In this document: positions 1 through 64,000 of the stretch, in pieces
How the letters are laid out: the number at the start of each line of letters is the position of its first letter
How positions within the stretch are numbered: position 1 is the stretch's first letter
DNA from: Streptomyces sp. NBC_01454
GTDB lineage: Bacteria > Actinomycetota > Actinomycetes > Streptomycetales > Streptomycetaceae
NCBI RefSeq assembly: GCF_036227565.1
Contig: NZ_CP109462.1
Coordinates: 124,001-188,000 of the forward strand
Reading direction: 5' to 3'
Length of the DNA: 64,000 nucleotides
Position numbers and translations under genes: made by a program
The notes under the pieces: model-generated
What the model was told of the DNA's origin: nothing
The model's database searches: none
What the model saw: the letters and a program-made list of their open reading frames with translations, nothing else

Positions 1-198
1 TCCAAGACCACACTGCGCAAGTACCTGAAGGAGTTGCGCAAGATCGGTGCGGCGGACTGGCGAACGGGGCGTAACCCGTACAACCCGCTGCGCACCCAGA
101 CGGTCTATCGCGTCCACGAAGAACCCGAAGACCACTACACGGGTCCTGCCTCAATCACTGACGTCTACGACGCGTACAAGTCAGACGAGCAGGACTGA
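1..198 (+). CDS. C-terminal end of a winged-helix/HTH protein (partial)
   Basis: The reading frame is open from the window edge to a TGA at 196-198, giving 65 residues. The opening segment (TTLRKYLKELRKIGAADW) looks like a recognition helix followed by a winged-helix hairpin, then a Thr/Tyr-rich wing and an acidic tail. Short HTH proteins like this are common on Streptomyces plasmids and integrative elements. The start lies outside the window, so the full domain cannot be judged. It is followed by repeat-rich non-coding DNA, as expected for a replication or maintenance locus, but that role is inference. Confidence 0.6.
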   Translation, partial: SKTTLRKYLKELRKIGAADWRTGRNPYNPLRTQTVYRVHEEPEDHYTGPASITDVYDAYKSDEQD

Positions 199-299
199 TT
201 CCCTCGGCAAGACCTGACCCCCGCGGCCGCTCCGGTCGCGGGGGTCTTTGCGTTGGTCGTCGGCGAGGAGAAGCATTCATGCAGGTCAGGTCCGAGTGT

Positions 300-444
300 C
301 ATTTTTTGATCCTCCGGGGTGGACCCACTCCGGAGTGCCAGATTTTGATCCTCCGGAGTGCCAGATTCTGACCTTTGGGAAGGTCAATCCTTGGTACTCG
401 GAGGGGCCAAAATCTGGTCCTCGCGGATGCCAGATTTTGGCCCC
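300..444. repeat. TGCCAGATTTTG repeat family (direct and inverted)
   Basis: The 10-12 base motif TGCCAGATT(T/C)TG occurs at about 337-348 and 359-370, is inverted within 406-417, and recurs at 428-440. A related TTTTTTGATCCTCCGG occurs near 302-317, and TTTTGATCCTCCGGAG follows the first copy. The stretch is clearly less GC-rich than its surroundings. Regularly repeated short motifs next to an HTH gene resemble iterons or operator clusters, but no replication protein is visible here. Confidence 0.6.
403..444. repeat. Perfect 15-bp inverted repeat
   Basis: GGGGCCAAAATCTGG (403-417) and CCAGATTTTGGCCCC (430-444) are perfect reverse complements around a 12-base loop. The arms contain the repeat motif of this region. 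It could be a transcription terminator, an operator dyad or an origin hairpin; there is no T-run after it. Confidence 0.75.
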
Positions 445-548
445 GAACAAGACGAAGTTCCAACTACACGAATACTCAACTCATACGAAGCTCAACCACA
501 CGAAGGTTGAACGATAGGAACTCGGTCCGCTACGCGGGCTCATCAACT

Positions 549-743
549 GCTGGGGGCTAACGCCGCCCCCAGCCACCCCGCGCCAGCGCCTTGGATGCGC
601 TGGACCATCCCCCGGTCATGGTTCTGCGCTTCGCGCACCACTCCAGGCCCTGGGGGCCTTCCGTTGAACCAAGCCCCCTGGATACCTGTGGTTGCTCACC
701 GTCGTGGCTAAGGACCTACCTGAGGTAGTAACAGCAACCACAG
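549..743. repeat. Array of consecutive hairpins in non-coding DNA
   Basis: Successive perfect stems are visible: GCTGGGGGC/GCCCCCAGC (549-557/565-573), CCAGCGC/GCGCTGG (583-589/597-603), TGCGC/GCGCA with a 3-base loop (625-629/633-637) and AGGCCC/GGGCCT with a 3-base loop (645-650/654-659). They are followed by an 11-bp stem CTGTGGTTGCT/AGCAACCACAG (686-696/733-743) enclosing CTACC/GGTAG (716-720/724-728). Such density recalls single-strand origins, transfer loci or telomere-like folds of streptomycete replicons. No coding sequence is supported here. Confidence 0.65.
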
Positions 744-773
744 TACGCGCGCGCGCACGTGCACGCGCGCGCG
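743..773. other. 31-base alternating purine-pyrimidine (Z-DNA-prone) tract
   Basis: From 743 to 773 the bases alternate strictly purine/pyrimidine, almost entirely CG and CA/TG steps with one TA. GCACGTGC forms a palindrome at 755-762. The tract starts at the last base of the outer stem ending at 743. Strict alternation of this length favours left-handed DNA under supercoiling; a biological role is inference. Confidence 0.6.
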
Positions 774-1274
774 AGGACTCGCGGCTCCGAGCGATCCCCT
801 ACGCAGGGCGACCTTCGAAATGAGGCCTCGCAAGGCGCTGAGCTGCGCATAAGGAGTCGACGTGGGTGCTGCCATTGCCCTGGTAGATCAACGGTGGTGC
901 ATGACCAGGTTGCGGCCGACGTCGGGGGAGGCCAGGCCGACGGTAGGAGCGAAGATCCTGACGTGGATCGCGATGCCACCCACGTGATGCTGTCCTGGGC
1001 GACTCCCCAGATCCGCGGGCAGGACGATGCGCTGCTCGGTCGGTGCGACCTGGCAGGTGATGACGCCCGTCCACAGAAAGACCAGATACTCCGCCTCAGC
1101 TGTAAGCCTTCTCGAGAGCGCCGAGCAGCTAGCAACCGATCTGGACTGATCAGCCCTTACGCCGAGACCCTGGTCATCCCTCCGGGTGCTCTTGAGGCCG
1201 TTCTCCGCGTAGTCCCGCTGCGGAGCACTAAAGTTGCGTCCGCCCCGCGCCCGGTCTCACCCGAGGAGGATCCG
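774..1274. other. Spacer without a supported gene
   Basis: About 500 bases with no start codon that has a Shine-Dalgarno sequence and a convincing product. A long frame runs through it into the gene starting at 1275, but its composition (Arg/Ser-rich, no domain) and the strong GAGGAGG at 1263-1269 argue that translation starts at 1275. The promoter of the downstream operon should lie here; I could not single out a convincing -35/-10 pair. Confidence 0.4.
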
Positions 1275-2237
1275 ATGAAACGCCGGTCACTCCTCGCCGC
1301 CGGTCTCGCTGTGCCGCTCACCGCACTCGACCGCTTCGACGACGCCCTGGCTCTGCTGCCCGCGCCCGCTGACGCGCCGACCCCGGCCAGGCTGAGGGGC
1401 CAGTACCGGGCGGCGCGCACCCTCTTCAACCGTGGCGCCCTCCCCGACCTTCTGGCAACCGCCGAGGCCTGTGCCACCGACGGGGTTGCTGCTGGCTACG
1501 CCCGCCTCGCCGCCTGCTACGACCTGGCCACCGAGACCCTGGCGAAAGTCGGCCGCTACAGCGCGAGCCGGATCACCGCCGACCGCTCCAACACCTACGC
1601 TCGCCTCTCCGGTGACGCACTCGCCGGTGCTGCCTCTGCCCGAGTCTTCAGCATCGTCCTGCGCCACCAGGACAGGGCAGCCACGGCGCAGCGCGTCACT
1701 CTCCACGCCGCAGCCCAGGTCGAGGCCACCGGCCTGACCACCCCCGCCCAAGCCGCAACGTTCGCGCAGATGCTGTGCACCGTCGCGTACGCCGCCGCCG
1801 AAGCCGGGGACCGCGACCGTGCCCTGGAGATGATCCGTGACGCCGAACGCGCCGCCGCCCTCCTGCCCGAACCTGCCGCCGGCCCGCAGCCCTTCGACGT
1901 CACCCCCCCGTCCGTCACCCTCTACAGGGTCGGAGTGCTGTGGTCGCTCGGCGATGCCGGAGCCGCCGTCCACGCCGGCCGGAACCTGCGCGCCGCCCAG
2001 TTCCCCACCGCCGAACGCCGCGGACGCCTCCATTCCGACCTCGCCCGCGCGTACTGGCGATGGGGCAAGCCTGAGCAGACCGCGCAGGCCCTGCTCGCCG
2101 CCCACCGCGCCGCGCCCTCCGAGGTCCGCGACCGGCCCAGCATCCGCGCCATCGTCACCGACCTCGCCCAGCGTCACCCCCACACCAGCGGCGTCCGCGA
2201 ACTCGTCGCCACCGCCCGACTGCGCCCGGTGTCATGA
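1275..2237 (+). CDS. HTH-less TPR-type regulator-like protein
   Basis: 320 residues, starting at an ATG just downstream of GAGGAGG. The N-terminus MKRRSLLAAGLAVPL is the twin-arginine-like segment that in many Streptomyces XRE-TPR regulators follows the HTH domain; here the HTH is absent. The rest is Ala-rich alpha-helical repeat sequence resembling the TPR half of those regulators, like the C-terminal part of the protein at 19031-20284. It may bind a peptide or partner regulator rather than DNA. It is the first gene of an operon and overlaps the next by ATGA. Function unknown; the TPR assignment is by sequence character. Confidence 0.7.
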   Translation: MKRRSLLAAGLAVPLTALDRFDDALALLPAPADAPTPARLRGQYRAARTLFNRGALPDLLATAEACATDGVAAGYARLAACYDLATETLAKVGRYSASRITADRSNTYARLSGDALAGAASARVFSIVLRHQDRAATAQRVTLHAAAQVEATGLTTPAQAATFAQMLCTVAYAAAEAGDRDRALEMIRDAERAAALLPEPAAGPQPFDVTPPSVTLYRVGVLWSLGDAGAAVHAGRNLRAAQFPTAERRGRLHSDLARAYWRWGKPEQTAQALLAAHRAAPSEVRDRPSIRAIVTDLAQRHPHTSGVRELVATARLRPVS

Positions 2238-3352
2238 CAGCGACGGGCGATACCGCTCAGGCTCCGGCATCCGGACAGCCCATCACCCCGAGCCCGGACG
2301 TGCGCCGTCATCCGATGAACCGCCGGACGCTGCTGGCGGGCATGGCCGCCACCGCGGTATCTCCGTTCACGGCAAGCGGCACGTCGCAGCAGCACGGGAC
2401 ACCTGTCGGGGAGCTCTTGGTCACCGGGATCAGGGACGCGATGCTGAGCGGGGATCCTGGTATCGCGATGGTCTCATCGCTGGTCGACGGGCTGGACGCC
2501 GCCACTGCGCGTACGTTCACCGACTTCGACAACGGCCGCTATGCCGGCCTCGCCGTGCGGCTGCCCCGCCTCATCCGGGCCGGGCACGCGGCGACAGCCA
2601 GGAACGGCGATTCAGCCGACTACAACCGTCTGGCAGAGGCGTACTTGCTGGCTACCCGCATGCTGATCAAGGTCGGGGAGCAGGAGCTCGGCTGGATGGC
2701 TGCCGACCGTGCCCGCCGTCTCGCCCAGGCCGGGGGCGATGAACTCGCGGCCGCGGAATCGGCCCGCCAGCTTGCTGTACTCGTCCGTCGGGCGGGCCTG
2801 TACGACCAGGCCCTGACCATCGCCGTGACCGCCGCTGACACCTTGGCGCTCGGCCGGTCAGGACCCTCGCAGACTGCTGTGCGCGGCCTGCTCGTCCAGT
2901 CGGCCGCCTACACCGCCGCCAAGGCCGGCGACACTGCGGCGATGCGTGAACTGACGAGCGATGCCGAGGCCTTGGCCGCCGGACTCGGCGGCACCGCCCT
3001 CCGCGATCACAGCGGCGGCTTCAGCACGGCCACCGTCCGGCTCCACCTCATCTCCGCGGAGAACTCAGCGGGTGACCCCGCGGCGGCCCTCGCCGCAGCC
3101 AGGACCATCACGCCGCACCAACTGCCCAGTCCGGAGCGTCGCGCCCGCTACTACACCGACGTGGCCGCCGCCCTCGGCACAGGGAGGCGCCGCGCCGAAT
3201 GCGTTCGCGCCCTTCTGGCTGCGGAACACCACGCCGGCGAGGACACCTACAGCCGTCCCGCGGTCCGTTCCCTCATTGCCAGCCTCCTTGTTTCGGGGCG
3301 CACCGCTTCCGACCTCCGCGGCCTGGCGGTCCGCGCCGGCGTCGCCGCGTGA
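2234..3352 (+). CDS. Second HTH-less TPR-type protein
   Basis: Starts at the ATG overlapping the previous stop (ATGA), giving 372 residues; an alternative start is the ATG at 2315 (MNRRTLLAG), which mirrors the N-terminus of its upstream neighbour. Like that protein it has an RR-LLA segment, no HTH domain and a long run of Ala/Leu-rich helical repeats. The pair are tandem paralogues, probably from duplication. Translational coupling with an SGNH hydrolase and an APH-fold kinase suggests a shared sensing or modification role, but nothing in the sequence defines the ligand. Confidence 0.7.
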   Translation: MTATGDTAQAPASGQPITPSPDVRRHPMNRRTLLAGMAATAVSPFTASGTSQQHGTPVGELLVTGIRDAMLSGDPGIAMVSSLVDGLDAATARTFTDFDNGRYAGLAVRLPRLIRAGHAATARNGDSADYNRLAEAYLLATRMLIKVGEQELGWMAADRARRLAQAGGDELAAAESARQLAVLVRRAGLYDQALTIAVTAADTLALGRSGPSQTAVRGLLVQSAAYTAAKAGDTAAMRELTSDAEALAAGLGGTALRDHSGGFSTATVRLHLISAENSAGDPAAALAAARTITPHQLPSPERRARYYTDVAAALGTGRRRAECVRALLAAEHHAGEDTYSRPAVRSLIASLLVSGRTASDLRGLAVRAGVAA

Positions 3353-4155
3353 ACGCCGCCAACGACAGCTCTGCGCGCGGCGGACAGGCCGCGGCGGGTG
3401 ACGGTGAGCGGCCGCCGGGGCTCACGGTCTGCTGGCTCGGCACGTCGATCATGGAACACCGGCAGGCCCATAGCCCGCGGTTGACCGATCCGGCGAACCT
3501 GCCCGAGGTGGGGGAGCGGGTCGTCGTCGAGGAGCACCTGTCCCGTGGATACGTCCACCGCGTCCACCTGGCCCTCCAACTCGCCCACCCGCACACCGCC
3601 ATCGCCTGCGACAACCACGGCCAGGGGGGCGCCACCTCCCGTGACCTGGCGGCCGCGGCCCGGGCCCTTCCCGCGGCGTACGACCTGGCGGTGTTCGGCT
3701 GCGGCATCAACGACGTCTGGCGCTCCCACCAGGGAAGAACGACCGAGGCTGTGCCCATCGAGGAGTACGCCAGGAACTACACCACCACCCTGACGGCCCT
3801 CACCGATCGGGCGCGCCACGTCGTATGCGTCTCGGAGACCCCCTTCGGGCCAGTCGCCGGGCCGGAAGCCGTCGCCGCGATGAACCACGATCTCCACCAC
3901 TACAACCAGGCCGCCGCCCACCGCGCGGCCGACGCCGGCGTGTCCTTCATCGACGTCTGGACCCCGTTCACCGAGACCGCCCGCGCGTTCTCCCACCACA
4001 CGGGCGGGCAGGCGCCGACGCTGTGGCGCGACGGCGTCCACCTCTCCGACCTCGGCGCCACCCTCCTCGCGCAGCAGGTCGGGGCACATCTGCGCGAGCA
4101 CCGCGTCATCGAGCAACTCCTCCCGGACACAGCCCACGGAAGGACGCGCGCGTGA
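3349..4155 (+). CDS. SGNH/GDSL-type hydrolase
   Basis: 268 residues from a GTG overlapping the upstream stop. The block I motif is GTS (residues 31-33, usually GDS), with Ser33 the likely nucleophile. Block III is GCGIND (118-122, the GxND element) and block V is DGVH (D228, H231), completing an SGNH catalytic set. There is no signal peptide, so it is probably cytoplasmic, acting on an ester or acyl group of unknown identity. It lies between two TPR proteins and an APH-fold kinase, all with 4-base overlaps, so stoichiometric co-production is likely. An ATG at 3451 would cut off block I and is rejected. Confidence 0.8.
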   Translation: MNAANDSSARGGQAAAGDGERPPGLTVCWLGTSIMEHRQAHSPRLTDPANLPEVGERVVVEEHLSRGYVHRVHLALQLAHPHTAIACDNHGQGGATSRDLAAAARALPAAYDLAVFGCGINDVWRSHQGRTTEAVPIEEYARNYTTTLTALTDRARHVVCVSETPFGPVAGPEAVAAMNHDLHHYNQAAAHRAADAGVSFIDVWTPFTETARAFSHHTGGQAPTLWRDGVHLSDLGATLLAQQVGAHLREHRVIEQLLPDTAHGRTRA

Positions 4156-5000
4156 CCGACGGGGAGCCGACGGCCATGTACGCGCCGCCCGTCGACGAGA
4201 ACGACCTGCGACGCCTCCTCTGCGCGCGGGACGAAGCTGCCCGCGCGCTGGGCGTAGCCGTCGCCGGTCCGCTGCGGTGGGGCTACCAGGGCCGCACCCT
4301 CGGACAGGCCGCCGAGCACCCGCTCCACCGCCGATGCTGGCTACGTGTCCAGTCCGCCCCCGCGGGCCGGGCCGGCGGGAAGCACTGGCTGGGCGCCGAG
4401 CAGTCGGCCTCGGCGTTCCCGACGGTCCGTCGCCCCGCCCTCCTCGCACTCCACGACCACACCACCGGCTCTGTCGCCTTCCGCGCCGAGCTCACCGAGT
4501 TCGTCACCGCTCCCGTGTGCTCGCCCGAGCCGGTACTCCGCGCCGAGCTCCGGCTTCCCGACGCCTGGTGGGCGAACCTGCGAACCGAGCTCACCACCAT
4601 CGCGGCCACGCCGACCGGCCGGATCGCCGTCCGCCAGGAGTGGATCGACCGTGCGGTGCCCCAGTACACCGGCCGCCCCGCCCCCGCGATCACCCGCTGG
4701 ACCACGGCTCACGGCGACCTCCACGCCGCCAACATCACCGGGGAGGGCCCGTGGCTGCTCGACTTCGAAGGATTCGGCCGCGCGCCCGCCGGCTACGACC
4801 CGGCCATGCTCTACGCCTACTCGCTCCTCGCCCCCGCGACCGCCGCCCGCATCCGCACCGAGTTCCCCGTGCTGGACAGCCCGACCGGGCAAACCGCCCT
4901 CGTAGTCGTCGCCGCGGAACTCCTGCAGTCCGCCTCCCGCGGGGACCACCCGGAACTTGCCCCCGCGCTCCAGGCCCTGGTCGCCTCCCTCGTCCTGTAG
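4152..5000 (+). CDS. APH-family phosphotransferase (kinase fold)
   Basis: 282 residues from a GTG overlapping the previous stop. The catalytic loop HGDLHAAN (187-194) and the metal-binding DFE (204-206) are the hallmarks of the aminoglycoside/choline kinase superfamily. The N-lobe is divergent and the invariant lysine is not obvious. The family phosphorylates small-molecule hydroxyls; the substrate here cannot be told. It ends the four-gene operon that starts at 1275. Resistance is possible, but the operon partners suggest a metabolic or signalling task. Confidence 0.8.
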   Translation: MTDGEPTAMYAPPVDENDLRRLLCARDEAARALGVAVAGPLRWGYQGRTLGQAAEHPLHRRCWLRVQSAPAGRAGGKHWLGAEQSASAFPTVRRPALLALHDHTTGSVAFRAELTEFVTAPVCSPEPVLRAELRLPDAWWANLRTELTTIAATPTGRIAVRQEWIDRAVPQYTGRPAPAITRWTTAHGDLHAANITGEGPWLLDFEGFGRAPAGYDPAMLYAYSLLAPATAARIRTEFPVLDSPTGQTALVVVAAELLQSASRGDHPELAPALQALVASLVL

Positions 5001-5129
5001 CTCACGGCCGGGAGAAGCAGGCTGGACTGACACGTCGCCCACGATGGCCCTGGACGGCTCTCGGAATCTGATTTTTCACAGCAGCCGGAAACGCCACGAG
5101 CATCCCAACCCCACTCCTACGGTGCACTC

Positions 5130-5561
5130 GTGACCCATTGCGATCCGGCGACGACCGCCGCACTCGACCAGCTTTCCGCCGCCCACCGCACGGTCAAGGA
5201 CCTCGCCGTCCGCGCCATGGGACCCGGACACAGCGGCCCCCTGGCGGACCTCCCGGCCTGGTTCCAGAAAGCCCTGCTGGACGCCTACACGACGCCGGGC
5301 TTCACAGCGGGGCCGTGCACACACCTGGCCGCAGGCCGCGGGCCCCAGCCGGTGATGGTGTGGGCCGAGACACCGACCCGGGCCCGCTGCGCACCGTGCA
5401 ACGAACGTGACCAGCACCGCCGGACCTGCGCCGAATGCGAACGCTCCGGCTCCGACAACTTCCGCGACTGGACCTTGCGCGGGGCGGAGATCGGCATCGG
5501 GATCCTGTTCACAGCACTGCGCTGCCCCGACTGCGCCGAAGGACGAGGAAGCACTCGGTAG
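5130..5561 (+). CDS. Cysteine-rich putative zinc-ribbon protein
   Basis: 143 residues from GTG 5130. The C-terminal half carries CAPC, CAEC and CPDC pairs plus a lone Cys in PCTHL, a pattern fitting one or two zinc ribbons. The N-terminal half is helical with no known motif. No Shine-Dalgarno precedes the GTG, and a TACGGT element lies 8 bases upstream, so a leaderless transcript is conceivable. I do not recognise the family. Confidence 0.6.
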   Translation: MTHCDPATTAALDQLSAAHRTVKDLAVRAMGPGHSGPLADLPAWFQKALLDAYTTPGFTAGPCTHLAAGRGPQPVMVWAETPTRARCAPCNERDQHRRTCAECERSGSDNFRDWTLRGAEIGIGILFTALRCPDCAEGRGSTR

Positions 5562-6110
5562 CCCGACAGAAGCCAGTCCTCGTCGATGCGCGAGCAGTTC
5601 CCCAGTCAGTGCCCGCACCGACGGCCAAGCGGCCTCTCCCTGAGGTGCCTCCGCGCCGAGAGCACCGCGGCGCACGCAGGGCCTGGGGACAGGCAGAGCC
5701 GCCGGGGACGGGGGAGGGGAGCGGTGGGCGGGGCTCGATCCCGTCCGCTATCCACACGGTGACGGAGCCCGGCCGACAAGGCACGAGCCAACTCGCAGGA
5801 CTTGGCGCCGGGGCGGGCCCTGTCGCCCGTCGGCGATCTCCGCAACCCCGCAGCGGCGATCTCGGCTGACGGCTTCGCCCGGACGAGAGGTCCGTCCATG
5901 CTCAGCATGTTGCGTAATTGGTTTTATCTCCGTAGAGTTATAGGGCGCTGAAGGGCCACTCATACCGCCCTCCCTGAACGACGCGTTCCCCGAACGGGCG
6001 GAGGCAGCAGCGCTGCGAGCTATCCGTGCTCGGGAGCTGCCAGATCCTCTGGAACGGCAGGCCTCGGGTTACGGCGATCTCGCCGAATGGCATCAACAAG
6101 AGGTTTTGAA
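5562..6110. other. Intergenic region upstream of the PH-domain operon
   Basis: About 550 bases without a supported gene. Open frames here have no Shine-Dalgarno and no recognisable product. The only clear signal is the promoter-like element at 5910-5938. Confidence 0.45.
5910..5938 (+). promoter_or_regulatory. Candidate housekeeping promoter for the PH-domain operon
   Basis: TTGCGT (5910-5915) and TAGAGT (5933-5938) are separated by 17 bases, a good fit to the streptomycete HrdB-type consensus, in a locally AT-richer patch. It lies about 170 bases upstream of the start at 6111. Not tested. Confidence 0.45.
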
Positions 6111-6668
6111 ATGGCTCGAATGATCACGCCGGCGCCACCCTTCACTCTGCAGAGCGCTGAGTTGACCCGGCACCCGGCCCGCACCGTTTTCGTCAACCGC
6201 ATCGGGTCCGCCGTCGCTCTGCTCACCAGCAGCCTCGTTCTCGGGGGACTGGCCGCCGCGGTCACCACCATCGTCTACATGGTCATCTCCAAGACCGACG
6301 ACTGGCACGACCTGTTGAACTGGTGGGACCCGAGGATGGCACTCGTCTGCCTGATCCCCGCCGCGATCTTCGCCTGGCGCTGGAACCGCATCAAGGTGGC
6401 CTGGCACTTTCGCGGCTACCACCTTGGCGACGAAGAACTCTACGTTCGGACCGGACTGCTGAACCGCAGCCTCACCGTCCTCGCCTACGCCCGCATCCAG
6501 GAGGTTGCCGTCCACTCCGGCCCCATCCAGCGCCACTACGAACTCGCAACCCTCACCGTGAGCAGCGCCAGCGGCAGCGAGCTCATCGAGGACCTCGATC
6601 CCCTGGTCGCACACGAACTGCGTGACAAGCTGACCGAGCTCGCCCGTGTGCGGAGGCTGCCGGTATGA
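6111..6668 (+). CDS. Bacterial PH-domain (bPH2, YdbS-like) membrane protein
   Basis: 185 residues. The ATG at 6111 has AAGAGG at 6098-6103; an earlier ATG at 6087 has no Shine-Dalgarno. Two hydrophobic segments (about 39-63 and 80-92) precede a bPH2 module recognisable from 'YHLGDEELYVRTGLLNR' and the following 'VLAYARIQEVAVHSGPIQR'. YdbS/YdbT pairs of this family are membrane proteins of poorly known role in Firmicutes and actinobacteria. It overlaps the next gene by ATGA, forming a two-gene operon. Confidence 0.85.
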   Translation: MARMITPAPPFTLQSAELTRHPARTVFVNRIGSAVALLTSSLVLGGLAAAVTTIVYMVISKTDDWHDLLNWWDPRMALVCLIPAAIFAWRWNRIKVAWHFRGYHLGDEELYVRTGLLNRSLTVLAYARIQEVAVHSGPIQRHYELATLTVSSASGSELIEDLDPLVAHELRDKLTELARVRRLPV

Positions 6669-7924
6669 GCCAGCCCATCGAAGGCCGCCTCCACCCGGTC
6701 ACCCCGCTCCGGCGCAGCTGGGCCGTCCTCCTCGGGCTCGGCACCCTCGTTCACCAGCAGCACGACCTCTTCAGCGTCGGCACCACCGGTACCAAGGACA
6801 AGATCGACCTACCGCTGTGGGCGGCATGCGCCGGTGCAATCGCGGCCGTCGCGGCCGTCGTCGGCTGGTTCGCCGCCGCCTGGTGGCAGAGCCACTACAG
6901 CCTCGACGGTGATGTACTCGGCTACCGCAGCGGACTGGTGTTCAAGATCCGCCGCCAATGCGAACTCCACCATGTGCAGAGCGTCGACATCGTGCGCCCG
7001 TTCCTCGGAAGGCTCATCGGCGTCTGCACCCTGCGCGTCGTCATGTCGGGCACGACCATGACCCTCACGTACCTCACCCTCAACCAGGCGAGGTCCCTCA
7101 AGGCACGGATCCTGGCAGAGGACACGGCCGACGAACTCCTCTACCGGGTCAGCACACAGGACCTGGCCATCTCCCTCCTGCTCGACCTCGGCACCAACAT
7201 CCGCTCACTCGTCCTGGCGATGTTCGGGCTCCTCCCGTTCATCCTCTCCGGCCAGCTCCTCGCCCTGTCGACGCTGATCGCCTTCGCCCCGAAGGTCTGG
7301 AGGCTCACCGGCAAGCGGCTCTTCGTCTACAGCGGCTGGTCCGTCACCCGCACCGCCGAAGGCTGCTACCGCACCGACTACGGGATGTTCGACACCCAGC
7401 AGTACACCTACCGATCACCTCGTGTCGCAGCCATCGAACTCCACCAGCCGCTCCTGTGGCGGCGATTCGACTGGGTCAAGATCAAGGTCGCCGTCGCCGG
7501 TTCCTCGGCCCCCGGCATCCTCATCCCCGTCTGCCCCAGGACCGTCGCCGAGAAGCTGGTGCTCCACCTCCTCGGCCCGGACGCCGTGACCCACTTGCAG
7601 GACCCGATCCCGGCACCCCGCGAGGCGAAATGGGCCACCCCCTTCCACAGGGCCCTCGGCTACCGCCTCGAACAGGGCTTCTTCACAACCTGGGACGGGC
7701 TCTTCCTCCGCAACCTCACCACGGTGTGCCCCACCGCGCGGATCCAGACCGTCTCCGTCGAACAGGGCCCCTGGCAACGCCGGCTCGGCCTGAACAGCGT
7801 CCACGCCCACATGGCAGGCGGTGAGAATGTAATCGCAGCACACCGCACCAACAGCGAGTCGGCGTGTCTCGCGCCCGACCTGTACGCCGCCTCACAACGG
7901 CACACCCAGGCCGCCCACCCCTGA
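6665..7924 (+). CDS. Multi-domain bPH2 membrane protein (YdbT-like)
   Basis: 419 residues. Two N-terminal transmembrane segments (about 17-30 and 54-76) lead into a bPH2 module ('GYRSGLVFKIRRQCELHHVQSVDIVR'). A further hydrophobic pair near 174-208 is followed by two more PH-like stretches ('AVRI'-type strands near 'YRSPRVAAIELHQPLLWR' and 'NLTTVCPTARIQTVSVEQGPWQRR'). Three repeated modules are typical of YdbT. Coupled by ATGA to its single-module partner, with which it probably forms a complex. No enzymatic residues are seen. Confidence 0.85.
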   Translation: MSQPIEGRLHPVTPLRRSWAVLLGLGTLVHQQHDLFSVGTTGTKDKIDLPLWAACAGAIAAVAAVVGWFAAAWWQSHYSLDGDVLGYRSGLVFKIRRQCELHHVQSVDIVRPFLGRLIGVCTLRVVMSGTTMTLTYLTLNQARSLKARILAEDTADELLYRVSTQDLAISLLLDLGTNIRSLVLAMFGLLPFILSGQLLALSTLIAFAPKVWRLTGKRLFVYSGWSVTRTAEGCYRTDYGMFDTQQYTYRSPRVAAIELHQPLLWRRFDWVKIKVAVAGSSAPGILIPVCPRTVAEKLVLHLLGPDAVTHLQDPIPAPREAKWATPFHRALGYRLEQGFFTTWDGLFLRNLTTVCPTARIQTVSVEQGPWQRRLGLNSVHAHMAGGENVIAAHRTNSESACLAPDLYAASQRHTQAAHP

Positions 7925-8142
7925 CGGGGAAGCCCCGTTCCCTCAACGGCCGACGACCGGGCACGCCCACCCCCTCGCACCCGCCCGTGTGGACATCAAG
8001 TCCCGCGGGCGGGTGCAGCTGTACGACGGGCCGGGCGCTCGGTCGAAACGACTCAGAGCGGCATGCGCGTCGGGAGCGCGACACGAACGTGATCTTGACC
8101 GTCTCCCCAACCTGGCCGTCCCGCTCCTGCCACCATTGGCCA

Positions 8143-8712
8143 GTGAGCCTCGTGACCGCCACCCTCGCCGACCACTGGCCTACGACCCTGCGCACCGAGC
8201 GACTCGTCCTACGGCCGGTGGACCGTAGGGACTTCCCCGTCGTGGAGGAGTTGCTTACTTCTCCGGCGGTCAGGCGACACCTGGGCGGCCCAGTCCCTGC
8301 TGAGCGCATTGCCGCACGCCAGCAGGGCTACGCCGCGATGACCGGATGCTTCGCCATCGCGCCAGCCGCCGGGGGCCAGGCAGCCGGCCTGGTCAGCATC
8401 GAGGCGGACAGCCGGCAGACAGGGCGGGCCGAGAACAGCTATCAACTACGCCCATCCGACTGGGGCCGCGGCCTGGGCCGGGAGGCGGTCGCCGCGGTGA
8501 TCAGATGGTGGACCAGCGTCGCCCCGCAGACGACCGAAGTGATCGCGGTGACCCATGAGTCCAACACGGCCTCCAGGAAGCTGCTGGAGGCCGTGGGGAT
8601 GGTCTTGGCTGACACCTTGGTCGAGTACGGCGCCCGCCAGAGCCTGTACACACTCGCGCGGCCCGGAACGACGGTCAATCGGCGGCCGCAGGAGCACCGT
8701 TCCGGGTCGTGA
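8143..8712 (+). CDS. GNAT-family N-acetyltransferase
   Basis: 189 residues from GTG 8143. 'LRTERLVLRPV' is the usual first strand of RimJ/RimL-type GNATs, the acetyl-CoA loop is 'DWGRGLGREAV', and 'HESNTASRKLLEAVGMVL' is the C-terminal GNAT signature. It probably N-acetylates a protein terminus or small-molecule amine. It stands alone between the PH-domain operon and a convergent minus-strand gene. The start is chosen so the protein begins just before the first strand; another GTG lies three codons downstream. Confidence 0.8.
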   Translation: MSLVTATLADHWPTTLRTERLVLRPVDRRDFPVVEELLTSPAVRRHLGGPVPAERIAARQQGYAAMTGCFAIAPAAGGQAAGLVSIEADSRQTGRAENSYQLRPSDWGRGLGREAVAAVIRWWTSVAPQTTEVIAVTHESNTASRKLLEAVGMVLADTLVEYGARQSLYTLARPGTTVNRRPQEHRSGS

Positions 8713-8816
8713 ACCCACCCGCCACCGCGAGCCCGCATCGAAAATGCCCAGCACACGCGGCCAGCTCCGCCGCCTTGTTCGGCCGGGCGCCAGGCGGCGA
8801 CGCGGGTTCGCGTGCG

Positions 8817-9680
8817 CTATCGCTTGCGCTTCGGCTTCCGCTTGGGCTGGACCCGCGTGCCCACGGGGCGAACCGAGGGCTTCGCCGCCTTCACCTGCGT
8901 GGCCGCGGCAGCCTGAAGTACCGTGAGGAGCTTCTTCTTGAGGCCCTGGCGCTGTTCAGGGGTGGTCGCGTCCGCCGGCGTCTCCAGGAGGTGGGTCTTG
9001 AGGACGGCGAGCATGTCCCACTCCCACGGACCACGCTGACGCGGGCCGGGGATGAGACGGACGTAGTCCTCGTCGTACAGCTCAGCGAGCAGCGCCAGGG
9101 CGTCGGCGTCGCTGATCTTGTTGACCTGTTCGCGGTCCGGGGCGCCGGTAGCGATGCTCTCCGCCTGACGGGCCTGTTGCAGCAGCATCAGCCGGATGTT
9201 CTCCAGCGTCGCCATGCGTCCGCCGGCCCCGCCGCACAGCCACGCCGCTGCTGCCGCTGCGATGACGAAGTCCACGGGGCCGCCGTCCTCACCACCGGAG
9301 AGGTCCATCGGCTCCGTGCCCGGGGGGAATTCGGCCAGCTTGGCCAGTGCCTCCGCGCGGTACTCCTCGGGCGTGAGCCGTTCGACGATGCCACGAGCAC
9401 CTTCCGCCACCGCTTCGTTGGGCAGGGGCCCTCGCTCGTCGATGGCGGTGAAGGCGTCGTTGACGATCCGCAGGACCTCCTTGATGGCGAACTGGTAGCG
9501 GGGCATCGGGTATGGGGTGCGACCGGGATCGTCGTCCCAGGTGCCGATCCGCTCCACCAGGGCCGCGAATGTGTCCGGCGCCTCGTCGATCAGCGCGATG
9601 ATGGCACGCATGGCCATGCCGCTCATGCGGCCCATCCGCTCCGCGATCGGTCGCGGAAGCTGGCCCATCAGATCGTTCAC
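8817..9680 (-). CDS. Hypothetical protein with basic C-terminal tail
   Basis: 287 residues from ATG 9680. The body is helical and acidic, with an Ala-rich hydrophobic stretch near 138-150 that is too short and Gly/Ala-rich to be a confident membrane segment. The last 25 residues are strongly basic (KRKPKRKR at the end), suggesting nucleic-acid or membrane contact. I do not recognise the family. It converges on the GNAT gene and is probably transcribed alone. Confidence 0.65.
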   Translation of the reverse strand: MNDLMGQLPRPIAERMGRMSGMAMRAIIALIDEAPDTFAALVERIGTWDDDPGRTPYPMPRYQFAIKEVLRIVNDAFTAIDERGPLPNEAVAEGARGIVERLTPEEYRAEALAKLAEFPPGTEPMDLSGGEDGGPVDFVIAAAAAAWLCGGAGGRMATLENIRLMLLQQARQAESIATGAPDREQVNKISDADALALLAELYDEDYVRLIPGPRQRGPWEWDMLAVLKTHLLETPADATTPEQRQGLKKKLLTVLQAAAATQVKAAKPSVRPVGTRVQPKRKPKRKR

Positions 9681-9775
9681 GTTTTCCGTCCCCTGTCGGC
9701 CTCGGCTGGCACGGGCCGACGCTATCAGCGGCCGGCCCGCTGCATCCCATGGATGACGGGATCGGTGATCTTGGG

Positions 9776-10939
9776 CTACTGCATGGGTTGTACGGCCTGG
9801 AGGATGACAGCGAGCGTTGTCCAGTCCACAACGTGGGGGCCGTCGGGGCGCAGGATGTCGGCGAGGCGGGCGACTTCGACGTGGGTGTGCTCGGTCTCGT
9901 CGGCGTTGCCGTGGCTGGTCGTGTCGGCCCGCAGTTGCTCGAGTTCGTGGGTGCTGAGTTCGACGGCATACGCGGTCTGGGTGTGGGCGGACAGGGTGCC
10001 GGCCGCCTGGCGGGTGCCGGCGAGGTGCAGTCGGGCCGGGGAGAGGGGCAGGCCGGTCTCCTCGGTGAACTCTGCCGCGGCCGTGTGCCGGGGGTCGCCG
10101 GGCTTGGCGCTGGATCCTCCGGGGACTTCGCGGATGTAGGCGTCCGGGGTGCGGGCGGGAGAGCGGAACTCGCGGACGAGCACGATCTCGGTGTCCTGCC
10201 AGCGGGGCGCGGGCCGGTAGGCCACGACGCTGGTCAGGTCGGGCCTACCCAGGACGACCTCGTTGTCCTTCACGCGGTCCTCGGCCGCGATGTGGATGCG
10301 GGCGGCATACGCCCACAGCAGGACGTGGGACCGGTGGGGGCCGACCCGGAAGGTCCAGGAGATCCGGCCGCCGAGAAGCGTGTTGCCGGCGTCCTCCTGG
10401 GCGGCGAGCCAGGCCCGGAAGGAAGGGGTTCGCCACAGTAGGAGCGGTACGTCGTGCTGTCCGGCGGTGCGAGGGGCGCCGGGGCCGATGCGTTCCAGGG
10501 CCAGGGCGATGGCCTGGGGCAGGGTCTCGGCGATGGGGACCTTGAGATCCTCTGCGATCCGGCGCAGACGTCGGCCGGCGGGGTCTGTGCCGTCGGGGCA
10601 GCCGAGGACGGATCGGCCGTCGTCCAGGTCGCCTTCGGGCCAGCCTTCGGCGGCCGGGCCGGACTGGGGGTGCCAGTGGATGATCTCGTCGGCGCGGGCG
10701 CGCTGGGTGCGGTCCCATTCCAGTCGGCTCGCGGCGTCCAGGTGCGGGGCGCCGCCGCGGGCGTGGGGGAGGAGCACGACGAGGGTGCCGGGCTGGCGCC
10801 ACTGGAGGGTCGCTTCGTGGAGGGCCAGTCGGGACGACTCCGGATTGAGTGGGGCGCCGGTCAGGTAGAGGCTCGCGGTGTAGAACTCGGGCGGCTCTTC
10901 CCCGGCGTAGACGGGCTGCACGTCGCTGGGCGCGGTCAC
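9776..10939 (-). CDS. Deoxyribosyltransferase-like domain fused to a Nudix domain
   Basis: 387 residues from GTG 10939, chosen because the N-terminal domain begins there. Residues about 10-130 ('[14 protein letters not shown]', '[19 protein letters not shown]') resemble the nucleoside 2-deoxyribosyltransferase-like domain often fused to Nudix in Streptomyces. The C-terminal part is a Nudix fold whose box is imperfect: EFTEETGL keeps the metal-binding Glu pair, but the Arg and first Glu of GX5EX7REUXEEXGU are replaced. It probably acts on a nucleotide or nucleoside. A decayed copy of its middle lies at 26732-26960. Confidence 0.7.
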
Positions 10940-11072
10940 GGGCTCTCGATACTTCCTTCCGGTGCTCAGCGCCGCTCGCGAGCGGGATCGGCGCGGCCGG
11001 CGGTGGATCTGGTGACAGTGTTCCAGGGTGACCTCGCCGGTTGACGGTAGAGCTAGATATCGGATTTCCGGC

Positions 11073-11579
11073 TCATCCGTGCCTGCCGAGTGTCGGCAGC
11101 CCACCCGAGACCGTTCGAACACTGCGTCCGCGCCGGGTTGACCGCTTGGTCATTAGCAGTTGACGGGCCATTGCGCTCCACTGCCCTGCCTCGTCTTGGT
11201 CCCCTGCGGCTCTCCGCTCCCGGCCGGCCGCGAGCATGGCCGCCCGGGTCTTCCCGTACAGCGGGTCCGCTATCGAGGGCACCGCTCCGCTGATCCGGAC
11301 CCCGCCTTCCACGCCCCGCCGGCAGAGCACCAGACGTCTGTCCGCTCCCTCCGCCAGGCGCACGGCGTACAGACCCGCACGGCTGTTGCCGAGCGAGATC
11401 TTCCCGAGTTGTATGAGGAGTTCCGGGTCGCACGGCAGCAAGACTTGATCGGCTTGGGTGTCGCGAGCGGGAGCTAGTGACACAAGGTCGAGCAGCTCAC
11501 CATCCCGTCGAACCCACATGCCGAGGGTGGGCCATGCAACGGCGGGGTCGAGAGCGGGGTGGGGTGCCGTCGCGTCCAT
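11073..11579 (-). CDS. Hypothetical protein
   Basis: 168 residues from ATG 11579, preceded by AGGAG with 8-base spacing. The sequence has a compact N-terminal part ('[20 protein letters not shown]') and a basic C-terminal tail ending TLGRHG. No recognised motif. It lies between the pentapeptide-repeat gene and the Nudix gene on the same strand, so co-transcription with the putative precursor peptide upstream is possible, although gaps of 260 and 133 bases separate it from its neighbours. Confidence 0.6.
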
Positions 11580-11619
11580 ACGCTGTTCTCCTGGGTCTTG
11601 GGGTCTCGTGGATGACCGG

Positions 11620-11841
11620 TCACGGCGCATTCGGCGGTCGGCCGAGCCAGAAGGCGGCGACGGAGGGCTGGTCAATGCCAGTGGTGGAGCCGTCGTGGGG
11701 CAGGAATTCGGTCGGGGCGACGTACCCGTCGTCTGGTTCGAGGCGGATGCGCAGGCAGCGCAGCGGGTGTCCTGCGGCGACGTATTGGCGTACGTCGTCG
11801 GTGTGGGGGTAGCGCTGCTCCGGCTTGGGGCAGGTGCGGGG
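11620..11841 (-). pseudogene. ORF in frame after the UAG stop of the pentapeptide-repeat gene
   Basis: Directly after the TAG at 11842-11844 the same frame stays open for 73 codons to a TGA at 11620-11622. It reads like real protein (for example YPHTDDVRQYVAAGHPLRC, then GIDQPSVAAFWLGR near the end). It contains no ATG, GTG or TTG. It may be a separate small gene that lost its start, or a C-terminal extension reached by stop-codon readthrough. Function unknown. Confidence 0.45.
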
Positions 11842-12528
11842 CTACTTGTCGTCGAGGTCTTCGCCGAAAGCGACGTCCAGCTCGGCGGTGAGAGCTTCGG
11901 CCAGCTGGAGTGTCTGGGCCTGGTCGATGACGATCTGTTGGAGCGAGGCGAGGCCGCGGATCTGGGAGAGGTCGTTGCCCCGAAGGTCCAGGCCGCGGTA
12001 CTTCCCGCCGTCGAATTCGGTCAGCCGCAGGTCGCAGTCTTCGATCAGGGCGGCGCCCAGGTCGGTGGCGGCGAAGGTGGTCTCGCGCAGAGAGCACTTG
12101 GAGAAGATCACGGGCCCGGTGGCCCGGACGCGGGTGAGGGTGCTGTAGTCGAGCTTGCAGTTCTCGAACAGGACGTTGTCGAGCGTGACGTCTTCGAGCG
12201 TGGCGCCCATCAACTTGCAGTCGCGGAAGACAGCCCGGGATACCTTGCTGTCGGTCCACTGTAAGGAGGCCAGGTCACAGCCGGAGAGCTCCACAGAGTC
12301 GACGCGGAGGTTCTCCAGCCGGGTGCGCTGGGCCTTGAGGCCGGTGATCCGCCCGTCCAGCAGGTGAGTGTCGGCCAGGTCGAGGTCCCTGAGATCGGCG
12401 TCGGCATAGTGGAACTCCGCCAGCCGGCCACGGCCGCCCTCCAGCGAGGTGACGTTGGAGAGGTAGAGGCCCGGCTCGTCCAGGGCGGGGAGAGTGACGC
12501 TCGTGCGGCGGATCGTGCGGGTGTCCAT
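11842..12528 (-). CDS. Pentapeptide-repeat protein
   Basis: 228 residues from ATG 12528. The central part shows five-residue periodicity of the A(D/N)LXX type ('ADADLRDLDLADTHLLDGRI', later 'FRDCKLMGATLEDVTLDNVLFENCKLDYSTL'), which forms a right-handed quadrilateral beta-helix. There is no signal peptide. Such proteins can mimic DNA, as in gyrase protection, or act as scaffolds. It lies 73 bases downstream of the candidate RiPP precursor on the same strand, so an immunity or scaffold role is a reasonable guess only. The frame continues past the stop (see 11620-11841). Confidence 0.85.
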   Translation of the reverse strand: MDTRTIRRTSVTLPALDEPGLYLSNVTSLEGGRGRLAEFHYADADLRDLDLADTHLLDGRITGLKAQRTRLENLRVDSVELSGCDLASLQWTDSKVSRAVFRDCKLMGATLEDVTLDNVLFENCKLDYSTLTRVRATGPVIFSKCSLRETTFAATDLGAALIEDCDLRLTEFDGGKYRGLDLRGNDLSQIRGLASLQQIVIDQAQTLQLAEALTAELDVAFGEDLDDK

Positions 12529-12601
12529 CAACAGCCTCTCAGCGCGGTGACTCGGTCGCCGGCGCTGCCAGCACCCCTGGAGGGTTCTGGCAGCGGGACG
12601 G

Positions 12602-12781
12602 CTACGTCTTCTTGTACCAGTTGTCCCAGGTCGGGCGGTTGTCGAAGGAGGCCGGGTACTTCGCCCAGTTGTCCCACGTGGGCCGGTTGTCCCACGCTGC
12701 TTCAACGATCGCCGGGGTCAGGACGTCGTGCTCGCCCGCTCTCGCCTCGAATGCTCTGAGCCCCGCACGCACACTCTTCAT
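12602..12781 (-). CDS. Putative multi-core RiPP precursor peptide with (W/F)DN repeats
   Basis: A 59-residue gene from ATG 12781 with AGAGGCGG about 5-6 bases upstream, ending TAG 12602-12604. The first 29 residues (MKSVRAGLRAFEARAGEHDV then LTPAIVEAA) look like a leader. The last 30 contain two copies of DNRPTWDNW joined by AKYPASF and ending YKKT, so four aromatic-Asp-Asn motifs occur (three WDN, one FDN). Repeated aromatic-X-Asn triplets are a feature of peptides cyclised by radical SAM enzymes to cyclophanes (triceptide type). No such enzyme is adjacent; the nearest is at 24524. Coding is well supported; the RiPP call is inference. Confidence 0.65.
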   Translation of the reverse strand: MKSVRAGLRAFEARAGEHDVLTPAIVEAAWDNRPTWDNWAKYPASFDNRPTWDNWYKKT

Positions 12782-12881
12782 GATCCGCCTCTGCCCCCGA
12801 CCGCCGATGACCCGGTCGGACCGTACCCAACGCGCCTACCAGGAAGGCGCGTTCGTGTCCGAGCCGCTACGGTGCATGCCC

Positions 12882-13511
12882 ATGAAGCCCTTCGAGTTCC
12901 AGCATGCCCAGGACGTGTGGCCCAAGGGCGAGACCCTGCTCCACGTGTACGTCACCCCAGGTGATCAAAACCTTGAGCTGGCCGCGCTCGTAACCCGGGC
13001 GCAATCGGTCTTGCAGGACTTTCCGATCACCTGCGTCGAGAGCCGCTGGCTTCACATCACCGTCGAACAGATCACCGACGCTGTCGGAGCGGACATCTCC
13101 CCGGCCGCACGCGACGCCCTCGTGGAGGAGCTGGGGAAACGACTCGCTGACGTCGAGCCGTTCGACATCATGATCGGATCGCTGGAGTCGTACGCGACCG
13201 GAGTGATCGCCGACATCCATCCGGACGGGCCCCTCAACGTTCTCCACAGCACCGTTCGCGCCGCGATCCAGGCCGTGCGCGGGCCCGACGCGACGGGCTA
13301 CCCCACCAAGGTCCCTCATCTCACCATCGGATACGCAGCCGACGAATGCGACTCCGACCAGGTTCAGCGCAAGCTGCGCAACGACGTACGCCCGGGCCAT
13401 GCCCCGATGCGGGTGGACGCCGTTCACCTCGTGGACGTCACTGCGGACACCCAGGCCAAGACGATCACATGGGATCACGTCGCGACGATCCCGCTCGGCG
13501 CCAGCCGCTGA
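12882..13511 (+). CDS. 2'-5' RNA ligase/2H phosphoesterase family protein
   Basis: 209 residues from ATG 12882 (an ATG two codons upstream is equally possible). Two HxT/Sx motifs, LHITVEQ (about residue 51) and PHLTIGY (about 149), define the 2H phosphoesterase fold that opens 2',3'-cyclic phosphates or related phosphodiesters. It is divergent from the precursor-peptide gene, and the 100-base region between them must hold both promoters. A second member lies at 46496-47110 in the large operon. Confidence 0.85.
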   Translation: MKPFEFQHAQDVWPKGETLLHVYVTPGDQNLELAALVTRAQSVLQDFPITCVESRWLHITVEQITDAVGADISPAARDALVEELGKRLADVEPFDIMIGSLESYATGVIADIHPDGPLNVLHSTVRAAIQAVRGPDATGYPTKVPHLTIGYAADECDSDQVQRKLRNDVRPGHAPMRVDAVHLVDVTADTQAKTITWDHVATIPLGASR

Positions 13512-13575
13512 GGTCGTCGGGGGGTTCAGTCCGGCCGCTCGGGTTCGCCCACCGGGTGGCGGGACCGGTGAGATT

Positions 13576-13770
13576 GTGGGCGTGGCAGTGGCCCGCGACC
13601 TCGACCGGCTGCGGACCACCCCCAGCCTGCTGTCGACCCTGCGGCAGGCGGGGGACGCGAACGCCGCCCGACGCCCCCTCTCAGTGACTGCGCCGGACCT
13701 CGCCGAGCTCGGCGCCAGCTCACCTGAACCCGCCCTCACCAGCCCAGCGAAGATGCTGCTATACCGCTAA
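13576..13770 (+). CDS. Doubtful small ORF
   Basis: 64 codons from GTG 13576, with two further in-frame GTG codons nearby and only a weak GGTGAG upstream. The product (VARDLDRLRTTPSLLSTLRQ then an Ala-rich tail) has good G/C third positions but no recognised motif. It may be genuine, or a relic of an N-terminus. Confidence 0.3.
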   Translation: MGVAVARDLDRLRTTPSLLSTLRQAGDANAARRPLSVTAPDLAELGASSPEPALTSPAKMLLYR

Positions 13771-13834
13771 ACGCCTGGTCACAGCGTTGGACCTAGCACC
13801 CGGGGCGGCTAGGTCTAGCACCCCCGCTAGCGGC

Positions 13835-13848
13835 CGTGCCGCGGCACG
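13835..13848. repeat. 14-bp perfect palindrome and duplicated CTAGCACCC
   Basis: CGTGCCGCGGCACG is self-complementary. Just upstream (13793-13830) CTAGCACCC occurs twice around GGGGCGGCTAGGT. The spacer 13771-13932 holds no gene; these elements may be an operator for the beta-lactamase-fold gene that follows. Confidence 0.45.
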
Positions 13849-13932
13849 AACGCCGTCGTACGCCGCGCCACTACACGGACCGCACCTCCCCTGTCACTAC
13901 GCTGACCGGCGGGAGCCCGACGGCGAACAGGT

Positions 13933-14985
13933 ATGGAGACCATGACGTACGCGATCGACCGCATCGAAGCCCTGCTCGACGAAGGGGTCCGCAACAAGGT
14001 CTACCCCGGCGCCGTGTGGTCCGTCGGCGACAGTGCCGCCATCCGCGCCACCGGCACCACAGGCGTCCTCGACCCCGACGAGCCCGGCGTGAAGATGCGG
14101 CCGGACACCATCTTTGACGCCGCCAGCCTCACAAAGATCCTCGCGGTCTGGTCGTCCATCGGCGCGCTCTGGGAGGACAGCGTCCTCGACCTCGACCTCC
14201 CGCTCGGCACCCTCTGGTCCGAGGTGGCAGGCCGGCCGCTCGGCGCGGTGACCGCCCGCCAGTTGCTCACCCACACCGCCGGCGTCCCGCTGCGCGCCCA
14301 GCTGAAGAACCTCTACGGCACGAGCGAGGACGCCATCCGCCGCGGCGTCCTGCACGAAGACCTGCACCGCCCGCCCGGCGAGGCCGTGGAGTACACCGAC
14401 CGGGCCGCCCTGATCCTCGGCTTCCTCGCCGAATTTCTCTCGGGCCAGCCCCTGGACCAGCTGGCCGGTGCCCGCACCTGGAATCCGCTGGGCATGAGCT
14501 CCCCCCAGTTCGGACCACTGTCGACCGACCTCGTGGCCCGATGCGCACCGACCGAGCTCGACCAGGACACCGACACCCACCTCAAGGGCATCGCCCACGA
14601 CTTCTCCGCCCGTCTGCTCGGCGGGGTGTGCGGCATCGCCGGCGTCTTCACGATCCTCGCCGACCTCACCGCGTTCCTGCGCTACATGCTCGACCCCGCC
14701 ACGGCCGTCACACCAGCTGGCTTCGGCGCCGAGTGGACCGCCCATTCGCTGACGATCCAGACCGGCGAACTCGAGCTGGAGCGCGGCCTGTTCTGGCACC
14801 CAGCTCCCGGCGCTACCGACGAGCAGGATGTGTGGGTGCACTACGGGTTCACCGGCACCGGCATGTGGATCAGCCCCGACCAGGGTCGGTGGGCGGTGCT
14901 GCTGACCAACAAGCTCTACTACACGCGCGACCGCCAACCCCTCACCGACGTCCGCAATGCCTTCCGCCAACTCGCTTTTTCGTAG
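13933..14985 (+). CDS. Serine hydrolase of the class C beta-lactamase/esterase family
   Basis: 350 residues from ATG 13933 (an ATG at 13942 is an alternative). The SxxK motif is SLTK (S65-K68), the second motif is Y-T-D in 'VEYTDRA' (usually YxN), and 'HYGFTGTG' near residue 300 fits the third-motif region. There is no signal peptide, so it is likely a cytoplasmic esterase or peptidase rather than a secreted beta-lactamase. Many Streptomyces carry such proteins in biosynthetic clusters. It appears to be monocistronic. Confidence 0.85.
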   Translation: METMTYAIDRIEALLDEGVRNKVYPGAVWSVGDSAAIRATGTTGVLDPDEPGVKMRPDTIFDAASLTKILAVWSSIGALWEDSVLDLDLPLGTLWSEVAGRPLGAVTARQLLTHTAGVPLRAQLKNLYGTSEDAIRRGVLHEDLHRPPGEAVEYTDRAALILGFLAEFLSGQPLDQLAGARTWNPLGMSSPQFGPLSTDLVARCAPTELDQDTDTHLKGIAHDFSARLLGGVCGIAGVFTILADLTAFLRYMLDPATAVTPAGFGAEWTAHSLTIQTGELELERGLFWHPAPGATDEQDVWVHYGFTGTGMWISPDQGRWAVLLTNKLYYTRDRQPLTDVRNAFRQLAFS

Positions 14986-15090
14986 CGGCGGTCAGGGGCA
15001 TGGTCGGCTGGTTCATCCTCCACCGCTTCGATCGACCCCGGACGCCGGGGGTTTTCGTCATGTGCGGTCTTCACCGGGCCGGCCGCCCAG

Positions 15091-15153
15091 TTACAACACG
15101 GCTGCGACAACGGCCAGCGCACCCACGGCGGCCCAGATGATGTTCTTCCGCAT
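15091..15153 (-). CDS. 20-residue hydrophobic peptide or N-terminal anchor remnant
   Basis: MRKNIIWAAVGALAVVAAVL then TAA: one short transmembrane segment with a basic N-terminus. The surrounding 75 bases, including the upstream CTGGCAGACTTCC, are clearly homologous to 34150-34230, where the related frame MRKITTWAAV continues longer. The peptide is therefore probably the surviving signal-anchor end of a larger, truncated gene. Confidence 0.4.
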   Translation of the reverse strand: MRKNIIWAAVGALAVVAAVL

Positions 15154-15281
15154 GGCGTGGAAGTCTGCCAGGTCCGTCGCGGATACCCGGCCGGAAGAGG
15201 TCGGTCCCCTGGTACGACACCGGCCGGGGTGGCAGAGTGGCCGTGGCGATCAACGAGGCGGCGACGGGGAGGGGCCCGCGG

Positions 15282-15779
15282 ATGCGGTGGATTGTGAAGC
15301 GGCGCGGGACGAGGATGTACGAGGAGCAGGTCTGCGCCGCCGCGTGGCGGGTTCAGCTGACGCTCGCCACCCGCACCCCCTCCAAGGCGGGCGCTGACAA
15401 GGACAGTGCGATCGGCGCGACCGTCGAGCACAGCGTCCACATCGAGAAGGTCCTCACCGCACTGCTGAACGTCCTCGGCCCGAACCATCGGCTGACCTTC
15501 CCGGCTTTCGAGGTGAGCCGCGCCTGCCTGGATGTGTCCCTGCTCCACGAGAGCTGGACGACCTACTGCGCCGAGCAGGCGCGGCCGGGCGCCGACGACA
15601 CCGTCCTCGCCATGGACCGCGAGTTCCCCGATCCGGCCCGCGTTCGGGCCTGGGCTGGCTACGAGACGGCCCGGCAGCGCGCCGGTGTGCTGGCCGAGCG
15701 GCTCGCCGCTCTGGGTCCGCAGTTGGCGGCCGTCACCGGGCGGGACCTCTCCGATCGTCTTCTGCCCGCCACGGCCTGA
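15282..15779 (+). CDS. Hypothetical protein
   Basis: 165 residues from ATG 15282, which has GGGGAGGGG 7 bases upstream; a GTG at 15237 lacks a comparable Shine-Dalgarno. Mixed alpha/beta sequence with 'MRWIVKRRGTRMYEEQVCAAAW' at the start and an Arg/Ala-rich helical end. No family recognised. It converges on the minus-strand gene ending at 15799. Confidence 0.6.
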   Translation: MRWIVKRRGTRMYEEQVCAAAWRVQLTLATRTPSKAGADKDSAIGATVEHSVHIEKVLTALLNVLGPNHRLTFPAFEVSRACLDVSLLHESWTTYCAEQARPGADDTVLAMDREFPDPARVRAWAGYETARQRAGVLAERLAALGPQLAAVTGRDLSDRLLPATA

Positions 15780-15798
15780 CCTCCATCACGCCGGAGCA

Positions 15799-16635
15799 TC
15801 AGGAACGTTCGACACCGACCGCAGGGTGCTCGCTTTCGTGCAGCACCAGGCGACGCAGTTCCGCAGCGGCGAACTCAACGGCGAGCAGCTCCCAGTGCCC
15901 GCCGCTGCGTCCAGAATCGGTACGCCGGAGAAGGACGTCGAGGCTCACCGGGATCTCCTCTGACACCGACGGTTCGTCCTGATCCGGCTGTCCAACGTCC
16001 GTCCGCCGGCCGGCGCCCCGCGCTCGCTCGTGAACGACGCGAATCCGCGCGGTCCGCAGAAGGGTCTCCATCGCCTCGTAGGTGGCGGCCACGGCCTCGC
16101 GGCCGTCCTGGGCGTGGTGCAGGAGCAGCCGCAGGTCGAAGATCACCTGGCGGGTCACGTCGTTGACCGTAACGCTGGGGTCCTGGACGAACTCGGCAGA
16201 CGGCGGCTCCCCTTCAGCGTCGCCGGCGTGATCGGCCCAGGCCACCAGCTGGTACCACCGCCAGTGCTTCTGCTCGCTGGGCTCCACGCCGTAGGGCGCA
16301 GGCAGGTTCGGAAAGCGCGGCCCGGCGTGGGGGTTGACCCAGCCGCACCCGCATCCGGCCGTCAGGGCGCCGGTGCTGTCCCACCACACCGCGTGGGAGG
16401 CGGCGTCACCGTCAAGGACTTCCACCGCGCCGTCGGCGGCGGTGCGGTGGACCCGCAGCTCGTGCCCTTCTACGCCGACGACAGCGGGTTCCCCGGCCGG
16501 CGCATCGGAGGGCGAGGGGTTGTTTCGGTTCTTGGCCTGGAGCAGGAGACCGTGCGCCTCGGTGACCCGGACGCCGCGTTCCTTGGCGATGCGGCGTGCT
16601 TTGGCCTTGCGGTCGTTGCTCCCGCGCTTGGTCAT
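15799..16635 (-). CDS. Hypothetical protein with basic N-terminus
   Basis: 278 residues from ATG 16635. It begins MTKRGSNDRKAKARRIAKER, a basic helix, and has a Cys/Trp/Gly-rich patch 'CGCGWVNPHAGPRFP' that could bind metal. The C-terminal half is helical. Proteins with this type of start occur in several copies per Streptomyces genome without assigned function. Upstream (16636-16852) there is no gene, then a fragment of the 28 kb unknown gene. Confidence 0.6.
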   Translation of the reverse strand: MTKRGSNDRKAKARRIAKERGVRVTEAHGLLLQAKNRNNPSPSDAPAGEPAVVGVEGHELRVHRTAADGAVEVLDGDAASHAVWWDSTGALTAGCGCGWVNPHAGPRFPNLPAPYGVEPSEQKHWRWYQLVAWADHAGDAEGEPPSAEFVQDPSVTVNDVTRQVIFDLRLLLHHAQDGREAVAATYEAMETLLRTARIRVVHERARGAGRRTDVGQPDQDEPSVSEEIPVSLDVLLRRTDSGRSGGHWELLAVEFAAAELRRLVLHESEHPAVGVERS

Positions 16636-16852
16636 GACCGGCTCCCAGCGGGCGGGATGCCCCACGCCGTCCCGCCCTGAAGTCCGCGTCTGGTCAGAGC
16701 GAAGCATCATGGGCCCGCGCCGGACACCGGTCCGGGTGCCGGACCGTATCCGGCGAGCCTTCGACCCTGTGCCGGGCGGTGCGGCGTGGGCGCGGCGCAC
16801 GGCGGTCTCGGCGCGTGCATGGCCTGCGCCGCGCCCAACGTAGCGCACAGCA

Positions 16853-17185
16853 GTACGGCCGGGATGCCGGTCGGGGTCACGCCCCGGTGGTGCACCGCGC
16901 GATCAGGCCGGGAAGGTCGTCCTCGCTGAGGGCGAGGTGGTGAGTGGGTTCGGCATTGTGGAGGCGCCGGGTGACGACGACCTCGTACACGTCGGCTCGC
17001 TGGTCGTCCGCGTAGTGCTCGGTCAGCTGATACCAGTGGTGCAGGACCCGCCAGGTGAACCGCTGCGGGTCGGGGCTGGCCTGCCAGTCCAGCTCGAGAT
17101 GGTGATGGCTGTGGGCGCTGGCGACCGCGCGGCGCAGCTGTTCCGGCACGACCTCGGGATTGCTGGCCCGGTCGAGGAGCTCCCG
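16853..17185 (-). pseudogene. C-terminal fragment of the 28115-29260 gene (repeat copy 1)
   Basis: These 333 bases match 28091-28423 with only a few mismatches. On the minus strand they encode the last ~100 residues (stop at 16877-16879) of the unknown protein whose full gene is at 28115-29260. The match begins at GTACGGCCGGGATG and stops abruptly after GAGGAGCTCCCG, where unrelated sequence starts, so there is no gene start. A recent partial duplication is the simplest reading. Confidence 0.85.
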
Positions 17186-17310
17186 TCCCCCGGCCGCGTT
17201 CGCCACCGAACGGATCGGCGCCCGTGAGGTTGTGTTCCGAAAGAAGGACCGTCCCGTGGCGGCCACGGTCGACCCGGCCGACTACGCCCGCCCGGTGCTG
17301 GTTCCGCCTA
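17186..17310 (+). pseudogene. Phd/YefM-like antitoxin remnant
   Basis: In the plus frame through 17160-17310 the stretch FRKKDRPVAATVDPADY resembles the 'xtkrGkPvAvlvspedY' end of Phd/YefM antitoxins. No start, Shine-Dalgarno or complete N-terminal DNA-binding part is present, because the repeat fragment at 16853-17185 abuts it. No toxin partner is seen. The assignment rests on this one motif. Confidence 0.3.
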
Positions 17311-18207
17311 CGCGGCCACGCGCCGTCTGTCCGCGGGGTGGCGCAGCGGCGGCGGGACATGCTCCAGTAGCTCCCACAGCGGACGGCCGGAGGCCCACTG
17401 GGCGAGGAGGTCCCGGCCGACCACGTGGACGCCGAGCATCCGGGCCTGGGGGACGGCCTTGCTGGTGAACTTCCCGTTGGTCACGATCAGGGCGAACGTG
17501 GCCTTGTGGACATCACCGGCCGTGCCCTTCAGTTCCCGGACCACGCGGACATCGACGGCGTCGCCGCGGATGCCGTCGCGGCGGTGCTTGCACTGCACCG
17601 CCCAGATCCGGCGGTCGAGGTCGACGGCACGGACATCGCACGCGTCGTCGTTGGCCCCGCCAACGCGCTCCGCTTCCAGGCCGTCGCGCCGCAACAGGTC
17701 CCGTACGGCGAACTCGAACTCCTCGTGGCCCAGTCCGTCGAGGTCGTCGAGCGACGTCTCCAGCCGACGAGGGCTGTCCCTACGGGCTCCGTTCCACTTG
17801 TCGCGGTCGACACGCTGCTGCATCCACACGGCGTACGTGAGGAGGACGGGTACGCCGGCGAGGTCGACCGCCACCGAGTACGGGGAGGGCCACCAGCCGG
17901 TCCACCGGCCGGCGAGCAGACCGAGCACACACACCGTCAGCGAGACCAGGCACCACCCCGAGCCGCGGTACACCGCCCGCCACACCACCATCCGGACGTG
18001 CCGCACGCGATCGACCGTCCCGCGCTGCTTCACCGGGCCATGGCGAACCATGCGGGCCCGGCGCATGGAGCAGGCGCGGAGATCGCTGAGCCAGTCGCGC
18101 GGGTGACGAAGGGACGGCCACCGCCGCCCAAGGCGTCCGCCTGTTCCCGGTACTCCTGTGCGGCGCGGTGCCCGTTCCCGGGCTCGGTTGCGGACGCGTT
18201 GCTCCAT
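17308..18207 (-). CDS. Membrane-anchored Mrr-like restriction endonuclease
   Basis: 299 residues from ATG 18207 with GGGAGGGGG upstream. A basic N-terminus is followed by two hydrophobic segments ('WCLVSLTVCVLGLLAG' and 'AGVPVLLTYAVWM'). The C-terminal Mrr-cat domain shows 'EFEFAVRDLLRRDGLEAERVGG', then the D-(x)n-QxK core 'DDACDVRAVD...WAVQCKH' of the PD-(D/E)xK fold and 'VTNGKFTSKA'. It is predicted to cut DNA at the membrane, plausibly against incoming modified DNA. Two paralogues are at 38915-39661 and 39703-40380. Confidence 0.85.
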   Translation of the reverse strand: MEQRVRNRARERAPRRTGVPGTGGRLGRRWPSLRHPRDWLSDLRACSMRRARMVRHGPVKQRGTVDRVRHVRMVVWRAVYRGSGWCLVSLTVCVLGLLAGRWTGWWPSPYSVAVDLAGVPVLLTYAVWMQQRVDRDKWNGARRDSPRRLETSLDDLDGLGHEEFEFAVRDLLRRDGLEAERVGGANDDACDVRAVDLDRRIWAVQCKHRRDGIRGDAVDVRVVRELKGTAGDVHKATFALIVTNGKFTSKAVPQARMLGVHVVGRDLLAQWASGRPLWELLEHVPPPLRHPADRRRVAA

Positions 18208-18362
18208 GGGTGATCCCCCTCCCGTCGCGGACGCGGCATCCGCACGAGGTATGACAGCATGCGGCACTGACAGGACGTCATGAACGGGCATCCCCGACGG
18301 TCTGATTCGGCCAGCCGCTGACGCTCAGGACGGTGACGGCCCGAGCGTTTCGCGGCGGCCGG

Positions 18363-18776
18363 TCAGGTTGCTGGACGGCTTCCGGCCGGTGTGGCGACGG
18401 CCTGCGTCCGGGTGCGGCAGCCGTCGCACAGGCAGCGCATCCATGTGAAGGCGCCCTCGCCGCGGAAGCGGATGCGGCCCGGAGCGCCGCAGTCCTCGCA
18501 GGTGTGTTCAGAACCGATCGTGGCGACGTCGGTGAGCGCGGCGGTTCGGTCGGCGAACTCGCCGTCGAACTCACCGTCCACGAAGCGATCGGCAACGGTG
18601 ATGCGGAGGCCGCCGAGCTTCGTGGTGAACTCTTCGATCCTGTAGTCGGGGTCGAGATCGGTCAGATCGTGGTGGAGCTGGTCGAGCAGGGCGGCCCAGC
18701 CGGGCCCGACGGTGGAGGCCCAGGCGGGTATCTGCCGCTCTGCGGTGCGGTCGGGTTCCGTCGTCATGCCCGTCAT
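18363..18776 (-). CDS. Hypothetical protein with a zinc-finger-like Cys set
   Basis: 137 residues from ATG 18776 (an ATG three codons later is equally possible). Cys pairs 'CEDCGAPG' and 'CLCDGC' lie at about residues 91 and 113, fitting a four- or five-Cys zinc site, as in small ribbon proteins. The N-terminal half contains 'WAALLDQLHHDLTDLDPDY'. Function unknown. Upstream, 18777-19030 is a divergent promoter region shared with the regulator gene at 19031. Confidence 0.6.
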   Translation of the reverse strand: MTGMTTEPDRTAERQIPAWASTVGPGWAALLDQLHHDLTDLDPDYRIEEFTTKLGGLRITVADRFVDGEFDGEFADRTAALTDVATIGSEHTCEDCGAPGRIRFRGEGAFTWMRCLCDGCRTRTQAVATPAGSRPAT

Positions 18777-19030
18777 GGTCGCCTACGGCACTGACAATCG
18801 GGCCTGGCAGCCGGGACAGTGAAGTGAGGCGATCCTTGGGGAGCAGCATCCTTCGTCGGAACCGGAGGCGTGGCGCCCAGCCCGCGGCGCGCGCGTCCTG
18901 GCACTGAAAGCCCGCTCGGGCTGGCCCTGTCTGCGTCACAGCGTCCTGCTCGGGCATTGCCCCTCGTGGCAGGCCACGGCGCGGGTACCGTTCCAGTAGA
19001 GGCTGCGTTCCAGGAGGGTTGAGGTCGAGG

Positions 19031-20284
19031 ATGCCGTACGAGATCGAGGAGCAGGAGGCGATCGGCCGCAGGATCAAGCGGCAGAGGCTCAATCTCGGCA
19101 TGACGCAGGCCGATCTTGCTGCCGCGGTCGGCAAGACCCAGGGCTGGGTCTCCAAGGTCGAGGCAGGCAAGATCGAACTCGACAGCGCCGGCCTGATCAA
19201 CCAGATCGCGGCCGCGCTGCACTGTCACCCGAATGTGCTGCTGGAGCGGCCGTACGTCGGAACGATCGGCGAGAACCAGTGGCAGGCCGCGGCAGCGTCC
19301 ATCGTGCGCGAGCTGCGCCGCTACGACCTCACCCCGATCTTCGACGGCGACCCGCGCTCGTCCGCAGAGCTGTGGCAGGACATGACCCGGCTGCACCGCC
19401 TGCGCGATGCCGCGGCGAACATCGCGATCCTCAAGGCCCTGCCCGACCTGTTCCGCGAGACACGGGCCCTGTCCGAGGTCTCCTCAGGGCACGAGCGCGA
19501 GGAAGCGTTCGCCGTGTACGCGGTCTGCTGCAAGTTCGCCCACACCGCCGCCCACGCCCTCGGACATCCCGAACTCATCGCCATGGCCTGCGAGCGCGCG
19601 GCGTGGTCCGCGCAGATGTCCGGCGACCCGCTCATGCCCGCCGTGGCCGACTGGATGCGGGTGTGGGACATGTGGGCGACTGCCGACTGGCAGGACTCGA
19701 TCGCCCTGTCCGACAAGGCGCTGCGCAGTGTGCAGCGCGAGTACGACCGCGGCGACCCGCTGGCACTGCGCGTGTGGGGCACGCTCCAACTGCGGGCCGC
19801 GGTCTCCTGCGCCCGAGGCGGCAACACGAGCGAGGCCGAGGACCGCCTGGCGCATGCTCGAGCGGCCAGCGACCGGATGGACGCAGCGGCCGGCCCGCCC
19901 GCCTACGACCGGCACTCGCTGACCTTCTCCACCGGCAACGTCCAGATCCACCGGGTCAGCGTCGCGCTCGAAGCGGGCGACCAGGCGAAGGCACTTGACC
20001 TCAACCGGCGTGCCGACCCAGGCCACTTGGCGCCGCTGCCCAAGTCCCGCCGCGGCCACCACCACATGGACCTGGCGCGGGCGTGGCTCTGGGACGGCAA
20101 CCGGGACCAGGCGATTGCCGAGCTGGAGGAGGCGGAGCGCATCGCCCCGCAGCTCGTACGCAACCACCCCATCGCCCGCGCCACTCTCCGCAAGATCGTC
20201 TACGCCGAACGCGTCGCCACGCGCGAGAAGCTCCGGGGCATGTCCAACCGTTTTCACCTCGATGACCAGGCGGTATTCCCCTGA
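19031..20284 (+). CDS. XRE-family HTH regulator with TPR-like C-terminal domain
   Basis: 417 residues from ATG 19031. Residues about 9-65 form a classical XRE HTH ('IGRRIKRQRLNLGMTQADLA' then 'VGKTQGWVSKVEAGKIELDS'). The remaining ~340 residues are helical TPR-type repeats, the part resembled by the HTH-less proteins at 1275 and 2234. It stands first in the 19-28 kb cluster and is its likely regulator, perhaps sensing a peptide or metabolite. GGAGG lies 13 bases upstream, rather far; a TTG at 19019 is an alternative but sits only one base from it. Confidence 0.85.
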   Translation: MPYEIEEQEAIGRRIKRQRLNLGMTQADLAAAVGKTQGWVSKVEAGKIELDSAGLINQIAAALHCHPNVLLERPYVGTIGENQWQAAAASIVRELRRYDLTPIFDGDPRSSAELWQDMTRLHRLRDAAANIAILKALPDLFRETRALSEVSSGHEREEAFAVYAVCCKFAHTAAHALGHPELIAMACERAAWSAQMSGDPLMPAVADWMRVWDMWATADWQDSIALSDKALRSVQREYDRGDPLALRVWGTLQLRAAVSCARGGNTSEAEDRLAHARAASDRMDAAAGPPAYDRHSLTFSTGNVQIHRVSVALEAGDQAKALDLNRRADPGHLAPLPKSRRGHHHMDLARAWLWDGNRDQAIAELEEAERIAPQLVRNHPIARATLRKIVYAERVATREKLRGMSNRFHLDDQAVFP

Positions 20285-20323
20285 TTCATATTCGCCGGTA
20301 ACCGCACCCCTACCGTCAGTTGT

Positions 20324-20635
20324 ATGACGGGAAGTCGCACACCCCAACTCGCGCTCCCCACAGCGGAGTTACCCGACAGTCGGCCGACGTGGACTCCCCT
20401 GCGCGGGGACCTCGCCCACGACTCCTCAGCGAGCCGCACCGGCGTCGTGGTGGCCCTGCCCGAGGACATCGGCGCCAACGTGTACCACCTGTGCCCGGAG
20501 GGTGGCGGGGACCCGTGGCCGGCCTTGCGGGACAACCTCACGCCGTCCTCGGATGGCGCCGAGGACGGGCTCTTCCTCGACGAGGCAGCGAGGCCGCCCG
20601 GCGGGTTCGCCCCGGACGGGGGCGGTACACCGTGA
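20324..20635 (+). CDS. Small hypothetical protein
   Basis: 103 residues from ATG 20324, 39 bases after the regulator gene and overlapping the next gene by GTGA. The protein is Pro/Gly/Asp-rich, especially at the C-terminus, with a compact stretch 'TGVVVALPEDIGANVYHLC'. No family recognised. Its position right after the regulator and its low complexity make a peptide-substrate role conceivable, but nothing specific shows it. Confidence 0.5.
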   Translation: MTGSRTPQLALPTAELPDSRPTWTPLRGDLAHDSSASRTGVVVALPEDIGANVYHLCPEGGGDPWPALRDNLTPSSDGAEDGLFLDEAARPPGGFAPDGGGTP

Positions 20636-20844
20636 GCAGGCGTCCTGATCTGCCCGGCATGGCCGCCCGTCTGCGAGTGAAGGACCTCGGCGGGGACAGC
20701 GTCCTCACGGCTGTGTGGGTCGCGCTGCACGTGCCTGCCGCGCTGCTGCTCGGCCAGGTCCTGACCGATCACGCGACAGTTACCGCTGTGGTCCCGTCGC
20801 CGGGGGCCGCCGTGATGGCCGACGACACCGCGCCACCCGAATGA
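20632..20844 (+). CDS. Small hypothetical protein
   Basis: 70 residues from a GTG overlapping the previous stop; it overlaps the next ATG as well. A mildly hydrophobic stretch 'SVLTAVWVALHVPAALLLGQVL' could be a weak membrane or amphipathic helix. No known family. Confidence 0.45.
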   Translation: MSRRPDLPGMAARLRVKDLGGDSVLTAVWVALHVPAALLLGQVLTDHATVTAVVPSPGAAVMADDTAPPE

Positions 20845-21248
20845 GCTCCGGCCCTGCTGCCGGTGAGGCGTCCGCCTGGCATCCCCCGAGGCCGACGGGC
20901 ACCGACCGTCCCGGCGTCAGGGCCGGCACCAAAGTCCATGCCGTCCAGTGGGCGGCCGGAGACCTCGCCCACCCGGACGGGCGCGCTCAGCCCGGCGCCC
21001 GTCCGGCGACGACGGAGGGCATAGTGCTCACGCACACCAAGCCCCAGCAGAAGGACATCACGTACGACCCCAAGAAGCAGGAGTTCGTCTGGCCGATCAC
21101 CGTGCACCGGCTCGACGGCACCACCGAGGACACCAGCCTCGTCATCACCCCTGACCAGTTCGCGGTCCTGGCCGTGCAGATCGACCGGGCGGAGGACCGG
21201 CGACGGGAACACCTGAGCGGCCCGAGCACCTTCCGGGAGGGCCTGTGA
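20841..21248 (+). CDS. Small hypothetical protein
   Basis: 135 residues from the overlapping ATG 20841. The first ~60 residues are low-complexity; the second half (from GTG 21024: 'VLTHTKPQQKDITYDPKKQE') looks better conserved, with beta-strand character, so the real start may be 21024, giving 75 residues. It overlaps the kinase gene by GTGA. Function unknown. Confidence 0.45.
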   Translation: MSSGPAAGEASAWHPPRPTGTDRPGVRAGTKVHAVQWAAGDLAHPDGRAQPGARPATTEGIVLTHTKPQQKDITYDPKKQEFVWPITVHRLDGTTEDTSLVITPDQFAVLAVQIDRAEDRRREHLSGPSTFREGL

Positions 21249-22414
21249 CCACCATCGTGGACGCTACTGCCCTGGCCGACTTCTGCTCCGGTCAGATACA
21301 GGACGCAGGGTCCTCGCTGTGGCCGGGCGAGGAGATGGTCCTTGGGGCGCACGTGCCGAGCGTCACCGGGTACGTCCAGCAGACAGAGGTCGGCGGCCGG
21401 CCCTTGTTCGCCAAGCACAGCCTGCTCGGTGTCTCGCTGATGCGCGGCTCCTACGGCAGCTGGGAGAAGGTGGCGGCGGAGCAGGCCGCGTACGCCGCCT
21501 CGCCCGCCTCGCTGCTCCAGCGTGAAGCCGCCCAGCTCGATGCCCTGGCCGTGGGCGGCCTGGCCGTCGCGCGTGCGGCCGGATGCGGCGGCGGGGTGCT
21601 GTTCACCGAGCCGGTCACCGGGCCGACGCTGGCTGACCTGGTCTTCAAGTCGCCCAAGCAGACCGGCGAGTTACTGGGCCGAACGCTGAGCGCGCTGGAG
21701 GTTCTCCAGCGTCCCGTTGTGGCCGAGCAGGTAGACCGGGCTGCGATCAATGAGCGCGGCATCGACGCGACGTTCCGCCGCAAGTTCAACGGGATCTCCG
21801 GCCGGGCCTACCTCGATCATCTCGGCCAAGCCCGGCTGGGGGAGCGGACCGGGCACTGCGTCGCAATCGTCCTGCGTCAGGTCATCGCGAGGCTTCTCCG
21901 GCTTCGCCTCGCCCCGGCGCTCGGGCCCGCCCAGGTCTTGTACGGCGACCTCAAGCCTGAGCACGTGTTCTTCCCCGACGGCCCCGATGAGCTGCCCGTG
22001 TTGATCGACCCTGGCCTGCAGCGCGGTCCCGCGCACGCGGATGCCGCCAAGCTCGTCTCCCGCACGGTCCTCTCCCTGATCGCAGCGCCCCCGCCGGACG
22101 GGACGACGGCGATCCTCGACGGCATCGCCGCCTTCGTCCAGGAGCAACTGCGGCCGATGCGCCGTGCGACAGGCGGGCTGTACCTGCGGAAGCTGCTGGT
22201 GACGTGGCTGATGGATACCACCAACATCACCACCACCTACCTGTCCGCTCCTACGGGGCTGCCGCTGCCCGAGCACGCCGGGGCCGTCGTCGAACGAATC
22301 GAGGCGGTCTGCACGCTGCTGGACCAGGTCAGCGCCCTGCTGATGGCGGACGCCGAGCCTGCGGCCTCATGGCGCCTGGCCCTGAGCCACGCGGCGAAGG
22401 CGGCCAACCGATGA
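21245..22414 (+). CDS. APH/protein-kinase-fold phosphotransferase
   Basis: 389 residues from the overlapping GTG. 'QVLYGDLKPEHVFF' is the catalytic loop (GDLKPEH) and 'LPVLIDPGLQRG' the metal-binding segment, with DPG in place of DFG or DxD. The N-lobe Lys is probably in 'RPLFAKHSLL'. It is predicted to phosphorylate a small molecule or peptide made by the cluster. Overlaps with the genes on both sides show strict co-translation. Confidence 0.75.
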   Translation: MTTIVDATALADFCSGQIQDAGSSLWPGEEMVLGAHVPSVTGYVQQTEVGGRPLFAKHSLLGVSLMRGSYGSWEKVAAEQAAYAASPASLLQREAAQLDALAVGGLAVARAAGCGGGVLFTEPVTGPTLADLVFKSPKQTGELLGRTLSALEVLQRPVVAEQVDRAAINERGIDATFRRKFNGISGRAYLDHLGQARLGERTGHCVAIVLRQVIARLLRLRLAPALGPAQVLYGDLKPEHVFFPDGPDELPVLIDPGLQRGPAHADAAKLVSRTVLSLIAAPPPDGTTAILDGIAAFVQEQLRPMRRATGGLYLRKLLVTWLMDTTNITTTYLSAPTGLPLPEHAGAVVERIEAVCTLLDQVSALLMADAEPAASWRLALSHAAKAANR

Positions 22415-23313
22415 GCGGGTTCACCGTCGGGTTGATCGGAGCCGGCGCGGTCGGGCAGAGCGTGGCCGCACTCCTGGTCCAGGAACGCTGGTGCACCTGC
22501 CTCCTGATCGCCGCCCGCACCCTGGAGTCCGCGACCGGACTCGTCACCGATCTTGAGGACATGCGGGAGATCACCCTGTCCTCCGTACGAGCGGAGCTCT
22601 CCCCGGTCGCCGCGATGCGCGCGGCCGGCGCCATCGTCGCGTTCCCGCGCGCCAAGTTCACGAACAGCGCCACCAGAGACGTCCGGATGGCGGGCCTGGC
22701 CGCGAACGCCCCGCTGATCAGCTCCTTGGCCGAGGAGCTGGCCGGCTACCCCGGACACGTCATCGTGGTCACCAACCCGGTCGACGTCCTGACCCGGGTC
22801 TTCGCGACCGCCGTCGGTCGGGCCGCTCGGGTGTACGGCATCGGGTCCAGTACCGACTCGGCCCGCTACCGACTCGCCCTCGCCCTCCACCACCGAGTCC
22901 CGGCCGCCGCCGTACGCGGCTGGGTGATCGGCGAGCACGGCGACGGCGCGGTCATCTGCGCCTCGACCACCACGGTCAACGGCCGTGCTGCCGACGTGCC
23001 GTTGGAGTATGTCCGGGCCCAGATGTCCGCATGGCCGCGTCGGATCAACGCAGGGATCGGCCGCACCCGCTGCGGCCCGGCCGGCGCGATCCTGAGCGCG
23101 CTGCGCAAGACGCTCGGCATCAGCAACGGCACCGAGGTGCTCTCCGTCAACCACGACGGCGTGTGGCTCGGAATCCCGTTGCAGTTCTCTGCCAGCCGCC
23201 CCACCGTGGCCCTGCCCGACCTCGATCCTGATGAACAGCGGCAGTTCACCGCCGCCCGCACCAAGCTCGACTTCGCCTACCAGCAGACCCTTCAGGGAGT
23301 GACCGCGTGCTGA
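22411..23313 (+). CDS. Lactate/malate dehydrogenase-family protein
   Basis: 300 residues from the overlapping ATG. The Rossmann motif is GLIGAGAVG (residues 7-15), 'VVTNPVDVLT' is the family's NPVD element, and 'IGEHGDGAV' carries the catalytic His. The canonical substrate Arg region ('AFPRAKF') is altered from the usual AGxPRKPG, so the 2-hydroxy acid used may differ from lactate. Placement between a kinase and an HPr-kinase-like protein points to a dedicated substrate, not central metabolism. Confidence 0.85.
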   Translation: MSGFTVGLIGAGAVGQSVAALLVQERWCTCLLIAARTLESATGLVTDLEDMREITLSSVRAELSPVAAMRAAGAIVAFPRAKFTNSATRDVRMAGLAANAPLISSLAEELAGYPGHVIVVTNPVDVLTRVFATAVGRAARVYGIGSSTDSARYRLALALHHRVPAAAVRGWVIGEHGDGAVICASTTTVNGRAADVPLEYVRAQMSAWPRRINAGIGRTRCGPAGAILSALRKTLGISNGTEVLSVNHDGVWLGIPLQFSASRPTVALPDLDPDEQRQFTAARTKLDFAYQQTLQGVTAC

Positions 23314-24443
23314 GCGCCACCCGAATCCACGCCGACACGGCGGCCGTCACGGTCGTCAGCGACACCAAGGACATCACCGAGTGGGCCCTGCGCTACTTCG
23401 GCGGCTGGTGGAACGCCACGGCCGTGGATGCTCCGGTCGCGCCCGGCGGCAGCATCGCCGAAGGCGGCGCCCTGCTCCTGGCCGACGTCGACAGCAAGCG
23501 CCTGGCGGACATCGAGACCCTGGTCGGCGACCACGACTACAACGAGGTCGACTACGCGAACGCCCGAACCCTGGTCGCCCGGCACGAGGACGGCGCGATC
23601 TACGCCATCCAGCCCGCCGAACGCCTCGCCTACCACTACGACCCGGCCACCAGCCGGCTCGTCATCGTCGGCACCCACACGCAGTCGGTCGCCGTCGCCG
23701 CCTCCCGCCTCGCCCGCGAACTCATCCGTGGCCAGCTGCTGCGCGCCGGATTCCACATCCTGCACGCCTCCTGCGTCGTCCGCGACGGCCGCGCGCTCCT
23801 CACCTTCGGGCCCAAGGGCGCAGGCAAGACCACCACCGCCCTCCTGCTCGCCCGCGAAGGGTACGACCTCCTCGCCAACGACCGGGTGTTCGCTCGCACC
23901 GAGGACCAGGGCCTGCGGATCCTGCCCTGGCCGTCGGCCGCCGCGATCGGCTTCGGCCTGCTCGAATCCGCCAGCCTGTATGAGCCGCTGCGCGCCCACG
24001 TCCTGGAGGGCGAGCAGATGCACCCCACCCAGGACCAGCGCGTCACCGACGCCCTGCACGCCGGCAGCACGAAGCCGATCTGGAACGCCAAGGGCAAGGA
24101 ACTGAAGCCCCAGTTCTTCCCCGACCAGCTCTCCTCGATCCTGGGCATGACGCTCGCCACCCAGGCCCACGCCACCGCGCTCCTCTTCCCCCAGATCGAC
24201 AGGGACGCCGAACCGCACGTGATCGACATGCCCCGAGCCCTGGGCGAGGAGGACTTCTTCACAGGTAAGACCGAGGACCGCTACCCCGACATCTTCCACC
24301 TCGCCCCCACGAAGGCCGCCCCGGCAACCGACCTCGCCGACCGGCTCGCGCAGCTGCCGCGCCGCGCCCTCGTCCTCAACCACGACAGCCGTACGTCCGC
24401 CGAACTCCTGGCCAGGACCGCCGAGGAACTCCTCGCCGAGTAG
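23307..24443 (+). CDS. HPr-kinase-like P-loop protein
   Basis: 378 residues from GTG 23307, overlapping the dehydrogenase gene by 7 bases. A Walker A motif GPKGAGKTT is at 168-176, followed by 'LLANDRVFAR', matching the HprK C-terminal kinase fold ('HASCVVRDGRALLTFGPKGA'). Related kinases phosphorylate peptides in some lasso-peptide clusters, while HprK itself acts on a Ser of HPr. The ~150-residue N-terminal domain is not recognised. A strong hairpin follows the gene. Confidence 0.75.
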   Translation: MLSATRIHADTAAVTVVSDTKDITEWALRYFGGWWNATAVDAPVAPGGSIAEGGALLLADVDSKRLADIETLVGDHDYNEVDYANARTLVARHEDGAIYAIQPAERLAYHYDPATSRLVIVGTHTQSVAVAASRLARELIRGQLLRAGFHILHASCVVRDGRALLTFGPKGAGKTTTALLLAREGYDLLANDRVFARTEDQGLRILPWPSAAAIGFGLLESASLYEPLRAHVLEGEQMHPTQDQRVTDALHAGSTKPIWNAKGKELKPQFFPDQLSSILGMTLATQAHATALLFPQIDRDAEPHVIDMPRALGEEDFFTGKTEDRYPDIFHLAPTKAAPATDLADRLAQLPRRALVLNHDSRTSAELLARTAEELLAE

Positions 24444-24459
24444 AAGCGCCGCAGATCTG

Positions 24460-24487
24460 GCCGGACTCCGCACCCCAGGAGTCCGGC
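24460..24487 (+). terminator. Intra-cluster hairpin (terminator or attenuator)
   Basis: GCCGGACTCC (24460-24469) and GGAGTCCGGC (24478-24487) form a perfect 10-bp stem with an 8-base loop, 17 bases after the stop at 24443. There is no T-run, as usual in Streptomyces. It probably reduces read-through into the radical SAM gene or stabilises the upstream mRNA. Confidence 0.6.
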
Positions 24488-24523
24488 TGGCCCACCATGG
24501 AACACAACCGAAGGGAACAGCTC

Positions 24524-25417
24524 GTGACCATCGCACCCGAAGCCCCGACAACTCCTCTCGTCCCCAGCCTTCTTGAGCTGGAGATCACCCAGCGGTGCCA
24601 GCTCACGTGCGCGTCGCACTGCTACGCCGCGGCGGGCCCGACCCAGGGGCACGGCGTCATGACCGGCAAGGACTGGAAGCGGGTCATCAGCGAAGCCGCG
24701 GCACTCGGCGTCAAGAAGATCCAGCTGATCGGAGGCGAACCCACGCTCCACCCCGACTTCGCCGAACTCGTGGAACACGCCCTCGCAGAAGGGCTCGGAG
24801 TTCACGTCTACTCCAACCTGTACCGCGTCCGCGCCGAGCACTGGGCGCTTTTCACCCGCCCCGGCATCTCCCTGGCGACGTCCTACTACGCCGACACCGA
24901 CGAGGGACACGACCAGGTGACGGGCCGCACGGGCTCCCACGCCGCGACCCGCGCGAACCTCATCGAGGCACACCGCCGCGGTATCCCCGTGCGGGTGGGA
25001 ATCGTCGACGTCCTCGACGGGCAGCGCGTCGAGGAGGCCCGCACGGAACTGGAAGACCTCGGCATCACCGAGGTGCACATCGACCGAGTCCGAGGCGTCG
25101 GCAACGCGGCCAAGGGCCCCGGCCTGCCGTCCACGTCCGAGCTGTGCGGCCGGTGCGCCACCGGCATCGCCGCGATCCTGTCGGACGGCACCGTCACCCC
25201 CTGCGTACTCGGCCGGTTCCTCCCGGCCGGGCAGATCAAGGACACGCCGCTGGAGCGGATCTTCAGCTCGCCGCAGTGGCAGCAGGTCGCCGCGAGCATC
25301 CCGGCCAGCCGCCACGACCCGTGCGGTCCTGACTGCGGTCCCAACGACGACAGCCAGGGCGGCGGCGGAACCTGTGGCCCCGCCGACGACGGGGTCATCC
25401 CGAGCACCGCAGGCTGA
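24524..25417 (+). CDS. Radical SAM enzyme with SPASM-like C-terminus
   Basis: 297 residues from GTG 24524, which has GAAGGGAA with good spacing; the ATG at 24497 has none. The cluster-binding cysteines are C25, C29 and C33, that is CX3CX3C rather than the usual CX3CX2C, followed by Tyr. 'IGGEPTLHP' is the GGEP SAM-binding motif. The C-terminal part has LCGRC, TPC and CGPDC, a SPASM-like set for auxiliary iron-sulfur clusters. Such enzymes typically modify peptides. Downstream is a PIMT-like methyltransferase, 13 bases away. Confidence 0.85.
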   Translation: MTIAPEAPTTPLVPSLLELEITQRCQLTCASHCYAAAGPTQGHGVMTGKDWKRVISEAAALGVKKIQLIGGEPTLHPDFAELVEHALAEGLGVHVYSNLYRVRAEHWALFTRPGISLATSYYADTDEGHDQVTGRTGSHAATRANLIEAHRRGIPVRVGIVDVLDGQRVEEARTELEDLGITEVHIDRVRGVGNAAKGPGLPSTSELCGRCATGIAAILSDGTVTPCVLGRFLPAGQIKDTPLERIFSSPQWQQVAASIPASRHDPCGPDCGPNDDSQGGGGTCGPADDGVIPSTAG

Positions 25418-25430
25418 AAGGATGTCCCCG

Positions 25431-26630
25431 ATGGACTGGGAAGCAGCAGCGCGACGGCTGGCCGCCGGCACCGTGATCCGACCCGAGTCACGCTGGTATC
25501 AGCCGCTGGCCACCACACCGCGGCACGTGTTCGTGCCACGGTGGTGGACCAAGGCCGCGGCCAGCGACAGCGAGGAGGTGTGGGAGCTGCGCGACGGCGC
25601 GAGTGACACCGAGTCGTGGCTGCGGGACGTCTATGCCGATACCACGCTCGTCACCCGCGTCGGCCCCCTCCACGCCGACCACGCCGAGGTGGGCCAGACC
25701 CTCCCCCGGGGACGAGCAGCCCGTTCCACCTCGTCCTCCACGCTGCCCGCACTGATGCTGATGATGTACCGGGCCGCGTGGATCACCGACACCTCCCGCC
25801 TGCTGCTGACCTGCGGCAGCGGCTACGGCACCGCCCTGGCCTGCGCCCGCCTCGGCGAGGACCAGGTCACCACCGTGGACGTCGATCCGTACCTGGTACA
25901 GGCGGCACGGAAACGGCTGTCCGAGGCCGGCCACCATCCGCGCGTCGAAGTCTGCGACCTGACCGGCAACTTGCCCGAGGGCACCTACGACCGGATCATC
26001 TCCACCGTCTCCGTGCCCACCGTGCCTACCTCGTGGCTGGAGGCGCTCGCCCCCGGCGGACGGCTGGTGACCACCATCGCCGACACCGGGCTGGTCATCG
26101 TCGCGGACAAAACCTCCGACGGCGGCGCCGTCGGGCACGTCGCGCCGGAGGCGGCCGGGTTCATGTCCGCGCGGCACGGCGACGACTACGACGCCACCTT
26201 CCCGGAGAACCCGCCGCTGTGGCAGACCGCCCAGCACGCCGAGGGCGAGAGCATCAGCACCAGCCGCTACCCGCTGATGTACGTCCCGGACACCTGGGAC
26301 GTACGCTCCACCCTCGAACTCCTGGCGCCTGGCATCGACCACCGCCAGAACACGGCGGACGACGGCACCCGCACCGTCTACCTGCTCCACGCCGACGGCT
26401 CCTGGGCCCGCGCCACAGCTACCGGGCGCAGGGACTCCCCGACCGTGCACCAGGGCGGCCCCCGGCGGCTGTGGGATGAGCTGGACCGCATCCGGACATG
26501 GCTCGCCGTGGACGGCGACCTCCCGATTCGCGGCGCCAAGGTGACGATCACCCCCGACGGAGCGGCCACCTTCTCTCGAAGGGGCTGGTCGTCCACCATC
26601 ATCGGCGCGACCAGCATGCTCACCCAGTGA
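25431..26630 (+). CDS. PIMT-like (FxLD-type) methyltransferase
   Basis: 399 residues from ATG 25431 (GAAAGG 9 bases upstream; an ATG at 25422 is too close). The SAM-binding glycine loop is 'LLLTCGSGYGTALACARLG', with 'VTTVDVDPYLVQAARKRL' after it, as in protein L-isoaspartate O-methyltransferases. The long C-terminal extension is that of the RiPP-associated FxLD/aspartimide-forming group. Homologues in RiPP clusters methylate Asp side chains. Two more members are in the 45-64 kb operon (51953 C-terminal domain, 58314). Confidence 0.75.
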   Translation: MDWEAAARRLAAGTVIRPESRWYQPLATTPRHVFVPRWWTKAAASDSEEVWELRDGASDTESWLRDVYADTTLVTRVGPLHADHAEVGQTLPRGRAARSTSSSTLPALMLMMYRAAWITDTSRLLLTCGSGYGTALACARLGEDQVTTVDVDPYLVQAARKRLSEAGHHPRVEVCDLTGNLPEGTYDRIISTVSVPTVPTSWLEALAPGGRLVTTIADTGLVIVADKTSDGGAVGHVAPEAAGFMSARHGDDYDATFPENPPLWQTAQHAEGESISTSRYPLMYVPDTWDVRSTLELLAPGIDHRQNTADDGTRTVYLLHADGSWARATATGRRDSPTVHQGGPRRLWDELDRIRTWLAVDGDLPIRGAKVTITPDGAATFSRRGWSSTIIGATSMLTQ

Positions 26631-26661
26631 TCAGAACCCCAGCTCGACAGAGGGATGAGCC

Positions 26662-26731
26662 ATGACACACGTTGAGCCGCCGCCGGCCGAGACGTCACCT
26701 CAGACCGTGTGGAAGTCCTCCCTGGTCTGGT
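26662..26731 (+). pseudogene. 5' end of a disrupted gene
   Basis: ATG 26662 has AGAGGGA with good spacing and reads [20 protein letters not shown] before running into the inverted Nudix-gene fragment at 26732. A gene end overlapping the CofE-like ATG (ATGA, 27020-27023) is also visible in another frame. It looks as if a small gene between the methyltransferase and the ligase was replaced or interrupted. Its Pro/Glu-rich start leaves its function open. Confidence 0.4.
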
Positions 26732-26960
26732 CCGAGAAGCGTGTTGCCGGCGTCTTCCCTGGCGGCGAGCCAGGCGCGGAGGAAGGGGCCCGCCAGAGCA
26801 GGAGCGGTACGTCGCGCTGTCCGGCAGCGCAAGGAGCGCCGGGGCCGATGCGTTCCAGCAGGGCGAAGGCCTGGGGCAGGGTCTCGGCGATGGGGAAGGT
26901 GAGATCCTCGGCGATCAGGCGCAGACGTCGGCTGGCGTCGTCTGTGCCGTCGGGGCAGCC
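26732..26960 (-). pseudogene. Internal fragment of a deoxyribosyltransferase-Nudix gene
   Basis: 229 bases match 10372-10603 at an estimated 80-90 percent identity. Read on the minus strand they give 'CPDGTD' through '[20 protein letters not shown]' and '[11 protein letters not shown]', the middle of the protein at 9776-10939. Both ends and the Nudix box are missing and the frame breaks. It is inserted in antisense orientation within the radical SAM cluster. Confidence 0.8.
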
Positions 26961-27019
26961 GCCGCCCACACCCGGCTGCTCGGGGTCCTGACCGCCCACT
27001 CCACCCGGAGTTGCATCTC

Positions 27020-27760
27020 ATGAGCACCACCACCGGCGCCTTCCGCGCGTTCGCTCTGGAACCATTCCCCACCATCACCCGCGGCGATGCTCTCTCTGGC
27101 GTGATCACGGATGTCCTGGCCGCCCAGGCAACAGAGTTGCAGGACGGCGACGTGATCGTTGTCGCCTCGAAGGTCGTCTCGATCGCCGAGGGGCGGTTTG
27201 TCGACCTCGCGGGTGTGACCCCCGGCCCGGCAGCCCTCGACCTGTCCGCGCGCACCGGCAAACCCGCCGAGATCGTGGAACTGATCCTCGGGGAATCCAG
27301 CGACCACTTCGTGGCCGGCAAGCGCGGGCCGATCATCGCCCGACACCACAACGGATATCAGCTGACGTCGGCCGGCATCGACCGCGCCGGGCCCGACGGC
27401 GCGTGGCTGCTACCCAAGGACCCCGACGCATCCGCCCGCGCGCTGCGCGACGCAATCACCGCATTCAGCGGCGCCACCGTCGCAGTGGTGATCGCCGACT
27501 CCGACGGACGCGCAGACCGACGCGGTGCCACCGTCATCAGCATCGGCGCCGCCGGCATCGCGCCGCTACGCGTCACCGAGCACACCGAGCCCGACGGGAA
27601 GACCAAACGGCAGGAGGAGACCCTCACCGACCTGGTGGCCGCAGCAGCTGGCCTGATCCTCGGACAGCGCGGACGCGGTGCCCCCGTCGCCGTGCTGCGG
27701 GGTATCGCCTACGAATACAGCGACGAAGGAGTGGCCGCGATCCTCCACCACGCGCCGTGA
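27020..27760 (+). CDS. CofE-like (F420-0:gamma-glutamyl ligase family) protein
   Basis: 246 residues from ATG 27020. 'GDVIVVASKVVSIAEGRFVD' and 'VVIADSDGRADRRG' are the family's two signature regions (usually SKxxSKAEGR and DTxGRpwRxG), so the GTP/metal site appears largely kept. CofE adds glutamate to the F420 precursor; family members in biosynthetic clusters form other amide bonds. It overlaps the AroE-like remnant by GTGA. With the dehydrogenase and kinases upstream it recalls the phospholactyl-glutamate tail chemistry of F420; that link is inference. Confidence 0.8.
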   Translation: MSTTTGAFRAFALEPFPTITRGDALSGVITDVLAAQATELQDGDVIVVASKVVSIAEGRFVDLAGVTPGPAALDLSARTGKPAEIVELILGESSDHFVAGKRGPIIARHHNGYQLTSAGIDRAGPDGAWLLPKDPDASARALRDAITAFSGATVAVVIADSDGRADRRGATVISIGAAGIAPLRVTEHTEPDGKTKRQEETLTDLVAAAAGLILGQRGRGAPVAVLRGIAYEYSDEGVAAILHHAP

Positions 27761-28090
27761 CGCGGCTCGCCCTGCTCGGTTCCCCCGTCGACGTCGCGCT
27801 GTCGCCCGCCCTGCACCGGGCGGCCTATACAGCGATGGGGCTGCCTGGACCTACCACGCCATCGAATGCCGACCACAGGATCTGCCGCGCTTACTGGGCT
27901 CCCTCGACGGCAGTTGGCGCGGCTTCTCGCTGACCATGCCGCTCAAGCGGACCGTTGTCCCGCTCCTGGACGAGGCGTCGCAAACGATCACGCGGATCGG
28001 CGCGGCGAACACCATCGTCGTGACACCCAACAGCCCACTCCTCGGGGAAAACACCGACCTCTACGGCATGATGCAGGCCCTGCGCGAGGC
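27757..28090 (+). pseudogene. Shikimate-dehydrogenase-like gene, frameshifted and truncated
   Basis: From the overlapping GTG the frame reads TRLALLGSPVDVALSPALHR, the AroE substrate-binding N-terminus. Near 27840 it must shift to another frame to continue WTYHAIECRP, then 'GFSLTMPLKRTVVPLLDEAS', 'IGAANTIV' and 'GENTDLYGM', all AroE motifs. At 28091 the sequence becomes the repeat shared with 16853, removing the NADP-binding half. A one-base loss plus truncation leaves no functional enzyme. Confidence 0.8.
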
Positions 28091-28423
28091 GTACGGCCGG
28101 GATGCCGGTCGGGCTCACGCCCCGGTGGTGCACCGCGCGATCAGGCCGGGAAGGTCGTCCTCGCTGAGGGCGAGGTGGTGAGTGGGTTCGGCATTGTGGA
28201 GGCGCCGGGTGACGACGACCTCGTACACGTCGGCTCGCTGGTCGTCCGCGTAGTGCTCGGTCAGCTGATACCAGTGGTGCAGGACCCGCCAGGTGAACCG
28301 CTGCGGGTCGGGGCTGGCCTGCCAGTCCAGCTCGAGATGGTGATGGCTGTGGGCGCTGGCGACCGCGCGGCGCAGCTGTTCCGGCACGACCTCGGGAGTG
28401 CTGGCCCGGTCGAGGAGCTCCCG
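28091..28423. repeat. 333-bp repeat, copy 2
   Basis: Near-identical to 16853-17185 (a few mismatches). This copy is continuous with the complete gene 28115-29260 on the minus strand and is therefore likely the source of the other. Its left edge coincides with the breakpoint in the AroE-like pseudogene. The match starts within GTACGGCCGGGATG in both places. Confidence 0.9.
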
Positions 28424-29260
28424 GAGGTCCTCCTCGCAGGTCTTGGCCGGCGGGAGCGGATCGTTCCACCCCGGGGGAGGGCCGTCCTTGAGGGTTCCTT
28501 GGGGGCGGTGCGGCCAGCTCAGATCGGCGCACCTCTCGACCTGATCTGCGTCGATGTCCTCGGCTCCTTCGACATCGTCGAGGTCGACCACGTACCCGGC
28601 CGGCCCGTCGACCGTCTCGGTCTTGTCGTCGAAGTACCAGCCGACGTCGCGTACGTACCCGCGGTGTCCGGCGAACGCCCCGGCGGTGACCTTGAGCCGG
28701 TCGTGGGTGTGGTGCCCTTGGCGATCGGTGATCATCTGCCGTTGGACGACGCCCGCCGCCCAGTGGGTGCAGACCTCCAGGGCGGGGTCGGGCAGGCCGT
28801 TGCCGATGCCCCGGCTCATGCCGCCCCACCGGGGTTCCGGTGCGTCCGGCACCCAGCCGTCCCGGGAACTGTGCGAGAGGACGGGCTGGACGAAGGCCGA
28901 CTTCACGGGGGCGTTCGGGTCCCAGGTCCGAGTCAGCCACCGCCAGCACTCGGTCACCGGGTCGCCGGGCGCCGCAGTGCGGGCCAGGTCGTGTCCGGCG
29001 CGAGGCAGGACGGTGGTGACCAGCTCGGCGACCCGTACGTCGTCGCGCAGTTGCCACAGCACCGACGGCCAGCCGATCGCGTCGACCGGCTGGCGCTCGC
29101 GCAGGTGCAGGGCGTAGAGGACTGTGGCGACGAGGGAGCGCATCGCCACGTCGTCCCAGCACTGCTCGTCCATCCCGCAGGGCCGGCCGGCCGCGGTGGC
29201 GTCGGTGGCGCGCCGTACGGCCTCGTCCCACGGTTCGGGGGCCGGTGAGCGAGGGGGCAT
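28115..29260 (-). CDS. Hypothetical protein (parent of the 333-bp repeat)
   Basis: 381 residues from ATG 29260 with AGGAG 9 bases upstream. The sequence is rich in Trp, His and Asp, with a helical N-terminal part, a central 'RGYVRDVGWYFDDKTETVDG' beta-rich part and a C-terminal 'HSHHHLELDWQASPDPQRFTW'. I do not recognise a family. The last ~100 residues are duplicated at 16877-17185. It follows another unknown (29296-30021) on the same strand at 35 bases, so the two probably form an operon. Confidence 0.65.
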   Translation of the reverse strand: MPPRSPAPEPWDEAVRRATDATAAGRPCGMDEQCWDDVAMRSLVATVLYALHLRERQPVDAIGWPSVLWQLRDDVRVAELVTTVLPRAGHDLARTAAPGDPVTECWRWLTRTWDPNAPVKSAFVQPVLSHSSRDGWVPDAPEPRWGGMSRGIGNGLPDPALEVCTHWAAGVVQRQMITDRQGHHTHDRLKVTAGAFAGHRGYVRDVGWYFDDKTETVDGPAGYVVDLDDVEGAEDIDADQVERCADLSWPHRPQGTLKDGPPPGWNDPLPPAKTCEEDLRELLDRASTPEVVPEQLRRAVASAHSHHHLELDWQASPDPQRFTWRVLHHWYQLTEHYADDQRADVYEVVVTRRLHNAEPTHHLALSEDDLPGLIARCTTGA

Positions 29261-29295
29261 GGGCTGGCTCCTGCTGGTCGGGGCGGTGCGCGGGC

Positions 29296-30021
29296 CTAGA
29301 AGACGAACTCCCCGAACTTACCGGCTTTCTCCGCGAGTTCGAGGCGGGCTGCTGCCGGGTCGGCGATGATGTCCGGGCGCCCGTACAGCCAGGTGACCAG
29401 TGCCGCTGCCGCGTGCACGGTGGCCACGGGCTGGCCGGTCAGGTGCCCGGCGGTGACGTCGTTGATCTTGAGGCGGCTGGTGGAGAGCGCTTCGAGCTGG
29501 TCGAGCGCGGCCTCCCAGTGCTTCGGCGGGCACAGGATCCCGAGGAGGGGCCGGGCGCCGGCCTGCCACTGGTCGGGATCCGGGGTCGCGGTGTCCAGTT
29601 GCCGCAGGCCTTCGGCGGCGAGGTGGTCGACGACGCCGGGAACCAGGGAGCGCGGTACCCAGCTGGAGAGGACCTCGGCCACCTGTTCCGCCGGGCTGCC
29701 GGCCATGGCCTGGGTCTCCACCACAAGGCGATCCGTCTTGATCCGTGCCGCGTAGTCCTCGTCGCTCTCGTCCGGCGTCTGCGGGGCGAACAGGTTCTCG
29801 GGCAGGCCGTCCGCGCCGTCCAGCGCGCCCTCCAGATACGACAGGAGGATCATCCACGCGTACACCTGCTTGCTGATCTCCCGGCGGGTGTACGAGGACA
29901 TCCGTCCGCCGCCCATGTCGTCCGTCGACACGGGCCGGGACGGCTCCGGGGCCAGCTCCCGTGTCCGCCGTGCGGACTGGTCCTTCACACGCTGCGCCCG
30001 CAGCCGCTTGCCCTTGCCCAC
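29296..30021 (-). CDS. Hypothetical protein
   Basis: 241 residues from GTG 30021 with GGGGGAG 6 bases upstream. It starts with a basic, charged tail (MGKGKRLRAQRVKDQSARR) and continues as a mainly helical protein without membrane segments. Basic N-terminus and acidic middle are common in nucleic-acid-associated proteins, but no motif supports a function. It lies between PhzF (16 bases upstream) and the 28 kb unknown, all on the minus strand. Confidence 0.6.
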   Translation of the reverse strand: MGKGKRLRAQRVKDQSARRTRELAPEPSRPVSTDDMGGGRMSSYTRREISKQVYAWMILLSYLEGALDGADGLPENLFAPQTPDESDEDYAARIKTDRLVVETQAMAGSPAEQVAEVLSSWVPRSLVPGVVDHLAAEGLRQLDTATPDPDQWQAGARPLLGILCPPKHWEAALDQLEALSTSRLKINDVTAGHLTGQPVATVHAAAALVTWLYGRPDIIADPAAARLELAEKAGKFGEFVF

Positions 30022-30037
30022 GTCGTGCTCCCCCTTG

Positions 30038-30946
30038 TTACGCAGCTGCGGTGCGATCGGCCGGCCTGGCGGCGCTGCCACCGGGGCCGGGAAGACGCAG
30101 GCGACCGGAGCCGATGAGACAGACTCCGCCGCCGACGTCGATCGACTGGATGTCATCTTGGTCGGCCACCGCCTGCGCGTACAAGGTGGATGGCCGGTTT
30201 ACGGCCTCGCCCTGGATGAGGGTGAGCTGGACGCCGGAGGCCAGGAGTCGGTGACGTACGAGGTGCGCGGCGAGGGGACCGGCCGCCGATCCGCACGCGG
30301 GATCCTCGGGGACGCGGTCGTAGGGGGAGAACATGCGGGTAACCGCGGTGGTGGGGCCGGTGAGGGCGAAGACGTTGATGCGGGCTCGGCTCTCACCGGC
30401 GGCGCGGCCCAGGGCGGGGAAGTCGGGGACGATGGCGCGCACGGCCTCGGGGGAGTCGGCCATCACGTACAAGTGCGGGATTCCGGCGTCGTACAGGGTG
30501 ACAGGCAGCAGACTCTGTTCGAGGCCGAGTACGGCGATGAGTTGGGCGGCTTGTTCGTCCGGGACTGGTGAGATCTTCGGGAGGGGTTGGCGCATCCACG
30601 CGGTGTAGCGGTCCTCGCTGAGGCGGTGGGTGGTGACCGGCACGATGCCGACGTTCGTCTCGACGCGCAGCGTGGTCTCCTCGGCGACCAGGTGCTGGGC
30701 CAGGACCGCGGCCGTGCCGAGCAGCGGGTGGCCCGCGAAGTCCACCTCGCAGACCGTGGAGTACAGCTTTGCCCTGACGTCGCCGCCCGCCTCGGCGGGG
30801 CGCAGGAAGACGGTCTCGGACAGGTTCATCTCCAGGGCGATGGCCTGCATCACGGTGGCGTCCACCGCCGTGAGCTCGGTGAACACGGCGAGCTGGTTGC
30901 CCCCCAGCGGAGTATCGGTGAACACGTCGGCGAGGTCGTAGCGCAC
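30038..30946 (-). CDS. PhzF-family isomerase/epimerase
   Basis: 302 residues from GTG 30946. The family signatures are clear: 'TPLGGNQLAVF' near the start, 'NLSETVF' with the catalytic Glu, 'EVDFAGHPLLGTA' and 'DPACGSAAGPLAAHL' in the second half. The length is typical. PhzF-like enzymes isomerise small metabolites, often in secondary metabolism, and are related to diaminopimelate epimerase. It is the first gene of a minus-strand set (30946-28115) and is divergent from the gene at 31338. Confidence 0.9.
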   Translation of the reverse strand: MRYDLADVFTDTPLGGNQLAVFTELTAVDATVMQAIALEMNLSETVFLRPAEAGGDVRAKLYSTVCEVDFAGHPLLGTAAVLAQHLVAEETTLRVETNVGIVPVTTHRLSEDRYTAWMRQPLPKISPVPDEQAAQLIAVLGLEQSLLPVTLYDAGIPHLYVMADSPEAVRAIVPDFPALGRAAGESRARINVFALTGPTTAVTRMFSPYDRVPEDPACGSAAGPLAAHLVRHRLLASGVQLTLIQGEAVNRPSTLYAQAVADQDDIQSIDVGGGVCLIGSGRLRLPGPGGSAARPADRTAAA

Positions 30947-31337
30947 AAGAAGCCCCTGTTCAGGTCGAGGAGCGCGGGCCGTCGCGCTTCCGCCCCATGT
31001 GGACACGAGCCCGGGCCCAGTGGCGGCACCCGGAGGATGCGGAGGCTGTCGGCCCGGTAGAGCGAAGGCGGCAGGCGGCGGCACACCGCGCTGCCGCATA
31101 CCGGCGAGCGATGAGACCACTTCCGTGCAGCGGACGATCGTGGTCCCGGATAATGAAGTCCCCTACGCTATCGGACTGTTCACCGAGGCGCCGGTGATCC
31201 CCATCATCGGTGAACGGCTGGCCAGGACCGTCCGGATCGTGGTGCCCGTGGACATTCCGGGTAGTGCGCGGCCGCAGGGCCGACCGCCGCCCCGGGACAG
31301 GTTCCGCGGGCGCGAAGGTGCCGTCTAGGGTTGCGGC
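30947..31337. other. Divergent intergenic region
   Basis: 390 bases between the PhzF gene and the 568-residue unknown. No gene is supported. GATAAT near 31157 is a possible -10 for the plus-strand gene, but no good -35 is seen. Promoters for both directions must be here. Confidence 0.35.
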
Positions 31338-33044
31338 ATGCCTGCGCATCCCCTTGCTGACCTGGCCGCCGCCCTGCGGTCCAAGACCCTCGCCTTTCTT
31401 CGTGCCCCGGTGAGCCGCGAGTTCTGGGGCATGCTCGTCGACCAGGGGCACACATTCGTGATGCCGGCCGCGTGGTCGGCCCTGCCTCGCTCTCGTCAGA
31501 TCGAGGGGCTGCTCGCCGCAGAGGGCAAGCGGGTCGCGGACGGCACGACGTTCGCGATGGACGCCGGCCTCGTGCGAGCGGCGCGTGAAGTAGGCCAAGA
31601 CCAGTCGATTCCCCTGCCGTTCACCCCGGATGTGCTGCCCGCACCGTCGGGCATGCTTGCCTTCTCCTCCGACGAGCCGCTGACGCATCTCCCCTCGGGG
31701 GATCCGGTGGTCGCGGTCACCTGGGGGCCGCCCATGGACGGCTTCTCCCCGGGGGTGCATCTGACCTGGTGGGCGCCGATGCGAGAGGATGAACAGGAGC
31801 GGGACGCCGCCGCCCGGGGCCGTCTGATCCCGATCTTTCCGGACTTTGACCTCCACCTGTCCTTCCTCCCGCTCTTCGACACCCGCCTGCACCTGCAGCA
31901 ACTGCCCTCCGGGCTGATCTACTCGGCGGTCCCGCTGCGCAGCGTGGTGGCCGCCTGGTACGCCCTCACCGCGGACAGCGCCACGCTCCGCGAGGAACGG
32001 CCGCAGGCCACCGTCACGCAGGCGCTGAAGGAGCAGAAGGCGAAGAAGCGCGGCGTCCAGGTCGCCACCGGCCGCGGAGCCGACACCGCACACCGCAGCA
32101 TCACCGAGCGCGCCGCGCAGAAGATGAGCGAGTTGGGCGATAGCGACATCTTCGAACCTTCGCCGGAGCTCGCCGCCACCCCGAAGAGAGCCGATCACGG
32201 GGTCTTCGACGCGACGCTCGACCACCGGCTCGAAGCCGGCCACCGGCGGTTCGCTCATATCTACCGGGAAGCGGCCGACCACTGGCACCGCCTGGAGATG
32301 CAGGTCACCCAGCGGTACCCCGGAATCTTCGAAGGACTGGAAGAACTGCGCGCGCAGAACAGCTCGCAGTGGCAGCCATGGTGCTGGATGCCGAGCGGCC
32401 GCGTATCCGGGTGGCTCATAAAGATGTACGACGCGCCGGTCGACCAGGCCTCGTGGGACGGGCCCCGGATCGCCGCGCTCGGAGCCTGGCGCAGCGGAGG
32501 GCGCCACAGCGTCCTGACCACACTCCCGCTGCAGGAGACGGCCAGCGACCGCGTTCCCGCAGACCTGACCGAGACGATGCCTGCTCCCGGCCTGGGCCTG
32601 GTCATCGACGACAACGGCACCGTGCACCTGCTGCTGACCTACCTCGACGAAGTCGGCGAACGCGGCACCGCAGACGCCGAACTCGTGCTCATCTCCAACT
32701 ACGGCGAGCCCACCCGCATGCTCGAGGACATCACCAAACTCACCGTGTTCCTCACCGGGAACGACCTCCTCGACGCGGTGAAGGTCACGCAGGCGTACTA
32801 CGACTACGCCGCGGTCCAGAACGGCACGGAACCCCATCCCGCCGATGAGGCCCTGTACGCCGAACACGCCTACGCCCTAGGTTTCTTCACCGGGCTGCTC
32901 GCCGGTATCTGCGCGCCTGGTGCCGAGCTGAAGGATGCCGGAGCGCTGACCGGACGCAAACTGCCGGCTCCGTGGCCGCCGGAGCCGAACGTGCTCTCCG
33001 AAACGACGCTCTGGCTCCTGACCGGGACGCCGACGGCGACCTGA
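31338..33044 (+). CDS. Large hypothetical protein
   Basis: 568 residues from ATG 31338. It is soluble and mixed alpha/beta, with Trp-rich patches ('WQPWCWMPSGRVSGWLIKMY'), a charged middle region around 'ALKEQKAKKRGVQ', and a C-terminus containing 'AYALGFFTGLLAGIC'. I recognise no catalytic motif. Proteins of this size and style occur on Streptomyces plasmids and islands. A second small gene follows 78 bases downstream. Confidence 0.7.
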   Translation: MPAHPLADLAAALRSKTLAFLRAPVSREFWGMLVDQGHTFVMPAAWSALPRSRQIEGLLAAEGKRVADGTTFAMDAGLVRAAREVGQDQSIPLPFTPDVLPAPSGMLAFSSDEPLTHLPSGDPVVAVTWGPPMDGFSPGVHLTWWAPMREDEQERDAAARGRLIPIFPDFDLHLSFLPLFDTRLHLQQLPSGLIYSAVPLRSVVAAWYALTADSATLREERPQATVTQALKEQKAKKRGVQVATGRGADTAHRSITERAAQKMSELGDSDIFEPSPELAATPKRADHGVFDATLDHRLEAGHRRFAHIYREAADHWHRLEMQVTQRYPGIFEGLEELRAQNSSQWQPWCWMPSGRVSGWLIKMYDAPVDQASWDGPRIAALGAWRSGGRHSVLTTLPLQETASDRVPADLTETMPAPGLGLVIDDNGTVHLLLTYLDEVGERGTADAELVLISNYGEPTRMLEDITKLTVFLTGNDLLDAVKVTQAYYDYAAVQNGTEPHPADEALYAEHAYALGFFTGLLAGICAPGAELKDAGALTGRKLPAPWPPEPNVLSETTLWLLTGTPTAT

Positions 33045-33121
33045 GGCGAAGGCCACACGGCAAGGCGGGACACAGCGCCGGTTGCGGCCCTGAAGCGTCG
33101 GGAACGGCGCAGGGAGAGGAA

Positions 33122-33427
33122 GTGCTCGTCGTGACGGAAATGCCTGAGCCTGAGAGGGCGGAACTGCGCATCCCGAAGGCTGCCTTGGAGGCGCTGGCCG
33201 CGGCCGTGGAGGTCCGCACCGTCGCCACCGTGAAGGACGCCGGCGGCCTCGACTGGTACTACCCGCTGGGAACGCGGGACGAGGACCACGTCGAGTTCGC
33301 TCTTATGCCCGGCGGTGAAGAGGTCTTCCTGTGCATGTCCTCGCACCGCGAGCAGACGCTCGTCGTGACGATCGAGCAGTGGTACGAACTGGTCGGCCAC
33401 ATCACCCTGCCAGGGACAGACGGCTGA
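33122..33427 (+). CDS. Small hypothetical protein
   Basis: 101 residues from GTG 33122 (GTG 33131 is an alternative), with GGGAGAGG just upstream. The sequence 'DAGGLDWYYPLGTRDEDHVEF' then 'EVFLCMSSHREQTLVVTIEQWYEL' suggests a small beta-rich fold. It follows the 568-residue unknown and is probably co-transcribed. No family recognised. Confidence 0.55.
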   Translation: MLVVTEMPEPERAELRIPKAALEALAAAVEVRTVATVKDAGGLDWYYPLGTRDEDHVEFALMPGGEEVFLCMSSHREQTLVVTIEQWYELVGHITLPGTDG

Positions 33428-33627
33428 TTCGACGTCGAAAACGCCGGCGGCCAGATCCCCACGCCTGCCAGCGAGCGTGATTGGTAGACCGTGTCGCTAC
33501 CGGATGTGATCGATGCTGACGGACAACGAGTGACCGGTGGGCAGCAGCGCCCGATACCGACGACCCGGCCGGTGCACGCGGGAGTCCGTGTCGGGTACCA
33601 AGCCCTCCAGCACGCCTTGCGCGGCGT

Positions 33628-34041
33628 GATCTGATCTACCGCCAACCGTTGCTCGGCCAGGGGCAGTTGATGGGGGGTGGCGATAATGACGTAGGGGCCC
33701 TCCTCTCGATCGCAGGCGAAGGTAACGGCCAGCGGCGGCAGCGACTCGACGTCGTCCAGGAGCTCCGCCACGTTCACAAGTTGTCGCTCAAGATCCCGCA
33801 TAAGGACAGCATTCCGTAATCGTTGGGGCCTGTCGCACAGCGACGGCCGGGTACTTCGGTTCCACCACTACAAGGCGCCATCGCCTGGGTAGTCGACGTC
33901 CAGACGGCATGGAGATCACCGGCGGTAGGTGGCGAGTTCCGGCCCTGTCTTCTGGCAGTCGAGGGGGTCCGGGTGGATCGGCAACGGCCCCAAAGGCCCT
34001 GTGCTCCACGGGGCTGTGCCATGGTCAATGGCGCCATCGCT
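33628..34041 (-). pseudogene. Gene-fragment mosaic, copy 1 of the 41312-41685 repeat
   Basis: 33628-33883 matches 41312-41567 over 256 bases with about five differences, and 33930-34041 matches 41575-41685 less closely. The minus strand first carries a broken 'DYQKTGPELA'-like piece resembling the C-terminus of the pseudokinase at 43145, then MRDLERQLVNVAELLDDVES, which here stops matching at GATCTGATC and runs into unrelated sequence. No intact gene is present in 33428-34024. Confidence 0.75.
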
Positions 34042-34213
34042 TGCCACAGGCCGTCCAGGGTGTCTCGTTCACAACATGTCGAGCACCTTCTTCCGCTCTG
34101 GGGAAGAGGCCGCCGAAGACGACACTGGTCTTCAGCAGGCCGACCGTCCAGCACAGCACGGCTGCGACGGTGACCGTGGTGGCGACGGCGGCCCAGGTGG
34201 TGATCTTCCGCAT
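34025..34213 (-). pseudogene. Signal-anchor-type N-terminal fragment
   Basis: 62 codons from ATG 34213. MRKITTWAAVATTVTVAAVL is a basic start plus one membrane segment, followed by a stretch that runs into the repeat mosaic. It is homologous to 15091-15153, including the upstream CTGGCAGACTTCC. It is probably the first part of a membrane-anchored protein that was cut by recombination. Confidence 0.4.
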
Positions 34214-34273
34214 GGAGCGGAAGTCTGCCAGGGGAAAGGTTCACGGCTTGGTTGGCACGTCTAACGTGCTCCC

Positions 34274-35083
34274 ATGAACGATCACGGTGTTGCTCACGGT
34301 TTCACGTCGGTGGACACGCAGCCCCGGCCCGCCGAGTGGGTTCACGTCCTGGACCGGTTGAGTGCGGAGCCGTTCTACGCTGCTTACAAGGAGCGCTTGC
34401 AAGAGTTCCTGCGTGCCCAGGCTGGCGGACTGTTCCTTGAGGTCGGAGCGGGTACCGGGGGCGCCGCCGTGGCCCTGCGCTCGCGTTGTGGGGCCGAGGT
34501 CGTCGCGGTCGACAGCTCCTTGACGATGATCGCGCAGGCACGGGACCGAGGACTGCCGTACGCCGCTGTCGCGGACGGGCACAGGCTGCCGTTCGCAGCG
34601 GGTCGGTTTGACGGCGCCTGGGCCGACCGGGTCCTGCAGCACGTCGCCGAACCGGCCCGGGTGTTGGACGAGTTGCTGCGGGTGGTCCGCCCCGGCGGCC
34701 GGGTCGTCTTGGCAGACCCGGACTACGACACCCAGGTACTAGACATCGACGACCAGGAGCTTGCCCGCCGGGTGCTGCGCTTCCGGGTCGATGCGGCGCT
34801 GCGCAACGGTTCGCTGGCCCACCAGCACGCCGGACTGCTCGCTGCCCGCGGCCTCCACGACATCACGGTGGAAGCCCGGACTCTGGTAGTGCGCGACCCG
34901 TCGGCGGCCGACAATGTCATGGGCCTGCGTACCTGGGCGCACACCGCCGCAGCCCGGGGCTACCTCGACCTCATGGACGCGGACCGGTTCGTGGCCCAGT
35001 TCGACGATGCCGTGCGCGCGGGTCGCTTTACATACGCCGTCACGTTCTTCCTGACTGCGGGCACGCTGCCCTTGCCAGGCTGA
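34274..35083 (+). CDS. Class I SAM-dependent methyltransferase
   Basis: 269 residues from ATG 34274. 'LFLEVGAGTGGAAVALRSRCG' is motif I, 'VVAVDSSLTMI' the acidic ribose-binding position, and 'VLQHVAEPARVLDELLRVVRPGG' motifs IV-VI. It resembles UbiE-type small-molecule methyltransferases. The C-terminal part determines the substrate and is not recognised. It stands alone, convergent to the GT4 gene 440 bases away. Confidence 0.9.
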   Translation: MNDHGVAHGFTSVDTQPRPAEWVHVLDRLSAEPFYAAYKERLQEFLRAQAGGLFLEVGAGTGGAAVALRSRCGAEVVAVDSSLTMIAQARDRGLPYAAVADGHRLPFAAGRFDGAWADRVLQHVAEPARVLDELLRVVRPGGRVVLADPDYDTQVLDIDDQELARRVLRFRVDAALRNGSLAHQHAGLLAARGLHDITVEARTLVVRDPSAADNVMGLRTWAHTAAARGYLDLMDADRFVAQFDDAVRAGRFTYAVTFFLTAGTLPLPG

Positions 35084-35519
35084 TGGCCAGCGGGTGGCGC
35101 CATACGGGCCGGTCCAGTCCGTTCGACGACCGATCACCCCCGGATCGGTCCCGGATGTGGTCCCGTTGCGCCGCCGCGCTCAGCCCGGCGGGGCGAGCGC
35201 CGCGGCGCATAGTGCTAGCCGCGCCCCCGGCGGAGGCGGTGCTTGCGCTCGAAGGAGTACGTGTGTTGCGGTCGGGTTCCTGCCGCTCCCACACCAGCCA
35301 CAGGGCCGATACGGTGGCCGAAGTGCGGATGCCCGGACGGATGCTCTTGCCGATCTCCGAGGCGAACTGGTCTGATCGTGCGGCCAGTTCGGGCGTATCA
35401 CTGTCCTGAGCTAATGGTGCAGTCGGGTATCGGAACTCCCCGAATAGCCGGGGGCGCACCGCGTCTCGTTTGGTGAGGCTGAAACAAGAGACATGTGTGT
35501 GACGTGCAGCAGATCAACG
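35084..35519. other. Intergenic region with one direct-repeat arm
   Basis: No supported gene. Holds the first arm (35444-35490) of the imperfect direct repeat flanking the glycosyltransferase gene. Open frames on both strands lack Shine-Dalgarno sequences and recognisable products. Confidence 0.4.
35444..35490. repeat. Imperfect 47-bp direct repeat flanking the GT4 gene (left arm)
   Basis: The stretch beginning ATAGCCGGGGGCGCACCGCG and ending GAAACAAGAG recurs at 36699-36744 with about eight differences, on either side of the 35520-36683 gene. It may mark a past insertion of the gene or a duplicated gene end. Confidence 0.5.
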
Positions 35520-36683
35520 TCAAGATCCGCTGCCTTTGTTGATGGCCACGTCGACCGGCGGCCACGGGTACGGTGCGGTGAAGACTGTCGGCCGGGGCCC
35601 GCGCCCGGAGATGTCTGCGGGCCGATCGGACAGGGCTCCCACCACGGTCATTGCCGTCGATCGCCAGGTAGGTAGGGTGGGCCGGCGCCTCTGGGCCCGA
35701 GCCTTCAGCCGGTCGCGTAGGTCAGCGTCACCGAGCCACTCGCGGAGAGCGCCAGCCCAGGCGGCGCTGTCCCCTGGAGGGAGGAGCCGGCCCGGGTAGC
35801 CGCCGGACGTCTTGCCTACGGCCTCGGGCACGCCTCCGACGGCCGAGGCATACACCGGCACTGCCCGCGCCAAGGATTCCGTGAGGACCATGCCGTACGT
35901 TTCCTCATGGCTGGGCAGGACCAGGAGGTCGGTCGTGCGGTACGCGGCGTCCAGCTCGGCGCCAACTAGGGTGCCGACCAGTGAGATCCGGTCGGCGATA
36001 CCGGCCTCGTCAATCATGTGACGGAGGCGGGCGACATGAGTGGGGTCCTGCTCAAGGCTGCCGGCGAGCCGCAGGTGCCAGGTCAGGTCCGTAAGGCCCG
36101 ACAGGGCCGTGATGATCGTCGGATGTCCCTTGCGCGGCGTGAGGGAGGCGACACACAGCAAGTCGCCGCCGTAGCCGAGGGCCGCCTCGGACTCCTCATG
36201 AACGCCAGGCACCGCAGCGTGCACCGTGTTCGCGGGCAGGTTGTGGTGGGAGGCGATCTTGGCGGCAGTGTGGGCGCTGGTGGCGATGACTGCGGACACG
36301 CACTGAAGGGACCGACGCTCGGCCGTATCCAGTTCCCGGGCCACCACTGGGTCCAGGCCCGTCTCGTCGGCGAGGGGTAGGTGCACGAGGATCACCAGAC
36401 GAAGCCGCTTTGAAGCGGCTTCCATGATTTCGGGGACGCCGCACGCGACCAGGCCATCGAGCAGCACAGTTGAGCCGCTGGGCAGGATGTCCAGGGTGTC
36501 GGCCAGCCTGCGGCGGTCCTCGTCGCTCGGACGTGGCCAGGTGCCCTCCACGGGCAGCAGGCGAGATGTCCATCCGAGCTCCGACAGTGCCTGGTGCAGT
36601 TCGAGGTCGTAGACGTTTCCGCCGCTCGGGCGGCTCTCATCCCTGATGCCGACTGGCACGACGAATCGAACAGAAGTGATCAT
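35520..36683 (-). CDS. GT4-family glycosyltransferase
   Basis: 387 residues from ATG 36683. The N-terminal Rossmann half has 'RPSGGNVYDLELHQALSELG', a typical acceptor-side start. The C-terminal half has 'LLCVASLTPRKGHPTIITAL' and the donor-binding 'HEETYGMVLTESLARAVPV' (E-x7-E). It transfers a sugar from a nucleotide-sugar donor; the acceptor is unknown. The last ~35 residues are a Pro/Arg-rich tail. It is flanked by imperfect direct repeats and may have moved as a unit with them. Confidence 0.9.
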   Translation of the reverse strand: MITSVRFVVPVGIRDESRPSGGNVYDLELHQALSELGWTSRLLPVEGTWPRPSDEDRRRLADTLDILPSGSTVLLDGLVACGVPEIMEAASKRLRLVILVHLPLADETGLDPVVARELDTAERRSLQCVSAVIATSAHTAAKIASHHNLPANTVHAAVPGVHEESEAALGYGGDLLCVASLTPRKGHPTIITALSGLTDLTWHLRLAGSLEQDPTHVARLRHMIDEAGIADRISLVGTLVGAELDAAYRTTDLLVLPSHEETYGMVLTESLARAVPVYASAVGGVPEAVGKTSGGYPGRLLPPGDSAAWAGALREWLGDADLRDRLKARAQRRRPTLPTWRSTAMTVVGALSDRPADISGRGPRPTVFTAPYPWPPVDVAINKGSGS

Positions 36684-36698
36684 GCAGCGGTTCCCCTG

Positions 36699-36744
36699 AT
36701 AGTCGGGAGCGCACCGCGCCCCGTTCGGTGAGGCTCAACCAGAG
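36699..36744. repeat. Imperfect direct repeat flanking the GT4 gene (right arm)
   Basis: Partner of 35444-35490, beginning ATAGTCGGGAGCGCACCGCG and ending in TCAACCAGAG, 16 bases upstream of the glycosyltransferase start. Confidence 0.5.
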
Positions 36745-36775
36745 CGTGTTGTTTTCGGCTTCGAGCACAACGGCT

Positions 36776-37252
36776 TCAGAAGACCAGGGCCACGTGGTCG
36801 CCGAGGACGTACTGGATGGCGGTGAGGCCATATCCGTGACGGGCAAGGGAGTCGTCCCAGTTCCGTTCGTCGGGGTCGTGCTCGTAGCGCAGGCGCTGCC
36901 AGCGGACAGAGACTGGGTCGGACTTGTCCTCGATGTCATGCCCCAGGTTCTCCAGGTGAGCCTCCCACCGCCGGACGATGTCGAGATCGGTCTCCCCGGA
37001 ACGCCGGCGAATCAGATCGTCGACCGCCTGCCGGGCCACAGCGGCAGGTTCGATGCGCTGCTCCCGGGCCGCGATGTATACGGCTGTTGCGAGCGCAGAG
37101 ATCCCGTCCTCCTGCGAGGCGTCGCTGTCTCTGTCGCTGAAGCGGTTGGCACGGGTGTTGATCAGCTCGCGGGTACGTTCCCACGCCCGCGTCCACTCGG
37201 CGGGGCCGCCCTCGCCCTGCCATGTCCGCGACTGCTCGTTGATCGTCATCAT
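36776..37252 (-). CDS. Hypothetical protein
   Basis: 158 residues from ATG 37252 (the adjacent ATG 37249 is equally possible), with GAAGG upstream. A Trp-rich N-terminus (WQGEGGPAEWTRAWERTREL) and helical middle ('AAVARQAVDDLIRRRSGETD') are seen; it ends VLGDHVALVF. The frame continues upstream to 37735, but the intervening sequence does not look coding. No family recognised. Confidence 0.55.
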   Translation of the reverse strand: MMTINEQSRTWQGEGGPAEWTRAWERTRELINTRANRFSDRDSDASQEDGISALATAVYIAAREQRIEPAAVARQAVDDLIRRRSGETDLDIVRRWEAHLENLGHDIEDKSDPVSVRWQRLRYEHDPDERNWDDSLARHGYGLTAIQYVLGDHVALVF

Positions 37253-37300
37253 GCGGCATCCTTCGAGATCGTGGTGAAGGCCAACTCCTATACGCCCGTG

Positions 37301-37320
37301 GCCGTCTGAGACAAGACGGC
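37301..37320 (+). terminator. Small hairpin
   Basis: GCCGTCT (37301-37307) and AGACGGC (37314-37320) form a 7-bp stem with a 6-base loop. It overlaps a plus-strand TGA that closes a short frame ending VVKANSYTPVAV, so it may be the terminator of a lost plus-strand gene. Confidence 0.35.
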
Positions 37321-37539
37321 GGAGAGTCAGGGCTGGCGTGCGCCGTGGCCGTGTCACCTGATGAGGTGGTGCGTGAGTCAGCGCAGCGGGCGGACCATGG
37401 TGGCGTAGATGGTTAGCTGGCTGCTGCCTCAGCGTCGTTCGGTGCGATTCGCCCAACCCCCTTGACCCCCGCGCCCGGCCCGGTGAACGTTTGCGGATCA
37501 GGGAAGACCAGGGCAGGACTACCAATACCAAAGGACCGA

Positions 37540-37735
37540 TATGTCTGAAATCCATCGACCGCTCCCGCCCGAACTCGGCATCGGCCACGTGCCAGCAGGT
37601 GTTGAAGCGTCCCTGGCTACGCAGCCAGGCGGTGTCGGCCGCGATGTTGGCCTGGGGCAGGGCCCTCATAACCGCGTCGGCGCCGAGCGGGTCGAGCGCG
37701 GCCGTGGTCGAGTCGAGGTCACGGGTGAGCGTCAT
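37540..37735 (-). pseudogene. Gene 5' end downstream of the Nudix gene, probably truncated
   Basis: ATG 37735 is preceded by GGGAGAGGA at good spacing, 37 bases after the Nudix stop, so it looks like a true start. The product MTLTRDLDSTTAALDPLGAD continues plausibly to about residue 62 (WHVADAEFGRERSMDF) and then becomes Arg/Pro-rich and unconvincing. I take it as the N-terminus of a third gene of the APH-Nudix operon, cut by rearrangement. The spacer 37253-37539 holds nothing else clear. Confidence 0.4.
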
Positions 37736-37772
37736 AGGTCCTCTCCCAGCTCCCGGGGCCCCGGGAGCGCGG

Positions 37773-38282
37773 TCATTCGATGGGCAGGTCGTCCCGGTAG
37801 GACCACACGCGGCCGGCGCTGAGGTGGTCGAGGTAGTCCAGCAGGGGTTCGATCTCGGGCCGGGTCGCGGTGGAAGACGCCAGGACGGCCCTGGCCTGGT
37901 CCAGCGGCAGCAGGACCGCGCCGGTGACTTTGCCGTCCGGGTCGTGCACGGCGATCTCGCCGTCCCACTCGGCGCAGTCGAAGGTCAGCACGACGGTGGA
38001 GGGGTACCGGTCGGTCGTGGTGTTGACCAGGTAGGCCAGCGGGCCCACCGCCGTCAGGTTCAGACCCGTCTCTTCCTTGACCTCGCGGATAAGGGCCTCG
38101 GTGAGGAGTTCGCCGCGCTCGACGCCGCCGCCGGGGATGGACCACATCTCCTGGCCGTCGCGCTGTTCCTGGACCAGGACGATGTGCTCGCCGCGGCGCA
38201 GCAGTGCGGCGACGACCTGGACGCCGGGCCCGGTGACGGGTGCGGGAGCCGAGACGGCGGTGGCGGTTTCGTTGGTGGTCAT
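37773..38282 (-). CDS. Nudix hydrolase
   Basis: 169 residues from ATG 38282, overlapping the upstream APH remnant by ATGA. A canonical Nudix box is present (GGGVERGELLTEALI followed by REVKEETGL), fitting GX5EX7REUXEEXGU exactly. The N-terminal ~30 residues are a flexible Ala/Thr/Pro tail. It probably cleaves a nucleoside diphosphate derivative. The APH neighbour mirrors the Nudix-APH associations of the 45-64 kb operon. Confidence 0.9.
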   Translation of the reverse strand: MTTNETATAVSAPAPVTGPGVQVVAALLRRGEHIVLVQEQRDGQEMWSIPGGGVERGELLTEALIREVKEETGLNLTAVGPLAYLVNTTTDRYPSTVVLTFDCAEWDGEIAVHDPDGKVTGAVLLPLDQARAVLASSTATRPEIEPLLDYLDHLSAGRVWSYRDDLPIE

Positions 38283-38744
38283 GTTCGCTCCAGTTCGGTT
38301 CGCAGGGCCGCGGTGCACCCGGGGAGCTGGGTGGGGTCACGGCCGTGCCAGTACAGGAAGTACGACAGGGTGATGACCAGGCGGTGAAAGGCGAGGTGCT
38401 GCTCGAACAACGGGTCGGCCGGTTGTCCGCGTTGCTGCCAGTAGGCGTCCAGCATCCGTTGCCGGTCGTCGGCGGAGGGCAGGCACCAGCGGTCGGGTTT
38501 GACGAAGTCGCTGGCGTATTCCGCGGTGGTGGCGTGGTCGAAGTCGAGCAGGGCGATCTTGCCGCCGGGACGGATGAGGATGTTATCGGGGTGGATGTCC
38601 TGATGGGTATTCACGCACTGCAGTTCGCGGAGCTGTTCGGCCAGCAGCAAACCTCGTCGGCGGGCCGCCTCGGCGAGAGCGGTGGGAATCAGGCGGTGCC
38701 GGATGAGGGCGTCGAGGAAGTCGGAAAGCTGCCGGGGCGCGGAC
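38279..38744 (-). pseudogene. C-terminal fragment of an APH-family kinase
   Basis: Open from a stop near 38745 to the TGA at 38279. It keeps the catalytic loop 'HQDIHPDNIL' and the 'ALLDFDHA' metal-binding motif, but the N-lobe is missing and there is no initiator with a Shine-Dalgarno. A TTG at 38650 would give only 123 residues. Beyond 38745 unrelated sequence begins. The junction with foreign sequence suggests a recombination breakpoint rather than gradual decay. Confidence 0.7.
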
Positions 38745-38914
38745 GACTACGTTGCGGTGTTCGACGCCGACGCGGTCCCCGATGCCCGCCTCGCCGCGGG
38801 CAGCATCGGCTGCTGGATCATCGCGCGGCCGGTCCCAGCAGTCCGGGTTCGGCCGACTCCCGTGCGCACATTGCCGCAAGCCCCCGCTCAGCACCGCTGC
38901 CCGAACTCGCAGCA

Positions 38915-39661
38915 CTATGCGGGAGAGCGCTGCTCCTCGACGACTGTGTACAGATGTTCGCCGTGCGCCCAGCGCTTGAGCTCCGGCCGTCCGATGAGGA
39001 CGATGCCGTGCCGCTGGGCAAAGTCAACTGCGGGCCTGGTGAAACCGTTGAGTGCCACGATGACGGCGATGTCCGCGTGGTGTTCGGGAACCGCGGTGCC
39101 GTTGAACTTCTGCAGCGCTCCCGATCCGACCGGGGCGCTGTATTGCTTGCACTGCACAACGACTTTGTGGTCGTCCGGGTCCCAGGCCAGGACGTCCGCA
39201 CCCAAGTCTCCGGATCCGCCGACCCGGCGGGGGCGCACGAACCCGTCCCGGGCCAGCAGGTCGGCGCATGCCTGCTCGAAGCCGTTCGCGCTCATCGCGG
39301 CGAGCTGCTTCATCCGGAAGGTCAAGACCTTCGGCGCGGTACTCCCGGGCTCGCTATCGCTGCTCTCGTTCGCGCTGTCGTCGGGTGCGTCGCTGTAGGC
39401 GACGTAGCCGCCCCGGTCAGAGAAGACCACGAAGCACAGCAGCACGAGCGTGCCCAGGATGATCAGCGCGAACCACCAGGGGTGCCCCATGAGCCATCCC
39501 CACACGTCGTCCCTGAACCAGCCCCCGACGTCATCGCGAACCCAGGGCCACGCATCCTCCTTGAGCCACGTCCAGGCGACCTTGGCGATGGCTATGCCGA
39601 GGATCAGCCAGAGGATGCCCTTCAGTACAGGGTCCAGTGACCCGTCCTCGTCGAACACCAT
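38915..39661 (-). CDS. Membrane-anchored Mrr-like restriction endonuclease
   Basis: 248 residues from ATG 39661. Two hydrophobic segments ('LKGILWLILGIAIAKVAW' and 'WWFALIILGTLVLLCFVVF') bracket a Trp/Asp-rich loop. The Mrr-cat domain has 'GFEQACADLLARDGFVRPRR' and the nuclease core 'GDLGADVLAWDPDDHKVVVQCKQ' (D...QxK). It is paralogous to the proteins at 17308 and 39703 and next to the latter, on the same strand at 41 bases. Likely a DNA-cutting defence enzyme at the membrane. Confidence 0.85.
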   Translation of the reverse strand: MVFDEDGSLDPVLKGILWLILGIAIAKVAWTWLKEDAWPWVRDDVGGWFRDDVWGWLMGHPWWFALIILGTLVLLCFVVFSDRGGYVAYSDAPDDSANESSDSEPGSTAPKVLTFRMKQLAAMSANGFEQACADLLARDGFVRPRRVGGSGDLGADVLAWDPDDHKVVVQCKQYSAPVGSGALQKFNGTAVPEHHADIAVIVALNGFTRPAVDFAQRHGIVLIGRPELKRWAHGEHLYTVVEEQRSPA

Positions 39662-39702
39662 TCCCTCTTCCCTGCCCTGTCGGAGTCGCTCGGTGGCCCG
39701 CG

Positions 39703-40380
39703 CTATGCAGCTCGTCGAACCGTCGTCTTGCGTGGTCTGCGGGCGGGCAGGCGCAACAGGGTGTGCAGCGGGACTCCGTCCTCGGCCCACTGCCGCAGCC
39801 GCTCGCGGTCGACCCAGTGGATCTGGTGCCGCTCGCCCCATGCCTTGGCGTCGCGGGTGAAGCCGCCGTTGGTGACCACGACCGCGACATCGGCCTTGTG
39901 GACGGGCCTGGCAGTCCCCTTGACCTGGTACATCACCTTGGAGTCGACCTTCCCGCCGACGGTGGTGTGCTTGGCCTGCAGCACGATCCGCCCCCGCTGG
40001 GTATGCCGGCCGATGACGTCGGCGGCCTGATCGCCGGCCTGTCCGACCTGCTGCGCGGACCAGCCGTCACGGATGAGCAGATCCCGGAGTGCGAATTCGA
40101 AATCCGTATCGCTGAGAGCGTCGATCCGCACCAGAGGGAGGCGGAGAACCGCGAGGAGCGCGGCCTGGGCCCGCCGCTGACGAGTCCTCCTGATCTGCCA
40201 TCCGACGGCAGCCAGCAAGGCCGCCACGGCCGCGGCGACCGCGAGTGGCCACTCGCGCACGATCGTGTGCCACAGCCCCGTGGCAGCCTGAACCAGCATG
40301 GTGGCCACCGCCAGCGCGACGATGCCCGCTGCCACCTGTTCGCGGCGACCGCGCGGCGCGCGCAGTCGGATGCCGCCCAT
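39703..40380 (-). CDS. Membrane-anchored Mrr-like restriction endonuclease
   Basis: 225 residues from ATG 40380, which overlaps the upstream stop by ATGA. Two N-terminal hydrophobic segments ('VAAGIVALAVATMLVQ', 'PLAVAAAVAALLAAVGW') precede the Mrr-cat domain 'DFEFALRDLLIRDGWSAQQVGQ', with 'DQAADVIGRHTQRGRIVLQAKH' as its D...QxK core and 'VVVTNGGFTRDA'. It is closer to the 17308 protein than to its neighbour. Translational coupling to a small membrane protein suggests they act together. Confidence 0.85.
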   Translation of the reverse strand: MGGIRLRAPRGRREQVAAGIVALAVATMLVQAATGLWHTIVREWPLAVAAAVAALLAAVGWQIRRTRQRRAQAALLAVLRLPLVRIDALSDTDFEFALRDLLIRDGWSAQQVGQAGDQAADVIGRHTQRGRIVLQAKHTTVGGKVDSKVMYQVKGTARPVHKADVAVVVTNGGFTRDAKAWGERHQIHWVDRERLRQWAEDGVPLHTLLRLPARRPRKTTVRRAA

Positions 40381-40592
40381 CACCGGCTCGAGGAGGCGGA
40401 CACCGACGGCGAGGGGGAGGCTGGCTTGTCTGTCTCGGCCCCGCTGCTGCTGGTGTCGAACCCGATGACCTGTCCCCACAGCCAGACGAAGGCAGCGATG
40501 CCCGCGATGGTCCAGAAACCCAGCTTCTTTCCGCGGGGTCGCGGATTCCTTCGGATGTGGCGGCGAACCTCGTGAAATCCGTCCGGCGGCAT
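40380..40592 (-). CDS. Small single-pass membrane protein
   Basis: 70 residues from ATG 40592 with AGGAGGGG well placed. A basic N-terminus (HIRRNPRPRGKK) is followed by one transmembrane helix ('LGFWTIAGIAAFVWLWGQVI') and a Ser/Pro-rich tail. It overlaps the Mrr-like nuclease gene by ATGA and may be its membrane partner or inhibitor. No family recognised. Confidence 0.65.
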   Translation of the reverse strand: MPPDGFHEVRRHIRRNPRPRGKKLGFWTIAGIAAFVWLWGQVIGFDTSSSGAETDKPASPSPSVSASSSR

Positions 40593-41062
40593 GCCCTTTT
40601 CCCCTCCTGTGACCTGGCAACTTGATGATGCTGCCCTTCCGGATATGGGTGTATCAGCGGGCACTGACAAAAACTGATGGATCATCACGACGGCTGGCCT
40701 GCATCGATGACAAACCAGCCAGGAGCCCTTCAACGCCCGCCGTGTGAGTCCGAGTTCATGGTGAGATCTGCCTCTGACCTGGCGTTTTCCTGCACTGTGT
40801 GACCGTGATACCTCGCAGGCGTGCCATCGCGTCCCGCCGATTCACCGTCGGACGGTGAGAGCTCACCAGCGTCGATGCCGGAAAATGCCCGTGGAAAGCG
40901 GCGCACAGTTGGCGAGTAAAGAGTGGTGCCGATCAACGTCCGACACCGGATCTGGCCACCGCTTTTCGGCCTCCGGAAATCGGGCTCAGCGCACCGGCAG
41001 AAGTACCACTGTTCCGCTCTCGGATGTTTCGTGAACGACCCGCGCGCCACGGCATGCGACCA
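40593..41062. other. Intergenic region upstream of the Mrr-like operon
   Basis: About 470 bases. A frame on the minus strand (40730-41050) has no Shine-Dalgarno and an unconvincing product. The perfect dyad at 40842-40858 is the main visible signal. Confidence 0.4.
40842..40858. promoter_or_regulatory. Perfect dyad, possible operator
   Basis: TCACCGTC-G-GACGGTGA is a perfect 8-bp inverted repeat with a one-base centre, about 250 bases upstream of the small membrane gene at 40592. The length and tight centre suit a dimeric repressor; no regulator gene is adjacent. Confidence 0.4.
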
Positions 41063-41488
41063 CTACCGTCCGGAGCGGAGCCCCACGAGACGACAGGAGC
41101 ACGACGTTGGAGAACTTCTTCGTCCCCAAGAAGATCTGGCAGGGCGGAGGTCCCTACCCGCACGCTCTGGAAGGGCAGGCATTCCGGGGAGATGGGGGGC
41201 CGCGTTCGTGACGGCGACGACGACGGTATCCGCCCATTGTCCGCGGGCCGAGGCGCCGTAGCGGCCGGTCAGGATTTCACTGACCTTGGGCACCGCCTGC
41301 ACCCGGGCCGCGATCTGATCTACCGCCAACCGTTGGTCGGCCAGGGGCAGTTGATGGGGGGTGGCGATAATGACGTAGGGGCCCTCCTCTCGATCGCAGG
41401 CGAAGGTAACGGCCAGCGGCGGCAGCGACTCGACGTCGTCCAGGAGCTCCGCCACGTTCACAAGTTGTCGCTCAAGATCCCGCATAAG
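41063..41488 (-). CDS. Hypothetical protein, possibly 3'-truncated
   Basis: 141 residues from ATG 41488. The first ~95 residues (MRDLERQLVNVAELLDDVES, 'YVIIATPHQLPLADQRLAVD', 'GQWADTVVVAVT') look like a genuine small alpha/beta protein. After that the sequence becomes Arg/Ser/Pro-rich and overlaps a plus-strand ORF, so the true C-terminus may be lost. Its N-terminal 54 codons also exist at 33628-33883. Upstream lies a pseudokinase-like remnant (about 41570-41690). Confidence 0.45.
   Translation of the reverse strand, partial: LMRDLERQLVNVAELLDDVESLPPLAVTFACDREEGPYVIIATPHQLPLADQRLAVDQIAARVQAVPKVSEILTGRYGASARGQWADTVVVAVTNAAPHLPGMPALPERAGRDLRPARSSWGRRSSPTSCSCRLVGLRSGR
41107..41211 (+). CDS. Doubtful 34-codon ORF or truncated gene start
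   Basis: TTG 41107 has AGGAG 7 bases upstream and reads LENFFVPKKIWQGGGPYPHA before ending FRGDGGPRS. Its start looks gene-like and it ends at the region where the minus-strand hypothetical begins, so it may be the cut N-terminus of a lost gene. Confidence 0.25.
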   Translation: MENFFVPKKIWQGGGPYPHALEGQAFRGDGGPRS

Positions 41489-41685
41489 GACAGCATTCCG
41501 TAATCGTTGGGGCCTGTCGCACAGCGACGACCGGGTACTTCGGCTCCACCACCACAAGGCGCCATCGACATAGTTGGCGAGTTCCGGCCCCGTCTTCTGG
41601 TAGTCGTGGGGGTCCGGGTGGATCGGCACCAGTCCCAAGGCCCTGGGCTCCACGGGGCTGTGCCACGGTCAGCGGCGCCATCGCT
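41312..41685 (-). repeat. Gene-fragment repeat, copy 2
   Basis: Matches 33628-34041 in two blocks (256 bases at about 98 percent, then about 112 bases less well), the second copy having a shorter junction between the blocks. The upstream block encodes 'DPHDYQKTGPELANY', resembling 'DPLDYQKTEPELATY' in the pseudokinase at 43145, so both copies derive from a neighbouring kinase-like gene plus the MRDLERQL gene. Confidence 0.8.
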
Positions 41686-41686
41686 T

Positions 41687-42706
41687 TCAGGCTGGCACAG
41701 GCCGGCCATGGCCGCCGGTGGGGTCGGGGACCTGTGTTTCTTCGTGTCCGCCGTTACCCGGGTGGCAGTAGGGGCACCAGGGGTTGTACATCCGGTGGAA
41801 ACGGTTGACGAACGTCTGCGCCACGATCAGCGCGTTGATGGTGATAGTGGTCGTCGTGGAGACCGGCGTACCGCTGAAGGACAGCTGAAGCGCGACGGCC
41901 ACGAGTGCGGCGATCCAGTAGAATCGCCGGCCCTTGTGCTCCACGCTGAAGAGCCAGCTCTTCCCGGCCGCGTACTCGGGGGCGTCGACCCGGAACTCGG
42001 TGACGCACGGCTCGCACAGAGTGCCACTGTGTCGGCCGTCCGCGATGAAGGCCGCCAGGACCAGGAAGAACGCGAAGCTGGTGATACTGCTCCAGGGGCC
42101 GTGCTCCGGGACGAAGACGACCGCGCAGACCATGGCGACGATGGCGCCAACGACAAACCAGTGGCTGCGGTGGCAGATCAGGCGCAGTCGCTGTGCGAGG
42201 CGCAGCGAGCGTGCAGAGGGCTCCCGGGGCGGGAGGAATACGGCGTGGCGGGCCTTGAAGAGGTAGGCGGCCAGGAGGCTGAGACCGATCCACGTCACGC
42301 CCACGGTCCTGGCGGTGGCGCTGAGCGAGATCGCGTCGTTTGGCTGGTCTTCCCTGTACGGCATGAACACAGGGGTGGCGATGAAGCAGAGAACGAAAAC
42401 TCCGACGACGAGGGGCCACAGGCGCGCGTAGGCGAGGACGAGCCTGTAGCGGCGCTTCTTCAGGACGTCGGCCGTCTTGGTTGCGCGCGGGCAGGTGGGC
42501 TCGATGCCGTGCCCCCCGATGTGGAAGACCAGGAGGATCACGCTCACTCCCAAGAGTCCCCACTGACCCACGCTGAACAACCAGTGCCGGTCGCTGAGTT
42601 GCGCCATGACGGCGGCTGCTGGCAGCAGTAATGCGATGAGGAGCAGCCCGCGGCATGCGAGCCACGCGACGAAGCGGTTGGTTGTTGCGAAGTAGATTCC
42701 GTTCAC
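41687..42706 (-). CDS. Multi-pass membrane protein with C-terminal CPYC
   Basis: 339 residues from ATG 42706, overlapping the XRE gene by ATGA. About seven or eight hydrophobic segments are spread over the length, for example 'GLLLIALLLPAAAVMA', 'WPLVVGVFVLCFIATPVFM', 'WFVVGAIVAMVCAVVFV' and 'YWIAALVAVALQLSF'. Cys pairs 'CEPC' and 'CPYCH' near the C-terminal half could bind zinc or be redox-active. Function unknown. Coupling to a small autoregulated HTH protein suggests a dedicated regulator-membrane pair. Confidence 0.75.
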   Translation of the reverse strand: MNGIYFATTNRFVAWLACRGLLLIALLLPAAAVMAQLSDRHWLFSVGQWGLLGVSVILLVFHIGGHGIEPTCPRATKTADVLKKRRYRLVLAYARLWPLVVGVFVLCFIATPVFMPYREDQPNDAISLSATARTVGVTWIGLSLLAAYLFKARHAVFLPPREPSARSLRLAQRLRLICHRSHWFVVGAIVAMVCAVVFVPEHGPWSSITSFAFFLVLAAFIADGRHSGTLCEPCVTEFRVDAPEYAAGKSWLFSVEHKGRRFYWIAALVAVALQLSFSGTPVSTTTTITINALIVAQTFVNRFHRMYNPWCPYCHPGNGGHEETQVPDPTGGHGRPVPA

Positions 42707-42993
42707 AGCGTCTTCTGATCCTTTTCAAGAGTGACGTTCAACTTGACGCCCATCGCGTTGGCGATGCGGAGCAGCGTGGTGAGGCTGGGGAGCTTGTTGG
42801 CGCTTTCGAGCCGGGAGATGTGCGGCTGCTTCATGCCTGTCCGGACTCCCAGTTCGCCTTGGGACCAGCCGAGTTCGTTCCGCCGGTCTGCAACGGCTTG
42901 GGCGACGAGATAGGCCAGGTCGCGTTCTGTGAGCGGCTCGAATTCAGGTTCGAGGCCGGGGGGTGCGGTCGCGTGATGGCGGATGTCGTCCAT
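42703..42993 (-). CDS. XRE-family HTH regulator (HigA-like size)
   Basis: 96 residues from ATG 42993. The HTH occupies about residues 29-85 ('RNELGWSQGELGVRTGMKQP', 'RLESANKLPSLTTLLRIANA'). It is the size of antitoxin-type XRE proteins, but its partner is a multi-pass membrane protein rather than a HigB-like toxin. The ATG lies about 10 bases from the -10 element, so the mRNA is leaderless or nearly so. An inverted repeat sits exactly between -35 and -10, implying autorepression. Confidence 0.85.
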   Translation of the reverse strand: MDDIRHHATAPPGLEPEFEPLTERDLAYLVAQAVADRRNELGWSQGELGVRTGMKQPHISRLESANKLPSLTTLLRIANAMGVKLNVTLEKDQKTL

Positions 42994-43002
42994 ACCAAAA
43001 AA

Positions 43003-43031
43003 GTTATGCCATACCACTATTGGTATGTCAA
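43003..43031 (-). promoter_or_regulatory. Leaderless promoter with internal operator for the XRE/membrane operon
   Basis: Reading the minus strand: TTGACA (43026-43031), 17 bases, then CATAAC (43003-43008); transcription would begin within a few bases of the ATG at 42993. Between the two boxes lies ATACCA-N4-TGGTAT (43011-43026), a perfect dyad, and a third half-site ATACCA overlaps the start codon (42992-42997). This arrangement is typical of a self-repressing XRE regulator. Confidence 0.7.
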
Positions 43032-43144
43032 AGGTGCTGGTCAGATGCACGGAAATCAGTGACCGCGCCGAGCAACTCGCCTGTGTAGTGCTGTGTGCCC
43101 GAGTGAGTCACTCGGGCAGGCGTGTCGACGGCCCGTGAAGCGGT

Positions 43145-45151
43145 CTACCCTCCTGAGACCGCAGACCTTGACCGGTACGTGGTGACCGCCTGGTTGAAGA
43201 CCTCGGTGACGCGCTCATGCTGTGCGGCCGGGCCCTGGACGTAGATGACGTGGTAGCGGCCGTTGATGATGGCAGCCTGGTTGCAGGCGTAGAGCAGGGC
43301 GCCCGTGGCATCTGTGTACGTGTAGTGGCCCTCGGCGAGAGACTGGCCCGCTCCGATCTCGATGCGTCGCACGCCCTTGGCAGTGCCGTCGGGATCGGCC
43401 CGGTAGGTGGCGAGTTCCGGCTCGGTCTTCTGGTAGTCGAGCGGGTCCGGGTAGTCGTCAGCGCTGTCGCGGCCGGGTACGACGATCAGGGTGAGGCCGT
43501 CGCGGGTGAAGCGGACGCGGGACCGGGAAGGATCGGGGTGGCGTTTCCACCCGGCGCCGACGGTGACCTGGAAGCCAGCCCGGTCGTGAGGAGTCGCGCC
43601 GGCGGACGACTGGCCCGAGGGGATGGGGCGATCTGCGGGGTGTGCCGAGGCCGGCGTGGTCGTGGCCAGGGAGTCCGGGGTATCAGCTTGGCCTGGACGG
43701 GACAGGGTGTGCACTGCGTAGACCGTCGTGCCCAGGGCCAGGGGGAGTGCGGTGGCGATGAGGAGGGTGCGTCCGCGCAGGCGAGGGATCACCCGCGTAC
43801 GACGGTGTCGCCCCTGCCGCACGGCTACTGGCCCGGCGGGTCGGATGCGGACCAGGTGGCCGCGGAAGCGCAGCACCGGCAGCCGCCCGGCCGGCGAATC
43901 GGCTGGCTCCCTCGGCGGCGCGGGCTCACGAGCGTCGCGCAGCAGGGAGACCAACCAGGCCTCGGCCTCGATGATGGACAGCCGCTGCGAGGGGTCCTGC
44001 CGCAGCAGCGACTCGATGACGGCGCGCATCTGCCCGCAGTCCTCGGCGAAGGCAGGCGGTTCCGCGCACACCATGGCGACGAGTTCCTCGACATCCTCCT
44101 CCGGGTAGGGCGGGTGGCCCTGGAGCGCGCGGAAGAGCAGGACGCCGAGTGCCCACAGGTCGACACCCGGCCCGACCGGCGGTGCGAGCTGCCACGTTTC
44201 AGTGACGGGCGCGGCCTGCTCGGGCGCCCACCGCTCGGTGACGGCGCCGATCCGCACGATCCGCGCGTCGCGCGCCCGGCGGGCCTCGAGCGCCGAGGTC
44301 GGACCGGGAAAGTCGTCCGCCTCGTCGCCGAGAGCAGTTGGCGGCCCGACGTGGTCCGGGCCGGACGTGGGCGGGTGACCGGCAGAGCGGGAGGGGAGGG
44401 CGGCTGTCTGACGCTGGGCGTCGGCGCGCAGGGCGGCCGACCCGCCACCGCCGCGCGCGTGCGTGAACCCTGCCGGCAGTCGCCCCGGCCAGGGCAACTG
44501 CGTCTGAGGACCGGGCTCGGGGGAGGTTTCCGGCCGGTTGAGGGACGAGCGGCGGGTGGTCTCTTCGCCGCGAGGGTGGGGGAGCGGCCGGGGTCGGTAA
44601 CCGCACAGCGCCTCCTCGGCGATGCTCTGCGCGAGGCCGTCAATGAGAACGCTGCCGTCGTCGCCGATGAACACGGTGTCCGCCGTGATGTTGCGGTGGA
44701 GCCAGCCGCGCGCGTGCAGGTGCCGGAGCGCGCGCAGGATCTCCCGCGCGATCTCGGCGGACCGGAACGGCGTCAGCGGCGTACGGGTGAGTAGGGCCGA
44801 CAGCGGGCGCGTGGCGACGCGCTCGCTGACGATCCACAGCGTCTCGTCCTCGATCAACACGTCGAAGACCTGGGCAAGATGAGGATGGTCGGGCAGACGC
44901 GTGAGGGTACGCACCGCCTCGCATGCGGTGCGCGTGGGTTCTTCCACCTGCGGGCCGTCTGGCGAAGCAGCAGGTGCGTACATCAGCCGGTCGGCGGTGA
45001 GCGTCTCGGGGAGGACGACGCGGGTCAGTTTCACCTCGTGCCCGGTGAGCGTGTCCACACCGTGCACAACGGGCGCATCGGCTATCTCCGGCTGGCTCTC
45101 TGCGGGCAGGCGGTACCGCCTGCCGAGCATCCGCGTCGCATCGTCGTTCAT
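43145..45151 (-). CDS. Serine/threonine protein kinase-like protein (probable pseudokinase)
   Basis: 668 residues from ATG 45151. The N-terminal kinase-like domain has a possible ATP Lys in 'GHEVKLTRV' (K41), but the catalytic loop is HRNITADTV (152-160), with Asn for the catalytic Asp, and DFG is replaced by IDG (170-172). A ~150-residue Pro/Arg-rich insert separates it from 'VDLWALGVLLFRALQGHPPY', the kinase C-lobe. A transmembrane helix near 495-515 ('LLIATALPLALGTTVYAV') leads to an extracytoplasmic domain. It probably senses or scaffolds. Parts of its C-terminus recur as debris at 33.9 and 41.6 kb. Confidence 0.8.
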   Translation of the reverse strand: MNDDATRMLGRRYRLPAESQPEIADAPVVHGVDTLTGHEVKLTRVVLPETLTADRLMYAPAASPDGPQVEEPTRTACEAVRTLTRLPDHPHLAQVFDVLIEDETLWIVSERVATRPLSALLTRTPLTPFRSAEIAREILRALRHLHARGWLHRNITADTVFIGDDGSVLIDGLAQSIAEEALCGYRPRPLPHPRGEETTRRSSLNRPETSPEPGPQTQLPWPGRLPAGFTHARGGGGSAALRADAQRQTAALPSRSAGHPPTSGPDHVGPPTALGDEADDFPGPTSALEARRARDARIVRIGAVTERWAPEQAAPVTETWQLAPPVGPGVDLWALGVLLFRALQGHPPYPEEDVEELVAMVCAEPPAFAEDCGQMRAVIESLLRQDPSQRLSIIEAEAWLVSLLRDAREPAPPREPADSPAGRLPVLRFRGHLVRIRPAGPVAVRQGRHRRTRVIPRLRGRTLLIATALPLALGTTVYAVHTLSRPGQADTPDSLATTTPASAHPADRPIPSGQSSAGATPHDRAGFQVTVGAGWKRHPDPSRSRVRFTRDGLTLIVVPGRDSADDYPDPLDYQKTEPELATYRADPDGTAKGVRRIEIGAGQSLAEGHYTYTDATGALLYACNQAAIINGRYHVIYVQGPAAQHERVTEVFNQAVTTYRSRSAVSGG

Positions 45152-45170
45152 TGTCGTCCCTCTCGGCCCT

Positions 45171-45220
45171 CGGTTCTGCCTCGGCCACGCCCCCTGTCAG
45201 GCGTGGAAGAGGCAGAACCG
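45171..45220. repeat. Very strong 50-base stem-loop upstream of the pseudokinase gene
   Basis: CGGTTCTGCCTC/GAGGCAGAACCG (12 bp) and, inside it, CCACGCC/GGCGTGG (7 bp) are separated by a GG/AA mismatch and close on an 8-base loop. It lies 20 bases upstream of the ATG at 45151 and about 360 bases after the PP2C gene. It may terminate the large operon or, if in the kinase 5' UTR, control its translation. Confidence 0.75.
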
Positions 45221-45582
45221 GGTGCCTCCTTCATTGGCTGGTGCCGAGCTCCTGGTTGTCGCGCACCAGGGGCGCACGTCATATCCGGTCACAAGGTCCG
45301 CGGCGTGGAAGACCGTGGTGATCTGATAGGTCACTGCCCGGGCCACCGGGACCGGCCACGGATGCAGAACTGACTGCGCCCGACGGCATCACGCATCGAA
45401 CAGCAGCAGGTAGACGTGCAGGACCGTCAGCCTGTCGGGCGAGGTGGCCCCCTGAACTACGGAGTGGACCTCTTCACGATCTGGTCTCCTTCCTCAGCGC
45501 CGTACCCACGGTGGCTTCACGGGAGCGGGCGCCCGGCCAGGTTCGCCGGGGCGTCCATGCGCCCAGACCAGCGTCGGGCTGC
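45221..45582. other. Intergenic region after the PP2C gene
   Basis: No supported gene. On the minus strand a GGAAGGAGA precedes a GTG that meets a stop after six codons; a neighbouring frame ends 'RLTVLHVYLLLFDA', possibly a gene remnant. A pseudokinase promoter is expected here but not identified. Confidence 0.35.
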
Positions 45583-46443
45583 TCATGCCATCGGCCCGAA
45601 GCCGATGCACGCGAGGGCCTTGTCGTCGGACACCTTGTAGCGGGGGTGCTTGATACCGCTCGGGTCGTCGTGCTCGTAGGAGTGGATGGTCTCGACCACC
45701 TGCTGGGGTCCGATCGCGGTGCAGGCGTCGGCGAAGGCGTCCCAGGACCAGAGCCCGTAGGGCTCGACACCGGCCAGGGCGCCGTCCGTCATGACCCACA
45801 TGCGCTTGATGTCCGAGACCGGCCAGGATCGCACGACGGCGTGGCGGGCGGCTGCCGGCGTGGCCTCGGCCACCCAGTACGCCAGCGGGTCACCGACCTG
45901 GTTGATGTGCTGTATCTGGTGATCTCGCAACTGCTGAACTACCCGGCGGTGTTCGGGAGCGGTGAACCCGCACCCGGCGCGGAGCTGCTCGAACATGACG
46001 TCCCGGGCGGGGGAGAGGCGGACGAGGGTCTCCAGGCGCTCGTCGCGCAGCACCTCGAAGCCGTCGCGCTGCTCGACGACCACGGGCGTGTCGCAGAGTA
46101 CGAGCGCGTCGACCATGTGGTCGTGGGGGCGGTGGCGCACGATCGCCACGGTGGCCGCCGGCGAGGCCCCCGGGACCAGGCCGTGCTCGCCGGCCACCGT
46201 GGTCAGGGCCTCGTGGAGCGTGATGCGCAGGTCGAGGTGCTGTGCGCGGTCGTGAACAGAGATGACCTCCTCGCCGAGGGTCTGTGCGTACCAGCCGCCG
46301 CGGGGGGTGTCATCGGTGAGGGTGGAGACGCCGTCGAGGACGACCACCAGGGTGGAGTCGGCATTGACGAGGATGCGGTCCTCGGACGGGCGGCCACCGC
46401 CGGAGAGTTCCCCGGTCGCTATCTGCACAGGATTGCCTTTCAT
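45583..46443 (-). CDS. PP2C-like protein phosphatase
   Basis: 286 residues from ATG 46443. The order of elements fits the PPM/PP2C family: 'SEDRILVN' then 'VVVLDGVST' (metal Asp-Gly), 'ASPAATVAIV' in the core, 'MWVMTDGALAG' (metal Asp) and 'SDDKALACIGF' near the end. It would dephosphorylate Ser/Thr or a small-molecule phosphate. It is the last gene of the long operon and precedes the pseudokinase on the same strand, so a kinase-phosphatase relationship is tempting, but the kinase looks inactive. Confidence 0.75.
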   Translation of the reverse strand: MKGNPVQIATGELSGGGRPSEDRILVNADSTLVVVLDGVSTLTDDTPRGGWYAQTLGEEVISVHDRAQHLDLRITLHEALTTVAGEHGLVPGASPAATVAIVRHRPHDHMVDALVLCDTPVVVEQRDGFEVLRDERLETLVRLSPARDVMFEQLRAGCGFTAPEHRRVVQQLRDHQIQHINQVGDPLAYWVAEATPAAARHAVVRSWPVSDIKRMWVMTDGALAGVEPYGLWSWDAFADACTAIGPQQVVETIHSYEHDDPSGIKHPRYKVSDDKALACIGFGPMA

Positions 46444-46495
46444 CGTCTTCGTACTGAGGTCGGGGCGTTGGCACGCATCGGTGCGGCCGCCGGGG

Positions 46496-47110
46496 CTACG
46501 TCTGAGCGCCGCCTTTGCCGAGCGGCACTTCGGCGATCACCGTCCACGTGTACTTGTCTCGCCAGGCCTGTTCCTGGTCGACGAGGACGGCTCGGGTCAC
46601 CGTCATCCGGGGGCGCGGCGGGCGGAGCTTGACCAGGGCCCGGGTCAGTTCGTCGTGATCCCACTGGGCACTGCTGTAGGCCAGGCTCAGATGCGGCCAG
46701 AACCGCTCGGGGGCCTTGGGCATCGTGTCCGCGCCGACCACGCTTTCGGTTGCGCGCCGCAGCGCCCAGTACAGCTCCGAGATCCGATCCTCGGGGTAGA
46801 TCGCCGGCACGATGCCGTTGTGGATCGCCTGTGCCGGTCCGATCTCGATCTCGAACGGCTCGATCCCGGCCAGTGCCGGCCGTGCGGCATCCGCTACCGC
46901 GGCCGCCGTCTCGGCCGTCAGCGGACCGACCGACTGGAGCGTGCCGTGCAGCCACTCCACCGGTACTGGGCTCAACTCAGCGTGCTGAGCCAGAAGGCCG
47001 ACATGGGCCCGTGCGAAGTCGTGCACGGCGGGCTGGTCCTCGAACAGCAGATGCCAGTGCGCCCGCCGTTCCCCCTCGGGCCAGTGGTGGGTCTCCCAGA
47101 AGTCCCGCAT
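46496..47110 (-). CDS. 2'-5' RNA ligase/2H phosphoesterase family protein
   Basis: 204 residues from ATG 47110, overlapping the EEP gene by ATGA. The paired HxT/Sx motifs are 'EWLHGTLQ' and 'FWPHLSLAY'. The family hydrolyses 2',3'-cyclic phosphates or ADP-ribose cyclic phosphate. Coupling to an EEP-fold phosphodiesterase gives two phosphodiester-processing enzymes in tandem. A second member is at 12882-13511. Confidence 0.85.
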   Translation of the reverse strand: MRDFWETHHWPEGERRAHWHLLFEDQPAVHDFARAHVGLLAQHAELSPVPVEWLHGTLQSVGPLTAETAAAVADAARPALAGIEPFEIEIGPAQAIHNGIVPAIYPEDRISELYWALRRATESVVGADTMPKAPERFWPHLSLAYSSAQWDHDELTRALVKLRPPRPRMTVTRAVLVDQEQAWRDKYTWTVIAEVPLGKGGAQT

Positions 47111-48066
47111 CACGCCTCCCTGGAGACCTTGGACGGGTCGATCTCGCAGATCACCGGCAGGTGATCCGAGGCTTCCCTCGCGGCCGGGCTCGTGTGCGTG
47201 CTGTAGCTGACCAGGGCCGGCACGACGGGCCGGGTGGCGTACACCAGGTCGATACGGCGCGCACCCCACGGGTCGGGATCACCCTGCCCGTCCTCCCAGT
47301 GCCCGACGGTCGCCTGCCACGGCACCCCGAGATGGGCGGCGGCGTCGACCATGAACCCGCGCCGCAGGAGGACCTCGCTCTGGCGGCGGTCGGCCAGCTG
47401 CGTGGTGCCGATCGTCCCCTCCAACAGCTGGTACTCGAGGTCGTCGTGGTCATGGTCGAGGTAGGGCTCGGGATCGTAGTACTGCTCGCCCTCCGGCCCG
47501 TCGACGTTCGCGGCCGACAGGGCGTTGAAGTCCCCCAGCGCCAGGCCGGGCTTGGCGCCACCGGTGGTGCGGAAGGCGCTCTTGATGCGGAACGCCTCGT
47601 CCCGGCGCCAGTTCCCGCGGAACGGATCGCCGTGGTACGAGGCGACCGTGACCGGCTCGGCGGACCCGATGTCGAAGCGCACCGTGGTGAAGCCGTGCCA
47701 GAAGTCCGGGGCACCGTACGGGCGGAAGCCTCCTGCGACCGGCTTGACGGCGCTGGGGTTCCACAGGAGTGCCGTGTACCAGCCGCGCGCCAGGTTGTTG
47801 GCCATCGCGGTGGGGCCGGGCGTGCCATCGGCGCGCAGGGTGGTCGCGCTCAGCCCGGTCTCGGCGGCGAGCTGCTGGATGACCGTCGATGCCTCGGTCG
47901 CCCACTCTTCGGCCGGTCGGGTCTCGTCGACGATCACCTCCTGGAGGGCCAGGATGTCCGGGGCGATCTCGCCGATCGCGGTCACGCGCGCCTTCCACGA
48001 CGCGGTGTCGATCGTGTCGCGGCCGAGCTTGTAGGCGTTGAGGTTGGCAAGACGTATGGTCCGCAC
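47110..48066 (-). CDS. Endonuclease/exonuclease/phosphatase (EEP) family protein
   Basis: 318 residues from GTG 48066 with AGGAGGGG 6 bases upstream. The EEP motifs are 'RLANLNAYKLG' (N), 'DILALQEVIV' (metal Glu), 'LALGDFNALS' (D, N), 'RRIDLVYATRP' (D) and 'ASDHLPVICEI' (D, H). It is metal-dependent and likely cleaves nucleic acid or a phosphodiester small molecule. There is no signal peptide. A G-rich hairpin precedes it. Confidence 0.85.
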   Translation of the reverse strand: MRTIRLANLNAYKLGRDTIDTASWKARVTAIGEIAPDILALQEVIVDETRPAEEWATEASTVIQQLAAETGLSATTLRADGTPGPTAMANNLARGWYTALLWNPSAVKPVAGGFRPYGAPDFWHGFTTVRFDIGSAEPVTVASYHGDPFRGNWRRDEAFRIKSAFRTTGGAKPGLALGDFNALSAANVDGPEGEQYYDPEPYLDHDHDDLEYQLLEGTIGTTQLADRRQSEVLLRRGFMVDAAAHLGVPWQATVGHWEDGQGDPDPWGARRIDLVYATRPVVPALVSYSTHTSPAAREASDHLPVICEIDPSKVSREA

Positions 48067-48127
48067 GAAGTCCCCTCCTGCTATGCGTTGTTGGTTGTTA
48101 CTGGTGTGCTGGATCTGGACGAGCTGG

Positions 48128-48160
48128 CGGCACGGGCGGGGCGGGGCGGGGCGCGTGCCG
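48128..48160. repeat. G-quadruplex motif inside a 7-bp hairpin
   Basis: CGGCACG (48128-48134) and CGTGCCG (48154-48160) flank GGG plus three GGGG runs separated by single C residues (48134-48151). The G-rich strand is the template of the minus-strand operon. It lies in the 109-base gap between the double-Nudix and EEP genes. Confidence 0.6.
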
Positions 48161-48175
48161 GGGCGAACGGTGCGC

Positions 48176-49291
48176 TCATACGTGCGTCGCGCGGAGTTCG
48201 GTAACCGGGCCCGCTGCCGCGCGGGGGATACCCCACCGTTCATGCGCCCAGCGGGCGGCGAGTTCGGCCTGCTGGTAGCCGCTCTCGCCCCAGCCCAGGA
48301 GCGCGGCCGCCTGGTCAGGGGTGGCAAGCAACCGAGCGAAGACGCGGCCGGTGGCCGGATCCACCCCGGCCGGCCCGACACCTGTGACGGGGGCCGCCAG
48401 GCGGAGGCGTGCGCACGGCCCGATGCCCCCGTAGACCTCCCCCGTCGCGTCATGGACCCAGCCGAGCCGGACGATGTCGTCGCCGATCGTCACCTGAGCC
48501 TCTTCGATCGCCTCGCGCCGCAGCGTCTCCTCGGGCGAGGCGTCCGTGGTCTCGACCGTTCCTCCCGGCAGCGCGGGGAGCCGGTTGCCGGGGTCCACGA
48601 CGAGGATCACGCGGCCGTCCGGTACGAACAGCCACCCCCACGACTGCATCACCGATAACCCCGCCGGCACCGGTTCCGAATGCCAGGGCCACGTGCGACC
48701 GGCCCGGGGCCGGACATACACGTCGTGGCGGTCCAGCGGCGGGACCTCACCGACGTGCCGGCCGCTCTCCAAGTGCGCGGTCGTGCCGGACAGCCGGGCA
48801 CGCAGCGCGGCGAGCATGATCTGCCCGTCGACCGGGATCATCCGTTCGCGGGCCTGCGTGGAGTCGACGAACTCGAATCCCAGCAACTCGTCGGCGGGCA
48901 CGCGCAGCGCCGCCATCTCCTCCCTGGTGAGAGTGCCGCCGTCCAGGATGTACCGGACCTCACCGGGCACGGTCATGCCGGCATCGATGTCCGGATGATC
49001 CGGGGGCAGCCAGTGCACGGCCAGAAGCCGACCCGGCGTCCGCTCCACGCCGAGTTCCTCGCGGACCTCCCTCACCCACGCCTGCGCGGGGCTCTCCCCG
49101 GGCTCGGCGCCACCGCCGGGCAGCAGCCACTGCTCACGGTAGGTGGGCTTGACCAGCAGAACGCGGCCGAGCGGGTCGGTGAACAGGGCCGCAGCGCTCA
49201 TCCAGACCGCGTTCCGGGAGCGGGCGTACTCAGCCTCCGGCATCTGCGGTTGCTCAGGGAGGGCGGGGGCGGTCTCGTGCTCCGTATTCAT
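48176..49291 (-). CDS. Tandem-Nudix protein
   Basis: 371 residues from ATG 49291. The first Nudix domain (about 30-165) has a canonical box (GGGAEPGESPAQAWV then REVREELGV). The second (about 210-330) keeps RREAIEE, but the box spacing is shifted and the final Gly is Gln, so it may be inactive or altered. The protein is collinear with the 50013-51107 product (same layout, 'GWLF.PDGRV', 'ATPDQAA/ATPEQAA' near the end), so the two are paralogues. It probably hydrolyses a nucleoside diphosphate derivative. Confidence 0.85.
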   Translation of the reverse strand: MNTEHETAPALPEQPQMPEAEYARSRNAVWMSAAALFTDPLGRVLLVKPTYREQWLLPGGGAEPGESPAQAWVREVREELGVERTPGRLLAVHWLPPDHPDIDAGMTVPGEVRYILDGGTLTREEMAALRVPADELLGFEFVDSTQARERMIPVDGQIMLAALRARLSGTTAHLESGRHVGEVPPLDRHDVYVRPRAGRTWPWHSEPVPAGLSVMQSWGWLFVPDGRVILVVDPGNRLPALPGGTVETTDASPEETLRREAIEEAQVTIGDDIVRLGWVHDATGEVYGGIGPCARLRLAAPVTGVGPAGVDPATGRVFARLLATPDQAAALLGWGESGYQQAELAARWAHERWGIPRAAAGPVTELRATHV

Positions 49292-49451
49292 CAAGGACTC
49301 CTTGTCCGCGCGCGGGTCTGGGGGTTCGGGAGTGTCGGCCGGCCCGGGGCACCGCTGCAGTCGGCGATGCCCTCGTGCCGGGTGCGCGACGGAGGGCAGC
49401 CAGGTGACGGTCAACAGATGTCGGTGGTCGGGCTGTTGAGCGGAACAGGGC

Positions 49452-49973
49452 TCAGGGTGCGGCAGGCTGCGAGGCACACGGATCAGTGGCGAGGGTGATG
49501 TTCATCCACGGCACGGCTTCCTCGCGGAAGGAGTGCCCAACGGGATCGGTGCCGCTGCGGTCGTCGAGGCTGAAGCCGGTCACCATGACCATGTCCGAGC
49601 CGTTGGCGACGGAGACGAGATGAGTCCCGCAGCGCGGGCAGAAGCCCCGCTTCAGGGTGGGGTAGGTCGCGAACCAGGTGGGTTCACCGCCGGGACCGGT
49701 CCACTTCAGTCCGTTCTTGTGGAAGCCGACCCAGAGCACGGCGGGGCCGCCCGAGATGCGGGTTTCATGTTCACAGGAACACAGGTGCGGGTCGTCCGGC
49801 GTGCCGAGCACCTCGTATGCGATGTCACCGCACTGGCAGTGTCCCGTGCGGCGCTCCGGTTCCAGTCCTGCCGCCGCGGCACCCGGAACGGGCGCGGGCC
49901 GGACCGGAAGAGCTGCAGGTGGCAGAGCGGGGTCATCAGAGGCGGGCGTTGTCGTGCGGAGCGAGGGGTTCAT
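49452..49973 (-). CDS. GFA/CENP-V-family zinc protein
   Basis: 173 residues from ATG 49973. After a ~45-residue Pro/Ala tail the zinc ligands follow the family pattern: 'GHCQCGDIAYEV', 'LCSCEHETRISGGP' and 'GFCPRCGTHLV'. The family includes glutathione-dependent formaldehyde-activating enzyme; most members have unknown thiol-adduct substrates. The long N-terminal tail is unusual. It lies between the two tandem-Nudix genes, on the same strand with gaps of 39 and 160 bases. Confidence 0.8.
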   Translation of the reverse strand: MNPSLRTTTPASDDPALPPAALPVRPAPVPGAAAAGLEPERRTGHCQCGDIAYEVLGTPDDPHLCSCEHETRISGGPAVLWVGFHKNGLKWTGPGGEPTWFATYPTLKRGFCPRCGTHLVSVANGSDMVMVTGFSLDDRSGTDPVGHSFREEAVPWMNITLATDPCASQPAAP

Positions 49974-50012
49974 GGATTCCTCGGGAAGGTGGGGGAGACG
50001 GAAGCGGACGGA

Positions 50013-51107
50013 CTACCAGGTGATGGGGTCGGTGAGTTCGGTGACGGGCTGGCGGGTGGCTCGGGGGAGACCGAGTTGTCGGCGGGCCTGGTGGACCGCG
50101 GCGAGTTGGTGTGCGGTCGCCGGCCCCCAGTCGAAGAGTTCGGCGGCTTGTTCGGGAGTGGCCAGGATGCGGGTGTAGGTGTGGCCGGTGGCCGGGTCGG
50201 GCTGGGCGGGACCGATTTCGGTGAGTGCGGCGGCGTAGCGCAGGTATCCGCGCCGGGCGGAGGGGTCGGTGACGTGTCCCAGGAGCAGCGGGTTGATGAT
50301 CCGGGCGGCTGCTTCTTCTTCGGTCTCGCGGCGCAGGGTGGCTACAGGGTCGTCGTGGTCCTGCTCCTCGGGTGTGCCGCCGGGCAGGATGGCGACTGCG
50401 GTGTCGGGTTCGAGGAGGACCAGGACGCGTCCGTCCGGCGCGAACAGCCAGCCCCACACCTGCGTGACGGTGAGGTCCTGCAGGGCCGGTCCGGGGTGCC
50501 AGGGGTAGCGGTAGGCCGGGCGGGCCGTCCGTAGAACGCCGAGGCGGTCTAGGACTGTGGGGGCGATGGGTTGGCCGTTCTCCAGGAGTGCCGTGCCGGC
50601 GGAGTTGATCCGGGCCCGCAGCGCGGACAGGGCGCGTCGGGTGTCGGCCGGGGAGAGCAGCTCGGGCAGCCGGGCGGGTTCGACGAATTCGACTGCGGTG
50701 ATCTCGCTGGGCGGTAGACGGATTTCGCCGATCCGGTCGTCGTTCCAGACTCCGCCGTCGAGGACGTGGAGGAGCTCGCCGGGAAACCGCATGGCCGCTG
50801 GTGCGCTGGTGCTGCCGGCGGCGACCCAGTCGACGGCCAGGCCCTGGTTGAGGGCAGCGGTGATCCCGAGTTCCTGGCCCAGTTCACGGGCGGCGGCGTG
50901 AGCGGGGGACTCGCCCTGGTCGACGGCACCGCCTGGCAGGAGGCATGTGTCGAGATAGTCAACATGTTGGACCAGGACCTGCCCCAACTGGTTGGTGATC
51001 AGCACGGACGTCCCGACCCACAGGGCGGCCGAGGCGCGCAGAGCGCCGTACGCCTCGTCGGTCATGGCGCTGCCGGGCAGCTCGCCGGGAACGGATGTGG
51101 TCGTCAT
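50013..51107 (-). CDS. Tandem-Nudix protein
   Basis: 364 residues from ATG 51107 (an ATG 14 codons later is possible). The first box is near-canonical (GGAVDQGESPAHAAA then RELGQELGI, with Gln for one metal Glu). The second keeps LRRETEEEAA with altered spacing and no final Gly. It is paralogous to 48176-49291. Two domains, each slightly degenerate, suggest specialised nucleotide recognition. There is a 60-base gap to the PIG-L gene upstream. Confidence 0.8.
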   Translation of the reverse strand: MTTTSVPGELPGSAMTDEAYGALRASAALWVGTSVLITNQLGQVLVQHVDYLDTCLLPGGAVDQGESPAHAAARELGQELGITAALNQGLAVDWVAAGSTSAPAAMRFPGELLHVLDGGVWNDDRIGEIRLPPSEITAVEFVEPARLPELLSPADTRRALSALRARINSAGTALLENGQPIAPTVLDRLGVLRTARPAYRYPWHPGPALQDLTVTQVWGWLFAPDGRVLVLLEPDTAVAILPGGTPEEQDHDDPVATLRRETEEEAAARIINPLLLGHVTDPSARRGYLRYAAALTEIGPAQPDPATGHTYTRILATPEQAAELFDWGPATAHQLAAVHQARRQLGLPRATRQPVTELTDPITW

Positions 51108-51167
51108 GACTCTCCAGGTCAGAAGGGGCTGGTCGAGCCCGGGGACGAGTGAGGCGGTTGGCCGCCG

Positions 51168-51974
51168 TCAGGCAGTGAGCCGATGGGGAGCGCCGGGGAG
51201 TGGCCCGGTCGCGAGCCGGGTGAAGTACTCGGTCGCGATGATGCCGCGCCGAATCTCATCGGGCAGGCGGGCGAGGATGCCGGGCAGCGGCCGTTCGCGG
51301 GCAACCTCCCCTCGGTGCGCGAGTACCGCTGCCCACTTCTGCTCCAGCCACGGGGTGACGTCGACGGTGGTGGTGGCGTACGGGTCCGGCACCGCGAGCA
51401 CGGCTTTGCCGACGGCCTCCAGAAGCGGCCCGAGCTTGCCGACACCGGACTCGGGGTGCGTGGCGCAGTACACGGCGCGCGGTTGCCAGGGCTCACCTGC
51501 CTCGGGGTGAAGGTGTGCGAGCCCCGCGTCCTGAACGGCGAGGAGAGCGGCCTGGTGGGTGCGGCGGTGGTCCGGGTGACCGGTCAGCTGGCCCAGGGCG
51601 TCGTGCGTGACCACGATGTCGGGGCGAAACGAGCGGATCTGCTGGACCAGGGCGGCGACCACCTCGTCGAGCGGTGCGTCGACGAGCCGGGGACGGCCGG
51701 GAGCCGCCCGCTCGTTGCGGGCATCGCCGTATCCGAGCATGCGAGGGGGACCCGCGCCGAGCGCCCGCAAGGCGTCGGCGAGTTCAGGAGCCCTCGGGCT
51801 GTCGGGCGCCCACGTCATGGTGACGACAGCGGTGCGCGCGTGCGCGGCGGCGTGCTGGGCGAGGACACCGCCGGCGAGGAGGCTCTCGTCGTCAGGATGG
51901 GCGAACACGCCGAGCAGGGACGGCCAGGCGGAGGACGCCGCCTTCTCGGGGGTCAGCTCGTCGGAGTCAGACAC
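51168..51974 (-). CDS. PIG-L family N-deacetylase
   Basis: 268 residues from GTG 51974, overlapping the end of the large fusion gene by 22 bases. 'LLGVFAHPDDESLLAGG' contains the zinc-binding HPDDE (26-30), and 'LTGHPDHRRTHQA' the second His cluster. The family deacetylates N-acetylglucosamine conjugates, as in mycothiol synthesis (MshB, Mca), and antibiotic intermediates. In this operon a GlcNAc-containing or acylated nucleotide-linked metabolite would be a natural substrate. Confidence 0.85.
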   Translation of the reverse strand: MSDSDELTPEKAASSAWPSLLGVFAHPDDESLLAGGVLAQHAAAHARTAVVTMTWAPDSPRAPELADALRALGAGPPRMLGYGDARNERAAPGRPRLVDAPLDEVVAALVQQIRSFRPDIVVTHDALGQLTGHPDHRRTHQAALLAVQDAGLAHLHPEAGEPWQPRAVYCATHPESGVGKLGPLLEAVGKAVLAVPDPYATTTVDVTPWLEQKWAAVLAHRGEVARERPLPGILARLPDEIRRGIIATEYFTRLATGPLPGAPHRLTA

Positions 51975-54277
51975 GCTGTCCCCCCTGCGGTTGAGAGGCT
52001 CAGTGCGTCGGCGGGGGTCCGCCCCGGCCACTGGAGGACAAGCCGTGCGCTGGGCTTCTCGAGCACGTCGCCGGGCGGCAGCTGGTCGTCGGGCGTTGCG
52101 GCCGGGTGGACGGTCATCGGCGGGTAGCCGCTCTCGCGCACCTCGCGGTCCCAGACACGCACGCACTCCGCGAAGCGCTCAGCCACCTCTTCGGCTGCGG
52201 GGCCGTAGGCGTGGATGAAGAACTCCGTCATGCGGTCGGCCGGCTCCGGAGCATCCTTGACCTTCCGGTACGTCAAGTAGGCGAGCGAGCCATCCGCCAG
52301 GATCGCGGCCGCGTCCTGCTGCTCCACGAGCGTGGACCCTTCCGGCGCGGACAGGCGGCAGAACCCCGCCAGGGTGGTCGCGGCATAGACCTGCAACGTC
52401 TCGAAGTTGAAGATCCCCTGTACGACGAGGCCCGTGGAGCGCTCGTGCCGGGGCCCGCGCAGAGCCTCGTCGAGGCCGGCGGTGTCGCCGGGCGTCCCGT
52501 CCTCCCACCGCACCGTGACCTTGCCGTCGGCCAGAGGGACGGCCGGGGCGGTACGGGCGGCGGCGCCGCGGTCGCGTACGAACCCGCAGTACGTCCAGTG
52601 CTCGCAGTGCAGCACGTCGCCGCGCCGGACCAGGGTGAGGGAACGGGTGTAGCCGCCCATCTCCAGTGGCACGACCAGCCGGGCCCCTTCGGCGAGTTGC
52701 TCTCGCCATGCGGGTGCGATGTCGGACGCATTGTGCGTGATCATGATCCCGTCGAAGCCGTCGGCCGGGACGTGGACGGGCGCACCGAGTCCGCCGTCGC
52801 CGAGGACGGCGGTGACCCGGCCGCTGCCGGCCTCCGCACACAGCCGTTGTGTTCGCTGCACCACGTACCGGTCGACATCCACAGTCACCACCCGGCCGCG
52901 CTCTCCCAGGACGTGCGCCAGGAGCTCCGCGTTGTATCCGCCGGAGCCGACCTCGAGGACGGTCGCCCCGGCCTTCAGCTGGAGTTGCTCGGCCATGTCA
53001 GCCTGGAGCCAGGCGGCGCTGACCGAGCTGGTCGCCCGGCCGTTCTCGTCCCGGCGGGTAACGACGGCCAGGTCGTCGTCGTAAACGGTCTTGAGGTCCG
53101 TCTCCGGCGCGAACCGGTGCCTCGGCACCGTGCGCAGCGCCTTTTGGACAACGATGGAGGGCGCCCAGCCGCCTGCGATGACGGCATCTGCCATGCGGTG
53201 GCGCAGCCGGAGGGCTTCGGCCGGCTCCCCGGGGACTGGAGCCGGTTCGGTGGCGGTCGGATAGGAGTGGACTGACGGCAGGCCGGGGATGACGCCGGGC
53301 CAGACGGCGTTCAGCGCCTGGGCGCTCGGGGTGAACACCGGGCCGAGACATGCCAGACCGTGGAGGTCGTGCCATTCCCAGCGGGTGAACTTGTGCGGCT
53401 CCGCGGTGGTGAGGGTGCCGGTGAAGCCGGCGATCCGGATCACGGCGGTCAGCCGCGGGACACCTTGGGCGGCGTCGGTGAGGATGGTCACCACGGTGGC
53501 GCCGGTGGCGTGCAGGCCGGTCTCCTCGGCGAGCTCGCGCACCCCGGCTCCGTCCAGCGGCTCGGCGCCCTCGATCTTCCCGCCCGGAATTTCCCACATG
53601 CCGCGTTTTGACCAGCCGAGCAGAACGCGCCCGTGCTCGTCGGTGACGACGGCCAGCGCCCCGGCAACGGCGTAGCCGGTGGCCGGCACGGACCGTTCCA
53701 TGGCGACCGTGTCCGCGCACGGCCCGCCCAGAACCAGTGCCGCCGTTTCGCCGACGGCGATGCGCTGAACGCTCGTCCATCCGCAGGTGAGGGCGCTGAC
53801 CTCATCCTCGTCCAGTGCGATGTGCCGCTTCTCGGCGGAAGTGCTCGCGGCCAGCGGGGTGATGACCAGCATGGTGCCGCCCTCGCGCAGCCGGCGTCCG
53901 AGAGCATGCAGGACACGGGTGCGGTCGTTCACGAAGGCCACCGACATCCGGAAGACCACCAGGTCGTACCGGGTGTCGTCCAGTGGGGCTGGGTCGTCGC
54001 GTTCGATGTCCAGGCGTAGCCAGCGCACCTTCGCGTCGGGGTGGTCCGTGCGGGCCCGCGCGAGCGCGGCGTCAACCGCATCGAGGGCGTCCACCTCGTA
54101 CCCGAGCGAGGCGAGGTAGACGGACATCTCGCCCGTTCCGCAGCCGACGTCGAGCGCGCGGCCGCCCTCGGGCGCCGGTGCGTGCTCGACGAGCAGGGTC
54201 TTCTCCTCGTTCCCGAGCCGCCGGAAGCCTCGCCCCTGGGTGTAGTGCTTGGACCAGTCGGTCCGGATGGTTCCCAC
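51953..54277 (-). CDS. Methyltransferase-Nudix-PIMT three-domain fusion
   Basis: 774 residues from GTG 54277 (AAGGAG 7 bases upstream). Domain 1 (about 1-190) is a class I methyltransferase with 'ALDVGCGTGEMSVYLASLG'. Domain 2 (about 200-335) is Nudix with an exactly canonical box (GGKIEGAEPLDGAGV then RELAEETGL). Domain 3 (about 350-770) is PIMT-like, with 'VLEVGSGGYNAELLAHVLG' and the long C-terminal extension of the FxLD-type RiPP methyltransferases. The three normally occur as separate proteins. The fusion suggests sequential steps on one substrate; I know no characterised example. Confidence 0.85.
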   Translation of the reverse strand: MGTIRTDWSKHYTQGRGFRRLGNEEKTLLVEHAPAPEGGRALDVGCGTGEMSVYLASLGYEVDALDAVDAALARARTDHPDAKVRWLRLDIERDDPAPLDDTRYDLVVFRMSVAFVNDRTRVLHALGRRLREGGTMLVITPLAASTSAEKRHIALDEDEVSALTCGWTSVQRIAVGETAALVLGGPCADTVAMERSVPATGYAVAGALAVVTDEHGRVLLGWSKRGMWEIPGGKIEGAEPLDGAGVRELAEETGLHATGATVVTILTDAAQGVPRLTAVIRIAGFTGTLTTAEPHKFTRWEWHDLHGLACLGPVFTPSAQALNAVWPGVIPGLPSVHSYPTATEPAPVPGEPAEALRLRHRMADAVIAGGWAPSIVVQKALRTVPRHRFAPETDLKTVYDDDLAVVTRRDENGRATSSVSAAWLQADMAEQLQLKAGATVLEVGSGGYNAELLAHVLGERGRVVTVDVDRYVVQRTQRLCAEAGSGRVTAVLGDGGLGAPVHVPADGFDGIMITHNASDIAPAWREQLAEGARLVVPLEMGGYTRSLTLVRRGDVLHCEHWTYCGFVRDRGAAARTAPAVPLADGKVTVRWEDGTPGDTAGLDEALRGPRHERSTGLVVQGIFNFETLQVYAATTLAGFCRLSAPEGSTLVEQQDAAAILADGSLAYLTYRKVKDAPEPADRMTEFFIHAYGPAAEEVAERFAECVRVWDREVRESGYPPMTVHPAATPDDQLPPGDVLEKPSARLVLQWPGRTPADALSLSTAGGTACLTPTS

Positions 54278-54315
54278 AGATCGCTCCTTGTTCGTGAAGG
54301 GTGGGGTGGTCGGTG

Positions 54316-54972
54316 TCAGGGCAGTTCGACGGGACCGTAGAGGGCGGCGGGCTGCTGGGTCTGCAGCGCCCAGTACCGGTCGCCGAACGACCAGTGCCAC
54401 CACTCGGTCCCGTAATTGATCAAGCCTGCGGTGGACAGCGCGCCGGCCAGGGTGGCCCGGTTCGTGCGGGCCCGGACACTGAGGCCGGGGGCGTCGGTGT
54501 AGCAGGCGCCGTCGGACTCCTCCGGGGAGGCGTTGACGCGTGTGCCCATGTCCAGCTCGCGGCCCTGGTGGTCGATCAGGGTCACGTCGACGGCCGCGCC
54601 GGCGGAGTGCGGCGCGATCTCCGGAGGCGACACGAAGCGGCTGGCTGCCTCCCGGAGTTCGGCAGCGTGCCAGTCCGGGTTGGCGCGCGCGAGCTCATCG
54701 GAGTACTCCTCGAAGTACCGGCGCTGCAGAGACGGGGGCCGGTAACCCTCAATGAACAGCAGCCGCACACCGCCGGGTAGCAGCGCTTGCGCCTGCTGGA
54801 GCCGCGTGAGCACACCCCGGCGGATGTGGGCCCAGGCGCCCGCAGCGTCCTGCTTGCGGTCGTCGACCATCAAGCCGTGCACCCGGGCGTCGAGGAGGGC
54901 CTCGCCGCGCTCTTGGACGGGGATCGCGGCGACCCGCGGGTCGGACATCAAGACGATGCTGCTGGTGGTCAT
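54316..54972 (-). CDS. VanX/DdpX-like D-Ala-D-Ala dipeptidase
   Basis: 218 residues from ATG 54972, overlapping the next upstream gene by ATGA. 'FIEGYRPPSLQ' is the family's Arg-bearing strand. The zinc ligands fit H122 ('APHSAGAAVD'), D129 and H193, with catalytic E190 in 'EWWHW'. The length matches VanX. VanX cleaves D-Ala-D-Ala; relatives cleave other small dipeptides. The van ligase and two-component partners are absent, so a peptide-linked metabolite or immunity role is possible. Confidence 0.85.
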   Translation of the reverse strand: MTTSSIVLMSDPRVAAIPVQERGEALLDARVHGLMVDDRKQDAAGAWAHIRRGVLTRLQQAQALLPGGVRLLFIEGYRPPSLQRRYFEEYSDELARANPDWHAAELREAASRFVSPPEIAPHSAGAAVDVTLIDHQGRELDMGTRVNASPEESDGACYTDAPGLSVRARTNRATLAGALSTAGLINYGTEWWHWSFGDRYWALQTQQPAALYGPVELP

Positions 54973-56009
54973 GCGTTTCCCCAGGTGTCGACGTATGCGG
55001 CCACGCCGGTGCGGCGGGCCTCCTCCACGGCGCACAGCCGCGTGAAATCGCGGGTCGGCATCAAGGCCTCCCACTCGGCCAGGGGCAGGACGCGGGCCTC
55101 GTCGTGCTCGCGCGGGTTGAGGGTGATGCCCCGGATCCGTTCAGCGGTGAGGCGGCCGCCGTCGAAGATCAGCTGCAGCGTGCTGTACGGACGCTGCGCC
55201 CGGGGCTGCCCGTACACGGTGGCCAGCAGCCGGGGCAGACCTGCGGCGGTCATGCCGGTCTCTTCCCGGCACTCGCGCACCACCGCGTCCCAGGGCCGCT
55301 CGCCCAGGTCCATCGCGCCGCCGATCATGTGCCAGGGGTGGCCGGGGGAGTAGACGGAGTGCAGCTGGAGCGGCCGGTCGTCCTCGTCGGTGACGTAGAG
55401 GCACACGTACGCGGCCGCCCGGGGCAGTGCGTCGGCGTACTGCTGCGGCGGCACCCACGTCGATTCCGGCTGCGCACCGGGCACGGCACCGGCCAGATGG
55501 TGGTGGCGGGTCATCCGCATCAGTGCCGGGTTGCCGCTGAAGCCGAGCTCCCGGTACAGGGGCGCGGCCTCCGGGCTGGTGTGCAGCTCGAACAGCGTCA
55601 CTTCCTCGACGTCGGCGAGGTGGTCCAGGAGTGCGGACACGACGGCCCGGGCGTAGCCGCGGCGGCGGAACTCGGGCTGGGTGGCGACGAGCTGTACGCG
55701 GGCGGCCCGGCCTCGGGGGTAGGCCGGGGCTGGGAGCACGGGGTGGATCAGGCCGAGGGCGCAGGCGGCCATCGTGCCGTCCGGGGCGTCGATGACGACG
55801 GCCCGGGCGTCTCCCCCCGGCGTGAGCCGTGGCGCCAGCTCGTCCGTGCACCGCCGGAGCCAGTCCTCGGTGAACGGTGCGGACAGGACATGTTCGGAGC
55901 GCATCCGGGTGATGGCCTCGGCGTCAGCGGCGGTTGCCGCGCGGACCGGCGGCCGTCCGGCGGCGTCGCGCGGCTCGGCCGCGGTAGTGGGTGCCGTGTC
56001 GGCGTTCAC
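54969..56009 (-). CDS. GNAT acetyltransferase-Nudix fusion
   Basis: 346 residues from ATG 56009. The N-terminal GNAT domain (about 20-170) has 'QLVATQPEFRRRGYARAVV', the acetyl-CoA loop, and 'APLYRELGFSG'. The C-terminal Nudix domain (about 190-320) has a canonical box (GGAMDLGERPWDAVV then RECREETGM). It may pair acetylation with hydrolysis of a nucleotide-activated substrate. ATGA overlaps on both sides embed it firmly in the operon. Confidence 0.85.
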   Translation of the reverse strand: MNADTAPTTAAEPRDAAGRPPVRAATAADAEAITRMRSEHVLSAPFTEDWLRRCTDELAPRLTPGGDARAVVIDAPDGTMAACALGLIHPVLPAPAYPRGRAARVQLVATQPEFRRRGYARAVVSALLDHLADVEEVTLFELHTSPEAAPLYRELGFSGNPALMRMTRHHHLAGAVPGAQPESTWVPPQQYADALPRAAAYVCLYVTDEDDRPLQLHSVYSPGHPWHMIGGAMDLGERPWDAVVRECREETGMTAAGLPRLLATVYGQPRAQRPYSTLQLIFDGGRLTAERIRGITLNPREHDEARVLPLAEWEALMPTRDFTRLCAVEEARRTGVAAYVDTWGNA

Positions 56010-57451
56010 GTCTCATCTCCTGTCGGTGAGAGGGCTGCACGGTGCTCGGCGCGCAGCCGGGCCAGCGTCCGCCGGCCGCGTTCGACGAGCTCGGGGTCAC
56101 CGTGGGCGGCGCCGTAGGCGATCCCACTCACGGAATCCAGAGCTGCGTCGATGACCAGCCGGGCCTCCTCGGCGGCGGTCAGGGTCCTGCCGTACCCGGC
56201 CAGAAACGCCTCGAACAGGTCGTCGCGGCCGGCCCAGGCGTCGGACAGACGGACCAGATCCCGCACGGCCGGGCCCGGCTCACTACGCTCGAAATCGATC
56301 ACCGCCACGAAGACATCAAGGGCGTCCGACTCGGCACCGGCGTCAGAAGTGGCGAGGACGTTTCTGAGCTGGAAATCTCCATGGGTCTCCACCCACTCCA
56401 GCGGTGGCAGGTCCTCGGCCTGCCGCACGAGCTCGCGGACGAACTCCTCATCACCCGGGAGCAGATGAGACCGCGCCCCGGCCAGGTGCCGGTCGGCCTT
56501 GGTGACGGCCGGGCCGCTGCCGACCGGAGCGGGCCGTGGGGGAGAGGACTGGTGGATGCGGCGGGCCAGCGCGCCGATCCGCTGGAAGACCTCCCTCTCC
56601 CGCTCCGGGGCAAGGACAGCGCCGTGCAGCGGGAGGCCCGGCACCGCGGTGAGGACCACCGCCCGCAGTGTCTCGTCGGCGGCGACCAGCCGGGGCGCGG
56701 CCGCCCCCAGCTCCCGCGCCCACGTCCGTAGCCCCCGCACTTCCCGGCCGTGGAACCGCTCGTTCTGGTGCACCTTCACGTACCAGGTGCCGCCCTGGAC
56801 GCCGCGGACCCGCCACACGCGGCTCTCCTCGCGCGCCCACGACGTATCCGTCCACTGCATGATCCGGCCGACCGCCTGCTCCGCGAACTTCACGACCGCG
56901 GCGTCGGGACGGGCGGTAGACGCCTGGCCGGTCACGTCCGGCACGAGGCGCAACCGGTCGGCGCCGGGGTCGAAGGCGATGCTGTCGCCAGGCAGTTGGA
57001 AGTGCACGGCCAGGCGCGCGCGAGCGGTGTAGGCGTCCAGGCCCGCACGGCAGTACGCCACCATCTGGGCAGGCAGGGCGTGAAGGGGTGCCCAGTCCAT
57101 CGCGTCGCAGACGTCCGGCTCCGCGATCTCAGGCTCGCCCTTCCACCTCCGGACCTCGAAGAAGTGCCCGCTACGGGAGGCACCTCCGGGGCTGCGGTGG
57201 TGCACGGTCACGGCGGCCCGCACGTCGGCCGGGTCGATGACGACACCGGTCTCCTCCCGCGCCTCGCGGATCAGGGCGGTGACCACGTCCTCATGCGGAC
57301 CGTCCAGATGACCCGACGGCAGGTGCCACAGGCCGGCGGCGTACACCTGCCCGGCCCGCCGCGACAGTAAGATCTGCGGGCCGTCGGCGGTCTCCCGGCG
57401 CAGGATCAGGTGGACGTCCACCGGCTCGGTGTGCCGCTGCCCGCCGCTCAT
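56006..57451 (-). CDS. Nudix-APH phosphotransferase fusion
   Basis: 481 residues from ATG 57451. The Nudix domain (about 8-150) has a near-canonical box (GHLDGPHEDVVTALI then REAREETGV). It is followed by an APH-fold kinase (about 180-475) with 'GTWYVKVHQ' (ATP Lys), 'ETHGDFQLRNVL' (catalytic loop) and 'FVAVIDFERSEPG'. Joining a phosphate-transferring and a pyrophosphate-cleaving domain suggests salvage or editing of a phosphorylated metabolite. ATGA overlaps on both sides. Confidence 0.85.
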   Translation of the reverse strand: MSGGQRHTEPVDVHLILRRETADGPQILLSRRAGQVYAAGLWHLPSGHLDGPHEDVVTALIREAREETGVVIDPADVRAAVTVHHRSPGGASRSGHFFEVRRWKGEPEIAEPDVCDAMDWAPLHALPAQMVAYCRAGLDAYTARARLAVHFQLPGDSIAFDPGADRLRLVPDVTGQASTARPDAAVVKFAEQAVGRIMQWTDTSWAREESRVWRVRGVQGGTWYVKVHQNERFHGREVRGLRTWARELGAAAPRLVAADETLRAVVLTAVPGLPLHGAVLAPEREREVFQRIGALARRIHQSSPPRPAPVGSGPAVTKADRHLAGARSHLLPGDEEFVRELVRQAEDLPPLEWVETHGDFQLRNVLATSDAGAESDALDVFVAVIDFERSEPGPAVRDLVRLSDAWAGRDDLFEAFLAGYGRTLTAAEEARLVIDAALDSVSGIAYGAAHGDPELVERGRRTLARLRAEHRAALSPTGDET

Positions 57452-58317
57452 CGCGCTCCCTCCGGACGCCGGGCGAGCAGAACCCTGAACGTCGCTTCCT
57501 CGACCAGAGCCCCGTCCACCGCGTGCGCGTGGAGAAGTGCGAGGGCCTCGTCCTCGAACGCCTGATGCCGCTCTGCGAAGAGCTCAGGCCCGGCGAAGGA
57601 CGTGGTGCGCAGGAAGCCGAGTACCTCCCGCGGCGCCCAGGTTCGTGTCACCGGGAAGAGGTGTTCGGTGACGTCGTTGAACGCCGAGTCGGCGAGGTCC
57701 TCCTCGTACGAGCGGCGGGGCTCGGCGTAGGAACGGCTGGCGCCCGCCCGGCGCTCGTCGCCCAGGTAGAGCTGGATCAACTCGCGCAGCGCACGGGTCC
57801 AGTCGGCGACGTGGGTCCACAGGCTCCCGTCACCCATGATCGCCACTGCGGCACCCGGTGTGGCGACCCGGTCTGCCATCTCCAGGACCGCCGGCCCGTC
57901 CATCCAGTGGTAGGACCGGCAGCAGGTGATCAGGTCCGGGCCGGAATCCGGTTCGCCGGGCAGCGTCGCGAGCGGCTCGTAGGCGTCGGCCGCCGCGTGG
58001 ACCAGGCTGAGGGTGCAGTTGCCGAGCACGGGGGCGAGGGCTTGCCCGGCCTGATGCAGCATCTGCGGACTGACGTCGACCGCTTCGATGTGCGTCAGGT
58101 CAGCGCCGGCGGACAGGAGCGCGAAGGGCACCTGCCCGGTTCCGGTGCCCAGGTCGAGCAGCACCGGGGAAGGGCGGCCCCGCAGCGTGTCGGCGAGCAG
58201 TCGCACCGCCGCGTCCGGCAGGCCGGGGCGGTGGCGGGCGTAGGTCAACGCCGCGCCCTCGAACATGGCCTCCTGCTCCGGTGCAAGGCCCGGAAGGGGC
58301 CCGTCAGGGTAGGTCAC
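57448..58317 (-). CDS. Class I SAM-dependent methyltransferase
   Basis: 289 residues from ATG 58317. 'PVLLDLGTGTGQVPFALLSAG' is motif I, 'IEAVDVSPQML' the ribose-binding acidic position, and 'ITCCRSYHWMDGPAVLEMADRV' motif IV. It resembles Streptomyces small-molecule methyltransferases annotated near UbiE/trans-aconitate types. The substrate is unknown. It overlaps the genes on both sides by 4 bases. Confidence 0.9.
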   Translation of the reverse strand: MTYPDGPLPGLAPEQEAMFEGAALTYARHRPGLPDAAVRLLADTLRGRPSPVLLDLGTGTGQVPFALLSAGADLTHIEAVDVSPQMLHQAGQALAPVLGNCTLSLVHAAADAYEPLATLPGEPDSGPDLITCCRSYHWMDGPAVLEMADRVATPGAAVAIMGDGSLWTHVADWTRALRELIQLYLGDERRAGASRSYAEPRRSYEEDLADSAFNDVTEHLFPVTRTWAPREVLGFLRTTSFAGPELFAERHQAFEDEALALLHAHAVDGALVEEATFRVLLARRPEGAR

Positions 58318-59606
58318 GAGGTGGCTCCCTCATCAAGCGGGCGGGCGATGGGCAGTTGCCAGGACAGGCGTCCGCACTCGGACGCGGCCCGCTGCCCGCC
58401 GTCCGCGTCGAAGTAGAGGCGGTAGCGGTCGGGGGAGCGTGCGGCCCGCCACCGGTCGGCGAGGTCCTGGATCTCTTTCCAGATGTCCCGCGGCCCTTGG
58501 ACGGTCACGCTCCAGCGCCGGTGGCCCACCGGCTCCGCGCGCATCCAGGATCCGCAGATGGGTGCGCCGATCGCCAGGTGCTCAGAGCCGAAGTCCCGCA
58601 CCAGACCTCCGAGGAGGTGGTCAGCCGCCAGCCAGAATCCGCGGTCGCTGTCCGCGGGCGGCGCCAGCTTGCTCCGCTGGGTCCAGGTGCCGGGCTCGGT
58701 GGCGATGCGCTGCCGGAACTCCTCGTTGAGCCAGAGCCGCGCCATGCCGTGCCCGGCACGGTGGGCGAACTCCACGGCCCGCAGCTCCGCCGTAACATGC
58801 CCGTCTGCGGTGCGCCGGACGACTGCGAGGCCGGGCCACGACGGGGACGCGCTGGTCACGTGCGCCAGCAGTTTGCCGCCTGGCGCGAGTCGCTCGACCA
58901 GGGCCGGCGGTACGCACTCCACCGTGTACGACACGAAGATCCGGTCGGACTCCCGGCCCGGCACGCCCTGTTCGCCCGATCCGCACACCACCTGCGGCCG
59001 GAAGCCGAGATCGGCCAGCCGGGCGGCGGCCGCGTCGGTGAGGTGCCGGTCCCGGTCCAGGGTCGTCACCCTCTGGTCGCCGCAGACTTGGCAGGCCACC
59101 GCGGCGGTCACCCCCGCGCCCGTCCCGACGTCCAGCACCCGCAGACCCGGGCGCAGATCCAGCTCCTCCAGCAGCTCGACGGTCAGGCCCATCACCGTCG
59201 ACATCGACGTGATCGATGCTCCCGACCGCGTCCCGCGCGCCCGGCCCAGCAGCGGCTCCCCGTCATGCTGGACGAGCACACTGGCCCTGCCGTACAGCAG
59301 CCCGAGGAGCTCGGGGCGGTCCTGCGGCGCAGACCAGTCCAGCAAATCCCACCGAGGCAACTCCTCGCCCGGGCCGCTGCGCCGTACGTACGCCTGCGGC
59401 ATCAGCACTTCGCGGGGCAGCACGAGGAGGGCGTCGCGGACCGGGCCCGGCCTCAGAGACCCTTCCTCCTCAAGCAGGGCGACCATCGCCGCCCGTGCGG
59501 CTGCCGGATCCGCTTCCGCACCCGCCGGCGTGGCTCCGTCGACCGGGCCCGCGGTGCGCTCCAACGCCTGGTCGCCGGTGGCGGGACAGGTGTCCAGGGT
59601 GCTCAT
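58314..59606 (-). CDS. PIMT-like (FxLD-type) methyltransferase
   Basis: 430 residues from ATG 59606. An Ala/Pro-rich ~40-residue tail precedes the PIMT-like region ('SITSMSTVMGLTVELLEELD', then 'VLDVGTGAGVTAAVACQVCG', 'VTTLDRDRHL'). The C-terminal ~200 residues form the extra domain typical of RiPP-associated PIMT homologues. It should methylate a carboxylate, possibly Asp in a peptide, but no precursor gene is seen in this operon. Third member of the family in the window. Confidence 0.75.
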   Translation of the reverse strand: MSTLDTCPATGDQALERTAGPVDGATPAGAEADPAAARAAMVALLEEEGSLRPGPVRDALLVLPREVLMPQAYVRRSGPGEELPRWDLLDWSAPQDRPELLGLLYGRASVLVQHDGEPLLGRARGTRSGASITSMSTVMGLTVELLEELDLRPGLRVLDVGTGAGVTAAVACQVCGDQRVTTLDRDRHLTDAAAARLADLGFRPQVVCGSGEQGVPGRESDRIFVSYTVECVPPALVERLAPGGKLLAHVTSASPSWPGLAVVRRTADGHVTAELRAVEFAHRAGHGMARLWLNEEFRQRIATEPGTWTQRSKLAPPADSDRGFWLAADHLLGGLVRDFGSEHLAIGAPICGSWMRAEPVGHRRWSVTVQGPRDIWKEIQDLADRWRAARSPDRYRLYFDADGGQRAASECGRLSWQLPIARPLDEGATS

Positions 59607-61204
59607 CGTTCGCCCCAGCCCTGCTCGGAGTACCGGTGCCCCCGAAGAATCCCGTCGATCGCCTGCCGGGTGTACGGCACGACCTCGGCCGGAAGGTCCT
59701 GGGGTTTCCACCACCGCCACTCCACGCACCGGTCGGGCTCCAGGACCTCCGGGTCGCCGGTCCAGGAGCGAGCCTGGAAGACGAGCGCGATCCTCGGTCG
59801 CACGTTGGGGGAGTCGACGTGGTGCAAGGTGTGGACGAGGTCGACGTCCTCGGGAGCGATGGTGAGGCCTGCTTCCTCCTTCGCCTCTCGGACCAGGCAG
59901 TCGATCGCGGCTTCCCGCTCGCAGTGGCCGGCCAGGAAGTGCCAGGTGTCCGGTGCGAAGGCGGAGTCAGGGTGGCGCAGGCCGAGGAGGATCCGGCCGT
60001 GGTCGTCCTGGAGGTGGAGGTGGACGCCGACGATGTGCAGCTCGGTCCCCGGCGGGGCCTCGCCGGTCAGCGGACAGGCACCATCCGGCGGTCCCTCCGC
60101 AGGGTGCTCGGCCGCGTGGCGCCGGATCAGCTCGCCGAGTCCGGGGCTCAGTCGCAGCCGGTCGAGCGTGTCCGCGGTGCACCACTTCAGCAGGACACCT
60201 TCGCGGAGCTCCACCGCTTCGGCATCCCCACTCCAGCGCCCGGCGTAGACGATGATGGGGACCGCAAGGCCGTCGACGCTTGTCGCCTCCTCCACGGCGT
60301 ACGGCACCAGTTCCGTGGGCTCCAGACCCGGCACTTCCTCGGCGAGCTCGCGCCGTAGCGTCGCTTCAAGGCAGGAATCGTCCCTCGTGCGGCCGCCACC
60401 GAGGAGGGCCAGCACCCAGGGCTCCCAGATGCCCTCCCGGTCATCTCGAAGATGAAGGAGGTACCGGCCGGCCCCGTCGTGGATCAAGGCGCTGGCGTTG
60501 ACGGGTTCCGGCCGCCCGTCGAGGCCGTCCGCCTCGGCGTCCAGGAGCTTAGCCCGCAGGGTGGGGGACCGGACGTCAGCGAACGGCAGCCACTGAGCGC
60601 CGGTGACTTCCTCGTCCTGCAGGGCGAGCGGCGGCGGTTGCTCGGCTGTGAGGTAGAACGCGAAGCGGAAGTCGAAGTGCTGATGGGAGGGCTCGCCCTT
60701 GGTCGGATTGGCTTCGATGTCATGGACATCGACGTCGATCGGCTCGCCGAGGAACTGCGGGGTCAGACAGAGGTCGCCGGGGCGGATCCCGGCCTCTTCG
60801 CACACCTCCCGCACGGCCGCGGCCAGGAGCGTACGGTCACCCGTCTCAACATGGCCGCCGGGAGCGAGTACCAGCCCTGTCACCCTATGGCCGATGTGGA
60901 GCACTCGACGGTCGCGGTCGATGATCACGGCACTGCAGGTGACGTGACCGGGCAGCGTGGTGCGGCTGGACGGCTCGTCGGCGCCGTCGAGGACAACCAA
61001 CAAGCCTTCCAGGGCTTCCCGTTCCTCGGCATGCCGGCCGAGATAGGCCTCGACAGTCGCGCGGATGTGGGAGCGGGAGGGCGGCACGTGATCACCTCGG
61101 GAGTTGTGGGGCAGGGCGTAGGTGCTGGGCGGGAGGGTCGTGTCCGGCGCCGGACACGGTGGTGACGGCTCCGGGGCAGCGGCTGTGTTCAGGTCCGTGC
61201 TCAT
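59603..61204 (-). CDS. Triple-Nudix protein
   Basis: 533 residues from ATG 61204. After a Pro-rich tail come three Nudix modules: about 85-220 (APGGHVETGDRTLLAAAV then REVCEEAGI), about 225-350 (GGGRTRDDSCLEATLR then RELAEEVPGL) and about 385-525 (AGHCEREAAIDCLV then REAKEEAGL). All keep RE and EE but have small spacing changes in the box. Three tandem Nudix domains in one chain is rare. The middle one may act in recognition. ATGA overlaps on both sides. Confidence 0.85.
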   Translation of the reverse strand: MSTDLNTAAAPEPSPPCPAPDTTLPPSTYALPHNSRGDHVPPSRSHIRATVEAYLGRHAEEREALEGLLVVLDGADEPSSRTTLPGHVTCSAVIIDRDRRVLHIGHRVTGLVLAPGGHVETGDRTLLAAAVREVCEEAGIRPGDLCLTPQFLGEPIDVDVHDIEANPTKGEPSHQHFDFRFAFYLTAEQPPPLALQDEEVTGAQWLPFADVRSPTLRAKLLDAEADGLDGRPEPVNASALIHDGAGRYLLHLRDDREGIWEPWVLALLGGGRTRDDSCLEATLRRELAEEVPGLEPTELVPYAVEEATSVDGLAVPIIVYAGRWSGDAEAVELREGVLLKWCTADTLDRLRLSPGLGELIRRHAAEHPAEGPPDGACPLTGEAPPGTELHIVGVHLHLQDDHGRILLGLRHPDSAFAPDTWHFLAGHCEREAAIDCLVREAKEEAGLTIAPEDVDLVHTLHHVDSPNVRPRIALVFQARSWTGDPEVLEPDRCVEWRWWKPQDLPAEVVPYTRQAIDGILRGHRYSEQGWGER

Positions 61205-62586
61205 GGGCCACCTCCCGCAGAGCGGTCCTGCCGTACATCCACGGCGGCCGCGGGATTGGGAACGGTCGGCTCCAACGGTGATGGCGTCGGTGGCGTGAGG
61301 GCATCTGCTGAAGGAGGAGCCGCAGTGGGCGAGCCGGGCATCTCCAGCAGGCTGCGCAGCGGGGACCGGTAGAGGACCACGAGAGGGACGGCGAGGAGGC
61401 AGGTGCCGACGATCAGCGTGGGGCGTACGCCGATCCAGGTGCCGAGTCCGCCGGCGAGGAGCGCGGCTACCGGCCGCGCACCGGAGGTGAGCCAGGTGCT
61501 CACGGCCTGCATGCGGGCTTGCATGCCGTCGGCGGTGACGACCTGGCGAATGGTGCGCTGGGTTGTCCCCGCGGCCGCGGCACAGACTAGTTGAAGGAAA
61601 AGCGCACCACCGATGGCGAACTGCCAGGCGAGGCCTGGAGAGGCGAGGAGCAGAGGGATCTGTGTGAGCGGGGTGATCGCGAGCGCGGCGAGCATCATCG
61701 GCCCGGGCCCGTACCGCGTCGCGAGTGAGGGGGCGGCGAGAGCGCCGGCCGCCGCGCCCAGGGCTCCGAGTCCCAGGACCACGCCGAAGGTGGTCGCGCT
61801 CATCGCGAGGGACCGGAGCAGGTACAGCGCCCACAGAGTGTTGAGGAGTGCCAGAGCGGCCGACGTCGTGGCGTTGACCAGGGTCAGTGTGCGCAGCCGG
61901 TGGTCGCCGGACACGTACCGCAGGCCCTCACCGATCTCGGCGTGCAGCCGACGGCCTTCCGCTGCTGGCCGGGGGCTCTCCGGGGCCTGGATGCGGGCGG
62001 TGCACCAGGCGCTGACGACGTAGGAGAGGACGTCCCCGAGAAGCGCCCGGGCCGGGCCGAGGAGGGCGGTCAGGGCGGCGCCGAGGTTGCTGCCCGCAGT
62101 GGCGGCGACGGCGAAGAGCCCGCCGATGCGGCTGTTGCTCCGCTGGAGCAGGGACCGGTCGACCAGGCCGGGCAGGAGACTGATCGCGGCGGCATCGTGC
62201 AACACGCCCGCCGCGCCCTGCACGGCCGCGACCACCATCAGCTGAGTCAGGGACAGCCGATCCAGCGCGGCCGCCACCGGCACGCTGGCCAGCGCGGCGG
62301 CGCTGACCAGGTCGCCGGTGATCATCTGCTTCCGCTTGGAATGGCGGTCGGCCAGGGCCCCGGCATGCAACGCCAGCAGTGCGGGAGGCAGTTGACCCAG
62401 AAACGTCAACCAGGCGACCTCGGCGGTGGTCGCGTCCAGTTCGAGCACCGCCAGCACGGGGATCACCATGCTGCTGATCGAGCTGCCGGTCACGCTGGCT
62501 GCCTGCCCAGTGAGGTAGCGGCGGAAGTCGCGGTGTCGCCACAGCGACGGCCGGGCGCCGGGGGAGGAGGGGTCAGAGGAGGTCAT
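61201..62586 (-). CDS. MFS transporter
   Basis: 461 residues from ATG 62586. About 12 hydrophobic helices are visible; the cytoplasmic loop 'GALADRHSKRKQ' between helices 2 and 3 is the MFS motif A. The first half resembles MFS exporters of the MdfA/enterobactin-exporter style ('RDFRRYLTGQAASVTGSSIS'). The last ~50 residues are a Pro/Ser-rich cytoplasmic tail. It is a likely exporter for the operon's product or a resistance pump. It overlaps the APH gene by 14 bases. Confidence 0.9.
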   Translation of the reverse strand: MTSSDPSSPGARPSLWRHRDFRRYLTGQAASVTGSSISSMVIPVLAVLELDATTAEVAWLTFLGQLPPALLALHAGALADRHSKRKQMITGDLVSAAALASVPVAAALDRLSLTQLMVVAAVQGAAGVLHDAAAISLLPGLVDRSLLQRSNSRIGGLFAVAATAGSNLGAALTALLGPARALLGDVLSYVVSAWCTARIQAPESPRPAAEGRRLHAEIGEGLRYVSGDHRLRTLTLVNATTSAALALLNTLWALYLLRSLAMSATTFGVVLGLGALGAAAGALAAPSLATRYGPGPMMLAALAITPLTQIPLLLASPGLAWQFAIGGALFLQLVCAAAAGTTQRTIRQVVTADGMQARMQAVSTWLTSGARPVAALLAGGLGTWIGVRPTLIVGTCLLAVPLVVLYRSPLRSLLEMPGSPTAAPPSADALTPPTPSPLEPTVPNPAAAVDVRQDRSAGGGP

Positions 62587-63604
62587 GGAGCACCTCCTCG
62601 GCTTCCGTCAGGCGCTCCCACAGCACACGCTGCGCCCGATGCCGGTCCCGCCCGTACGCCTCCAGCTGAGAGGTGACCGCGGACGGGTCGTCGAGCGGCT
62701 CGGACAGGGGATATGCCGAGCAGGCCAGATAGCCGGCCGCTACCCGTGGCACCGTCAGCAGGTCTTCCGTCGACATGGCCGGGTTGGCCTCCCGGTAGGC
62801 AGCGACGGCTGCGGCCAGGCCCGCGGGCCAGTTGGGGGCGGCGAGAACCGTGCGCGGGTCGAGCACGATGCGGCCCAGCTCCCACATCGGGCTGCGGTGC
62901 GACGGCGGCCGGAAGTCGATCACTGCGGCGACCTTCTCGCCTTTCAGCATCAAGTTCAGGGAGGAAAGGTCGCCGTGAACGATCTGCACGGCGAGGGTCG
63001 GCGGGAGCGCTTTGAGCATGGAAGCCGCGGCGGGTAGTCCCTCCAGCCGCTCCCGAGCGGCGTCCCTCGCCCATACCTCGAAGGGGCAGCTCGGGGGCTG
63101 CTTCGCATAGCGGGCGAGTAGCCGCTCCAAGCGCTGTCGGCCCCGCTTGACGTCGCAGACCTCGCGGGCGGGGGCGCGGCGCGGCGGCCCGTCCGGATGG
63201 CGGGCGAGTGTGCGGTGCAGCCGGCCCACGCTCTCGCCGACGGCGGCCCACCGCGTGCCGGACAGACCGCCTTCCGCTGTCTCGGCACCTTCAACGAACG
63301 CGGCGACGGACACCGACAACCCGCCGCCCGCCGCGATGAGATCACCGTCGAGGGTGCGGCGCATCACCGGCACCGGGACCCCGCCGCGCGCGGCGAACTC
63401 GGCCAGCTCGAGGGCACGCTGCTCGGCCCCCAGATCAGCGCTCGCCGGATAGGCCTTCACGAACCATCGCCGGCCGTCGGCGTCCTGGGCCACGTAGTTG
63501 CAGGTGGCGGTCCCTGACGGCCCCTCGGAGACGTCGGTCGGGATGATGCGGTAGTGCAGCGCCAGGACTCCCGCCACCACCATCACGGCGGCCTCCGCGC
63601 TCAC
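62573..63604 (-). CDS. APH-family phosphotransferase
   Basis: 343 residues from ATG 63604. 'RRWFVKAYP' carries the ATP-binding Lys, 'QIVHGDLSSLNLML' is the catalytic loop, and 'AAVIDFRPPSH' the metal-binding Asp. It resembles homoserine/aminoglycoside kinase-type enzymes. It overlaps HIT upstream (ATGA) and MFS downstream. With MFS it could be resistance to a product of the cluster, or a biosynthetic kinase. Confidence 0.85.
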   Translation of the reverse strand: MSAEAAVMVVAGVLALHYRIIPTDVSEGPSGTATCNYVAQDADGRRWFVKAYPASADLGAEQRALELAEFAARGGVPVPVMRRTLDGDLIAAGGGLSVSVAAFVEGAETAEGGLSGTRWAAVGESVGRLHRTLARHPDGPPRRAPAREVCDVKRGRQRLERLLARYAKQPPSCPFEVWARDAARERLEGLPAAASMLKALPPTLAVQIVHGDLSSLNLMLKGEKVAAVIDFRPPSHRSPMWELGRIVLDPRTVLAAPNWPAGLAAAVAAYREANPAMSTEDLLTVPRVAAGYLACSAYPLSEPLDDPSAVTSQLEAYGRDRHRAQRVLWERLTEAEEVLHDLL

Positions 63605-64000
63605 CGTGACACCACCGAGGACCCAGTGCAGCCCAGCAGCTCGCGCAGGCCCCGGGCGTCGGACTGCAACTGCTCCTCGTCCTGACGGCCGTGATCGAGG
63701 ACGTCGAAGGGGAGCGGCCCGCCGGGCGCCGGATCCTGGTCGGCGCAGCGCCGGGGAGTGATGTGGAAATGGGCATGTGGCACGGCGTTACCGAGGAGCT
63801 GGTAGTTGAGCTTCAGCGGGCGGTAGTACTGCTCCACCGCGCGACCGGCGGCCAGCGCCTCGTTCCAGAAACCCGCGGCCTCAGCGGAGGTCATCGCGGT
63901 CGGCTCGGCGACGTGCCGCGCGGTGAAGATCACCACCACATAGCCGCGGACCTGACCGCTGCGCCACAGATAGACGTTGGCGAACGGGCCCTTGTTGATC
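63601..64000 (-). CDS. HIT-family nucleotide hydrolase/transferase (partial)
   Basis: The frame is open from the window edge to the stop at 63601; 132 residues are visible. 'AVPHAHFHITPR' gives the HxHxH histidine triad. Upstream residues 'NKGPFANVYLWRSGQVRGYV' fit the HIT core. HIT enzymes split dinucleoside polyphosphates or nucleoside phosphoramidates. It is the first visible gene of the long operon and continues beyond the window. The C-terminus ('GRQDEEQLQSDARGLRELLG') is a short helical tail. Confidence 0.85.
   Translation of the reverse strand, partial: INKGPFANVYLWRSGQVRGYVVVIFTARHVAEPTAMTSAEAAGFWNEALAAGRAVEQYYRPLKLNYQLLGNAVPHAHFHITPRRCADQDPAPGGPLPFDVLDHGRQDEEQLQSDARGLRELLGCTGSSVVSR

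Follow-up and report, generated by a model that had tools for sequence, protein, structure and literature searches.

AmcA peptides are covered by the public NCBIfam profile NF041721, "multiple cyclophane-containing RiPP", and their radical SAM maturases, AmcB, by the profile NF041718. The Amc name is said to come, possibly, from the work of He and colleagues in Angewandte Chemie in 2022. None of the papers listed in a literature search deals, by title and start of abstract, with AmcA/AmcB peptides, and no claim is made that they are unpublished. A chemical comparison is offered by the triceptides, whose enzymes XncB, OscB and MscB connect the ring of an aromatic residue with the beta-carbon two positions further on (i+2); Trp-Asn and Phe-Asn links are among the examples that the source gives for XncB and OscB (PMC11002830). 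From the family name and these triceptides we infer a similar cyclophane chemistry of AmcB on AmcA. AmcB of an intact locus would bind the AmcA leader. In each W/F-D-N triplet it would bond the side chain of the first residue, Trp or Phe, with the beta-carbon of the third, Asn, so that one peptide would acquire up to four three-residue cyclophanes.

The gene considered here lies in a stretch of 64,000 nucleotides from Streptomyces sp. NBC_01454, referred to below as the window. It shares with the AmcA/AmcB systems the double (W/F)DN core, a profile score above the cut-off and an adjoining pentapeptide-repeat gene, the last being a feature seen here in relatives and not known as a published criterion. 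However, the genome has no AmcB above the cut-off, the AmcA leader is mostly gone, and residues 1-17 come from another gene. The aromatic-X-Asn triplets are shared with the triceptides, but there is no enzyme at the window locus.

Core motifs and the intact loci of relatives

The reading frame at positions 12602-12781 of the minus strand has 59 codons and encodes MKSVRAGLRAFEARAGEHDVLTPAIVEAAWDNRPTWDNWAKYPASFDNRPTWDNWYKKT. Its core contains three WDN triplets and one FDN triplet, and the segment DNRPTWDNW is present twice. The triplets are WDN at residues 30-32 (12686-12694), WDN at residues 36-38 (12668-12676), FDN at residues 46-48 (12638-12646) and WDN at residues 52-54 (12620-12628), all on the minus strand. 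The initial annotation had described a 59-residue peptide with these four motifs and the two DNRPTWDNW copies, giving no strand, and the translation agrees with it in both respects. A 24-base pattern of the core, with up to three mismatches, has two matches in the genome, both within this frame, and a search of the genome with the 59-residue peptide gave a single match. The reading frame is genuine.

The NF041721 profile matches residues 21-58 of the peptide (profile positions 19-53 of 54) with 63.2 bits and an E-value of 2.2e-17, against a cut-off of 40. The sequence family, which was unfamiliar to the initial annotation, thus has a public profile. The protein search with the peptide yielded 311 proteins at E <= 1 among 354 candidates, and many of the 120 homologous proteins listed carry the NCBI name AmcA. 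In a genus sample of 295 genomes, an AmcA match was found in 15, the genome of the window among them. Judged by these matches, the window gene carries a true AmcA-family core, and the family is one already named in public profiles.

The comparison of amc loci covered the best 80 of 90 genome_contigs loci. Conservation of the repeat core in homologues had been set beforehand as a test; a double core in one frame is present in 79 of these 80 with a loose pattern, in which single changes such as FDS, FNN, WDD or WAN are permitted, and in 46 with the strict pattern (W/F)DN-WDN-FDN-WDN. An AmcB match, sometimes partial, occurs in 79 of the same 80 loci (none in L089), and a pentapeptide match, sometimes weak or on the other strand, also in 79 (none in L076). 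Two loci deserve separate mention. L073, from Streptomyces samsunensis, has AmcB and no double AmcA core in one frame. L076, a Solibacteraceae MAG contig that by its title lies far outside the Actinomycetota and is the one locus of the 80 with no pentapeptide match, matches residues 28-58 of the peptide at 70% and also has a relative of AmcB (43%).

The gene order was read in detail for three loci, L049, L053 and L055. In all of them a gene of about 484 amino acids comes first, then a NUDIX gene read in the opposite direction, and after it AmcB, AmcA, a pentapeptide-repeat protein and a 241-residue gene. The protein of about 484 residues from L053 has no Pfam match above cut-off. Scored against NF041718 (cut-off 425), AmcB reaches 502.7 bits in L006, 446.3 in L013 and 506.6 in L053. 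After NF041718 these proteins match best to GrrM/OscB (TIGR04261), a family of radical SAM/SPASM maturases, at 258.2, 230.3 and 271.5 bits, which in each case falls short of the cut-off of 310; the three intact AmcB proteins thus resemble the triceptide enzymes at this lower level. The AmcA leaders resemble each other less among distant members of the family.

The deletion junction and the chimeric N-terminus

The window locus departs from this order. On the coding strand it follows the intact order up to codon 17 of the gene of about 484 residues, and then continues with residue 22 of AmcA. The first 17 codons, MKSVRAGLRAFEARAGE (12731-12781, minus strand), match MKSAHVGLAAFETRVSE, the N-terminus of the L053 protein of about 484 residues, and they are not homologous to an AmcA leader. 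Residues 18-59 (12605-12730, minus strand) correspond to AmcA from residue 22, a His, and comprise the end of the leader and the double core. The leader that the family carries, for example MKILDRLATSDTPVVMELIATHD in close relatives, is not present in the window reading frame. The 29-residue leader-like part of the initial annotation is therefore mostly no AmcA leader, since its residues 1-17 derive from another gene. A frameshifted AmcA leader was also considered as the source of residues 1-17; no match was seen by eye in three-frame translations, and the upstream gene explains these residues.

The junction was compared by BLAST with 12 related loci, L049-L060. The left homology ends at window position 12731 in 11 of the 12 and four bases short of it in L057, and the right homology starts at 12731-12729 in 11 of the 12 and eight bases earlier in L058. 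The break at 12731 thus recurs against all 12 loci, within four bases in 11 of them and within eight in L058. In L053 the gap in homology runs from 4641 to 8000 and measures about 3.36 kb. The jump is about 3.4 kb in most loci and about 4.9 kb in L051 and L059, where there is more intervening sequence. The sequence absent from the window (about 3.36 kb) comprises amcB, the NUDIX gene, nearly all of the gene of about 484 residues and most of the AmcA leader. As shown by comparison with the intact loci, these alignments place at the junction a deletion of about 3.36 kb that removed amcB and the first 21 residues of AmcA and joined 17 foreign codons in frame to the remainder.

The 2'-5' RNA ligase family protein encoded divergently at 12882-13511 on the plus strand (2_5_RNA_ligase2, 1.5e-16) is the left-hand neighbour of the amc genes. 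In L059 a relative matching over residues 1-193 lies to the left of the start of the gene of about 484 residues; in L055 and L057 the same place holds N-terminal pieces of such a relative. By this comparison the ligase gene was brought beside amcA by the deletion. On the other side, a second deletion point is found at window positions 11823-11828, where the sequence from 8904 to 9442 of L053 has been lost, removing most of the downstream 241-residue gene.

The linear plasmid NZ_CP109456 of Streptomyces sp. NBC_01456, 385,852 bases long, carries the 1801-base query at 100% identity. The identical stretch carries the annotation amcA in RefSeq, so that the gene, contrary to what had been supposed, is in practice not missed. 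In the plasmid search, NBC_01456 matched 100% of the query and NBC_01216 87%, and three further matches covered 7-17%; the complete junction was found in NZ_CP109456 only. This plasmid may come from the same or a sister isolate, and it therefore confirms the junction independently only in a weak sense. Because NZ_CP109456 is linear and identical over these 1801 bases, the window contig (388,248 bases) probably represents a linear plasmid too, from a strain that is closely related or the same.

The missing maturase and probable parallel decay

The AmcB profile gave two matches in the genome of the window, of 67.9 and 39.5 bits, and none above the cut-off of 425. Matches below the cut-off are obtained with this profile in 10 of 14 control genomes, and they thus reflect the generic radical SAM fold. 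An AmcB protein used as query has one match in the genome, 38% over 153 residues (58-210), in a different reading frame of 437 residues. The missing 3358 bases have only 34- and 60-base matches there, while they are found at full length in two genomes of the sample, G131 (99%) and G014 (90%). An AmcB gene elsewhere in the genome, or a relocated cluster, was therefore found by neither protein, profile nor DNA searches. The radical SAM gene at 24497-25417 of the window was likewise set aside as the maturase, since the 25 best of its 41 NCBIfam families do not include AmcB.

In the 15 AmcA-positive genomes of the genus, some of which are draft assemblies, AmcB is above the cut-off in 10 and lost or broken in five. 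It is split between two frames in G038, is a fragment in G028 and G045, and is absent, generic matches apart, in G025 and in the genome of the window (G000).

The amcA gene of NBC_01216 (NZ_CP108678, WP_327378812.1) gives the nearest comparison. It lies likewise on a linear plasmid and in the same gene order, pentapeptide gene, amcA and 2'-5' ligase, with no AmcB gene annotated between or beside them. G025, which is taken as the NBC_01216 genome, has no AmcB at the cut-off (the best match, 129.8 bits, lies elsewhere), and just 146 bases of the missing stretch remain at its locus, at the AmcA end. However, this locus has deletion end points of its own, and these are not nested with those of the window: the leader DNA was kept and the upstream DNA lost, while in the window it is the reverse. 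The leader and core are in different frames, and there is no open fused frame. A broken frame in homologues had been named beforehand as a finding against the gene; the frame is broken in this related orphan locus, while the window frame is open.

A further case is seen in Micromonospora rosaria, where a second AmcA 3' end with its pentapeptide gene (L089, 7305-9023) is 90% identical to the AmcB-linked copy (L085, 6121-9037). The alignment of L089 to its sister L085 covers 6121-6804 (80%) and resumes at 7984 (90%); the stretch with the AmcB of L085 (6847-7887) and the start of AmcA is thus missing in L089. The AmcA core of L089 is preceded by unrelated residues. Either a second genus has orphaned its AmcA in a similar way, or the pattern is an effect of assembly. 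As far as the alignments go, amcB is lost in these two further loci, NBC_01216 and L089, via different deletions.

The core of the window gene carries substitutions of its own. Against L053, its 35 codons show no synonymous and four amino-acid-changing differences, and the pentapeptide gene shows 37 and 22, respectively. The counts for the core are again zero and four against L052, and 1-4 and 4-9 against the other 12 sequences. Two Tyr residues of the window core are unseen in the 119 other homologues among the 120 listed proteins. A Pro to Ser change of the core is common to P0081 and NBC_01216, the final Thr also occurs in P0003, P0022, P0053 and P0082 of the listed proteins, and two Asn positions vary in other AmcA members. 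The substitutions fit a relaxed constraint, with counts too few for a firm claim about selection.

Fate of the orphan gene and its pentapeptide-repeat partner

In the lineage of the window, the deletion put 17 codons of the upstream gene in frame with the AmcA core. The fused frame retains all four triplets and a plausible ribosome site inherited from the gene of about 484 residues, and it is probably still translatable from the start signals of that gene. Some use of the peptide is therefore possible. However, the core survives with neither the enzyme nor most of its leader, and the default expectation is thus that no product is made; the frame most likely yields an unmodified peptide and is decaying. 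Because the deletion took the putative ring-making enzyme and the gene's own leader, and fused the core to the start of another gene, we consider it about 85% probable that the window gene is an orphaned AmcA-family gene without its original N-terminus, a relic of the deletion and not an active multi-core RiPP gene. The multi-core precursor and triceptide-type crosslinking proposed by the initial annotation would both apply to the family, given NF041721 and the presumably cyclophane-forming radical SAM maturase beside its relatives. They do not extend to the window copy, which lacks AmcB and has foreign residues 1-17.

Other readings of the locus can be compared with this one. The short length of the frame might suggest a chance ORF that happens to contain repeats, but the AmcA profile match above the curated cut-off and the homologues speak against this, and its probability is negligible. 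Another radical SAM enzyme of the genome could also act in trans on the peptide as a functional multi-cyclophane precursor, given that four motifs are retained, that the radical SAM/SPASM gene at 24497-25417 is 12 kb away and that a further radical SAM frame occurs at C1:2664468. This is highly improbable. The enzyme in the window, beyond its lack of AmcB among its best families, adjoins its own maturation-type methyltransferase, the frame at C1:2664468 is the one scoring 67.9 of 425 bits, and most of the AmcA leader is gone. The exchange of leaders might instead have been a natural swap, the new N-terminus and core together serving a non-RiPP role such as that of a small regulatory or binding peptide. 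The in-frame fusion, the possible start signals from the upstream gene and the identical sequence in a second record (NZ_CP109456) are in line with such a role. In-frame joining has a one-in-three chance, however, in the related NBC_01216 plasmid the junction differs and no fused frame is open, and the two Tyr substitutions are unseen in the other listed homologues; we regard a leader swap as very unlikely.

The reading of the gene as a deletion relic carries a caution, namely that a repeat-core peptide need not mean an active RiPP locus. Annotation based on profiles says amcA for a gene that has lost its maturase and most of its leader. The junction would offer a clear case of decay of a RiPP operon with a scar defined at base level, accompanied by other routes in two further loci.

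The pentapeptide-repeat protein next to AmcA (11842-12528, minus strand, 228 residues; Pentapeptide_4, 1.5e-24) is intact, with no internal stop. It has weak matches to Qnr and MfpA, far below cut-off. It might be an immunity factor against an AmcA peptide aimed at topoisomerase, the plasmid being an immunity-only "cheater" that keeps resistance to a product of its neighbours. The idea is suggested by the repeated loss of the maturase while the pentapeptide gene can stay intact, as one uninterrupted frame in three of the five genomes with AmcB lost or broken (G000, G025 and G038). It is weakened by the splitting of this gene between frames in G028 and G045, and we hold it to be unlikely. The surviving gene would nevertheless be a cheap way to probe a role in immunity.

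A separate maturation-like cassette occupies positions 19019-26630 of the window. It contains an HTH regulator, small reading frames, an APH-like kinase and an HprK-related protein (weak matches), a radical SAM/SPASM protein and a methyltransferase. The last of these scores 245.8 bits against TIGR04188 of an ATP-grasp peptide maturase system, below the cut-off of 380. Next to the cassette, a minus-strand frame of 99 residues (26700-26999) repeats, by eye, part of the protein encoded at 9776-11122, which is annotated as a NUDIX hydrolase on NZ_CP109456, and it is apparently a duplicated fragment of that gene.
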